From contig DAIDKV010000083.1 in the NCBI GenBank assembly GCA_027449865.1, forward strand, positions 1-44,966: a DNA stretch of 44,966 bases, in the 5' to 3' direction. The position numbers were made by a program, and so were the translations under genes. Positions 1 through 44,966 of this stretch are shown here, in pieces. Source of the DNA: Planctomycetales bacterium. Lineage in GTDB: Bacteria > Planctomycetota > Planctomycetia > Isosphaerales > Isosphaeraceae. Each line of letters starts with the position of its first letter. Position 1 is the first letter of the stretch. The notes under the pieces are model-generated. The model was not told where the DNA came from. It searched no databases and saw nothing but the letters and a program-made list of their open reading frames with translations.

Positions 1-102
1 CGCGAAGATCGCCGGCTGGAGCCGGCTCCTACAAGGGTCATCGTCCCGGACGAAGCCAAAGGTCACGCGAAGATCGCCGGTTAGAGCCGGCTCCGACAAG
101 GG
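1..102. repeat. Two-copy REP-like palindromic direct repeat
   Basis: A 37-bp unit occurs at 1-37 and again at 66-102 with only three mismatches, 65 bp apart. Each copy carries the core GCCGG-CTNGAGCCGGCTCC; in copy 1 the 12 bases GGAGCCGGCTCC form a perfect palindrome. It lies just beyond the stop codon of the leftward enolase-superfamily gene, where it could act as a REP-like element or a transcript-end hairpin. Its full extent to the left is unknown because the window begins inside or at the edge of copy 1. Confidence 0.6.
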
Positions 103-134
103 AACCGATCGGACAACATCAGCGGACACGTGAA

Positions 135-1253
135 TCAGACACGATACTTCTGGACCTTGGCCTCATCCAGTTCGACCCCGAGCCCTGGCCGATCACTGGG
201 GATCGCTCGGCCGTGGCCGAGAGACAGTGGAGTCGCAAGGATGTCATCCTCGTAGTAGAGAGGGCCGATGATGTCGCAGGGATAACGATCCGGATCGATC
301 CCTCGGTGGGCGACGGCCAGGTGGAGCATGGCCGCCGCCCCAACGCCCAGTTCCAGGTTCGAGCCGATGGTCGCGGCGATCCCCTGTGTCCGGGCGAAGG
401 TTGCGATCTCCCGAGCGGGTCCGATGCCGCCTGACTTGCCGACGTAGATCGAGAAAACGTCGCAGGCGCTGGCGCGGGCGAGTTGGCGAGCGTCGGCCAG
501 CGAATAGATCGACTCATCCGCAAGGATCGGGAGGCCCGCCGACCGTCGGACTTCCGCCATTTCCTCGGGGTCGCCGGCGGGGACCGGCTGTTCGACAAAG
601 GCTATGTCCAGGGGCCTGAGTCGATCGATGGCGCCGATCGCCGTGGCGGGGTCGCTCCATCCGCCGTTGGCGTCGACGCCCAGCCGGATCTCCGGCCCGA
701 TGGCCGCGCGGACAGCCGAGACGCGTGCGACATCGTCATCGACCCCGAGCCCAACCTTCACCTTCATCGCGAGGAAACCCTGCTCCTTCGCCCGGCGAGC
801 GATCTCCGTGGCCTCGGCCGGTGCCGCCCCGGAGATCGACCACTTGGTCGCGACCGCATCACGGATTTTGCCGCCGAGCAATTCATAAACCGGCCTGCCT
901 GCCGCCTTGCCCGCGAGGTCCCAGAGCGCCATCTCGACAGCGGCCCTGGTGAAGGTGTTCCCTGCGACGAGCGGGAAGACTTCCCGCGTGATCTCGTCGA
1001 TGCGCGTCGGATCCCGATTCACCAGGGCCGGGGCATAGTATGTCTGGATGAAGTGGGCCGCCGAGACCTGGTCCTCGCCCGACCATCGCGGGGTGCAGGA
1101 GACCTCGCCCAGGCCAACAAGTCCGGCGTCGGTCTGGACCTTCACCAGCAGGAAAGGCGATCTGTCATGGACTCCGCCCAGCGCCGATCGGATCGCGAGG
1201 TCGCGACGAATCGGGACAAGGACCGGGATGGTCTCGATGGACGTGATTTTCAT
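135..1253 (-). CDS. Mandelate racemase/muconate lactonizing enzyme family protein (enolase superfamily)
   Basis: Predicted cytoplasmic enzyme of the enolase superfamily, which abstracts a proton alpha to a carboxylate with help from Mg2+. Counting from the upstream ATG at 1289, the muconate-lactonizing subgroup residues are all present: the K-x-K pair at 176/178, metal ligands D206 (VDANGG), E233 (FVEQP) and D258 (LADES), and the second-side Lys 285 (YVGKSGG). Subtract 12 for the start chosen here. I prefer the ATG at 1253 (MKITSIE...) because that is where homologous proteins begin; the ATG at 1289 would add 12 residues, and neither has a strong Shine-Dalgarno. The order of metal ligands fits muconate cycloisomerase, o-succinylbenzoate synthase or dipeptide epimerase, so substrate cannot be fixed. 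It is last in a leftward row with a DUF1080 protein and a Gfo/Idh/MocA oxidoreductase, which argues for a role in sugar or aromatic acid catabolism. Confidence 0.88.
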   Translation of the reverse strand: MKITSIETIPVLVPIRRDLAIRSALGGVHDRSPFLLVKVQTDAGLVGLGEVSCTPRWSGEDQVSAAHFIQTYYAPALVNRDPTRIDEITREVFPLVAGNTFTRAAVEMALWDLAGKAAGRPVYELLGGKIRDAVATKWSISGAAPAEATEIARRAKEQGFLAMKVKVGLGVDDDVARVSAVRAAIGPEIRLGVDANGGWSDPATAIGAIDRLRPLDIAFVEQPVPAGDPEEMAEVRRSAGLPILADESIYSLADARQLARASACDVFSIYVGKSGGIGPAREIATFARTQGIAATIGSNLELGVGAAAMLHLAVAHRGIDPDRYPCDIIGPLYYEDDILATPLSLGHGRAIPSDRPGLGVELDEAKVQKYRV

Positions 1254-1454
1254 GGAGGAAGCAACCTTTCGTGCGACCGCTGGGCTCATCGAACAGGCCC
1301 GCTGGACGGTCCGAAAGCAATGGTCTCCCCGTGTGAACCGCTCAGGAGGACTCTCGCCCGCCTCATCGTGATTTCCGGACCTGTCTCACCCTCGAGATTC
1401 AGGCCCCTGACCGCGATTCAGAAGATCGTCTTCCCAGCAGATACTTCAGCGAGG

Positions 1455-2123
1455 TCAGTCTGGCGAGCTGGGCAAGGGCTCGATAAGGATGTTCCTGTAA
1501 TGCACGACGGCCTTGCATCCGCCGTGGATCTGCAATGCGATAATGCCGGCGCGCGGGATATCCTTCTCGGTCTCCGTGAAATCGATCGTGGGCACGCCAT
1601 TGAGCCAGAACCGGATGCGCGGTCCCTCGGCTCGAATTCGGTATTCGTTCCAATCGTCCTTCTTCAGAGCCTTGGCCAGGACTTCCGGGGACGGGCGAGC
1701 CAGTACGCGGTTACGCCGGCTCTCGTCGTACAGAGCCCCGTCATAACCCATGCCGAGATCCGCCTGATAGCCCTCGACCTCATGAGAAGCCGGAAGTCGG
1801 CGTGTACGAAACTGTATACCGCCGTTGACGAAGCCCTCGGTGCCAACAAGCTTGTAGTTGACTCGCAGCTCGAAGTTCTCAAAGGTTTGCTTCGTGCAGA
1901 GGAACTCATTCCGCGGGACACGCTTCTCCAGGGATCCGGCGCGGATCATGCCATCCTCGATCCGCCAGGTCGTCTCAGTGTCTCCTTCCCACCCCTCGAA
2001 CGAGTTGCCGTCGAAGAGAGGAGTGGCCCTCGTTGCTGACTCCCTGGCCGAGGCGAGCCCGATCATCAGGATCACGGCCAGCGTGGAAGTTGTACCCGCA
2101 CTTCTGAGGGACCAGGTCGCCAT
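1455..2123 (-). CDS. Secreted DUF1080 (3-keto-disaccharide hydrolase type) protein
   Basis: A 222-residue protein with an N-terminal signal peptide (hydrophobic stretch about residues 10-25, cleavage near ASA-RE) followed by a single concanavalin-like DUF1080 domain. Visible family features are the opening LFDGNSFEGWEG, the FELRVNYKL strand, the GGIQFRT strand, the WNEYRI strand and the closing IALQIHGG. Members of this family have been shown to hydrolyse 3-keto-glycosides; whether this one does is inferred. The ATG at 2123 is preceded by AAGGAGA at a good distance, which fixes the start. It sits 69 bp downstream of a Tat-exported Gfo/Idh/MocA oxidoreductase, a combination that fits oxidation of a sugar at C3 followed by cleavage of the keto-glycoside outside the cytoplasm. 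Confidence 0.85.
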   Translation of the reverse strand: MATWSLRSAGTTSTLAVILMIGLASARESATRATPLFDGNSFEGWEGDTETTWRIEDGMIRAGSLEKRVPRNEFLCTKQTFENFELRVNYKLVGTEGFVNGGIQFRTRRLPASHEVEGYQADLGMGYDGALYDESRRNRVLARPSPEVLAKALKKDDWNEYRIRAEGPRIRFWLNGVPTIDFTETEKDIPRAGIIALQIHGGCKAVVHYRNILIEPLPSSPD

Positions 2124-2192
2124 GATCGTCTCCTTCGTCTGGGCGGAAGCGCCTGGACGAACGGAAGGTCGTCCAGGCCAGGGGTCCAGGTT

Positions 2193-3488
2193 CTACAGGA
2201 CCTGGCGAGACGGCAGCGTGCGCAGGCCATTCGCCTCGTCATCACCGAGGAATTCCTCTCGGACGGGGTCGAGCCGCAGCTTTCGGTTGAGCAGCCACGA
2301 CAACGCCGCCGCGTGGCAGGCAATGTGCGATTTTCGCATGATGGACGAGTTGGCCGCGGGAAGGCTCCGGGATTTGATGCAGTCGAGGAAGTTTCGCGAG
2401 TGAGCCGCGACGTCCAGCCCGGTCGTGGATCGGGCTTCCAGTCCCTTCAACTCCGACCTCAGTGAGGCCGGATGGACCTCGATCCCGCCGCTGTCGCCGA
2501 CCTCGACCCAACCCTCGTCCCCCTCGAACCGGACCGGGCACGTACCCAGCGACTGGACCCAGCCGGGCCGCTCTCCGAAGGGCGTCTTGAGGAAGTCGAG
2601 TACCAACTTCACACCGTTGGCGTAGTGCGCCGTCACGTTGGTGGCAGAGGGCTCGTACTCCACGGGCATGGTACCGTCGGCGCGGTTGGCCCACTGGCAG
2701 AGGTCGACGGTATGGGCGCCCCAGTCGAGCAATCGGCAGCCCGAGTCGAAATCCCAGTAGCCCCGCCAGCCTCCCTTCACATAGGTCGAGTGAAACGGCC
2801 GCCATGGAGCCGGCCCCAGCCATCGGTCCCAGTCGACCACATCGCGAGAGGGCGTTGGCTCCGCCGGTAGCCAGGAGGTCTGCATTCCCGGCGTGTAGAC
2901 CGAGGCGTGGAGGGTGTGCAGCTTGCCGAGCTTGCCGCTGTGTGCCAGTCGCACGGCCGCCTGGAAATTCGCCTGGCTACGCCGCTGTGTCCCGGCCTGG
3001 AAGACCCGGCCCGTCTTACGGATCGCGTCGTCAAGGGCCTGGCACCAGGCGATGGTCAGGCCGCAAGGCTTCTCGCTGTAAACGTCCTTGCCCGCCCTCG
3101 CCGCGAGGATCGAGGCCGGCGCATGCCAGCGGTCTCCCGTGGCGATCAGCACCGCGTCGATATCGCGCCGGGCCAGCAGTTCGTGGAAGTCGCGGTAGGT
3201 GGCACAGTCCGCATTCTGGTAATGCGAATCGACCAGTTTCTTCCCGGCTTCGCGCCGGCTCGCCTGCACATCACAGATGGCCACACATTGCAGGTCGGCA
3301 TGCTGGAGCATGGCCTTGAGGTCGTAGGTGCAGCGCGGACCCACTCCGATCACGCCCAGCGAGATGCGCTCGGAGGGTGCCGGCTTTCCGTCGCGTCCGA
3401 GCGCGGACGCGGGGACGAACCAGGGCGCCGCCAGTGCCGGCGCCGCCATCGAACTCCTCAGCAGGTCCCGCCGCGTCAAACGACTCAT
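2193..3488 (-). CDS. Gfo/Idh/MocA family oxidoreductase with Tat signal
   Basis: A 431-residue NAD(P)-dependent oxidoreductase. Residues 1-30 are a twin-arginine signal (TRRDLL at 5-10 followed by an alanine-rich core), so the enzyme is probably exported folded with its cofactor. The Rossmann fold starts at about residue 43 (LGVIGVGPRC) and the family EKP motif is at 139-141. A DWGAH stretch in the C-terminal domain matches the catalytic Asp-x3-His helix. The start at 3488 is preferred over 3551 because it places the Tat motif at the N-terminus and has a GGAG upstream. First gene of a leftward set with DUF1080 and an enolase-superfamily enzyme; oxidation of a sugar hydroxyl to a ketone is the likely reaction, exact substrate unknown. 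Confidence 0.9.
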   Translation of the reverse strand: MSRLTRRDLLRSSMAAPALAAPWFVPASALGRDGKPAPSERISLGVIGVGPRCTYDLKAMLQHADLQCVAICDVQASRREAGKKLVDSHYQNADCATYRDFHELLARRDIDAVLIATGDRWHAPASILAARAGKDVYSEKPCGLTIAWCQALDDAIRKTGRVFQAGTQRRSQANFQAAVRLAHSGKLGKLHTLHASVYTPGMQTSWLPAEPTPSRDVVDWDRWLGPAPWRPFHSTYVKGGWRGYWDFDSGCRLLDWGAHTVDLCQWANRADGTMPVEYEPSATNVTAHYANGVKLVLDFLKTPFGERPGWVQSLGTCPVRFEGDEGWVEVGDSGGIEVHPASLRSELKGLEARSTTGLDVAAHSRNFLDCIKSRSLPAANSSIMRKSHIACHAAALSWLLNRKLRLDPVREEFLGDDEANGLRTLPSRQVL

Positions 3489-3844
3489 GATCGAGGCTCC
3501 GTTTCCACTGGGGCCGGCTCCCGGATACCAGTGACCCGAACGGGCCTGCAACGTGGCCCCCTGGTATCCTCGGTGGCTGATGTTACCACCTCGGAAGAAG
3601 CGGTCGCAACGATCATCCGGTCGCGGCGATTCGAGGCCGGAAGCGGCCGCTGTCTGTACGCGTTCGCGCCGGATTGCGAGAATTCTTCCGCCAGCATCCA
3701 GTCATCGATTCCGTCTTTCGGCGAAGTGTGAGCCACTGGATTCCGGGGGCGAGCCGTGGCAACATCGAGGCCTCCGAAGCGCCTTTGCGGCGGTGGTTCA
3801 CGGCGATCCTCCCCGCCGGCGCGGCGGCCAGGGAGATCGACAAG
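3489..3844. other. Divergent intergenic region
   Basis: 356 bp between the divergently transcribed oxidoreductase and sulfatase genes. It must hold both promoters. I see no clear sigma-70-like box pair, no operator-like palindrome and no convincing small gene in it. Confidence 0.5.
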
Positions 3845-5428
3845 ATGCAAAAGCCGATCCGGCGACTTGTTCCGCTGGCCCTCCTCCTGGCGATGCTCGC
3901 CGCGCCCCTCGCGACGGCGGCGCCCGAGGCCCCGAAGCGGCCGAACATCGTCTACATCCTCGCCGATGACCTCGGCTACGGAGACGTCCGCCGTCTCAAC
4001 CCCGACGGCAAAATCCCGACGCCCAACCTCGACCGCCTCGCGGATTCTGGCATGGCCTTCACTGACGCGCATTCCGGCTCGGCCGTCTGCACGCCGACGC
4101 GGTACGGGATTCTCACCGGCCGATACTCCTGGCGGTCGCGGCTTCAGTCGGGCGTGCTTGGCGGTTGCAGCCCGCGGCTGATCGAGCCGGGCCGGCTCAC
4201 CGTCGCCGAATATCTCCGACGTCACGGATACACGACCACGGGTCTCGGCAAGTGGCACCTCGGCATGAACTGGGCGCTCAAGCCGGGCAAGCCTCCCTTC
4301 CGCGACAACATCGAGAAAGGGGCGGATGGCTGGAACGTCGACTACTCTCGCCCGATCGCCGATGGTCCGACGGCGGTCGGTTTCGACGAGTATTTCGGCA
4401 TCAGCGCCTCGCTCGACATGGTCCCGTACACATTCATCGAGGACGACCATGTCGCCGCGATTCCCACGGTCGACAAGGCGTTTCCGATGATGCACGGACG
4501 GCCAAAGGGGATGACCCGCCGCGGCCCGGCAGCGGCCGACTTCGAGGCCGAGGATGTCCTGCCGGCCCTGACCGCGCGGGCCGTCGAGACCATCCGCAAA
4601 CGCGCCGGAGCCGCGCAAAAAGACAAGCCGTTCTTTATCTACATGGCCCTCGCTGCGCCCCACACGCCGATTGCGCCCCGCCCGTCGTGGCTCGGCCGGA
4701 GCGGGATGAATCCCTACGCCGACTTCGTGATGCAGGTCGACGCGGCTGTCGGCGAGGTCCTCTCGGCGCTCGACGCGAACCACCTCACCGACGAGACGCT
4801 GCTGATCTTCACGAGCGACAATGGATGCTCGCCCGAGGCGAAGTTCGATGAATTGCGTGCCCACGGCCACGATCCGAGCGCCGGCTTTCGCGGCCACAAG
4901 GCCGATATCTTCGAGGGCGGCCATCGCATTCCGTTCCTCGTCCGATGGCCGGGCGTCGTCGCGCCCGGTTCGCGCAGCGACCAGACCATCTGCCTGACCG
5001 ACCTGATGGCGACCTGCGCCGCGATCGTCGGCGAGCCGCTCCCCGACGCCGCCGGTGAGGACAGCGTCAGCCTGCTGCCGGCCCTGCGCGGCGAGGCCCG
5101 TGATCCGCTCCACGAGGCGGTCGTGCATCACTCGATCAACGGCTCGTTCGCGATCCGACAGGGCGACTGGAAACTCTGCCTCTGCCCCGACTCCGGCGGC
5201 TGGAGCGCCCCTCGTCCCGGCTCAAAGGAGGCCGCCAGTTTGCCAGCGGTCCAGTTGTACAACCTCGCCACCGACCGCGCCGAACGGCACAATGTCCAGA
5301 ATCAGCACCCCGAGGTCGTCGAACGTCTCACCCGCCTTCTCGAGAAGTACGTGGCCGACGGCCGCAGCACGCCGGGTAAGCCTCGGAAGAACGACGGAAA
5401 GATCGTCCTGCGCAAGCGGCGACGGTGA
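3845..5428 (+). CDS. Secreted Cys-type sulfatase (arylsulfatase family)
   Basis: A 527-residue type I sulfatase that hydrolyses sulfate esters, most likely in the periplasm. It has a signal peptide (residues 1-26, ending ATAAPEA). Metal-binding Asp pair is at 41-42 (ILADDLGYGD). The catalytic motif C-T-P-T-R is at 82-86, whose Cys is converted to formylglycine in this family. The GKWHLG motif (catalytic Lys/His region) and the SDNGC motif follow. The ATG at 3845 has AGGGAG about 9 bp upstream and begins directly with the signal peptide; an earlier ATG at 3674 adds 57 residues with no such features. No formylglycine-generating enzyme gene is seen in the window. It is divergent from the keto-sugar genes, consistent with sulfated polysaccharide use. 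Confidence 0.92.
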   Translation: MQKPIRRLVPLALLLAMLAAPLATAAPEAPKRPNIVYILADDLGYGDVRRLNPDGKIPTPNLDRLADSGMAFTDAHSGSAVCTPTRYGILTGRYSWRSRLQSGVLGGCSPRLIEPGRLTVAEYLRRHGYTTTGLGKWHLGMNWALKPGKPPFRDNIEKGADGWNVDYSRPIADGPTAVGFDEYFGISASLDMVPYTFIEDDHVAAIPTVDKAFPMMHGRPKGMTRRGPAAADFEAEDVLPALTARAVETIRKRAGAAQKDKPFFIYMALAAPHTPIAPRPSWLGRSGMNPYADFVMQVDAAVGEVLSALDANHLTDETLLIFTSDNGCSPEAKFDELRAHGHDPSAGFRGHKADIFEGGHRIPFLVRWPGVVAPGSRSDQTICLTDLMATCAAIVGEPLPDAAGEDSVSLLPALRGEARDPLHEAVVHHSINGSFAIRQGDWKLCLCPDSGGWSAPRPGSKEAASLPAVQLYNLATDRAERHNVQNQHPEVVERLTRLLEKYVADGRSTPGKPRKNDGKIVLRKRRR

Positions 5429-5460
5429 GGAAACCCGGGGTCTCGCGGGGTCGCTCACGA

Positions 5461-5518
5461 ACACAAAATTGACTGTTTATATATTAAATATGCAATATTA
5501 AAAATTACTTCAATTTGG
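5461..5518. promoter_or_regulatory. AT-rich island, possible promoter of the 5610 gene
   Basis: About 58 bp of strongly AT-rich sequence inside very GC-rich DNA, 90-150 bp upstream of the start at 5610. It contains TTGACT at 5469-5474 and AATATT at 5494-5499, spaced 19 bp, which is a poor but recognisable sigma-70-like pair. It could equally be a protein-binding site. Base composition is seen directly; the promoter role is inference. Confidence 0.35.
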
Positions 5519-5609
5519 GCGTGGGTCTGTGCGTGAACGGCCGGCCCCCGCCCATCTCTGCGCATCCTCTGCCTCGGCATGATCCCCCCTGCCCCGAAGG
5601 ACCCACCCC

Positions 5610-7811
5610 ATGAATCGAACCCTCCCGAGAATCGCTCTCCTTCTCGCCGCGACCGCGGCGCCGGGCTTTGCCGGCGAGTTGTCCGCGAAGATCGATCGGC
5701 CTGCCGATCCCGGCCAGATCCGCGAGCGCACCTGCTTTCAGACTCACTCTCGATGGGACCCGGCGGTCCAGATCGGCTCCGACGTCGCGGTTTGTTATGG
5801 AATCGATAAGACGTTGCCCGAGCGGATTGCTCAGTGGAAGGCCCAGGGGTATATCCCCCACCTGATGACGGGTGTTTCCTGGGGCGAGTACCAGGATTAT
5901 CTTTACGGTCGGTTCGATGGGGTTAATCACGTCGATGAAGCGCAGGTCAACCGGGGTGGCGAGCGTAAATCGCATGGTGGTGATGTGTATTACATGTCGC
6001 CGGGCGAGAGCTACGGCCAGTTCCTCAGCCAGGGCGTGAAGCGGGCCATGGACGCCGGCGCCGAGGCCATTCACCTTGAGGAGCCCGAGTTCTGGGTCTC
6101 CAGCGGTTATTCGGAAGGTTTCAAGCGCGAGTGGAAGGCGTTCTACCACGAGGACTGGATTCCGCCGCATACCTCGCCCGACGCCCAGTATCGCGCCTCG
6201 GAGCTGAAGTATTACCTCTATCGGCGAGCGTTGAAGCAGGTCTTCGACTTCGTCAAGGCTGAGAACGCACGCACGGGGAGGCAGGTTCGCTGCTATGTTC
6301 CGACGCACAGCCTGATCAACTACGCGCACTGGAAGATTGTCAGCCCCGAATCCAGCCTGATCGAGGTCGGCGCTGACGGCTTCATCGCGCAGGTCTGGAC
6401 TGGGACGTCGCGAACGCCGAATTTCTATCGGGGTGAGAAGAGAGAACGGACCTTCGAGACGGCGTTTTTGGAATACGGGGCGATGATGAACGTCGTCCAG
6501 GCGAGCGGTGGCCGGGTCTGGTTCCTCAACGATCCGATCGAGGACAACCCTGATCACACCTGGGAGGACTACAAGACCAACTGGGAGAGCACGATGACGG
6601 CCTCGCTCCTCTGGCCGCAGGTCTGGCGGTTCGAGGTCATGCCATGGCCGGAGAGGATTTTCCATGGCAAGTACCCGCGTCCGCAGGGACGGCGCGGACG
6701 TCGGACCGCCGCCGAGCCGAAGCCGATCCCACCAGCGTATGCGACCGAGTTGATGACCGTCATCACCGCGCTGAACGACATGGAGCAGTCCGAAGTTTCG
6801 TGGGATTGTGGAACGCGGGGAGTCGGCGTGGTTGTCTCCGATACGATGATGTTCCAGCGGGGCGAGCCGGTCTCGTCCGATGAAGACCTCGGCTCGTTCT
6901 ATGGTCTGGCGATGCCGATGGTCAAGCACGGCATCCCAGCGGTCCCTGTGCAGCTCGAAAACGTCAACATCCCCGGGGCTCTGAAGGACCACCGCGTTCT
7001 TTTGATGACCTACGAGGGGATGAAGCCGATGAAGTCCATCGTTCACGCCTCGCTGGCTGCCTGGGTGAAACAGGGCGGCGCGCTCGTCTTCGTCGACGAC
7101 GACCGAGACCCTTACAATGCCGTCCGGGCCTGGTGGAACGACGAAAAGGCCGGGATGAAGGATTCGACACCGCGGCAGCACCTCTTCGAGCAGATGGGCC
7201 TGCGGCGTGACCCGGAGCCGGGGGCACACAGGGTCGGCGCCGGCTGGCTCATTTACGCGAAGGAGAGCCCCGCCGCGTTCAGCCGGGGCCGAGACGGTGC
7301 CATCCGCGTTCGTGGGCTGGTCCGCCAGGCCTGCGAGGCGATCGACCTGGAATACCGCGAGGCCAACCACCTCATGCTGCGCCGGGGGCCGTACGTTGTC
7401 GCGGCCGGGCTGGATGAGACGATCGAGGGCCCGCCTTCCGTTCTGCGAGGACGTTTCGTCGACCTGTTCGACGCGATGTTGCCGGTCATCGAATCGGTGA
7501 CGCTCGTGCCGGGGAGCCGGCATTTCCTGCTCGATCTGGACCGCGTCCGAACGCCCGCGCCGGCCGTGCTGGCCTCGGCCTGCAAGACGCTGGGCGAGGA
7601 CAAGGCCAATGACGGCTCGTTTCGCTTCTTCGCGGAGGGTCCAGCGAACGTCGAGGCGGCCATCCGAGTTGCACTGGCGACGGTGCCGGCGGAGATTCGA
7701 CTCGACGGGAAACGGCTTTCGCGCGAGGCCTGGAGCTGGGATGCTGCGACGAAGACGCTCCTTTTGAGGTTTCCGAATGCTCCGGCTGGCCAGTGGGTCC
7801 AGATCCGATAG
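5610..7811 (+). CDS. Large secreted protein, glycoside-hydrolase-like, function unknown
   Basis: A 733-residue protein with a signal peptide (residues 1-22, cleavage near GFAG-EL). I do not recognise a named family with certainty. Residues about 50-400 read like a TIM barrel: alternating strands and helices, with an acidic motif HLEEPEFW at 155-162 at the end of a strand, as catalytic or sugar-binding acids are in many glycoside hydrolases. Residues about 440-560 resemble an amidotransferase-like domain (strand ALVFVDDDRDPYN), as in the beta-galactosidase trimerisation fold. The C-terminus (about 650-733) looks like a beta-sandwich. The start has GAAGGA 9 bp upstream. It lies downstream of a sulfatase gene, which supports polysaccharide breakdown, but enzymatic activity is inference. 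Confidence 0.8.
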   Translation: MNRTLPRIALLLAATAAPGFAGELSAKIDRPADPGQIRERTCFQTHSRWDPAVQIGSDVAVCYGIDKTLPERIAQWKAQGYIPHLMTGVSWGEYQDYLYGRFDGVNHVDEAQVNRGGERKSHGGDVYYMSPGESYGQFLSQGVKRAMDAGAEAIHLEEPEFWVSSGYSEGFKREWKAFYHEDWIPPHTSPDAQYRASELKYYLYRRALKQVFDFVKAENARTGRQVRCYVPTHSLINYAHWKIVSPESSLIEVGADGFIAQVWTGTSRTPNFYRGEKRERTFETAFLEYGAMMNVVQASGGRVWFLNDPIEDNPDHTWEDYKTNWESTMTASLLWPQVWRFEVMPWPERIFHGKYPRPQGRRGRRTAAEPKPIPPAYATELMTVITALNDMEQSEVSWDCGTRGVGVVVSDTMMFQRGEPVSSDEDLGSFYGLAMPMVKHGIPAVPVQLENVNIPGALKDHRVLLMTYEGMKPMKSIVHASLAAWVKQGGALVFVDDDRDPYNAVRAWWNDEKAGMKDSTPRQHLFEQMGLRRDPEPGAHRVGAGWLIYAKESPAAFSRGRDGAIRVRGLVRQACEAIDLEYREANHLMLRRGPYVVAAGLDETIEGPPSVLRGRFVDLFDAMLPVIESVTLVPGSRHFLLDLDRVRTPAPAVLASACKTLGEDKANDGSFRFFAEGPANVEAAIRVALATVPAEIRLDGKRLSREAWSWDAATKTLLLRFPNAPAGQWVQIR

Positions 7812-7941
7812 GGCGATGCCCGAGGCGGCTCCGACTCCCCATCCGGGCGTCCAGAGGATAGCATGAACGATACGGCCCGGGCGACGCCCAATGCGCCCCG
7901 GGCTGTACCCGATCAAAAACCCTCGACGAGAAAGGTCCAGA

Positions 7942-10155
7942 ATGGCGTCGGTCGACCCCTACACGTCCTGCCCTTGCGGCAGCGGACAGAAGTACAAGTG
8001 GTGCTGCCAGAAGGTCGAGGCCTACGCCGAGCGCGCGCAGCGGATGATCGACAGCGGCCAGTTTGAGTCGTCGCTCAAGCCGTTGGAGGAGGGCCTGGCA
8101 CGCAACCCCGGCAATGCCTGGCTCCTCACCCGCAAGGCGCTCGTCGAGGCGCATCTCAAGAAATCCGATGAAGCACGCGCGACTCTGGAAAGCCTGCTCC
8201 GGTCGAACCCCGGCCACCTGGGGGCGACAGTCCTCCTCATCCGGCTTTTGCTCGAGACCGAGGGGCCTGAGGAGGCCGTGGCGCAATTTCAGAGGGGGCT
8301 CGGAGCAACGCCCGAGGACCGCCGCGAATCGCTCGCGCCGATCGCACGGCTACTCGGCTCCTCGCTCGCACGAGCCGAGTTCCCCATTGCCGCGATGAAA
8401 CACCTGGAACTGGCCGCCAAGCTCGGCGGCGAGGACCGCGAGCGAACCCTTGCCCGGTCGATCGCCTCGCTGAAAGCGGCCCCCCAGACCACCGCCTGGG
8501 AGAAGAACCCGTACCGCCTTCGCCCGGTCCCCGACGGAGCGACCGAGTCGTTCCGAGAGTCGTTCGAGCAGGCCATGGGATGGGCCGAGGAAGGTCTCTG
8601 GTCCTCAGCCGCCTCGGCGTTTGAGCTGCTTTCCGCCGGCTCGGCCGCTGGTGCCATCGCCGATTACAACCGAGGGCTCTGCTCGCTCTGGGTCGCCGAC
8701 AACGAGGCCGCGATCGCCGCCCTCCGCCGGTTCGTCGCCCGTACCCGCCCCACGCCCGAGGCAGTCGACCTGGAGGCCCTCTGCCAGCTCCTTGAAGGGA
8801 CCCGCCGGGGGCCGACCGTCGAGTTCGTCCACCTGACCTGGCCCGTCCGCGACCGCGAGGCCCTCATCAAGGCCCTTGAGTCGAGCCGATACCTCGAACG
8901 CGGTCCCGGCCGGCCAATCGACCGTGACGACGAGGAAGCCCCCCCGGCCGACGAGTTCTATCTGCTCGACCGCCCCAGGATCGAGTCCCGCCCTGGCCTG
9001 ACCCGGCAGGACATTCCGATCATCGAGGGCGAGGTGCTGGTCGGTCCCGACTCGGTCGTGCTCGAAACCTACGACGACAGCCGCCTCGATCGCCTGATCG
9101 ACCGTTTTACCACCGCGGCGGGCACGGCGATCCCACCAGCGCATCCCCGGACGAAACTGGTCGAGAAGGTCTCGCGATACCTCCTGTCGTTGACCTGGCA
9201 GTGGAGTTTGCCGCAAGGGCTCTCCAATGATGAGGCGACCCGGCTTGACCGGGAGCAACGGGCTCACGTTCTGGCCGAGGTCTGGCCCGAAACGCCCAAT
9301 CCCGCGCTCGGCGGGCGGTCGCCAGCCCAGGCCGCGAAGGCGGGCGACGCCGAAACGTCGCTCCGTGCCGCGATCCGGCTCATGGAGGCGTCCGAGCCAT
9401 CCGATGAGCTGCTCAACTGGGCGAAGGTCCGCGAGCGGCTGGGCATTGCGCCCGAGCCAGCCGTTGATCCCCGTACTCTCGACCTCGACAAGCTGCACCT
9501 CTCGCGATGGTCCCTGATCCCGATCGCCGAGCTCGACGATGCAAAACTGGCCGATCTTTACCGACGCGCCGGTGAGTGGGGACTGCACGAGGTCCGAATC
9601 GCAGCCGGCCAGATCCTGGTCGACCGCCCCGAGTCGGCCCGATCGTCGATAAACCCCATCGACCTTTTCGGTGCACTGGCCCTGGACGCTGCCCGCCGCC
9701 ACGAACGAGGCGAGACCGAAGACTTCATCGCCCGGGGCCGGAAAGCGGAGTCCGAACGCCCGAACCGCCGTAACCTCGAATGGGAGCTGATCGAGTTCCA
9801 GTGCAGTATGCTCCTCGACGGGCCGGAGGTCTGGGTCTCCACACTCGTCAACCTGCTCGATCGTTATCGGACGAACCAGGACGCGACGTCCGCCTTGCTC
9901 TACCAACTGGTCCGGCTGGGGCTTGTTCGGCCGGTGGTTGACCCCGACCGCCCCGGCGAAGTGATGCTCGACATGGGCCTTCTCGATCAACTGATCGCCG
10001 AATATGGCCCTCGGATCGCCGCCCCGACCGGCGACCGCGCCGCTGGCGGCATCTGGACGCCCGAGGCCGAGCGCGGCGGCGCTGCGATCTGGACCCCAGG
10101 TGCCGAGCCGGCCGCCAGAAGCGATCGGCCGGGACTCATCCTTCCCGGCCAGTAA
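7942..10155 (+). CDS. SEC-C zinc-motif protein with TPR-like repeats
   Basis: A 737-residue cytoplasmic protein with no signal peptide. The N-terminus holds a SEC-C type zinc motif: C10, C12, C21 and C22 in the pattern CPCGSGQKYKWCC, as found at the end of SecA. Residues about 25-170 form TPR-like helical pairs (SGQFESSLKPLEEGL, NAWLLTRKALVEAHL). The remaining 550 residues are a helical region with no family I can name, ending in a Gly/Ala-rich tail. The start at 7942 has GAAAGG 6 bp upstream and places the zinc motif at the very N-terminus; an in-frame ATG at 7891 is less likely. SEC-C motifs often bind ribosomes or proteins, but the role here is unknown. Confidence 0.85.
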   Translation: MASVDPYTSCPCGSGQKYKWCCQKVEAYAERAQRMIDSGQFESSLKPLEEGLARNPGNAWLLTRKALVEAHLKKSDEARATLESLLRSNPGHLGATVLLIRLLLETEGPEEAVAQFQRGLGATPEDRRESLAPIARLLGSSLARAEFPIAAMKHLELAAKLGGEDRERTLARSIASLKAAPQTTAWEKNPYRLRPVPDGATESFRESFEQAMGWAEEGLWSSAASAFELLSAGSAAGAIADYNRGLCSLWVADNEAAIAALRRFVARTRPTPEAVDLEALCQLLEGTRRGPTVEFVHLTWPVRDREALIKALESSRYLERGPGRPIDRDDEEAPPADEFYLLDRPRIESRPGLTRQDIPIIEGEVLVGPDSVVLETYDDSRLDRLIDRFTTAAGTAIPPAHPRTKLVEKVSRYLLSLTWQWSLPQGLSNDEATRLDREQRAHVLAEVWPETPNPALGGRSPAQAAKAGDAETSLRAAIRLMEASEPSDELLNWAKVRERLGIAPEPAVDPRTLDLDKLHLSRWSLIPIAELDDAKLADLYRRAGEWGLHEVRIAAGQILVDRPESARSSINPIDLFGALALDAARRHERGETEDFIARGRKAESERPNRRNLEWELIEFQCSMLLDGPEVWVSTLVNLLDRYRTNQDATSALLYQLVRLGLVRPVVDPDRPGEVMLDMGLLDQLIAEYGPRIAAPTGDRAAGGIWTPEAERGGAAIWTPGAEPAARSDRPGLILPGQ

Positions 10156-10864
10156 TCCAGGATCGGCTGATAGGCGTCTGGCAAGCCCCGGCGATTCTCA
10201 ATGGAAGATCGGCGATCGAAATCGAAGCCGGACTCTCCATGATCAATAGCAACCGGGCGGACGGCGTCTGCAGAGCCAGGCGCCGTCGCTCCCTCTCCCC
10301 ATCAAACCATCCGCGGCACCATTCGCTTCGGGCCGCGGAGATGGTTCAGAGCCTTCCCCATACCGGCCGACTGATCGAGCTCCCCAATCCTCCTGCATTC
10401 GACTCGCTGAAGACCTGAGGATTTCCACGCAGCGCGTGGTGATTTTCCCCCTGGCTATTGAGGGATTGGGGAGAATTGGGAGGGTTTTTCTGCCAGCGGA
10501 TCGGATGTCTTGATCTTCTCCAAGATCACGATCCTTCGAATCTCTCAATCGGACGGAGAACAGCCCCGATAATACTTCCGTCGGCTGCGTGGAGAGGTCG
10601 ATTGGCCGGGCATTGTACAGCCTGCAGTCGTAATGTCTCGCGCAGTCGTTACAAGAGCCAGTTCCCCAAGTCCCGATGATGGGGCAAGTTCTTCCGGCGC
10701 AATCCGTAGAAAGCCGGGCCGTTGTGCGGCCTTCAGGACCGCCGCCTCACTCGCGGAACGGACTCTTGGACGGACGTCGGGGATCCAGGACATTGCGAGC
10801 CGATTTTCGGATGGGCCTCGATGGACCGCGAGGTTGAATCCGGAAGATTGGTGCTGGAGGAGCC
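10156..10864. other. Long intergenic region, no gene recognised
   Basis: 709 bp with no convincing coding sequence on either strand; short open frames here lack start signals and family features. A small hairpin CCACGC-agc-GCGTGG lies at 10425-10439, followed by a mildly T-rich stretch. It probably carries the promoter of the cytochrome gene at 10865. Confidence 0.45.
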
Positions 10865-11509
10865 ATGTACTTGGGCTTTGGGCGGAGCCTGAATTTGCGA
10901 GCGAAGCGTACGTGGCTAGTGGCCGCGTGTGCGGTGCCACTGTTGCTCACCGTGGCAACAGTTCCGGCCCTCGCCGATTGTGGATGTGGCAAGCACTGGC
11001 CGCATCTCGTCTGTCGCAAATTTCTCGGACATTCCGTGGGACCGGGCGATATCGCGGACGAGGATGCGGGCGGCCACTGGATGTGGGTGCGCAGTCCTGA
11101 GCAGGAGCGGCGGGTCGCGATGACCCTCTTCAATCGCTACTGCATCCGTTGTCATAGCGTGGATGGGCGCGGTATCTGGGACATTCCTGACGTTCCTGAC
11201 TTCGCCAATGTTGTTTGGCAGAACACCCGTCCCGACGAGTATCGTGCGCGAGTGATCATCGAAGGACGAGGCGCCGTCATGCCATCGTTCCGAGGGATCA
11301 TCACGGTCGAGGAATCCTGGGCTCTGGCTCGATACCTCCATTCGTTCCTGCCTGGTCAAGAGGTTTCGCGTCCTGGCCTTCGTCCGCCAGGCTCGGTGCC
11401 GGGTGTTACGCAAAACGCGCCAACTTCCACACCCACGGCACCGACTCAGCCAACGCCAGCCGCCCCTCCGCCGCCGGCCCCCGCGGCTGCCGCCCCTGCC
11501 CCACGCTAA
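10865..11509 (+). CDS. Secreted monoheme cytochrome c with Pro/Ala-rich tail
   Basis: A 214-residue exported cytochrome c. Signal peptide residues 1-37 (cleavage ALA-DC). A small Cys cluster follows at C39, C41 and C50. The heme site CIRCH is at 93-97, followed by DGRG, an IPDVPDF stretch, and the likely axial Met139 in AVMPSFRG. Residues about 175-214 are a Pro/Ala/Thr-rich low-complexity tail. The heme domain closely resembles both domains of the diheme protein at 14923-16389, sharing CH-x-x-DGRG, PDF and the LMP/VMP region. The ATG is preceded by GGAGGAG at a short distance. It is separated from the porin gene by a terminator-like hairpin (11657-11706), so it may form its own transcript. 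Role: periplasmic electron carrier, partner inferred from context. Confidence 0.88.
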   Translation: MYLGFGRSLNLRAKRTWLVAACAVPLLLTVATVPALADCGCGKHWPHLVCRKFLGHSVGPGDIADEDAGGHWMWVRSPEQERRVAMTLFNRYCIRCHSVDGRGIWDIPDVPDFANVVWQNTRPDEYRARVIIEGRGAVMPSFRGIITVEESWALARYLHSFLPGQEVSRPGLRPPGSVPGVTQNAPTSTPTAPTQPTPAAPPPPAPAAAAPAPR

Positions 11510-11612
11510 AGCCAATTTCGCTCATATTTCGACGAACTCTAAAGAGATCCCATCCACGACGCGGTTCAACAAACGCTCGACCCGAACAGCAGTTCTGGCG
11601 AGCGGAAACATA

Positions 11613-11710
11613 GGGAAAATCGGAAAGCCCGTTTTCCCACGAAATCCTTTCATTGTAGCCCGTCGCCTGCTTGCCTTCCCCAGGGCAAACACGCGGCGGG
11701 CTTTTCTCGT
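11613..11710 (+). terminator. Rho-independent terminator-like hairpins
   Basis: Two hairpins in the 489-bp gap between the cytochrome and the porin gene. The first is GGGAAAA/TTTTCCC (11613-11619 with 11632-11638). The second pairs AGCCCGTCGC (11657-11666) with GCGGCGGGCT (11693-11702), with one G-U pair, encloses an inner TTGCC/GGCAA stem, and runs into TTTTCTCGTT. The second is a good intrinsic terminator for the cytochrome transcript. The rest of the gap (11711-11998) shows no gene. Confidence 0.6.
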
Positions 11711-11998
11711 TACTGGGGAGTCTGGTGCCCGTGGCCAATCGAACCTACAACCCTGATAATCCGCAGAGATTTCCTGGGTCAATCACGGCGACTTTGCCGA
11801 TATTTGGGGCATTAACCGTTCTCTCGACTGCGCCGGCCAATTCCCTATCAAGCATCAGTCGGATTGGTGCGTATTCTCGACCCGCATGACATCGGTGTCT
11901 GTAGGTCCTGAGTTGGTCCGGTCGAACCGCTCACGTGGCAATTGCCGGGACAGTCGAGACTAAACTCCCGAGGTTGGGAGGCGGCGGGGGACTGGCAT

Positions 11999-13702
11999 AT
12001 GCGGACTTGGCCGGTCGGTGTCATCGTCGGTTGTCTTGTCCTTGTCGTCCGGACGAATGGGGCCGATGGCGATCCGCCACCGCTCCAGTCCGGCACGCAG
12101 GTTCCTGGAGCTCAAGCAAAGGCCGAGGCCTCCACCACGCGGACCGAGGAGTCCAAACTCCTGGCGACGGTCCAGGAGGCGCTCGAGCGCAATGCTCGCG
12201 AGATGAAAGCCCTGAAAGAGCAGTATGCCAAGGAACTGGAATCGCAACAAAAAAGAGCCGAGGTCCAGCAGAAGCAAATCGAGACGCTTCAGCAGATGAC
12301 GAGGACCCTCGAGGACCGGCTCAAGGCCGTGAACGCGGCGCCGCCCGTCCTGGCCCCGCTACCAGGGGCCCAGCCGAACGCGGGTGGGGCCGGGGCTCAG
12401 CAAAAGCTATCCGACGTCCAGCAGAAGCAGTTGGAGCTGGTCGAGGAGCAGATCGGTGCGTTGTCGGACGAACTCGGTCAGCAGACGCCCAAGCTTGAGG
12501 ACGTCGTCTCGCAGGCGGCCACGCTCGATTCCCGATCCAAGCAGGCGGCAGCCCGAGACCGCCAGCTCGGGGAGACGGTGGACACGCTCCGCGATCAGGT
12601 GAACAATCTTCAACGCAACTATCCCAACTTGCCGCCGCCATTGAAGGAATGGTTCTTGCCGAGCGGTACGAATGTGACCCCGATCTCCATCTGGAACACG
12701 GTCTCAACGCGGTACGAGGTCTTCCAGGGCCAGCGCGGAGCCGGTGAGTTCCAGTTCCAGGAATACACCCCGTTTTTCCTGGTGCAACTCAACAAACGAT
12801 TGCTGCTCTCGGCCGAGACGACGTTCGATCAGGGCGGCGTGGGCCTGGGACAAGCACAGATCGATATGTTTATAAATAATTGGCTGACGATGGATGTCGG
12901 CTACTTTCTGGCCCCGATCGGGTTCTGGAACGAGCGGCTCGACCCCCGCTGGATCAACAAGCTGCCCGACATTCCCCTGGTCATGCGACAGGTCATCCCA
13001 GATGGTTTAACGGTCACCGGACTTCAGTTCCGCGGAGCCAAATATCTCTTCGGCAGTCCCTTCAAGATGGAGTACGCGGCCTTTGCCTCGAATGGATTCG
13101 GCGTTCCCGGGTCTGGCAAGGCAGCCGACTGGGCCGATCAGGGTGGCCTGATCGGGACCACCGCGAATGTCAACCAGTCGATGGCCTATGGCGGACGGCT
13201 CGCCATCTGGCTGCCGTCCCGCGGTATCAATTTTGGTGCGTCGGGGATGGCCAGTGCCCCCTACGGACTCGGGGCTGGACCGGTTTACAACATCTGGCAG
13301 CCGTACTTCAATTACCACTACGGCAACTGGGATTTCCGGTTTGAATACGGTGAAGCCTATCAGAACGTCAAGAACTTCATTGGCAACAACATTCGTCGTC
13401 AGGGCATGTACGCTCAGCTTGCCTACCGCAACTATGCCTCGCTCTACCAGCATCTTCAGAGACTTGAGTATGTCTTCCGGTTCAGCGACGCGTTCTTCCA
13501 CGGGATTGACCAGTCGAAGCTTGACCTGACGGCGTATTCACCTCTGATGAATGCTCCAATCGATGCCAACCAGTACACGATCGGCGTCAACTACTACGTC
13601 TATGCCTCTTCGATCATCAAGTTTGCCTACGAGATCAACTCCCCGCTTCACCGAAATGTCAATGACAATGTCTTCATGATGCAATTCGCCACGAACTTCT
13701 GA
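11999..13702 (+). CDS. Outer-membrane porin-like protein with N-terminal coiled coil
   Basis: A 567-residue protein. Residues 1-22 are a signal sequence. Residues about 53-112 and 135-207 are heptad-rich coiled coils (for example EMKALKEQYAKELESQQKRA) separated by a Pro/Ala linker. From about residue 225 to the end the sequence is rich in alternating aromatic/hydrophobic strands with Gly and Asn turns, as in OprP/phosphate-selective-type porins, and the last residue is Phe (MMQFATNF), the usual beta-barrel assembly signal. The chosen ATG at 11999 has GGGGGA upstream; a TTG at 11942 is rejected. It is followed after 51 bp by a cytochrome lipoprotein, so the two are probably co-transcribed. The coiled coil may span towards peptidoglycan or form a trimer. 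Channel substrate is unknown. Confidence 0.82.
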   Translation: MRTWPVGVIVGCLVLVVRTNGADGDPPPLQSGTQVPGAQAKAEASTTRTEESKLLATVQEALERNAREMKALKEQYAKELESQQKRAEVQQKQIETLQQMTRTLEDRLKAVNAAPPVLAPLPGAQPNAGGAGAQQKLSDVQQKQLELVEEQIGALSDELGQQTPKLEDVVSQAATLDSRSKQAAARDRQLGETVDTLRDQVNNLQRNYPNLPPPLKEWFLPSGTNVTPISIWNTVSTRYEVFQGQRGAGEFQFQEYTPFFLVQLNKRLLLSAETTFDQGGVGLGQAQIDMFINNWLTMDVGYFLAPIGFWNERLDPRWINKLPDIPLVMRQVIPDGLTVTGLQFRGAKYLFGSPFKMEYAAFASNGFGVPGSGKAADWADQGGLIGTTANVNQSMAYGGRLAIWLPSRGINFGASGMASAPYGLGAGPVYNIWQPYFNYHYGNWDFRFEYGEAYQNVKNFIGNNIRRQGMYAQLAYRNYASLYQHLQRLEYVFRFSDAFFHGIDQSKLDLTAYSPLMNAPIDANQYTIGVNYYVYASSIIKFAYEINSPLHRNVNDNVFMMQFATNF

Positions 13703-13753
13703 CCGCGGCCCGGTCTCTGGATCGAACGCACAGATCGAGGAAGGGGGACGAAG

Positions 13754-14305
13754 ATGACACGTCAAAACTCCGGGTCGATGGGTCGTCGGGCGATTCTGCT
13801 GGCGGGATTGGGGCTGACCTTTGGTGTTGTGGGCTGTGTCCACTCGCCAATTGATCTCTCGGAGGGGCCCGCGCCCTGGCGTATCCCGCGTCCAGGCCCG
13901 GATGCGCCAACTTACGAGGATTCGCTGACCGGTGGCGAGGTCTTCGCGATGTACTGCAACCAGTGCCACAACGCACGTGCCCTGGGTGAGCGGCCTTTCG
14001 CCAATTACCAGAACGTGGCGGCTCACATGCGGGTGCGAGCCAATTTTACGGGTGAGGAATACGAGAAGCTGCTGACGTTCCTCCGCCGCTGGCACGATAT
14101 TCCAAACCCGACGCCGCCGTTCGAGCCATCGCCGAAGCGGGTGATTCCGCCCCAGCCCATCAACGAGCTCCGTGACGAGATCATTGCCCAGCCCAAGCCG
14201 ACCGAGCCCGCCGACGAGAATGGCGGCGGGCCCGGTGCTCCGGTCGCCAATCCGGCGGCGCAACCGCCGTCTCTGGAGCCCATCCCGGTGGGTGCGCCGG
14301 GCTGA
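13754..14305 (+). CDS. Monoheme cytochrome c lipoprotein
   Basis: A 183-residue lipoprotein. The lipobox is FGVVGC with the lipidated Cys at 28, so the mature protein starts there and is membrane-tethered. The heme motif CNQCH is at 68-72 within SLTGGEVFAMYCNQCHNAR. The rest (about 80-115) is a short helical cytochrome domain (HMRVRANFTGEEYEKLLTFL), and the last 65 residues are a Pro-rich tail. No clear distal Met follows the heme in the usual place, though M93 in AHMRV could serve. GGGGGACGAAG precedes the ATG. It is 51 bp after the porin gene. Whether the lipid anchor holds it to the inner or outer membrane cannot be told from sequence; Val29-His30 after the Cys is not an Asp retention signal. 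Confidence 0.87.
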   Translation: MTRQNSGSMGRRAILLAGLGLTFGVVGCVHSPIDLSEGPAPWRIPRPGPDAPTYEDSLTGGEVFAMYCNQCHNARALGERPFANYQNVAAHMRVRANFTGEEYEKLLTFLRRWHDIPNPTPPFEPSPKRVIPPQPINELRDEIIAQPKPTEPADENGGGPGAPVANPAAQPPSLEPIPVGAPG

Positions 14306-14334
14306 ACCAATGAGGACAATCGGGCGCAGGATAA

Positions 14335-14356
14335 GGGGCCGGCCGTCGCCGGCCTC
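14335..14356. terminator. Hairpin between convergent genes
   Basis: A 7-bp perfect stem GGCCGGC/GCCGGCC (14337-14343 with 14348-14354) with a 4-base loop, extendable by a G-U and a G-C pair to 14335-14356. It lies in the 58 bp between the tail of the cytochrome lipoprotein gene and the tail of the leftward secreted-protein gene. It has no T-run. A shared transcription-end structure is the likely role. Confidence 0.5.
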
Positions 14357-14363
14357 TATCGAA

Positions 14364-14825
14364 TCATTCGGGGTGATGATGGGGCCGGGCGGGGATCAGA
14401 TACGGTGACGGCCAGGGCGTTCCTCTCGGCTGTCCATGGACCGTCGTACGCCAGCCGATCGTTCCATCCGGCTCAACAACCTTGTAATGACGAGGATGGT
14501 TGAGCCAGGGGGTGTAGTAGTACGAGAATGTCCGAGGAATGGGAGTCTGCTGGGCATGCAATCCCCAGTCGGAATTGTGGCCGTACCGGAAGAGTCTGGT
14601 GCCAAATCGCCATCGATTCACGGGCGCGTTTGGGTCGGGCGCGATGTTGACGTCCGGGCCGGGAACGTACATCGGATGGACCTCGGCAGGGATCACCTCA
14701 GGGCTCACAACCTCCACTGGCTGGACCTCGGACTGGGCCCGGGCGATCGTGGGTCCGGCAGTCGCCAGGCCCAGAAACAGAAAGAGCCGGGCCGACGCCC
14801 GGGCTTGGCTTGCGAGAGTTTTCAT
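14364..14825 (-). CDS. Small secreted protein of unknown function
   Basis: A 153-residue protein with a signal peptide (residues 1-27, cleavage near ARA-QS). The mature part begins with a Pro/Val/Glu-rich stretch and continues with an aromatic-rich segment (SYYYTPWLNHPRHY), ending in a His-rich tail (ARPHHHPE). No family is recognised. The start at 14825 has AAGGAGG 9 bp upstream, which excludes earlier in-frame ATGs at 14846 and 14915. It lies 97 bp after the diheme cytochrome and is the last gene on this strand of the ACIII block, so it may be co-transcribed. Confidence 0.7.
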   Translation of the reverse strand: MKTLASQARASARLFLFLGLATAGPTIARAQSEVQPVEVVSPEVIPAEVHPMYVPGPDVNIAPDPNAPVNRWRFGTRLFRYGHNSDWGLHAQQTPIPRTFSYYYTPWLNHPRHYKVVEPDGTIGWRTTVHGQPRGTPWPSPYLIPARPHHHPE

Positions 14826-14922
14826 GGCAAATGCCCTCCTTGACATCGATTCGGACTCGATGATCTTCATCGTGAATCGTGCCGACCGTCCCCGCGTAGG
14901 ACGGTCGGCACACAATCACCGT

Positions 14923-16389
14923 TCAATGGCCGGAAAGCGCACGGGCCTGGCGGTCCAGCTCCTCCCATTGCTGGTGAAGCTGCTTCATCCGGGTGCCGAA
15001 ATCCGTCGTGGACGGCCCGCTCACCGCGAGGCCGGCCGGACCAAACGTCCGGACGAATGCGACCAGATCGCGGGCCAGATTGGGATCGACCTTGCCGCGC
15101 CAGGCTGGCATCAGCGTTCCCTTCCCTTCCAGGATACTCATCACAAGCTGGGAATCCTGGTGAGTCTTGTGAAAGTCGCCCGACGTGAAATCCGGGATCA
15201 CCGGCATGGCCGGCCGAACGGCACTCCCCCGGCCATCCATCCCATGGCAAGGGATGCAATTCACGCTGAAGAACGCACCGCCGACCTTGGCCCGTTCCGA
15301 AACCGCGGACGAAGCACCTCCGGCCATGGCAATGGCTGGGACCGGGCTCAGTGGGGTCGGTGATGCCGCCGATGGTGTCGGAGCCAGGCTTGGCGCGGTT
15401 GGTAAAGTCACCGGCGCCGCGGCCAGGCCTGGCGCGGTCGGTGGAGTCACCGGCGCCGGTCCCGTTGGGGCTGGTGAAGGTGTGGCTGCCGCGGCGGCCG
15501 CCGGCGCAGTCCCGGCGCGACCAGGTTGGAACGAGCGAATGAACGCGACCATGTCCTTGACATCGGTATGCGCGAGTTCCAACTTGTCCTTCATCGGCAG
15601 CATCAACTGCCCCTTACCCTGCAAAATCGAATGAGTCAGGTCGGCGTCGGTACGACTCGCCTGCCACTTCGGATCCGTAAAATCTGGAATCACCGGCATG
15701 GCTTTCCGCACGACACCGCCCCGGCCGTCGAGGTCGTGGCAGGCGAAGCAGACGGCGCGGAACAATTGGACGGGTGCCATTCCGCCTGGAGCCGGGGCGG
15801 GCGCGGCTACCGGCGCCGGGGTGGCGGCGGGCGCGGTCGTCATCACGACGTTGGCGGCGACCGCCGGTCCCGCCGGTGGCGCTGTGGCCGCCCCATTGGC
15901 CGCGGGTGCTACCGGCGCACTCGCCGCGGGTGCGGGAGCACTCACAGGCGTCGAGAGCGTTCCCAGCATGGGCGCCGGTCGCCCGCCCTCGGCGGCGGAG
16001 AGTTCCATCGCCCGGTCGATCGGGATTCGATATCCGGGGGATGTAGGACTCGGCGCACTGTAAGTGGTCAGTACCTGCTGATCCTCGGCACGCAGTTCCT
16101 CGATTCGCCTGGTTTTGACCTGATCATTCGCGCTCGCCGGAGCTGTTGCACCAGGTGGATTTGTCAGCGTTGTCGTGAACAGGTACGTCACCCACACGAC
16201 CCCCGCCGTGAACACCAGATGCGCCAGTGCCCTCGACGCGGCCGAGGGACGTCGGCCGCGGGGGTTCGTCCGGGCGGAGGCCAGGCGTCGCACCATCCGC
16301 TGGTTGGCCGATCGAGACGGACTCAGGTCTCCGTCGACTCGGCTCAACGCCTCGGCTGGGCCTTGCCCTTCCAACCTACCGGATAACAT
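14923..16389 (-). CDS. Membrane-anchored diheme cytochrome c (two tandem c-type domains)
   Basis: A 488-residue protein. A basic cytoplasmic N-terminus is followed by one transmembrane helix (about residues 54-74, ALAHLVFTAGVVWVTYLF). A long Pro/Ala-rich linker (about 140-205) leads to heme domain 1 (CFACH at 214-218, likely Met266 ligand in LPMKDK). A second Pro/Ala linker (about 290-355) leads to heme domain 2 (CIPCH at 378-382, likely Met in TLMPAWRG). Both domains share CH-x-x-DGRG and MPVIPDF, so they are an internal duplication. The ATG has GAGGAGAG upstream and lies 12 bp from the actF stop, so it is part of the ACIII operon. Likely role: accepts electrons from ACIII and relays them on flexible tethers to an oxidase or another periplasmic acceptor. 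Confidence 0.88.
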   Translation of the reverse strand: MLSGRLEGQGPAEALSRVDGDLSPSRSANQRMVRRLASARTNPRGRRPSAASRALAHLVFTAGVVWVTYLFTTTLTNPPGATAPASANDQVKTRRIEELRAEDQQVLTTYSAPSPTSPGYRIPIDRAMELSAAEGGRPAPMLGTLSTPVSAPAPAASAPVAPAANGAATAPPAGPAVAANVVMTTAPAATPAPVAAPAPAPGGMAPVQLFRAVCFACHDLDGRGGVVRKAMPVIPDFTDPKWQASRTDADLTHSILQGKGQLMLPMKDKLELAHTDVKDMVAFIRSFQPGRAGTAPAAAAAATPSPAPTGPAPVTPPTAPGLAAAPVTLPTAPSLAPTPSAASPTPLSPVPAIAMAGGASSAVSERAKVGGAFFSVNCIPCHGMDGRGSAVRPAMPVIPDFTSGDFHKTHQDSQLVMSILEGKGTLMPAWRGKVDPNLARDLVAFVRTFGPAGLAVSGPSTTDFGTRMKQLHQQWEELDRQARALSGH

Positions 16390-16401
16390 GGGACTCTCTC
16401 C

Positions 16402-17631
16402 TCAAGAATTGTGGAACGCCATCGATTCCGCCAGGCGGGGATCACCAATCGGTAGGAGGGGTCGGGTTCGACCCGCCCAGGCCACAATCGCGCCGCAGAT
16501 CGACACCAGCATCACCAGGATCGAGAGATCCAGCCAGTTCGGACCGCTTGCCGCGCGTTGACATCCCGGCATGATGATCCAGTAGAGGTCGATGTAGTGA
16601 AAAATGAGGATCCAACCGGCGACCAGCGCGAGCCAGACCGGGTTTCGCTTCGTCGCGCGGAACAGCAGCAGCAGGAAGGGCACGGCGAAGTGCCCCAGGA
16701 CGAGCGCCCAGCTCAGGGCGTTCCAGGTCCCCTCGCGTCGGATCGCATACCAGCGAGTCTCCTCGGGAAAATTGGCGTACCAGATCAGGAAATACTGGCA
16801 GAAGGCGATGTAGGCCCAGAAAATGACGAATCCAAAGAGCAGTTTGCCAAGGTCGTGCAGGTGCTCGACACTGACGGCCTCACCGAGCCAACCGGCCGAG
16901 CGGCAGCCGATCGTCAAGAGTGTCAACGTCGCGAGCGAGCCCAGGATCGAACCCGCCCAGAAGTAGACGCCGAACATGGTCGAGGTCCAGTGCGGATCGA
17001 TCGACATCAGCCAGTCGAATCCGGCCAGACTCGCTGTATGCGCCAGCAGTAGCAGTCCCCAGGCCGACGACCCGACCATTCGGCGTCGGATCGATCGGTC
17101 CCTGGACTGATCTTGCTGTGTCGAGAGTTGGGTCATTCTCCAGGCGATCAGGGACCAGGCCGCGAAGTAAATGACCGCTCGGATATCGAAGAACGTGGGG
17201 TTGAGCCAGACCGCTTTCCGCGACAGTTCGTGGTCCGACGCGACACGTGAGGGATCGGCCCAGGCGTAGATCCGGCTGAGGTTCAGGGCGACCGGTATAA
17301 ACATCCCCGCGATCCAGGGGATCGGCCGCGTGAGGTTCTCCAGCAGCCGGCGAACCACGACCGACCAGACCGCCCCGGTCAGATGCAGGAGGAGGATCCA
17401 GGCCAACGCCCCGATGCTGATGGTTGTCACGAATATCAGGCCGACCAGGTACGAGCCGGCGAGTCGGCGGCCGTCCATTCCCGGGGCAAAACCCGCGAGC
17501 ATGCCCACGGCAAACGCCACTCCAGACGCTAGCGCCAGCATCACGAAACCACGTGCCAGCCCCGCTCCAGGCGACGGAGGCAGGTGAAGCGCCAGCGAAT
17601 CGCTCTCGTTCGCGGAGGGTTCGTGATTCAT
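16402..17631 (-). CDS. actF: Alternative complex III subunit ActF (NrfD-like membrane protein)
   Basis: A 409-residue polytopic membrane protein with about ten hydrophobic segments, of the NrfD-like fold that forms a quinol-facing subunit of ACIII. Visible features are HLTGAVWSVVVRRLLEN, PVALNLSRIYAWADP, GFDWLMSIDPHWTSTMFGVY and FAQYFLIWY-type segments, the last as FCQYFLIWYANFPEE; these are typical of the ActF family. The start at 17631 overlaps the actE stop by four bases (ATGA), which indicates translational coupling and excludes an upstream ATG at 17724. The following cytochrome gene is 12 bp away. Confidence 0.9.
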   Translation of the reverse strand: MNHEPSANESDSLALHLPPSPGAGLARGFVMLALASGVAFAVGMLAGFAPGMDGRRLAGSYLVGLIFVTTISIGALAWILLLHLTGAVWSVVVRRLLENLTRPIPWIAGMFIPVALNLSRIYAWADPSRVASDHELSRKAVWLNPTFFDIRAVIYFAAWSLIAWRMTQLSTQQDQSRDRSIRRRMVGSSAWGLLLLAHTASLAGFDWLMSIDPHWTSTMFGVYFWAGSILGSLATLTLLTIGCRSAGWLGEAVSVEHLHDLGKLLFGFVIFWAYIAFCQYFLIWYANFPEETRWYAIRREGTWNALSWALVLGHFAVPFLLLLFRATKRNPVWLALVAGWILIFHYIDLYWIIMPGCQRAASGPNWLDLSILVMLVSICGAIVAWAGRTRPLLPIGDPRLAESMAFHNS

Positions 17632-18284
17632 GGCTTCAATTCTCCCCGGATCGATTCCGGTACATCGGTAATGCCCGCGTTCTGGCTCCTGGAAAGGGCT
17701 CGCACGTAGGCGATAATCGCCCATCGGTCGCGAACCTTGATCTGCGGGCCATATGGCATCATTCGTCCCTTCCCGTTGCTGATCACATCGAAGAACTGGC
17801 CGTCCGGCATCAGGGCGTGGAGCGCATCCGTGATACCCGCGACGCCGGTCAGGCCATATTGTGTGATGACTCCATTGCCCTTACCGGTCGCACCATGGCA
17901 CGGTGCGCAAAAGATCCCATAACGTTCCTGGCCGCGCTGTAGCAACTTCATGTCGACCCGCAACGGGTTCACCGTCACCCAGGTCGTCCCCTTCTTACCC
18001 CGGTAGTAGGCATCATCCTCCCGGAGGAGGTCGGGGTTTTGCCGGGGCGAGCCGGCGTCACACTCGTAATCGGTCCCGCCGAACGGTACCGTTCCCGCGG
18101 GGGGTGTGCGCATCGCTCGCCCATCCGCGAAGAAAGGTCCCGCCGCCTGCGGGTTGTACCTCGGCTGGAAATCCATGTCCGAGAAGACCATCAGCGGGCG
18201 ACGATCGCTGACTGTCCCGCGCGTTCCCATCTCGCGGATGACCAGCGCGGTTAGCATCGCCAATCCCAGGAAGACCCACCGCAT
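17628..18284 (-). CDS. actE: Alternative complex III subunit ActE (monoheme cytochrome c)
   Basis: A 218-residue cytochrome c subunit of ACIII. An N-terminal hydrophobic helix (residues 2-17) exports or anchors it; no lipobox Cys is present. A conserved segment DMDFQPRYNPQ and a stretch LREDDAYYRG precede the heme motif CAPCH at 126-130. GATGKGNG follows the heme, and Met176 in GRMMPYG is the likely axial ligand. The gene starts 94 bp after the actC-actD stop with a GAGG somewhat far upstream, and its stop overlaps the actF start (ATGA). The heme receives electrons from the pentaheme ActA in this complex. Confidence 0.92.
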   Translation of the reverse strand: MRWVFLGLAMLTALVIREMGTRGTVSDRRPLMVFSDMDFQPRYNPQAAGPFFADGRAMRTPPAGTVPFGGTDYECDAGSPRQNPDLLREDDAYYRGKKGTTWVTVNPLRVDMKLLQRGQERYGIFCAPCHGATGKGNGVITQYGLTGVAGITDALHALMPDGQFFDVISNGKGRMMPYGPQIKVRDRWAIIAYVRALSRSQNAGITDVPESIRGELKP

Positions 18285-18378
18285 CGGTATCAGACCTCGC
18301 TCTCCAGAGTAGGGCCCAGGCCATTCTTCCGCGGGCGAACACGGCTTCGTTCTCCAGGGCCGCCCGCGGCCCGCCGTT

Positions 18379-20357
18379 TCACTCGCCTCGCACCGCTTCC
18401 AGGCTTAACGCCCCCGACCCATCGAGCAGTGCGACGATCCGATCAGGGTCAAAGGCCGGATCGTCGGCATCGATCGCCAGGAAGAACCCGTCATCGGTCG
18501 CGCGGCCGAAGTCACGCCCGCGGAAGAGCGGGTGGTAGAGCCGAGGGAGCCGGTTGAGCAACAGCATCCCGAGAATCGTGCCGAAGGTCGCGTACAGCAC
18601 CATCGTCTCGAACGAGATCGGCACGAAAGCCTCGGCGCTGTTCAAGGGCTTACCTCCCGTCACCAGCGGGTAGATCGAGGTGCTCAGGTACCACTGGAGC
18701 GTTTGCGCGAACGTCACGCCCGTCAGACCCCCGACGAACGTGAAGAAGCGAACTCGCGACCGGCTCAGACCCATCGCCTGGTCCATCCCGTGGATGGGGA
18801 ATGGTGAGAATGTGTCGAACTTCCGATAGCCCGCCGCCCGAACCTGACCGGCCGCCGCCAGAAGTTCTCCGGGCGTCCCATATCGCGCCAGTACCCCATG
18901 TACGGCCGCGTCCTCTCCATCGTCCTCCACCAAATCGTCTCCGATGATCTCCATCGGACCCCGCTCCACAGGCGCTGGCTCTCCCGACGACCCATGGCCG
19001 CCCGCGTGTGGATCGGCCTGCGGCAGGAACGCCTTGACCTCGCTGACGGCCACCATCGGCACGAATCGAAGGAACATCAGGAACGCTGTCGAGAACAGTC
19101 CGAAGCCGCCGATCAGCAATGCGATATCCACCCAGGTTGGGTAGAACATCTTCCAGCTCGACGGCAGGTAATCGCGGTGCAGGCTCGTCACCACGATCAC
19201 GAACCGCTCGAACCACATTCCCACGTTCACCAGGAGACTGATCAGGAACATCGCGAACGGCGTCGTTCGGAACCAGCGGAACCAGAAGAGCTGCGGCGCC
19301 AGCACGTTGCACGCGATCATCGTCCAGTAGCACCAGGCATACGGACCGGTCGCGCGGTTGTAGATCAGGTATCCCTCGAACATGTTGCCGCTGTACCAGC
19401 CGCTGGCCGCCTCGATGGTGTAGCCGTACCCCATCAGAAGACCGGTCGCGAGGATCAGCTTGCAAAGGATCTCCAGGTGTCGAGACGTCACCACGTCTTT
19501 CAGCCCGCAGGCGACGCGGAGAGGAATGATCAGCGTCAGCACCATCGCCAGACCGGAAAAGATGGCTCCCGCCACGAAGTAAGGCGGAAAGATCGTCGTG
19601 TGCCAGCCAGGGATCACCGATGTGGCGAAGTCGAAGCTGACGATCGTATGCACGCTCACCACAAGCGGTGTCGCCAGCCCGGCCAGCATCAGGTAGCCGG
19701 TCTCATAGTTGTGCCAGTGCCGTCCCGAACCCCGCCATCCCAGCGCCAGGAATCCATAGATGTGCTGCGGAAGCCAGCGCGTCGCCCGGTCGCGTAGTGT
19801 CGCGAAGTCGGGTATCAGGCCGTAGTACCAGAACAGCGTCGATACCGTCGCATACGTCGCCACGGCCGCGAAATCCCAGGAGAGTGGACTGCGGAAGTTC
19901 GGAAAGATCATGTTGACATTGGGGGCCGGCGCCAGATACCAGAACATCCAGGCGCGGCCCAGGTGAATGGAGACAAAAAGCCCGGCGCAGGCGACGGCGA
20001 AGAGGGTCATCGCCTCGGCGAACCGATTTAGGGCCGATCGCCACTTCTGCCGGAACAGGAACAGGATCGCCGAGATCAGCGTTCCGGCGTGGCCAATGCC
20101 CACCCAGAAAACGAAGTTCGTGATGTCGAAGGCCCAGCCGACCGTCTGGTTCATCCCCCAGACGCCGATGCCGGTCGAGATCACGTAGGCCGTCATCAGT
20201 CCGCCGGTCAGGGCGGCCGACGAGCAGATGATCATCGCAATCCACCACCAGGCGGGCGCCCGCCGCTCAACCAGCCTGCATATCAGGTCGGTCAGCGAGT
20301 GGAAGCTATGATTGCCGCCGATCAGGGGCGGCTCCGTCATTTCCTCCCCGTGGCGAC

Positions 20358-20361
<4 letters not shown>
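18379..20361 (-). CDS. actC: Fused alternative complex III subunits ActC and ActD
   Basis: A 660-residue protein that joins two ACIII subunits. Residues about 1-455 are ActC, an NrfD/PsrC-type membrane protein with about ten transmembrane helices that forms a quinol site (segments GMNQTVGWAFDITNFVFWVG, SVHTIVSFDFATSVIPGWH, NMFEGYLIYNRATGPYAWCYW, NVGMWFERFVIVV). A charged, Gly/Asp-rich linker of about 30 residues follows (HAGGHGSSGEPAP...EDDGEDAA). Residues about 487-660 are ActD (DUF3341): YGTPGELLAAAGQVRAAGY, SPFPIHGMDQAMG, then two transmembrane helices. In the best-studied ACIII complexes these are separate proteins. The ATG at 20361 overlaps the actB stop (ATGA). No stop or frameshift lies between the two parts. 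Confidence 0.92.
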
Positions 20362-23476
<3,115 letters not shown>

Positions 23477-23480
<4 letters not shown>

Positions 23481-24130
23481 CGGTGACATCCTGTGCAGGT
23501 CTCCGGGGCTCGAATTCCGAACTGGTCCTTCAACGTCAGGCCATAATCCCGCTGGTTCTGACCCTGGGGCGGCTGCCACTCGAAATTCGTCGACTGGTCA
23601 GGTGGGCGGAGATGCTCCTCGGGATGCCGATGGCACTCCAGGCACCATCCCATGCTGAGCGGTTTCTCGTGGACAACCACCGGCATCTCATTGACCTTGC
23701 CGTGGCAACTCACGCAGCCCACCCCGCGACGCACATGGACCGCATGATTGAAATACACGTAGTCGGGAGTCTGGTGGACCCGCTCCCAGCGGACCGGGCC
23801 GCCACCGGCCCAGCTCACTCGGATCGCTTCCAGTTGCGGGCTGTCCGCCTTGATCGCCTGGTGGCAATTCATGCAGGTCTGGGTCGGCGGAATCTTCGCC
23901 ACCGACGATTCCTCGACTCCTGTATGACAGTAAAGACAGGACAGTCCCAGCCGTCCGGCGTGTAACTCATGCGAGTACGCCACCGGTTGCTTCGGTGCAT
24001 AACCGACACGCGTGTACTCGGGCGGGGCGTAATAGTAAAGACCCGTGATGCCGAGGACGACGGAGACGAACGCTCCGGCCATGCCTCGACGCAACCAGTT
24101 ATCCGCTCGCTGTGTGAAGATCAGTGGCAA
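23477..24130 (-). CDS. actA: Alternative complex III subunit ActA (pentaheme cytochrome c)
   Basis: A 217-residue cytochrome with one N-terminal transmembrane helix (about residues 17-34) and five CxxCH heme sites at 65-69, 86-90, 139-143, 163-167 and 212-216; the last site ends one residue before the stop. This matches the pentaheme subunit that passes electrons from the Fe-S chain of ActB to periplasmic cytochromes. I choose the TTG at 24130: GGGAGG lies 5 bp upstream and the protein then begins PLIFTQRADNWLRRG, as family members do. An in-frame ATG at 24196 would add 22 basic residues and has a weaker AGAGGG upstream. First gene of the ACIII operon. Confidence 0.9.
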
Positions 24131-24399
24131 TGGAGCCTCCCGACTGTTGGTCGGCCATCCTCCTCGGTCACTACGCCGCGACCGAGAAAGGAACATCCGT
24201 CGTCCCTCTCGAAGTCCGAACCTTGCTTCGAGGATCGAACGCAGGATCTTGCCCGTTCCCGAAGACCCGAAGGAGAAAATCGCCGCAATCGTCGAGGCGA
24301 GTGGGGCAAGAACCCCGACTCCTTCATCGCAGGTCCGAACGGCCGCCTGTTTTGTCCATGCAGCGCTGCATAGACGACGATCACATAAGTGGTTCCTGG

Positions 24400-24452
24400 T
24401 TTGTTGAGGTCAACAAAAAAACCCCACCGATGCGATCATTCGCACCGTGGGG
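24400..24452 (-). terminator. Intrinsic terminator in the actA leader, with adjacent palindrome
   Basis: On the minus strand the stem CCCCAC/GTGGGG (24447-24452 with 24422-24427) encloses an inner TGCGA/TCGCA stem with a 4-base loop and is followed by seven T (24421-24415), a textbook intrinsic terminator. Right after it is a palindrome TTTGTTGA-gg-TCAACAAA (24400-24417). It lies 270-320 bp upstream of the actA start and reads in the same direction. No gene is recognised upstream of it on this strand, so it either ends a small RNA or attenuates the ACIII operon. Confidence 0.65.
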
Positions 24453-24754
24453 CCACCATAGCCGCGGTATCCTCACCCGGCATGAGTGAGGTCCAATCGC
24501 TTTTACAATAACACATCGATCGCAAAAAGGAAGTAGTCTCTCAGGAATCATCGACACGCCGCTGGTATGGGCGTGAGAATTGAGCGGATGGGAGGAGCCA
24601 GGGCGCTCCACCATTCGCTTTTCGCACCATTTTCCTGATGCGATAATGGATCGAAGGAGGATGGGAGTCCATGCATGGACCTTGCCCTATGAGGTTGGGG
24701 GGTCCTTCGGGACGGATTTCCCGGGCCGTTCTGTTCGAGAAAGGTCGATGTGAA
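24453..24754. other. Divergent intergenic region, possible small RNA or structured leader
   Basis: 302 bp between the terminator upstream of actA and the gene at 24755. On the minus strand a CCTCAC/GTGAGG hairpin (about 24473-24493) precedes the terminator. I see no convincing protein-coding gene. The promoter(s) of the 24755 gene and of any leader RNA must lie here; no clear -35/-10 pair was identified. Confidence 0.4.
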
Positions 24755-26224
24755 ATGGGCGTTCGACAAATCTCCGCTCTGTTCTCCGTGCTTGCCGTGG
24801 CCTGGTGTTCCGCGAGCGTTCTGGCCGAGGGGCCCCGTGAAGTCACCTACAACAGGGAGATTGCCCCGATCCTGTTTCGAAACTGTGCTCCCTGCCACCG
24901 GCCCGGAGAGGTCGCTCCCTTCTCGCTGCTGACGTATCGTGACACCGCGAGGCGTTCCACACAGATTGCCGAGCTGACTTCAAGCCGGGTCATGCCTCCC
25001 TGGAAGGCCGAGCATGGCCAGGTCTCGTTCGCCGACGAGCGGCGGCTCTCGGATGGCGAGATCGCCCTGATCCGTCGATGGGCCGAGTCGGGGGCCGTCG
25101 AGGGAGATCCCGCCGACTTGCCCGAAGTCCCCAGGTTCGCCACGGGCTGGAGGCTGGGCGAGCCCGACATGATTGTCAGGATGCCGGAGCCGTATACCCT
25201 GGCTGCCTCGGGACCCGACGAGTACCGATGCTTTGTGCTGCCGATCCAGATCCCGGAAGGCAAGTACATCACCTCGATCGAGTACCGGCCCGGTAATCGG
25301 AGAGTGGTCCACCACGCGGTGTTCACCTCGATGCCCCACAAAATGGCTGCGGCCAGGCTCGCCGAGGGCGACGGCCGAAGCTTCCTTTCGGGACTGGCCC
25401 CGCCGGGGCAGATCCTCTCCGGTCAACTCTCGATCTGGACGCCCGGGATGGAGCCGAGCCGACTGCCCGACGACCTCGCCGCTCGATGGCCGAGCAACAC
25501 CGACCTGATCCTCCAGCTTCACCTCCACCCCAGCGGCAAACCCGAGGTCGAGCAGTCCACGCTCGGCATCCACCTCACCGATCGAAAACCTGGCGCAGGG
25601 CTAAAGATCATTGTCCTCTTCAATAGCCAGATCGACATCCCCCCCGGTCGGGCCGGCGACGAGGTCCGAGCGTCGAAGATGCTCCTCGCCGACACGGAGA
25701 TCTACGGGATCTTCCCCCACATGCATCTGATCGGCCGGACCATCCGGGCCGAGGCGACACTGCCCGATGCGACCAGGGTTCCCCTGATCTCGATTCGCGA
25801 CTGGGATTTTAACTGGCAGAACTACTACCGATACGCGAGTCCACTCCACCTTCCGGCCGGCACGAAGATCGACGTCCGCTGGACTTACGACAATTCGGCC
25901 GAGAACCCGGCCAATCCCAGCCATCCGCCCCGGCGCGTTACCTATGGCGAGCAGACGACCGACGAGATGGCCTTCCTGGTCTTTGACGCCATCTCGTCCG
26001 GTTCCCTCACGCCCGAGGAGCTGGCCCGTCGCTCCGCCATCGCGATGGGTCTGCTGGACAGTGACCGCAATGGCCTCCTGGACGTCCAGGAACTGGCCCT
26101 CGCGTTCGGGCGAACGAACCCCGCCGATATCAGAAAGCGAATCGCCATGTACGACAAGGACGGAGATTTCCAACTCAACGCCCGGGAATTTGTCGAAACA
26201 TTCAAGGCGATTGGCCTTCATTGA
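24755..26224 (+). CDS. Secreted heme/copper protein with EF-hands (ascorbate-dependent monooxygenase-like)
   Basis: A 489-residue exported protein combining three metal sites. Signal peptide residues 1-24 (SVLAEG). A cytochrome-c-like motif CAPCH at 44-48 sits in NCAPCHRPGEVAPF. The central part resembles copper type II ascorbate-dependent monooxygenases (PHM/DBM fold): His pair 186-187 (VVHHAVF), H-x-H 256/258 (LQLHLHPSG), H-x-H 322/324 (FPHMHLIG) and Met405 in TTDEM. Two EF-hand loops close the protein: D435-x-D437-x-N439-G...E446, and D467-x-D469-x-D471...E478. The ATG at 24755 gives a signal peptide at the N-terminus; an ATG at 24671 is less likely. Its tail overlaps the convergent hydrolase gene by 7 bp. 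Substrate unknown. Confidence 0.85.
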   Translation: MGVRQISALFSVLAVAWCSASVLAEGPREVTYNREIAPILFRNCAPCHRPGEVAPFSLLTYRDTARRSTQIAELTSSRVMPPWKAEHGQVSFADERRLSDGEIALIRRWAESGAVEGDPADLPEVPRFATGWRLGEPDMIVRMPEPYTLAASGPDEYRCFVLPIQIPEGKYITSIEYRPGNRRVVHHAVFTSMPHKMAAARLAEGDGRSFLSGLAPPGQILSGQLSIWTPGMEPSRLPDDLAARWPSNTDLILQLHLHPSGKPEVEQSTLGIHLTDRKPGAGLKIIVLFNSQIDIPPGRAGDEVRASKMLLADTEIYGIFPHMHLIGRTIRAEATLPDATRVPLISIRDWDFNWQNYYRYASPLHLPAGTKIDVRWTYDNSAENPANPSHPPRRVTYGEQTTDEMAFLVFDAISSGSLTPEELARRSAIAMGLLDSDRNGLLDVQELALAFGRTNPADIRKRIAMYDKDGDFQLNAREFVETFKAIGLH

Positions 26225-28266
26225 CCCGGACGCTTTGCCGAGCGATCCGAATCGTGGTGAGGCTTCTTGATCCGGTCGGCCGCCGTTCGGGCGACAAGGT
26301 CGGGCAGGTCGTAAACGTGCAGCGCCCCGGGCACGACATTGGAAAGTGGCATCTGGATAACCCCTTGCTTCACCACGTCTTCCCACGACGTGATCGATCG
26401 CTCCATCGCCACGTCCGAGATCCGGTCGTGATCGTCCAGGAACGCGGCATGAAGCGCGATGGGGCCCGCCGCTCCGACGCCGACCAGCCGGTAACGGCGA
26501 CGCTCGCCGGTCGCGGGATCGTCGAGACCCTCCAGTACGGCGAGGACATCAACAACCCGCTGGCCCAGCAACGGGCGTCCGAGGTGGAACGCCAGGAAAG
26601 CCTCCTTCCAGTCGGCGCCGAACCATTTCGCATCGTTCACCCTGGCGCCGGGCTGGGTCTCGCCCATCCCGCGTGGCTGGATCAGGATCGTACCGTCCGT
26701 CAGCTTGAGGAGTTGCTCCACGCTGGTAGGCCACTCCTCGACGACACGCACGACCTTTCTCACGTGTGACTGGACACGTGAGCTCGCGATTTCGATGGCC
26801 GGCACAAGGATTCCCGGCTCGACCTCGAAGATCCACTTATCGACCCGGCGATCGCCGACCTCGATCGACGCGACAATCCGGGGCCTGGCGGGCAAGATCC
26901 TCCGGCCGGCCAGCCCGATCAGCCGGCGGACTTCGTTGCGTAATTCGACGTCGGAACGCTTTGGCCTGGCGGCTCGGAGTTCCCCGGCGCGGGTGGCATT
27001 CAGGTCGAAGACGGATCGCTCGCCCGGGAACTCGCGAAGCACCTGGCCGCTCGTGGTGCATTGGAGATCCGCGATGGGCGCGATCGATGTCCTGGGCTCG
27101 TCGATCGGCTCATCCTTCCTCAACAGCCACCGCGACATCCACCGAGCCACCGCGACTCGACGCGGTCCGGTGAAGCCGTGCGGCTCGTCGGATTCGAACA
27201 GGTCTACTCGTTCGCCGAAGCCGAGCCGGCCGTAAATCTGCTTGCACTCGCGGAAGGTGATCCAGCTTCCGTCGATGTCGAAGAAGTCCTGGGTGCCGAC
27301 CGAGAGCAGTGTCGGCTTTGGTGCTCGCATCGTGATGTAATCGGCATGTTCCATTCCGAATGCGACCTGCCCTGTAATGTTCTGCTCGGCATCCTGAGGC
27401 CCGATCGTGGCGAACAGCCGTTCCAGCGAGGTGATGTAGCACGACGGGGCGGCCACCGCGATTCGATCATCGAGCGCCATGAGGTAGGCGGTCATTGTTC
27501 CACCGCCGGAATTCCCGGTGCAGCCGAGGCGGTGGGGATCAATTTCCGATCGGCTCGCAAGGTAGTCGAGTGCTCGGATTCCGTCCCAGATTCGATAGCC
27601 GGCCAGCTCTCGGCCAACGAGCAGCGCTCCGAAATTGGCCATGGAGTGCTCCGTGGTGCCACGGATCACCGGCTTGCCGTGGTCGTCGAGTCTCTGGAAT
27701 CGCTCGCCCTGGCCGATGGGATCGTAGCAGAGCACGGCCATTCCGTTCCGTGCGAGCAGGATCGCCGCGCGCTGGTAAGTCTCGCCCGCCTTGCCCTCGT
27801 CGCTGTGCCCGCACGGCAGGAGGATGCCCGGGCACGGCAGCCGGCCCTCGGGGATGTAAAGGTTAGCCGTCACGTGGTGATTCGGTCGGCTGGCGAAGAT
27901 CACGTTCTCGACGCGGTAGCCGTCGCGGCGGTGGACGCTCACGACGCGCGCTTCGAGCGGCGTCCGCTCCGGCAGGTCGCCGAGCGCCTGTTGGAAGAAG
28001 GCACGCACCGATCGTTGACGCGCGGCGATCTGCTCGGGCGTTTTGATCGCGGCGATTGCCCCGCGCCGGGCGTCGAATGCCTGCCGGGCCAGGTTGAGTT
28101 GGTTCCGATGCAGCATTTCCCCCGGCGGTGCGATCGAGTGATCGCCTGGGTCAATCACCCGGAGGTCGATCGCGCTGGCCGGAGGTTCTCCCGCATGGGC
28201 GGGAAGGATTGGGACAACGAGGATTGCCGCGGCCAGTGCGGCGCGGATTCGAGCGTTTGGGCCCAT
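26218..28266 (-). CDS. Secreted two-domain alpha/beta hydrolase (acetyl xylan esterase-like)
   Basis: A 682-residue exported protein with a signal peptide (residues 1-25, AHAG-EP). Domain 1 (about 60-380) is an acetyl-xylan-esterase-like alpha/beta hydrolase: nucleophile Ser253 in GNSGGG, acid in GTQDFFD (D327 or D330) and His363 in EPHGF. Domain 2 (about 420-670) looks like a second alpha/beta hydrolase fold whose nucleophile elbow reads GVGAAG (596-601) with Ala where Ser would be, so it is probably inactive. The ATG has GAGGAGG 7-8 bp upstream. Likely substrate: acylated plant or algal polysaccharide, inferred. It converges with and overlaps the gene at 24755 by 7 bp. Confidence 0.85.
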   Translation of the reverse strand: MGPNARIRAALAAAILVVPILPAHAGEPPASAIDLRVIDPGDHSIAPPGEMLHRNQLNLARQAFDARRGAIAAIKTPEQIAARQRSVRAFFQQALGDLPERTPLEARVVSVHRRDGYRVENVIFASRPNHHVTANLYIPEGRLPCPGILLPCGHSDEGKAGETYQRAAILLARNGMAVLCYDPIGQGERFQRLDDHGKPVIRGTTEHSMANFGALLVGRELAGYRIWDGIRALDYLASRSEIDPHRLGCTGNSGGGTMTAYLMALDDRIAVAAPSCYITSLERLFATIGPQDAEQNITGQVAFGMEHADYITMRAPKPTLLSVGTQDFFDIDGSWITFRECKQIYGRLGFGERVDLFESDEPHGFTGPRRVAVARWMSRWLLRKDEPIDEPRTSIAPIADLQCTTSGQVLREFPGERSVFDLNATRAGELRAARPKRSDVELRNEVRRLIGLAGRRILPARPRIVASIEVGDRRVDKWIFEVEPGILVPAIEIASSRVQSHVRKVVRVVEEWPTSVEQLLKLTDGTILIQPRGMGETQPGARVNDAKWFGADWKEAFLAFHLGRPLLGQRVVDVLAVLEGLDDPATGERRRYRLVGVGAAGPIALHAAFLDDHDRISDVAMERSITSWEDVVKQGVIQMPLSNVVPGALHVYDLPDLVARTAADRIKKPHHDSDRSAKRPGQ

Positions 28267-28597
28267 GGGCGTACCTCCTCGGGAATAGGGACAGGCTCAC
28301 GCTACGAGACGCCGGCGCACCGGTCAATGACCGCGAGGGAATCGCGCGTTCCCGAGCCGGGCGCCAGAGCTTCGGCGGGAGGATCGTTACGACTGAACCG
28401 GAGCGGCGGCGAGGGAGGATATTTGAAGGCCCCGGACTGTTCGATGCACCTTTGCGAGTTCTCTCCGTACCGATCCCCGTTCTATGGTGCCATTGATAAG
28501 GTTCCGATTTGGGATACGAGTCCCATCGGCCGTCGCCAGGCGAGAATTTTTCTCGACCAGCGCCAGATTCCACGAGAGTTATCGACGAGGAGTGATC
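28267..28597. other. Divergent intergenic region
   Basis: 331 bp between the divergent hydrolase and giant surface-protein genes. It presumably holds both promoters. No clear promoter boxes, operator or small gene is seen. Confidence 0.4.
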
Positions 28598-31500
28598 ATG
28601 TCGACGGCTCGACGACTGAGTCATCGCGATCGGCTTTCCCACGAGTCTCGTCGTCGGCGACGGCCCGGGCTCGAATCGCTGGAGTCTCGCGTCGTGCTAT
28701 CGACGCTCACCTGGACGGGGGCCGTCTCGTCGTCCTGGAGCGTTGGGGGAAACTGGGTGGGCGGCGTCGCGCCTCAGGCCGGCGATGCGCTGGTGTTTCC
28801 GGCCGGTGCCACGAGCCTCTCCTCGGTCAACAATCTCACCCCGGGCACGTCGTTCGCCTCGATTGACATCCAGGCGCCCGGCTATGACATCTCGGGGGCC
28901 TCGGTTGAACTGACGGGGAATCTCACCGCCTCGCTGACCACCGGCCTGGCGATCGATAGCCTGGCCACGAAGCTCGACAGCGGCGTCGTGAACGTCGCGC
29001 CGGGCGGGCAGCTCTTCGCCCTGGGAGTGTTTTCCGGGACGGCGGGCCTGGAGTTAACCGGCGGCGGTACGATGGCGATGATCGGGTCGGCCGCCAATAC
29101 CTACATCGGGACCACCACGGTCGACAACGGCACCCTCAACCTCGAAAACACGACCTCAAACTACGCGGTGCCCGGCAACCTGGTCATCGGCGGTTCCGGC
29201 CAGGGGAACGTCTTCGAATCGAACTCCGATCAGATCAATCCGGCCGGGACGGTGACGATCAACAGCAACGGCCTGCTGAATCTCCAGGGGCAAATGGAGA
29301 CGATCGGGGGTCTCGACCTTATCGGCTCCGCTCAGATTTACACCGGGCTGGCTAACTCGATCAACGCGGGTATCCTGACGCTCAACGGCGACGTCACGGT
29401 GGACGGAACCAGCGGGACACCCTCCATCACCGGGACGCTCAATCTCGGCCCGGCGAATCGGACGTTCACGGTCACGGCCGGGAACGTCGACCTCTCCGGG
29501 TTCGTTCAGGGGAGTTACGCACTGATCAAGGCGGGAGCCGGGACCCTCACGCTCAACTCCAACCTCACGTACAACGACCCGGCCGCCGTCAACATCAACG
29601 CCGGTACCCTGTATTTCGAGAGCGGCAGCACGATCGACGCATCCTCGACGGCAGGGATCACCGTCGCCTCCGGCGCCACCATGTGGACGGTGAACGTCGG
29701 CACCGTGAACGTCCCGGTGAGCCTCGTTGGGTCAGGCGTCAGCAGTGTCGGGGCGCTTCACGACACTTCGTATGGAGACAAGCTGACCAATGTGACCCTG
29801 GCCGGCAACGTCTCGATCGGGGCGGATGACTCCAGCCCGGGTCTGACGATTTCCAACTCCCTGACCGACGGCGGGAGTGCTTACAGCCTCACGAAAGTCG
29901 GCAATGGCATCCTGATCCTGAGCGGGACAAACACGTACACGGGCGGGACGACCGTCAGCGCCGGCGAACTGTACGTCTCGGGGTCGATCACCGGCGCGGT
30001 GCAGACCTCCGGCACGGGTGAACTGGGCGGCTCGGGAACGGTGGGCACCGCGACCACCAGCGGTGGAACCATCGGTGCTGGCCAGACGGCGAACTGGGAT
30101 CCGCAGATCGAGCACTACTCGTCGCTCACGCTCGACTCGACCGCGACCTTCTCCGCGCAGGTGCTTGGCTCCTCGCCGGGGCAAGGCGGCTATGACCAGG
30201 TCGTCGTCTCGGGTGCCGTGGCGCTCAACTCGGCCACGCTTAGCCTGCCGACCAACGGACTTCCCTCCAACGTCGTCACCATGGACCTCATCAAGGGGGC
30301 GACCTCGCTGACCGGGACGTTCCACGGCCTGGCCGAGGGCGGGGTGGTCACGATCTCGGGCTACGACTTCAAGATTACCTATGTAGGTGGCACCGGCGGC
30401 CATGACGTGGTTCTCAACCGGGTTGTTCCGACGACGACCTCGGTGGCGATCCCGACGAATTCGTCGGTCTTCAGCCAGCCGGACACGTTCACCGCGACGG
30501 TCTCCACGACGCAGGGGAACACGCCCACCGGAATCGTCACGTTCTACTCCGGCACGACGAACCTCGGGACCGGCACCCTGAGCGGCAGCACCGCGACCGT
30601 CACCACCGGTGTCCTGCCCGTCGGCTCCGACTCAATCACTGCCGTCTACAACGGCGACACCAACGACCTCACGAGCAACAGTAACTTGGCTCCGGTCACG
30701 CAGATCGTGATTCAGGACAACTCGGCGACGACAGTGACGACCTCGTCCGCCACGACGGTCTTCGGACAGTCGGTGACCTTCACGGCCACGGCCACGGCCT
30801 CCTTGCCGGGCGCCGGCATCCCGACCGGCACGGTCGACTTTTACGACGGCACCACGCTGCTCGGCTCGCCGACGCTCGACAATACCGGGACGGCTACGTT
30901 CACCACGTCGGCGCTCTCGACCGGTACGCACAACATCAGCGTTTCGTACATGGGCGATTCCGGGTTCTTCAAGAGCAATTCCTCAACGATCACGCAAACG
31001 GTCGGCCAGGCTTCATCGAGCGTCGCTCTGGTGACCTCGAACGCCTCGACGACCTACGGCGACCCTGTGACGTTCACCGCGACGGTCTCCGCCGTTACCC
31101 CGGGCGCCGGGACGCCGAGTGGAACGGTGACATTCTACGACGGCACGACCTCGATCGGGACTGGAACGCTCAATGGCACCGGTACGGCCACGCTGAACAT
31201 TTCGACGCTCGACGCCAGCTCACACTCGATCACGGCGACCTATGGCGGCGACACCAACTTCCTCACCTCGACCACGGCGACCGCGACGACCCAGGCCGTC
31301 GCAGCCATGGGGACCACGACGACGTTGGCAATCGCGCCCACGACCTCGGCCGAGTTCGGCCAGTCGGTCACGCTCACCGCGACGGTGGCCCAGGCATCCG
31401 GAACGAACATTCCCGCCGGGACTGTGACGTTCTATGACGGAGTGACCTCGCTCGGCACCGGAACGCTCGACGCGACCGGCAAGGCCACGCTCTCCACCAG

Positions 31501-34339
31501 CACGCTGTCCAACGGAGCCCATTCGCTCTCCGTCAGCTACGCGGGGGTGACTGACTTTACAACGAGCACCTCTTCCACCCAGAGCTACACGATCTCCCTG
31601 GCCCCGCCGACCATCAACCTGACCTCGACGACCAATCCGGCCGCCACGAATGAGTCGATCGTGATCGATGTGTCCGTGTCACCTCCGTATGCCGGGGCCG
31701 CCATGCCAACCGGTTCGGTGGCGTTTTACAACGGCACGACCCAGATCGGCACTGGGACGCTCGACGTGAACGGAGCGGCCACGATCACCATCCCACCGCT
31801 CACGTTCGGGACGTACCCGATCACGGTTCATTATGCCGGCGACTCGAACTATCAGGCCGAGACCTCGACAATCCTGAATCTCTCGGTGGAGAAGGCGACG
31901 GTTACCTCTCTGGCTCCGGTTGGCGGTCCGCTCACCTTCGGCCAGACGGAGACTCTCACGGCAACGGTTGCCCCGCTGACTGCCGACCTGGCGACCCCGT
32001 CGGGCACGGTCACCTTTTACGACGGTACGACGGCCCTCGGAACCGGAACGCTCAACGGCTCCGGCACGGCGACTTTCAACGCCGGGACGCTCGCGGCCGG
32101 CTCGCACACGATCAAGGCGGTCTACGGGAGCGACTCGATCTTCGCGATGAGCACCTCCACGACCGAGACGCTGGTCGTGAACCAGTCGGGCACCTCGACG
32201 GCACTCGCGACCTCGGCCGCGTCGCCTGCCTTCGGCCAGTCCGTCATGCTCTCGGCGACCGTCACGCCGGTTGCCCCCGGCACGGGAACACCGACCGGGA
32301 CCGTCTCTTACTACGACGGGGCAACCCTGCTGGGGACCGGCTCTCTCATCGGCGGCGTCGCAACGCTCTCGTTGAGCAACCTCTCGGTCGCCTCGCACTC
32401 GATCACCGCGACCTACAACGGCGATCCCAACTTCCAGTCGAGCACGTCCACCACGACGTCCGAGGCGGTGGTGCGGGCCTCGACGAACATCGGCCTGATC
32501 AGCTCGGATACCGGCCCGACTTACGGGCAATCGATCACGCTCACGGCGACGGTTGGTGCCGTCGCGCCGGGAGCCGGCACTCCATCGGGAACGGTGACGT
32601 TCTACGACGGGACAACCGCGATCGGCCAGGCGACTCTCTCGGGCTCGCCCGCGACCGCTACCCTCTCAATCGCGACGCTCGACGCGGGCGCCCGATCGAT
32701 TACAGCAGCCTATTCGGGCAACGTCGATTTCACCGGAGCCACATCCTCGGCGGTTCAGGCGACCATCCACGCCGCCTCAACCACGACCGTTCTGCGGGCG
32801 GGGGGAGTCTCCTCCACCTTCGGCCAGCCCGAAACCCTCACCGCGACCGTGGCGACCGTGCCTCCTGGATCAGGAATGCCGACCGGGAGCGTCGCGTTTT
32901 TCGCCGGGACGACACAGATTGGGACGGCGAACCTGATCGCCGGTGTGGCAACCCTCTCCACGACGAACATCCCTCGGGGCTCGCAGACTCTGACCGCCCA
33001 GTTCGAGGGATCGGGGGACTTCTTATCCAGCTACTCGCCGCCGGTCGGCCAGGTTGTGAGCGAGTCCTCCACGCAGACCGTTCTCTCCGGCGGTGGGGCG
33101 ATGGTGCTGGGCCTGCCAGCCTCGATCACGGCGACGGTCCTGCCCGTGGCGCCGGCGACGGCCATCCCGACCGGTTTTGTCCTGTTCGAGGACGGTTCTG
33201 TCCCCATCGCGACGGTGCCGCTCGACGCTCGCGGAGTCGCGCAACTCTCGACCGCCGACTTCGGCGTCGGGACGCACGCGATCACGGCGATCTACGGCGG
33301 CAATGCCGGATACACGATCTCGGCGACGTCCTCGTCCGTCTCGGTCGCGGTCACGCCCGACCTGACGGGCATGGTCTACCTGGACCTTCAGTCGAACAGT
33401 GTCTCTGCGGTCAGCACGCCCGTCCCCGGCGGTCTGGGGCTGGGTGGGCAGGTGGTCTTTCTTGACCTGCACCACATCGGGACCCTCGTTCCCGGCGACC
33501 CGACCGCGATCACCGACGCGAATGGGGTGTTCCAGTTTCCCGGTTACGCGCCAGACTCGGCCACGGTGCTCGTCCAGACGACGATGGGCACCGGTGGTCA
33601 TTTCTCGGTCGTTCGCACGGGGCTCGACGCCAGCGGTCACGTGGCGATCGGCGTGGTACCGACCTCGACCGTCGCGCCGGTGCCGATCTCACCAGCGCCA
33701 GGCTCGTCAACACCGACGAACCCTCGGGAGTCGTTCGTCCAGGAACTCTACCTCGACGTCCTGGGCCGGGCGCCGACAGCGAACGAGGAGGCGCACTGGG
33801 TCCGTCGGCTCAACCACGGGGTGAGTCGCCGCCAGGTCGCTCACGCCGTCTTCGACTCCGTGGAACATCGCCAGCAGGAGGTTGCCGCCTACTCCAAGGC
33901 CTTCCTCGGGACGTCGTCCCTGGCCGGGTCGGACCGGCTGGTGAGGCGACTTCGGCGAGACGGATCGGAACAGGCCGTCGTTCGTTCCATTCTCAACTCT
34001 CCCGCTTACCAGTCCGCTCACGCCGATCCGAGCCTGCTCGTTCGCGACCTCTACCTGGAGGTCCTGGGGCAGCAACCAACCTCGACGGAGGTGGCAGGCT
34101 GGACGTCGCTCCTGAGTGCGGGACTAAGTCGCCGGGTGCTGGTGGATCGGTTTGTCAACTCGGCCGCGGTCGACGAACAGATCGTCCAGAGTTTCTACGC
34201 GATCTACCTTCACACGCAGCCCAATGCTGCCGAGATCCGGGATGCGACGGCCATTCTGGAATCGCGCGGCGGTTCGGCGACGAAGCTCGCTGTCAACATC
34301 CTCGGGAGCCGAGCCTTCGAGCAGGTCGCGCGGGGTTGA
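28598..34339 (+). CDS. Giant surface protein with autotransporter-type repeats, ten Ig-like repeats and DUF4214
   Basis: A 1913-residue protein. The N-terminus is Arg-rich and carries LESLESRVVLS at 25-35, the export-linked motif of large planctomycete surface proteins. Residues about 36-600 are a beta-helix region with an autotransporter-associated repeat (TKVGNGILILSGTNTYTGG). Residues about 610-1586 hold ten Ig-like domains (Big_3_5 type) of about 97 residues, each with FGQ...TLTATV, GTVTFYDGT and SHSITATYxGD. Then a short Cna-B/SdrD-like domain (about 1590-1690) and a DUF4214 region (about 1707-1913, opening FVQELYLDVLGR). The ATG at 28598 has GAGGAG 7 bp upstream; an ATG at 28484 is rejected. 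Probably displayed on the cell surface for adhesion or S-layer-like roles; this is inferred. Confidence 0.88.
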   Translation: MSTARRLSHRDRLSHESRRRRRPGLESLESRVVLSTLTWTGAVSSSWSVGGNWVGGVAPQAGDALVFPAGATSLSSVNNLTPGTSFASIDIQAPGYDISGASVELTGNLTASLTTGLAIDSLATKLDSGVVNVAPGGQLFALGVFSGTAGLELTGGGTMAMIGSAANTYIGTTTVDNGTLNLENTTSNYAVPGNLVIGGSGQGNVFESNSDQINPAGTVTINSNGLLNLQGQMETIGGLDLIGSAQIYTGLANSINAGILTLNGDVTVDGTSGTPSITGTLNLGPANRTFTVTAGNVDLSGFVQGSYALIKAGAGTLTLNSNLTYNDPAAVNINAGTLYFESGSTIDASSTAGITVASGATMWTVNVGTVNVPVSLVGSGVSSVGALHDTSYGDKLTNVTLAGNVSIGADDSSPGLTISNSLTDGGSAYSLTKVGNGILILSGTNTYTGGTTVSAGELYVSGSITGAVQTSGTGELGGSGTVGTATTSGGTIGAGQTANWDPQIEHYSSLTLDSTATFSAQVLGSSPGQGGYDQVVVSGAVALNSATLSLPTNGLPSNVVTMDLIKGATSLTGTFHGLAEGGVVTISGYDFKITYVGGTGGHDVVLNRVVPTTTSVAIPTNSSVFSQPDTFTATVSTTQGNTPTGIVTFYSGTTNLGTGTLSGSTATVTTGVLPVGSDSITAVYNGDTNDLTSNSNLAPVTQIVIQDNSATTVTTSSATTVFGQSVTFTATATASLPGAGIPTGTVDFYDGTTLLGSPTLDNTGTATFTTSALSTGTHNISVSYMGDSGFFKSNSSTITQTVGQASSSVALVTSNASTTYGDPVTFTATVSAVTPGAGTPSGTVTFYDGTTSIGTGTLNGTGTATLNISTLDASSHSITATYGGDTNFLTSTTATATTQAVAAMGTTTTLAIAPTTSAEFGQSVTLTATVAQASGTNIPAGTVTFYDGVTSLGTGTLDATGKATLSTSTLSNGAHSLSVSYAGVTDFTTSTSSTQSYTISLAPPTINLTSTTNPAATNESIVIDVSVSPPYAGAAMPTGSVAFYNGTTQIGTGTLDVNGAATITIPPLTFGTYPITVHYAGDSNYQAETSTILNLSVEKATVTSLAPVGGPLTFGQTETLTATVAPLTADLATPSGTVTFYDGTTALGTGTLNGSGTATFNAGTLAAGSHTIKAVYGSDSIFAMSTSTTETLVVNQSGTSTALATSAASPAFGQSVMLSATVTPVAPGTGTPTGTVSYYDGATLLGTGSLIGGVATLSLSNLSVASHSITATYNGDPNFQSSTSTTTSEAVVRASTNIGLISSDTGPTYGQSITLTATVGAVAPGAGTPSGTVTFYDGTTAIGQATLSGSPATATLSIATLDAGARSITAAYSGNVDFTGATSSAVQATIHAASTTTVLRAGGVSSTFGQPETLTATVATVPPGSGMPTGSVAFFAGTTQIGTANLIAGVATLSTTNIPRGSQTLTAQFEGSGDFLSSYSPPVGQVVSESSTQTVLSGGGAMVLGLPASITATVLPVAPATAIPTGFVLFEDGSVPIATVPLDARGVAQLSTADFGVGTHAITAIYGGNAGYTISATSSSVSVAVTPDLTGMVYLDLQSNSVSAVSTPVPGGLGLGGQVVFLDLHHIGTLVPGDPTAITDANGVFQFPGYAPDSATVLVQTTMGTGGHFSVVRTGLDASGHVAIGVVPTSTVAPVPISPAPGSSTPTNPRESFVQELYLDVLGRAPTANEEAHWVRRLNHGVSRRQVAHAVFDSVEHRQQEVAAYSKAFLGTSSLAGSDRLVRRLRRDGSEQAVVRSILNSPAYQSAHADPSLLVRDLYLEVLGQQPTSTEVAGWTSLLSAGLSRRVLVDRFVNSAAVDEQIVQSFYAIYLHTQPNAAEIRDATAILESRGGSATKLAVNILGSRAFEQVARG
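30425..33356 (+). repeat. Ten tandem Ig-like domain repeats
   Basis: About 290-bp units encode ten consecutive Ig-like domains, all in frame. Each unit carries an FGQ-type opening, TLTATV, GTxTFYDGTT and a SITATYxGDxxF ending, separated by loosely conserved linkers. The first five to eight are the most alike; unit 10 (AMVLGLPASITATVLP) is the most diverged. Confidence 0.85.
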
Positions 34340-34536
34340 TGGTGCCCTGCCGACGTCACCCGGGAATGCCCTATCCAAAAGCCTGGGACATCCAGGGACG
34401 CCTGACGCTTGCGTCGCGCGCTCAGGGGCGACACAATACCCCTCATCCGATCGCTCCTCGGTATTCGGGGATGCCGATCCGATTCTGGGAATCCGCCCGC
34501 CGGCCCGCCCCGAGCATCGAACCGAGGTCACCATCC

Positions 34537-36489
34537 ATGAACAACTCCTCCCCTTGCGGGCCCTCCGATCCGCTCCGGCCGAACCGGCGCGAATTCGGGC
34601 TGGGGGCCCTCGCCGCACTTGCCCTCGGCGCGACGACTCGGGCCGACACCACCACGCCTCATCCCTTCGGCGAGGAGTTTCCGGATCTCGACTCGCTCTC
34701 CTCGGGCGAGTGGTGGAAGAAGGCGCCCCCGAAGGGACCAAATGCGCCGCCGCCGCTCGACGTTCCTCGCGACCAGGTGGTCGCGTTCGCCCTCTACACC
34801 GTCGACCACGGCGTTCTCAAGCTCTCGGCACAGCTCTACCCGCTTCGGCCAGGCGAGCCCCTGGAGGCCCGCCTGGAGATCGAGCGAGACGGAACCTGGA
34901 TGGAACTCCTCAAGGCCCCGGTTGTTTATCCCGGCTGGAGCGCCCACTTCCGTGTCGAGGGGTGGGACGCCTCAAAGAATAAAAAGTACCGCGTCCGCCA
35001 CGGTGAGCGGGCCATCTTCGAAGGGATGATCCGTCGCGATCCGATCGACAAGAACGTGATCGTGGTGGCGAACATGTCGTGTAACTCCAGTCGGACCGCG
35101 GGCCGTCGGCCGGAGATCGTCCAGCATCTCCTCGACCAGGACCCGGACCTCCTGTTTTTCGCGGGCGACCAGACCTATCGAGAGACACAGCACACCGCCG
35201 GTTGGATCGAGTTTGGCCTCCAGTTTCGCGACCTGATCCGAGACCGACCGACCATCACCATCCCCGACGACCACGACGTCGGCCACCCGAATCTCTGGGG
35301 TGAAGACGGCAAGCGGTGCCATCGTCGCGACGGTGCTGACGGCGGATACTTCTTCCCCGCCCCTTATGTGAACATGGTCCAGCGACAGCAGACCTGGCAT
35401 CTGCCCGACCCGGTCGACCCTGCGCCCGTCCGGCAGGACATCACCGTCTTTTTCACCCGGCTACGCGTCGGCGGGGTCGATTTTGCCATCCTGGAGGATC
35501 GCAAGTTCAAAAGCGGCCCGGAGGGCAAGATTCCCAGGATGGGGCCGCGTCCCGATCATATCAACGATCCTAAGTACGACCCGAAATCAATCGACGTCGA
35601 GGGATTGCAGCTCCTCGGCGACCGCCAGATGCGATTCCTGGCCGACTGGTCGACCGACTGGACCGGCGCGGTAGTAAAGGCAGTCCTCTCGCAGACGGCT
35701 TTCTGCGGGGCGGTTCACATGCACGGTCAGCGGAACGCCAGGCTCCTCGCCGACCTGGATTGTAACGGCTGGCCGCAGTCGGGTCGTCGAGAGGCTCTGC
35801 GGGCGATCCGACGGGTGCGGGCCGTCCACCTCTGTGGCGATCAGCACCTGGCCGTCGTCGTGAAGCACGGGATTGACCGCGAGAGCGATGGACCCTACGG
35901 CTTCACCAGCCCGGCGCTGATCAACACAATCTACGGGCGATGGTGGCATCCGGAGGACGAGAAGCCTGGACCGAACCCCGTGCCGGGTAGTCCCCTGCCC
36001 TGGACCGGCGATTTCACCGATGGCCTGGGCAACAAGATCCGAATGCTCGCCTACGCTAACCCCGGCGACATCAACGACGAGAAACAGCGTGCCGACGGCT
36101 ATGGAGTGGCCCGTTTCAACAAGGCGAGTCGAACAGTCACCTTCGAGTGCTGGCCTCGCTTCGCCGCGGCGAGGGCCGACGACGAGGGCCAGTTCCCTGG
36201 CTGGCCGATCACAGTGGGCTGGGACGATAACGATGGCCGGACACCCCTGGCGTGGCTCCCAGAGCTGGTCTTCGATCCCGGAGTCCAGCCTGTCGTGCGC
36301 GTGGTTGAAGATCGATCGGGTGAGACGCTCTACGTTGTACGGGTCCCGGGTCCGACTTTCCGTCCGCAGGTCTTCGCGCCCGGAAAGTACACTGTGACGA
36401 TCGGCTCCGACCGCCCCGATGGCGTAACGCTTGCGAACCTCGACGCCGGAGCCGTCGATCAGGTCGGCCGCCGAACCGTCCACTGGTGA
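34537..36489 (+). CDS. Tat-exported PhoD-like alkaline phosphatase/phosphodiesterase
   Basis: A 650-residue metallophosphoesterase of the PhoD family. The N-terminus has a twin-arginine signal (RREFGLG at 17-23, then an Ala-rich core). An N-terminal Ig-like domain (about 80-165) is followed by the catalytic domain with metal-ligand motifs FFAGDQTY, IPDDHDVGH and HLCGDQHL. PhoD enzymes cleave phosphate esters outside the cytoplasm using Ca/Fe. The start at 34537 is chosen because it places the Tat motif at the N-terminus; an ATG at 34336 overlapping the previous stop would add 67 odd residues. The sulfatase gene follows at 36549, so the two may be co-transcribed for phosphate/sulfate scavenging. 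Confidence 0.88.
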   Translation: MNNSSPCGPSDPLRPNRREFGLGALAALALGATTRADTTTPHPFGEEFPDLDSLSSGEWWKKAPPKGPNAPPPLDVPRDQVVAFALYTVDHGVLKLSAQLYPLRPGEPLEARLEIERDGTWMELLKAPVVYPGWSAHFRVEGWDASKNKKYRVRHGERAIFEGMIRRDPIDKNVIVVANMSCNSSRTAGRRPEIVQHLLDQDPDLLFFAGDQTYRETQHTAGWIEFGLQFRDLIRDRPTITIPDDHDVGHPNLWGEDGKRCHRRDGADGGYFFPAPYVNMVQRQQTWHLPDPVDPAPVRQDITVFFTRLRVGGVDFAILEDRKFKSGPEGKIPRMGPRPDHINDPKYDPKSIDVEGLQLLGDRQMRFLADWSTDWTGAVVKAVLSQTAFCGAVHMHGQRNARLLADLDCNGWPQSGRREALRAIRRVRAVHLCGDQHLAVVVKHGIDRESDGPYGFTSPALINTIYGRWWHPEDEKPGPNPVPGSPLPWTGDFTDGLGNKIRMLAYANPGDINDEKQRADGYGVARFNKASRTVTFECWPRFAAARADDEGQFPGWPITVGWDDNDGRTPLAWLPELVFDPGVQPVVRVVEDRSGETLYVVRVPGPTFRPQVFAPGKYTVTIGSDRPDGVTLANLDAGAVDQVGRRTVHW

Positions 36490-36548
36490 TCGGCAATGCC
36501 GACTCCCTCCGAGATGTGAATAGCCGCCTGCTCACGGAGCGACCCTCG

Positions 36549-38021
36549 ATGATCCGACTGATGTTGGCAACAGCCTGCTGCCTGCTCGTTTCCTCGACCG
36601 CATCGGCCCGGGACTCCCGCCCGAACTTCCTGTTCATTCTCGTCGATGACCAGTCGCCGTTCGATTTCAAGGCTTACAACCCCAGCTCTCGGCTTCGCTC
36701 GCCCAACATCGACCGGCTGGTACGTGAGGGGATCGTCCTGGATGCCGCCCACCACATGGGTGCCTGGAGTGGCGCGGTCTGTACGCCGTCGCGAACCATG
36801 ATCATGACCGGAAGAACTCTCTGGCACATCCCCGATCCGTCAAGGAGAGCACTCGCCAACCCGAACGCCCGGAATCCGAAGCTCGTGCCGCCGGATATCG
36901 CCGAAAACACGCTCCCTGCCATCTTCCATCGGGCCGGCTACGAAACGATGCGAACCTGCAAGATCGGCAATAGCTATGAGGCCGCGAACCAACGTTTCGA
37001 TGTCCGCAAGGACGCCACACGTCGAGGCGGGACCGACGCGACCGGCAGCGCCTGGCATGCCGACCAGGTTCTGCAATACCTCGCCGATCGACAGAGACGA
37101 AAGGACCCGGCCCCATTTCTAATTGACTTCGGCTTTTCCCACCCGCACGATACCCGCGACGGCAAGCCGGAGTTGCTGGCGCATTACGGGGCCGTCAACC
37201 ACACCGATCGCAAGACCCTGCCGCCAGCGAACCCGAACCAGCCGCCCCTACCGGTGAACTACCTCCCAGAACATCCCTTCCCAATCGGCCATCCCGGCCT
37301 GCGTGACGAAGTCGACGTCAGCGGTGTCTGGGAGCATCGCGATGAGCGCACAATCCGCAACGAGATCGGCCGCGACTTTGCCTGCTCAGAAAATATCGAC
37401 ACCCAGATCGGCCGAGTGCTCGACCGCCTCGAAGCGATGGGTGAACTTGAGAAGACTTATATATTCTATGCGTCCGATCACGGGATTGCGATCGGACGGC
37501 ATGGCCTTCAGGGAAAGCAAAACCTGTATGAGCACACGTGGCGCGTTCCATTCATCGTAAGAGGACCAGGAATTCGGCCCGGTGCGCGAGCACCCGGAAA
37601 CATTTACCTGCTGGACGTGCTGCCCACCCTCTGCGACCTCGCCGGGATCGCTCCGCCGCCCTCGGTTGAGGGGATCAGCTTTCGGCCGGTCCTCGAAGGA
37701 AAGCAGCGGATCGTTCGTGATGTCCTCTATGGTGCTTACTCTGGTGGGACGAAGCCGGGGATGCGATGCGTCAAGAAGGGCGATTGGAAGCTGATCAAAT
37801 ACGATGTTCTCAACGGCTCGGTGCGGCGGACACAGTTGTTTAACCTCGCCGAGAATCCGAACGAATTCCTGCCTGAACACCATCGCGAAAATGGGATCGA
37901 GACGGATCTCTCGGAGAATCCGGCTTACGCCGAGCGACGCCAGGAACTCGAGGCTCTGCTTCTACAGGAGATGATGCGCCTCGACGACCCCTATCGTCTC
38001 TGGGATCAGCCGGGGACGTAA
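36549..38021 (+). CDS. Secreted Cys-type sulfatase
   Basis: A 490-residue sulfatase with a signal peptide (residues 1-20, STASA-RD). Metal Asp pair at 33-34 (LVDDQSP). Catalytic motif C-T-P-S-R at 78-82, the Cys becoming formylglycine in this family. Later features include HPHDTRDGK and SDHGIAIGRHGL (metal-binding Asp/His region). Closest overall type is the choline-sulfatase/iduronate-sulfatase-like group. The ATG at 36549 begins with the signal peptide; an ATG at 36486 overlapping the PhoD stop would add 21 residues. It is only 59 bp after the PhoD-like gene. Confidence 0.92.
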   Translation: MIRLMLATACCLLVSSTASARDSRPNFLFILVDDQSPFDFKAYNPSSRLRSPNIDRLVREGIVLDAAHHMGAWSGAVCTPSRTMIMTGRTLWHIPDPSRRALANPNARNPKLVPPDIAENTLPAIFHRAGYETMRTCKIGNSYEAANQRFDVRKDATRRGGTDATGSAWHADQVLQYLADRQRRKDPAPFLIDFGFSHPHDTRDGKPELLAHYGAVNHTDRKTLPPANPNQPPLPVNYLPEHPFPIGHPGLRDEVDVSGVWEHRDERTIRNEIGRDFACSENIDTQIGRVLDRLEAMGELEKTYIFYASDHGIAIGRHGLQGKQNLYEHTWRVPFIVRGPGIRPGARAPGNIYLLDVLPTLCDLAGIAPPPSVEGISFRPVLEGKQRIVRDVLYGAYSGGTKPGMRCVKKGDWKLIKYDVLNGSVRRTQLFNLAENPNEFLPEHHRENGIETDLSENPAYAERRQELEALLLQEMMRLDDPYRLWDQPGT

Positions 38022-38328
38022 AGCCTGGGAGACAATCGCCGATAAGTCTTGAGCATCGCAATCGCTTTATCTTTCCCAGGCTTTGGAGAAAATGCAGCGG
38101 AAGGATTTACGGTAGTGCGAGCCCGGGGACCGTCTACCCACCAACTCCGTGATGCACTCCGGGCCGACTGCGCTCCCGTCCGCGAGGCACCGGCCAGTTG
38201 GAAATCGCTCATGCGATCGACATGCTTCCTGCTCGCGCCGCTGAGGATCGTGGGCGATGCAGGGCTCGCCAAGGAGCGAGCCCTGCTCGATCTCCAGCGG
38301 AAGAAAAGACCGGCTTTCCCGGAGAAAC
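38022..38328. other. Convergent intergenic region with a strong inverted repeat
   Basis: 307 bp between two converging genes. It holds the perfect 11-bp inverted repeat at 38259-38286 described separately. No convincing gene is seen on either strand. Confidence 0.5.
38259..38286. repeat. Perfect 11-bp inverted repeat
   Basis: GCAGGGCTCGC (38259-38269) and GCGAGCCCTGC (38276-38286) pair perfectly around a 6-base loop (CAAGGA). It has no T-run, so it is either a bidirectional transcription-end structure for the converging genes or a REP-like element. Confidence 0.75.
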
Positions 38329-39411
38329 TCAGTATGCGTCGGAACTGATTACCTCGCCGCCATTGATTGAGCCGAGGGCCTGATAGACGCCGGCTCGGAA
38401 CTGCGAGGGATTGGTGATCATCCAGACCAACGACGAATTCTGAGCCGCACCCAGGGGAGTGCCGGTGTTGTCGAGAGTCCAGGTTGAGACCGTGTCCTTG
38501 ATGAAGTGGACCGAGCCGTCGCAGAAGGCGAAGTTGGCTCCGCCGGGGTGGAAACTGGTCGCTGCGTTGAGGAAGGCACCGCCTTCGGTGTAGCTGCCGG
38601 CCGAAACGGTATCGCCCCAGTTCTGTGTCCGCTTCTGCACATTGATGGGGTAGAAGACGGTAAATGCCGTGTCGCCGTAGTTGCCCGAGACCCACCAGTT
38701 CCAGTTGTTGAACGAGTTCTCCGGGTCGGTCGAGCTAAGCAGTCCGTGGGCGTGTTCACCAAACGCGATCGTGTTGCTGGTGCCGTCGGTGATCGACGAA
38801 AGCTTGACGATTCCGCCTCGGGAGAGGCCCGATCCGTAACCGAAGACCGGACTGATGCCGTTCGAGACGATCGCCCCGTTCTGCTGCTGGAGCGACGGGG
38901 TAGGATTCGAGATGATGGAGGCCCACTCGCCGTAGCATCCGGCGTAACTGGTGAAATAGAAAGTTTGTGGCAGCTTTTTGCCGGCGTGCCCCGGCGGTTC
39001 GGTATAGGAGACTCCGGTGATCTGAGTGTCGCTGGGGCACCAGAGCAGGCCCAGGCCTGTGCCTGAGACGGTCACGTTCATGTCGGTCCGATAGGCCAGG
39101 CTGGTGTTGTACGAGTTATACAGCGGAGCCTGCTCGACGTAGGCCAGCAGGGCCACGAAGCAGCTCATGGCCTGCTGGATGCCGCCGGAGGGAAGATACT
39201 GAGCGAACGCAGCCATCGGGTAAGCGCTGTTCGCACTCTCGTAATTGGCCAGTCCGAGGCCCAGTTGTTTGAGGTTGTTGGTGCAGGAGGCGCGTCGGGC
39301 GGCCTCGCGCGCGGCCTGTACGGCCGGCAGCAGCAGGGCGATCAGGACAGCGATGATCGCGATCACGACCAGCAGTTCGATCAGCGTGAAACCTTTTCTA
39401 CATCTTCGCAT
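38329..39411 (-). CDS. DUF1559 protein with prepilin-type N-terminus
   Basis: A 360-residue protein of the family that is hugely expanded in Planctomycetes. It has a type IV prepilin-like leader, cleaved after G7 in KGFTLIE, followed by the hydrophobic helix to about residue 30. The family segment PAVQAAREAARR follows, and the C-terminal signature H-X9-DG is exact (H288...D298-G299). Central region is Gly/Ser-rich beta structure (DUF1559, about 31-340). GGAG lies about 10 bp before the ATG. Role is unknown; likely a secreted or pseudopilus-linked surface protein. The small lipoprotein gene at 39644 is upstream on the same strand. Confidence 0.93.
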   Translation of the reverse strand: MRRCRKGFTLIELLVVIAIIAVLIALLLPAVQAAREAARRASCTNNLKQLGLGLANYESANSAYPMAAFAQYLPSGGIQQAMSCFVALLAYVEQAPLYNSYNTSLAYRTDMNVTVSGTGLGLLWCPSDTQITGVSYTEPPGHAGKKLPQTFYFTSYAGCYGEWASIISNPTPSLQQQNGAIVSNGISPVFGYGSGLSRGGIVKLSSITDGTSNTIAFGEHAHGLLSSTDPENSFNNWNWWVSGNYGDTAFTVFYPINVQKRTQNWGDTVSAGSYTEGGAFLNAATSFHPGGANFAFCDGSVHFIKDTVSTWTLDNTGTPLGAAQNSSLVWMITNPSQFRAGVYQALGSINGGEVISSDAY

Positions 39412-39643
39412 CGGTGAGAATCTCCGAGTTCGACCGGAGCGGTTCGACGGCGAGGCGCGTCGACGCGACCTCGGCCGGAAGCCCGGACGGGAATAAACAG
39501 GGCTTGGAATTCGTATGCGGGCCGGGCTCGCTCATCCTCGAGCGTGCCGGATCGTCGAACCGGCCAGACTGCCTGAACTCTCGAACAGAACGATCCTGGC
39601 GCCTCGGTCCTTCCAGGACCGTGTAAGATTCGGAGGCCGGCAA

Positions 39644-39832
39644 TCAAGGACGGGCCGAGGACTTCTTCGCCTTGGCTGCTTGGAGATCCGGCGCAAAGCT
39701 TGCCTTGTGTCCCGGGGCGGAGATCGATCGCACCGGGGGCTGACCCGGATCCTGGTTGTCGCACCCGGTGATAACCGCTAGCACCACGGGCGCCAGCAAG
39801 CCCAGCGTGAGGATTCTGGGAAGTCTCTTCAT
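39644..39832 (-). CDS. Tiny lipoprotein
   Basis: A 62-residue lipoprotein: a basic N-terminus (MKRLPR), a hydrophobic core and the lipobox AVITGC with lipidated Cys at 24, leaving a mature part of only 39 residues rich in Pro, Lys and Ala. GAGGAG lies about 9 bp upstream of the ATG at 39832, which is preferred over the ATG at 39853. It lies 232 bp upstream of the DUF1559 gene on the same strand; such small lipoproteins beside DUF1559 genes are common in planctomycetes, function unknown. Confidence 0.75.
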   Translation of the reverse strand: MKRLPRILTLGLLAPVVLAVITGCDNQDPGQPPVRSISAPGHKASFAPDLQAAKAKKSSARP

Positions 39833-40142
39833 GATCTTTAGCTCCTCAAGCACGGAATGAGGACGACGCGAGTCGATCAGCGGGATGTGGATGGTAACGC
39901 GGGATGGCTATCAGAAACAAGAGCGAATATTGTGAAAGTATGGTTATTGTCCATGCGGGTAGAGGTGAACTCTGGAATGGCCGCCGGCCTCCGGACTATA
40001 CTCGGGACCCGCCCGCGTGGACGACCCAGTCGTCGGCCTCGCCTGGGACGCGATCAACGCCCACGACGGCGACTTTGGAAGATCGCGCGGGGCAATGCTC
40101 GCCTCGCCGCCGAAGAGCGGCCGGAACTCGGAGAAGCCATCC
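39833..40142. other. Divergent intergenic region
   Basis: 310 bp between the lipoprotein and phosphodiesterase genes, presumably with both promoters. The stretch around 39905-39950 is relatively AT-rich. No clear promoter boxes or small gene is seen. Confidence 0.4.
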
Positions 40143-41726
40143 ATGATCATGCTCGCTGGCCTGCTCCTCTCAATGATAGGGACACAGACGCCCGAATCGC
40201 CGCCCGTTGCCTTCCCAATTTTCGAGTCGGTTCGCCCGCCGAGGAGCGTCGACGTCGTGGCGCATCGGGTTGGCTCAGGAACGGTACCGGAGGATACTGC
40301 CCACGCTCTTGAGGCAGCGATCGCTGACGGCCTTGCATGGGCTGAGTTCGCAGTGCGTCGAACGCGAGACGGCCAACACATCCTGTCCGGCGCCGATCGT
40401 CTTGAGGCCCGGACCGATGGCACCGGATTGGTACGCGACCGGACTCTCGTCGAGGTCCGCTCGGCCGACGCGGGCTCGTCCTTCGCCCGCCGGTTCGCCG
40501 GAGATCGATTGCTGACCCTCGAGGAAGGGCTCCATCTCGCCCGAGGCCGGATCAACCTCCGGCTCGACGTCGTGGACGCCGACGCAACCCAGTTCGTGCG
40601 CGAGGTTCTTGACGCGAAAATGGGACATCAGGTGCTCATTTATGGGGAAAAGGATTTCTTGAGGGCCGCCCGTGAGGCCGCTGGAGAACGCATCGGGAGG
40701 ATCGCCCGGTGGCGGCCCGGATCGGATTTCGCTCGCTGGGTCGAGGAGATCCGCCCGCACGCTGTTGAGCTCGATGCGGACTCGCTCGACGCCCGAGCCG
40801 TTACTGCCTTCCACGGGAATGGGATCAGGGTCGAGGCCAGTGCGATCGGTGACGACGATCGACCGGCGATCTGGGACCGGGCGGCCGACGCCGGCGCCGA
40901 CTGGATCCGGACCGATCGCCCGGAGGAGGTCCTGGCGAGCCGGACCCTCCGCCGGCTCGGACCGCGTCGGACCTGGATCGCTTATCATCGAGGGGCCGGG
41001 CGATACGCTCCGGAAAATACTCTGGATTCGCTCCGCAAGGCGGCGGCGATGGGTGCTGATTTCGTCGAGTTCGATGTAAGAACGACCGCCGACGGAGCCT
41101 TTGTCCTGCTTCACGATGGAAATCTCGCCCGAACCACTACTGGTCGCGGTTCGGTCCGAAATCGGACAGGGGCCGAGATTGCCACACTTGACGCCGGCTC
41201 CTGGTTCGGCCGTGATTTCGCCGGAGTCAAGGTGCCGACCCTCGATGTCTTCCTGGAGGCCGCGGCTCCACTGGGAGTCGGGTTGTACGTCGACGCGAAG
41301 GACATCGCACCCGAGCCCCTGGTCGCCGCTCTCGCCCGATACGGAGTGACTCACCGGGCGGTCGTCTATCAGGGTGCTGACTATCTCAAAAAGCTTAGAG
41401 CCATCGCACCTGAGATCCGGCGGATGCCACCTCTCGGAGATCCCTCGGAGCTCGATGAACTCGCGCGAGAGGTCCAGCCCTATGCCGTCGACGCACGCTG
41501 GCAGGTGCTTTCACGTCCCGTCATCGACCGATGCCACGCGCTGGGGATCAAAGTGTTCAGCGACGCACTTGGCATCAACGAAAACATCGGACGCTATCAA
41601 CAGGCCGTCCGCGACGGCCTCGATCTGATCCAGACGGATCACCCAGTGCGCGTGCTTCGCGCTCTTGAACTTCTTGAGGATCGAGCCTCTGGTCTCTCCG
41701 GTCCAGATCGATCGCTCAGGAAATGA
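40143..41726 (+). CDS. Double-domain glycerophosphodiester phosphodiesterase family protein
   Basis: A 527-residue protein with two GDPD TIM-barrel domains; family members cleave glycerophosphodiesters to glycerol-3-phosphate and an alcohol. Domain 2 (about 278-510) keeps the catalytic set: H282-R283, PEN at 290-292, E309 and D311 (EFDVR), and H324-D325 (LLHDGNL). Domain 1 (about 36-265) keeps H41-R42 and PED but has Ala70 in place of the metal Asp (EFAVR) and LSGADRL in place of LHD, so it is probably inactive. The N-terminus (MIMLAGLLLSMIG) is a short hydrophobic signal. The ATG at 40143 has GGAGAAG upstream; a start at 40017 is less likely. Confidence 0.87.
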   Translation: MIMLAGLLLSMIGTQTPESPPVAFPIFESVRPPRSVDVVAHRVGSGTVPEDTAHALEAAIADGLAWAEFAVRRTRDGQHILSGADRLEARTDGTGLVRDRTLVEVRSADAGSSFARRFAGDRLLTLEEGLHLARGRINLRLDVVDADATQFVREVLDAKMGHQVLIYGEKDFLRAAREAAGERIGRIARWRPGSDFARWVEEIRPHAVELDADSLDARAVTAFHGNGIRVEASAIGDDDRPAIWDRAADAGADWIRTDRPEEVLASRTLRRLGPRRTWIAYHRGAGRYAPENTLDSLRKAAAMGADFVEFDVRTTADGAFVLLHDGNLARTTTGRGSVRNRTGAEIATLDAGSWFGRDFAGVKVPTLDVFLEAAAPLGVGLYVDAKDIAPEPLVAALARYGVTHRAVVYQGADYLKKLRAIAPEIRRMPPLGDPSELDELAREVQPYAVDARWQVLSRPVIDRCHALGIKVFSDALGINENIGRYQQAVRDGLDLIQTDHPVRVLRALELLEDRASGLSGPDRSLRK

Positions 41727-41731
41727 GCGTG

Positions 41732-41816
41732 CGGGCGGAGACCGGGTGGAGGACGTTCGCCGGGGGTCCTCCGCCCGAAGTTGAAGGTAACCGGAGACGG
41801 AGCCCTGTCCGTCTCT
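41732..41816 (+). terminator. Two consecutive hairpins after the phosphodiesterase gene
   Basis: Starting 5 bp after the stop codon. Hairpin 1 pairs CGGGCGG (41732-41738) with CCGCCCG (41771-41777), with a competing GGAGGAC/GTCCTCC stem (41748-41754 with 41766-41772). Hairpin 2 pairs GAGACGGA (41794-41801) with TCCGTCTC (41808-41815) around a 6-base loop. Neither has a T-run. A transcript-end role is inferred from position. Confidence 0.45.
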
Positions 41817-42006
41817 CGGGGGAGTGCCCTTGATCCCGCGGCCCGAGGGTTCGTCCACGTCCGGGGGACGACTTCATCGCGGTCTTCACGCCCCACCATT
41901 TCAGGATGAGTGAGGCTGGATCGTCGGGTTTGCTGGTGTGCAAGAATTTTGATGAGCTGCGATCGGTAGACGGAGTCGATCCCTCCAGGAGTGAACTACC
42001 GTTTTG

Positions 42007-44966
42007 TCATCGCTGCTTGTGGTGCGGGACCTCGGCCATGGTCGCGACCATATCGGCGAGAGTCGGGAGCCATCGGGCAACGAGTGGTGGCGTGTGACGC
42101 GGGAGGCTGGCGACCTGCTGTCTCGACGCAAGTGTTCCTGTCGGGTGTGGGCCGCCGAGGACCAGGCGGTGGAGGTCGGGCGTGTCGAGGACACAGTGCA
42201 CCTTTATCCGTTGACCGAAGTCGTATCCCGCACCCTGCTGGCCATTGGCCAGGTTGATTCGTTCGATCCGCGTGCCGACCGACTTTCCGCCCAACGAACC
42301 GATGTTGGTCCGACCTGTGGCGAGGGCTGGGGATCGACCGCGCTCGATCGAGTAAATGCCTGGCCGGAGTCCGGCGAAGGCATAGGTTCCGTTGGAGCCG
42401 GTGATGGTCTGCTCCGCCACCGACTGACCCAGATCGTTCGTTCCAGTCAGAACGATCGGGACACCCGCGATGCCGAAATCGGAGGGCAGGTAGATCCCGC
42501 GGTGTCCAGCATCGAGATAGACCGTCCCTGCAAGGCTTGAGGATCGAATCATCCCGATATCGAAGGACGTCGATTGGCCAGAACCGAGCGTGAGCGTCTG
42601 GCTTGCCGCCGATCCCTTCGCGAGCAGGTCTCCCGACGGAAGTGCCGCGGTCACGGTGTAGGTGCCGGGCAACAGGTTATTGAACGCATAGAACCCATCG
42701 GCCGCCGCATTGGTTGCCTCTGAGATCGGCTGACCGCCGCTCGTCGTTCCACTCAGTGTAACGGCGACACCTGCGAGCCCGGGGTCGGTTACCTGGCGAA
42801 CTCCACTATCATTGACATCCAGATAGATCGAGCCCATTATCGAGGAGAAGGATGGGGCGGCGAAGGCATAGTTCACGGCCGAGACACCCGGCTTCAGCCC
42901 GATATTGTCGATCTGATCGACCCCGGCAACCCCGCCCTGCGTTCCGCTCGTCGCCTGGAGAGAAGGGCTGCTCGACGGAAGCGTGACCGCGATGTTGTAG
43001 GTTCCGGGCAGGAGGCTGGCGAAGGAATAGGTATCATTGGTCGTTGTCTCCTGTTTCGTCACCGAGTGGCCGAGAGCGTCGATTCCCGTCAGTGTGACAA
43101 TCGCCCCTGTTCCTCCAGAGATAGCCGGATCGTGGACAACGCCCGCAATGGTCGATGGGGCAAGGTTGGCGAAGAGATATCCGGTCGCGGAGGAGCCATC
43201 GGTCAGGCAGATTTGCGAGATGGTGGAGGCGCTGGATCCGACAATCCCGCCAGCGGTACCCGGGGTGTCCTGTCCTGCGAGGTAACCGGTCGGGACGGTC
43301 TGCACGAGTTGGTAGGTCCCCGGGATCAGTCCAGCGAAGGAGAAGGATCCATCGGCGGCGGTGGTCGTGGTGAGGTTCACCGCGGCACTCAGGTCATTCG
43401 TGCCGGTCAACGTGACGGCCGCCCCGGCGATCCCGGGGTCGCCGGGTTGCCTCGTGCTGGTGCCCCCGACGTCGTTGTACGCGAAGCCAGAGAGACTGGC
43501 CGGTACATAGACGACAAAGTTTTCCTGCACGCCGTGAACCCCTTCGGCCAGCTTGATGGCGGTCAGTTGACCGATGGTCGCCGTGGCGCTGGGAGTTCCT
43601 GGAATCGCCTGGCCCATGATCTCGCCGGTGGGTGTTGCGGCGGCGATGGCATAGGTCCCGGGACGCAGGTCCGTAAAGCTGTAGGAACCGTCGGTCGCAG
43701 TGGTCGTGGTCAGACTGACCTGGTTCCCAAGGTCGTCGGTGCCGGTGAGGGTCATGGGGAGGTTTGGGACCGCGCAGTTGCAATCTCCGAGATTCACGAC
43801 TCCCGAGAGACTGGCAGGATTCAGGAGTGCGAGATCATAACCGGTGCCCGCGCTACCGACGCCGAGCACCACGCTCGAGACCGCGTCGAGGGCCGAACTT
43901 GTGCCGCCCATCGAGCCGATCGTCGCCCGCCCCGCGAATTCGCCGGTGGGTGTGGTCGCGGCGATGGCGTAGGTTCCGGGACGGAGTCCGGCAAAGGCAT
44001 AGGAGCCGTCGGGACCGGTGAGCACCGAGGTGTCGACCGAGGTTCCAAGGTCATTCGTGCCGGTGAGCGTCACGATCACGCCGGGCACACCAGGCTCGCC
44101 GGTTTGCATTGTCCCGTTGCTGTTCGCGTCGAGATAGGCTGTCCCCGCGAGCAACGCTCCCGGCAGTTCGGCGTAGGTGATTCCCGAGTCGGTGGAACCC
44201 GGCGTCAGTACGATTCCGCCGAGGGCGGTACCGGTGAAGGACCCGCCCGAGTTGCCCGGGGAGTTGGTGCCGGGCAGATAGCCGGTGGGCGCGGTTTCGG
44301 TGATGGAGTAAGTCCCTGGTCGAAGATCGTTGAAGGAGAAGGCGCCGGTGCTGTTGGTCGAGGTCGAGAGGCTGACGGAAGTGCCCTGGTCGTTGGTCCC
44401 CGTGAGGGCGATTGTCACGCCGGAGACACCTGGCTCGCCTGGGTTGGGAACTCCGTTGTTGTTGGAGTCGGAGAAGACGAGTCCGGCGATCGAGGCGGGA
44501 TTCAGTTCGCCGAAGTTGTAACCGATGCCGGTCGCGCCGGCCGTGATTGGGATGGAGGTGGTCGCCCCGGTTGCGGAGGTCCCACCGAGCGAGCCAGTGG
44601 TGGTTGTCCCTGCCAGGTAACCGGCAGGCGCGTTCTGGCTGATGGCATAGGTCCCCGGCCGCAAGCCGGAGAATCCATAAGTCCCGTCGATCTCGGTGGT
44701 CGTCGAGAGGCTGATGGGTTGGCCGAGATCGTTGGTTCCGGCGAGCGTGATGGTGACGCCGGCGATCCCCGAGTCACCTACCTGGATCGCCCCCTTGTCG
44801 TGGCTATCGACGTAGACGGTTCCCCCGATCGATGCGGGTGCCAGTTCGGCGTAGGTGATTCCCGAGTCGGTGGAACCCGGCGTCAGTACGATTCCGCCGA
44901 GGGCGGTACCGGTGAAGGACCCGCCCGAGTTGCCCGGGGAGTTGGTGCCGGGCAGATAGCCGGTGG
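42007..44966 (-). CDS. SdrD/Cna-B-type repeat surface protein (5' end outside window)
   Basis: The frame is open without a stop from 44964 to the stop at 42007, so the gene is cut by the right edge; at least 985 residues lie here. It consists of one partial and eight full Cna-B/SdrD-like domains of about 95-115 residues. Each has an ASIAGxVYxD opening, PGIAGVxVTLTGTNDLG, a DGSYxFxGLRPGTYxI strand and a TPTGYLxG loop. The protein ends with about 65 residues of unrelated, low-quality sequence (from GYDFGQRIKVHC on), with no anchor or DUF4214 domain. A TTG at 44664 lies inside a domain and is not the start. Likely cell-surface or adhesin-like; function inferred from fold only. Confidence 0.85.
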   Translation of the reverse strand, partial: TGYLPGTNSPGNSGGSFTGTALGGIVLTPGSTDSGITYAELAPASIGGTVYVDSHDKGAIQVGDSGIAGVTITLAGTNDLGQPISLSTTTEIDGTYGFSGLRPGTYAISQNAPAGYLAGTTTTGSLGGTSATGATTSIPITAGATGIGYNFGELNPASIAGLVFSDSNNNGVPNPGEPGVSGVTIALTGTNDQGTSVSLSTSTNSTGAFSFNDLRPGTYSITETAPTGYLPGTNSPGNSGGSFTGTALGGIVLTPGSTDSGITYAELPGALLAGTAYLDANSNGTMQTGEPGVPGVIVTLTGTNDLGTSVDTSVLTGPDGSYAFAGLRPGTYAIAATTPTGEFAGRATIGSMGGTSSALDAVSSVVLGVGSAGTGYDLALLNPASLSGVVNLGDCNCAVPNLPMTLTGTDDLGNQVSLTTTTATDGSYSFTDLRPGTYAIAAATPTGEIMGQAIPGTPSATATIGQLTAIKLAEGVHGVQENFVVYVPASLSGFAYNDVGGTSTRQPGDPGIAGAAVTLTGTNDLSAAVNLTTTTAADGSFSFAGLIPGTYQLVQTVPTGYLAGQDTPGTAGGIVGSSASTISQICLTDGSSATGYLFANLAPSTIAGVVHDPAISGGTGAIVTLTGIDALGHSVTKQETTTNDTYSFASLLPGTYNIAVTLPSSSPSLQATSGTQGGVAGVDQIDNIGLKPGVSAVNYAFAAPSFSSIMGSIYLDVNDSGVRQVTDPGLAGVAVTLSGTTSGGQPISEATNAAADGFYAFNNLLPGTYTVTAALPSGDLLAKGSAASQTLTLGSGQSTSFDIGMIRSSSLAGTVYLDAGHRGIYLPSDFGIAGVPIVLTGTNDLGQSVAEQTITGSNGTYAFAGLRPGIYSIERGRSPALATGRTNIGSLGGKSVGTRIERINLANGQQGAGYDFGQRIKVHCVLDTPDLHRLVLGGPHPTGTLASRQQVASLPRHTPPLVARWLPTLADMVATMAEVPHHKQR
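44164..44288. repeat. 125-bp exact direct repeat, copy A
   Basis: Identical base for base to 44842-44966 (copy B), 678 bp apart (226 codons, two domain units). It encodes the second half of an SdrD-like domain (segment TGYLPGTNSPGN through ITYAEL). The match ends at the window edge, so it may be longer. Confidence 0.9.
44842..44966. repeat. 125-bp exact direct repeat, copy B (cut by window edge)
   Basis: Second copy of the repeat at 44164-44288, in the same frame of the same surface-protein gene. The other domains of this protein are clearly diverged from each other, so this identity points to recent duplication or gene conversion. Confidence 0.9.

Follow-up and report, generated by a model that had tools for sequence, protein, structure and literature searches.

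A candidate split outer-membrane electron exchanger, a barrel with a monoheme lipoprotein cytochrome, encoded beside a second Alternative Complex III in Planctomycetota

Analysis of a 44,966-nt stretch of DNA (hereafter the window; forward strand of contig DAIDKV010000083.1, assembly GCA_027449865.1, from a Planctomycetales bacterium of the Isosphaeraceae) leads us to favour, with modest confidence, a reading in which a porin and the lipoprotein cytochrome encoded next to it (lipCyt) would act, by analogy, as a two-piece, Cyc2-like electron exchanger of the outer membrane, linked to a second Alternative Complex III (ACIII) through a further cytochrome (cytA) and a diheme tail. This reading draws on gene order, co-occurrence and pairing, on heme-tail homology in three quinone-complex contexts, and on the predicted size of the barrel.

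Gene content of the window and conservation of the cassette

The sequence-only reading had described a rightward group made of a monoheme cytochrome, a porin and a cytochrome lipoprotein, with a diheme cytochrome on the ACIII side, and all of these genes are present:

10865 to 11509, plus strand: cytA, monoheme c-type cytochrome (CBB3 type)
11999 to 13702, plus strand: porin, outer-membrane barrel gene (ATG at 11999; 567 aa)
13754 to 14305, plus strand: lipCyt, monoheme lipoprotein cytochrome of the "HMR" family (CNQCH ... HMR)
14364 to 14915, minus strand: small secreted protein, function unassigned (likely start an internal ATG near 14825)
14923 to 16389, minus strand: membrane-anchored diheme cytochrome with two CBB3-type heme domains and Ala/Pro-rich linkers
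16402 to 17724, minus strand: ActF, NrfD-like, second ACIII (36% to the canonical copy; without Pfam match)
17628 to 18284, minus strand: ActE, ACIII monoheme cytochrome subunit
18379 to 20361, minus strand: ActC-ActD fusion, ACIII (PF03916; PF11821, 201 bits)
20358 to 23579, minus strand: ActB, iron-sulfur/molybdopterin-like, ACIII (probably starting downstream of 23579)
23477 to 24196, minus strand: ActA, multiheme cytochrome, ACIII (five CXXCH in the sequence)

Starting at 24196 and heading leftward, the ACIII operon encodes ActA, ActB, ActC-ActD, ActE and ActF in turn, and the 51 bp reported between the porin stop and lipCyt were confirmed. The rightward genes and the diheme do face each other as had been stated, but the gene of the small secreted protein (14364 to approximately 14825, minus strand) lies between lipCyt and the diheme. 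Similarly, only two of the three cytochromes described as tethered look so, namely lipCyt, with a lipobox (VVGC, residues 25-28) and a single CXXCH, and the diheme, with a hydrophobic segment at residues 54-72 and two CXXCH (214 and 378), whereas cytA, with an N-terminal hydrophobic segment (residues 15-41) and one CXXCH, looks secreted. CytA matches Pfam Cytochrome_CBB3 (38.9 bits against a cut-off of 27), carries a conserved CxCGKxxPHxxC stretch ahead of its heme domain and ends in a Pro/Ala-rich tail, while a Pfam search up to E 0.01 placed lipCyt in no family. The N-terminal part of the diheme resembles, over a short stretch, the small protein that follows ActF in the canonical ACIII operon. 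The small secreted protein, which has a conserved C-terminus around PRxxSY...W.N.PRH...WR.TV, gave no match in Pfam and NCBIfam searches.

Among 45 genomes of the family, the porin and lipCyt occur in an identical set of 11, and 10 of these also harbor the module-type second, diverged ACIII; the remaining one (G014) has the pair with no second ACIII alongside. Conversely, one genome (G019) has the second ACIII and no porin was found in it, its contig ending inside the diheme gene. The convergent order, ActA-B-CD-E-F-diheme-small protein against lipCyt-porin-cytA, recurs in nine relatives, to the extent that their contigs cover it, which argues that the cluster exceeds chance. The lack of a conserved neighbourhood, which would have spoken against the sequence-only reading, was not borne out: the porin, the flanking cytochromes and ACIII were found together across genera. 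The closest relatives also retain the flanking genes.

The complex of the window comprises ActA to ActF, including ActD (PF11821) and NrfD-like proteins, ActF being assigned solely from its resemblance to the canonical copy. In a tree of ActC, 11 of the 12 module rows, including the window, formed one clade at 100/100; seven of these genomes also contributed their second copy, and those copies fell outside it. The canonical ACIII of the window genome lies apart from the module on another contig (C211) and is followed by COX2-COX1-COX3. The two complexes share the ActA-F subunit set; they differ in that the copy in the module is a second paralogue (approximately 36-55% identical), beside which no oxidase was recognised, which bears two additional heme domains on a small subunit and which has the cassette opposite.

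The predicted barrel and known porin-cytochrome systems

The porin has a signal-like N-terminus, a predicted coiled coil (approximately residues 50-206) and a 16-strand barrel (approximately 229-566) with a conserved L3-like loop. As the full-length model was poor (pLDDT 59, with helices at 50-112 and 133-206), strand count and fold were taken from a barrel-only model (pLDDT 80.9, pTM 0.79, 16 strands), whose best structural matches were OprO/OprP (Z 27). The match lists also hold DcaP (6eus, Z 23.4) and OmpM1; the DcaP and OmpM-type porins resemble the window barrel as porins among its structural matches, they have N-terminal coiled-coil stalks, and we know of no cytochrome partner for them. 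The window porin scored above the cut-off of no Pfam family, including phosphate-selective porin O/P (PF07396), which remote relatives (that of locus L138 and the Alteromonas porin) do match, and neither the porin nor lipCyt showed a convincing relative among solved structures by sequence.

The comparison with Cyc2 drawn from the sequence proved apt. Cyc2 is, in the accessible part of PMC8406198, a fused monoheme cytochrome-porin iron oxidase with a barrel reported as 16-strand, OprO/OprP being named as structures; here, too, the predicted barrel is 16-stranded and of the OprO/OprP type, and it is accompanied by a one-heme c-type cytochrome, lipCyt, as a separate protein. ACIII and bc are partner complexes in both, since the accessible part of PMC5566968 models Cyc2 with ACIII and suggests bc1 where ACIII is missing. 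The differences are that we deal with two genes, 51 bp apart, with the cytochrome placed after the barrel and lipid-anchored, and that a coiled coil precedes the barrel. The Cyc2 motif AXPXFAR[Q/K][T/Y], located before the heme site (PMC8406198, same part), is absent from cytA, lipCyt and the diheme. Identity with Cyc2 was rejected, the proteins being unfused and the motif absent.

The parallel suggested with MtoB/PioB did not hold. According to the same part of PMC8406198, MtrAB, MtoAB and PioAB combine a 26-strand barrel with a decaheme partner; they have in common with our pair the separate barrel and cytochrome genes and the notion of an electron conduit, and differ from it in that the latter has 16 strands and one heme. 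None of 45 genomes matched the MtrB_PioB family (PF11854), for which reason a conduit of this type was rejected, and no multiheme cytochrome occurs in the cassette, whose cytochromes carry one or two CXXCH. A published ACIII-like cluster, in the part of its source at hand, sits beside predicted porin-cytochrome genes and so represents the same kind of neighbourhood; its porin-cytochrome complex was labelled from known iron-reduction ones and is set beside the present pair by description alone. A literature search, in which subscription journals were thinly covered, recognised no earlier description of a split barrel-cytochrome pair.

Pairing across the phylum and alternative explanations

The HMR cytochrome family was searched for in 392 genomes of the phylum, and the best 50 loci were examined. 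A barrel lies immediately upstream, on the same strand, in 40 of these 50 loci, consisting of 32 porins (profile matches with a domain gap of 3-158 bp, L152 being a weak match) and 8 barrel-like proteins of a second family, mutually homologous and different from the porin. Omission of 8 loci that were profile-building or module members left 33 of 42 with an upstream barrel. As a control, no porin-profile match was found in 26 loci (157 kb) picked by other respiratory genes, all from the window's family, against 32 in the 50 HMR loci (192 kb). For the other ten HMR loci there was no barrel within the stretch fetched, one of them (L127) having a porin approximately 1.7 kb upstream. A lipobox-like pattern was seen in 43 of the 50 HMR proteins. 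Profile matches to a cytA-type (CBB3) cytochrome were obtained in just 11 of the 50 loci within the flanks retrieved, and two of those were weak matches to the HMR gene itself, so that cytA is not a universal member of the pairing.

More remotely related genomes place the cassette opposite a different ACIII (L066) or opposite a bc complex (L063), and in both cases a homologous heme tail is fused to the complex; the tail is carried by an ActE-like subunit in the former (42% over residues 195-486), by cytochrome b in the latter (45% over 204-486), and by the membrane-anchored small subunit in the window. Outside the phylum, the pair is found on an Alteromonas plasmid (E 7e-62 with the porin profile, E 1e-22 with the cytochrome profile), where it is followed by genes encoding a ferric-reductase-like flavoprotein and a heptaheme cytochrome and is adjoined by Met-rich proteins. 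The Alteromonas HMR cytochrome is without a lipobox-like pattern, indicating that the lipid anchor is not universal. Six A. macleodii plasmids carry an intact cytochrome together with a porin matched over its last 144 residues only, in A. stellipolaris the porin is in three pieces, and the HMR cytochrome of Legionella anisa has no adjacent porin by annotation. A. macleodii nonetheless provides a cultured carrier of the pair.

These data make less likely the simpler view that an ordinary porin lies beside respiratory genes. In one form of this view, which we judge unlikely though the strongest of the alternatives, the porin would be a small-solute (anion or metal) channel feeding a respiratory-chain enzyme or cofactor need, lipCyt and cytA would be co-regulated periplasmic carriers, and no electrons would cross the outer membrane. 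The OprO/OprP-like fold suits such a channel, and its 16 strands, being also the look of an ordinary anion porin, count against an exchanger; the Met-rich proteins of Alteromonas and the cation/copper transport genes read from sequence near L091 would fit metal handling. Against this, the porin and the second barrel-like family share one cytochrome partner at the same position, which suggests that the cytochrome works with the barrel itself, and the pair is found beside ACIII, bc and other genes alike. It is still less probable that the cassette cytochromes supply an oxidase or peroxidase with electrons from the second ACIII, with an outer-membrane lipCyt detoxifying oxidants that enter through the porin: cytA and the diheme do have CBB3-type domains, and genes read as heme-A synthesis or cupredoxin occur close to certain distant cassettes, but no oxidase gene was recognised by eye around the module in the window or in the L034-L036 flanks, and the canonical ACIII has its own oxidase. 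That a slowly rearranging gene block of no shared function was simply inherited is very improbable, for although flanking genes are also retained in the nearest relatives, the pairing holds at approximately 25-35% identity throughout numerous families in the phylum, and also in Gammaproteobacteria, with differing flanks.

A broader proposition, which we put forward tentatively, is that of a widespread, undescribed class of split single-heme exchangers, in which a barrel gene of one of at least two families directly precedes the gene of an HMR cytochrome that is in most cases a lipoprotein, and which would be common in Planctomycetota, present in Alteromonas, and in one lineage joined by a shared heme tail to its own ACIII or bc complex.

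Proposed electron route

From the barrel and its partner we infer placement in the outer membrane, contact between heme and barrel, the nature of the substrate and electron transfer. In the exchanger that we favour, the lipid-anchored single-heme domain would sit at the periplasmic mouth of the 16-strand barrel. Because a single heme is too short to bridge the membrane, the substrate has to come into the pore; a small redox-active species, most likely iron ions and perhaps another metal, would do so from outside and exchange one electron at the lipCyt heme. Electrons would cross the periplasm between this heme and the quinone pool by way of two carriers, soluble cytA and the second ACIII's diheme tail with its long linkers. 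Outward flow, in which quinol is oxidized and Fe(III) reduced (downhill in acid), and inward flow, from the oxidation of Fe(II), appear about equally likely.

RuBisCO (PF00016) gave no match in the window genome, which makes iron-driven autotrophy by way of this enzyme unlikely, and in the 11 porin carriers no full-length match was seen, five of them having only short ones that passed the cut-off (covering approximately 165 of 299 positions). The autotrophic version of the exchanger was dropped on these grounds.

If the exchanger is what it seems, it would represent a new and testable electron route to or from the cell surface, and the dedicated ACIII or bc partner would make the wiring of a quinone complex to that surface directly testable. 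Outer-membrane electron routes described in the accessible parts of the sources rely either on large barrels that hold multiheme wires or on the fused Cyc2. Since the Cyc2 search, in the part of PMC8406198 at hand, drops porins without a heme motif, a split barrel with a monoheme lipoprotein would be easily missed by marker-gene tools, and metal redox ability would be under-called in Planctomycetota. Several carriers bear mine-site-like isolate codes (e.g. FK2, ZJ7), FK standing for the Fankou mine in the accessible part of PMC7779479, and we regard an acid-mine-drainage origin as only a lead.

Gene content and conservation of the module

The genes named in the sequence-only reading were all confirmed as open reading frames (ORFs) in the window, as was the 51 bp gap between porin and lipCyt; the list was incomplete, a small secreted-protein gene having been overlooked. 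The module, in which the cytA-porin-lipCyt cassette faces a second Alternative Complex III (ACIII) with its diheme cytochrome, reads as follows:

10865-11509, rightward: cytA (ORF)
11999-13702, rightward: porin (ORF)
13754-14305, rightward: lipCyt, lipoprotein cytochrome of the HMR family (CNQCH ... HMR) (ORF)
14364 to about 14825, minus strand: small secreted protein
14923-16389, leftward: diheme (ORF)
reaching 24196, leftward: ACIII genes (ORFs)

Three tethered cytochromes had also been proposed. This looks right for lipCyt, which carries a lipobox (VVGC), and for the diheme, which has a single hydrophobic segment (54-72) besides two heme domains and Ala/Pro-rich linkers, but not for cytA, whose sole hydrophobic segment (15-41) belongs to an N-terminus resembling a signal peptide. 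Ahead of its heme domain, cytA residues 39-59 (window 10979-11041) hold a CxCGKxxPHxxC...H stretch, possibly a metal or disulfide site, which is conserved in 8 of 8 close cytA rows; the cytA-like proteins at loci L063, L064 and L066 showed no such stretch.

Within the family Isosphaeraceae, the porin was found in 11 of 45 genomes, from 6 genera, and lipCyt in the same 11 (Fisher p about 1e-10, uncorrected for relatedness, as are all per-genome counts for shared descent). ActD (PF11821) was present in 41 of the 45 genomes and in two copies in 7, 6 of which have the porin. Among the nine close-form relatives (G009, G015-G018, G020, G021, G023 and G024), (i) the order porin, lipCyt, small protein is kept in all nine, (ii) cytA precedes the porin in eight, the contig of G015 starting just before the porin, and (iii) the diheme faces the cassette in seven, with ActF on the same contig in five, the other contigs ending first; contigs of metagenome-assembled genomes (MAGs) are frequently broken in the repetitive diheme. 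Two genomes depart from this pattern: in G014, lipCyt and a porin of 33% identity occur with no ACIII alongside, and in G019 the module ACIII lies on a contig ending inside the diheme and the porin was not found. The small secreted protein (window 14364-14825, minus strand), which belongs to the module in every one of the nine close relatives, has a conserved C-terminus, and the window copy gave no Pfam or NCBIfam match.

Pairing of barrel and cytochrome within and beyond the phylum

The porin profile matched in 46 of 392 phylum genomes. Several remote matches showed no cytochrome gene alongside (L096-L098) or none adjoining the porin (L099), while the closer loci L089-L093, L100 and L103 contain a CBB3-like mono- or diheme gene and, with the exception of L093, a small monoheme gene with a conserved HMR motif. 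Next to the cassette of L089, L090 and L091, genes read from the sequence encode a sensor kinase and a response regulator of NtrC type. On a Zixibacteria contig (L068 785-2502), a Rieske-like gene, likewise so read, is directly followed by a distant porin (26% identity).

In the reverse search, the HMR cytochrome profile matched in 81 of 392 genomes, and of the top 52 places, 50 were examined (30 plus the next 20, two G141 places being left out). A porin matching the profile lies directly upstream on the same strand in 32 of these 50 loci (domain gap 3 to 158 bp; at L152 the match is weak, E about 1e-4), and in no other arrangement in any of the 50. In 8 further loci (L135, L140, L141, L144, L154, L164, L165 and L171) this position is taken by a second family of mutually homologous ORFs of 258 to 364 aa, with DUF6662 over the cut-off in 2 of 4 scanned; judged by eye, these are probably barrels as well, with a signal-like start, a strand-like pattern and a terminal F or L in most. 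As porin-linked sequences went into the making of the HMR profile, the count was repeated with 7 profile members and 1 module locus excluded; 33 of 42 loci then have the porin or a second-family protein. No porin-profile match occurred in 26 control loci (157 kb, against 192 kb for the 50 HMR loci; 6 Cytochrome_C7 and 20 ACIII places), which were picked by other respiratory genes, all from the window's family. The fetched stretch held no barrel in 10 of the 50 loci; one of these, L127, resembles L091 in having the porin at a distance of about 1.7 kb upstream. In 43 of the 50 HMR proteins, a lipobox-like pattern stands ahead of the heme domain. Genome G141 has porin and HMR cytochrome matches within about 0.5 kb at three separate places (contigs 20, 106 and 107).

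Outside the Planctomycetota, the lipCyt query matched one record of the plasmid collection, Alteromonas macleodii pKD02, where a porin (E 7e-62) stops 8 bp ahead of a cytochrome whose first domain is of HMR type (E 1e-22) and second of CBB3 type; no lipobox was found in this cytochrome. Among the products of the same-strand genes downstream are two Met-rich proteins, a flavoprotein containing an NAD domain of ferric-reductase type, and a cytochrome with seven hemes and an MtrC/MtrF domain match over the cut-off. The Met-rich secreted proteins read beside the Alteromonas pair (L174 6574-8308) are suggestive of copper. Glaciecola keeps the order porin then cytochrome; a Legionella anisa plasmid has the HMR cytochrome flanked by two other c-type cytochromes, the porin being absent from the annotation. 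Six plasmids of A. macleodii retain the cytochrome (98% identity), but their porin match is confined to the final 144 residues, and in A. stellipolaris the porin is split in three pieces, which argues against strict dependence of the cytochrome on the porin.

The second ACIII and its heme tail

In the ActC tree, 11 of the 12 module-labelled rows, the window included, form one clade (100/100), and the midpoint root leaves the copies of G012, G015, G023 and G024 on the side of that clade. The twelfth row, a diverged copy at L066, sits on a long, unplaced branch; as it lies outside the clade, the module label needs two changes on this tree. The module contains a true ACIII. The canonical ACIII of the window genome (contig C211, L051) has COX2, COX1 and COX3 genes after it, and the module copy has the diheme as its last gene. 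The N-terminal part of the diheme resembles the small protein after canonical ActF (37% over 41 residues, E 8e-6, a single comparison), and from this short likeness the diheme may be read as the canonical post-ActF small subunit to which two heme domains, borne on the Ala/Pro-rich linkers, have been added.

Homologues of the diheme tail were found at two loci: at L066, on an ActE-like subunit of the diverged ACIII (42% over residues 195-486), and at L063, on a cytochrome b encoded next to a Rieske gene (45% over 204-486). Each of these complexes faces a cytA-porin-lipCyt cassette. Both types of quinone:cytochrome c oxidoreductase are thus paired with the cassette via the same kind of tail. Drawn from gene structure, this is the strongest single argument that electrons may pass between cassette and quinone pool.

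Predicted barrel and candidate electron route

Modelled at full length, the porin gave a poor result (pLDDT 59) in which long helices occupy parts of the stretch from 50 to 206. A barrel-only model (15 sequences; pLDDT 80.9, pTM 0.79) has 16 strands, the fifth of them followed by a helical loop, and VIA-align placed OprO and OprP on top (Z 27, 311-319 residues aligned, rmsd 3.2-4.0). Both are plain anion channels, and likeness of fold is no proof of function. Excerpts of PMC8406198 describe Cyc2, the fused monoheme cytochrome-porin iron oxidase, as a 16-strand barrel structurally like OprO/OprP plus one N-terminal heme, which probably closes the barrel on its periplasmic side; Fe(II) would then have to come into the pore. 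On the model, porin and lipCyt would be the same parts split over two proteins. The pair is not Cyc2 itself, being unfused and devoid of the defining Cyc2 motif, and identity with MtrAB/PioAB was also rejected.

We lean slightly towards porin and lipCyt being a two-piece Cyc2-like exchanger, which cytA and the diheme tail would join to the dedicated ACIII. The main rival explanation, a small-solute or metal porin serving respiration without outer-membrane electron transfer, is held to be less likely. Outward electron flow would fit the window genome, in which no RuBisCO match was found, and the Fe(III)/Fe(II) couple, whose potential is high in acid. Electrons moving inward would fit the Cyc2 comparison and the Cyc2-ACIII and Cyc2-bc1 linkages proposed in excerpts of PMC5566968. 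The nearest precedent found for ACIII beside porin-cytochrome genes is one MAG of a tunnel survey, described in an excerpt of PMC10732223, where a predicted porin-cytochrome complex is followed downstream by an ACIII-like cluster.
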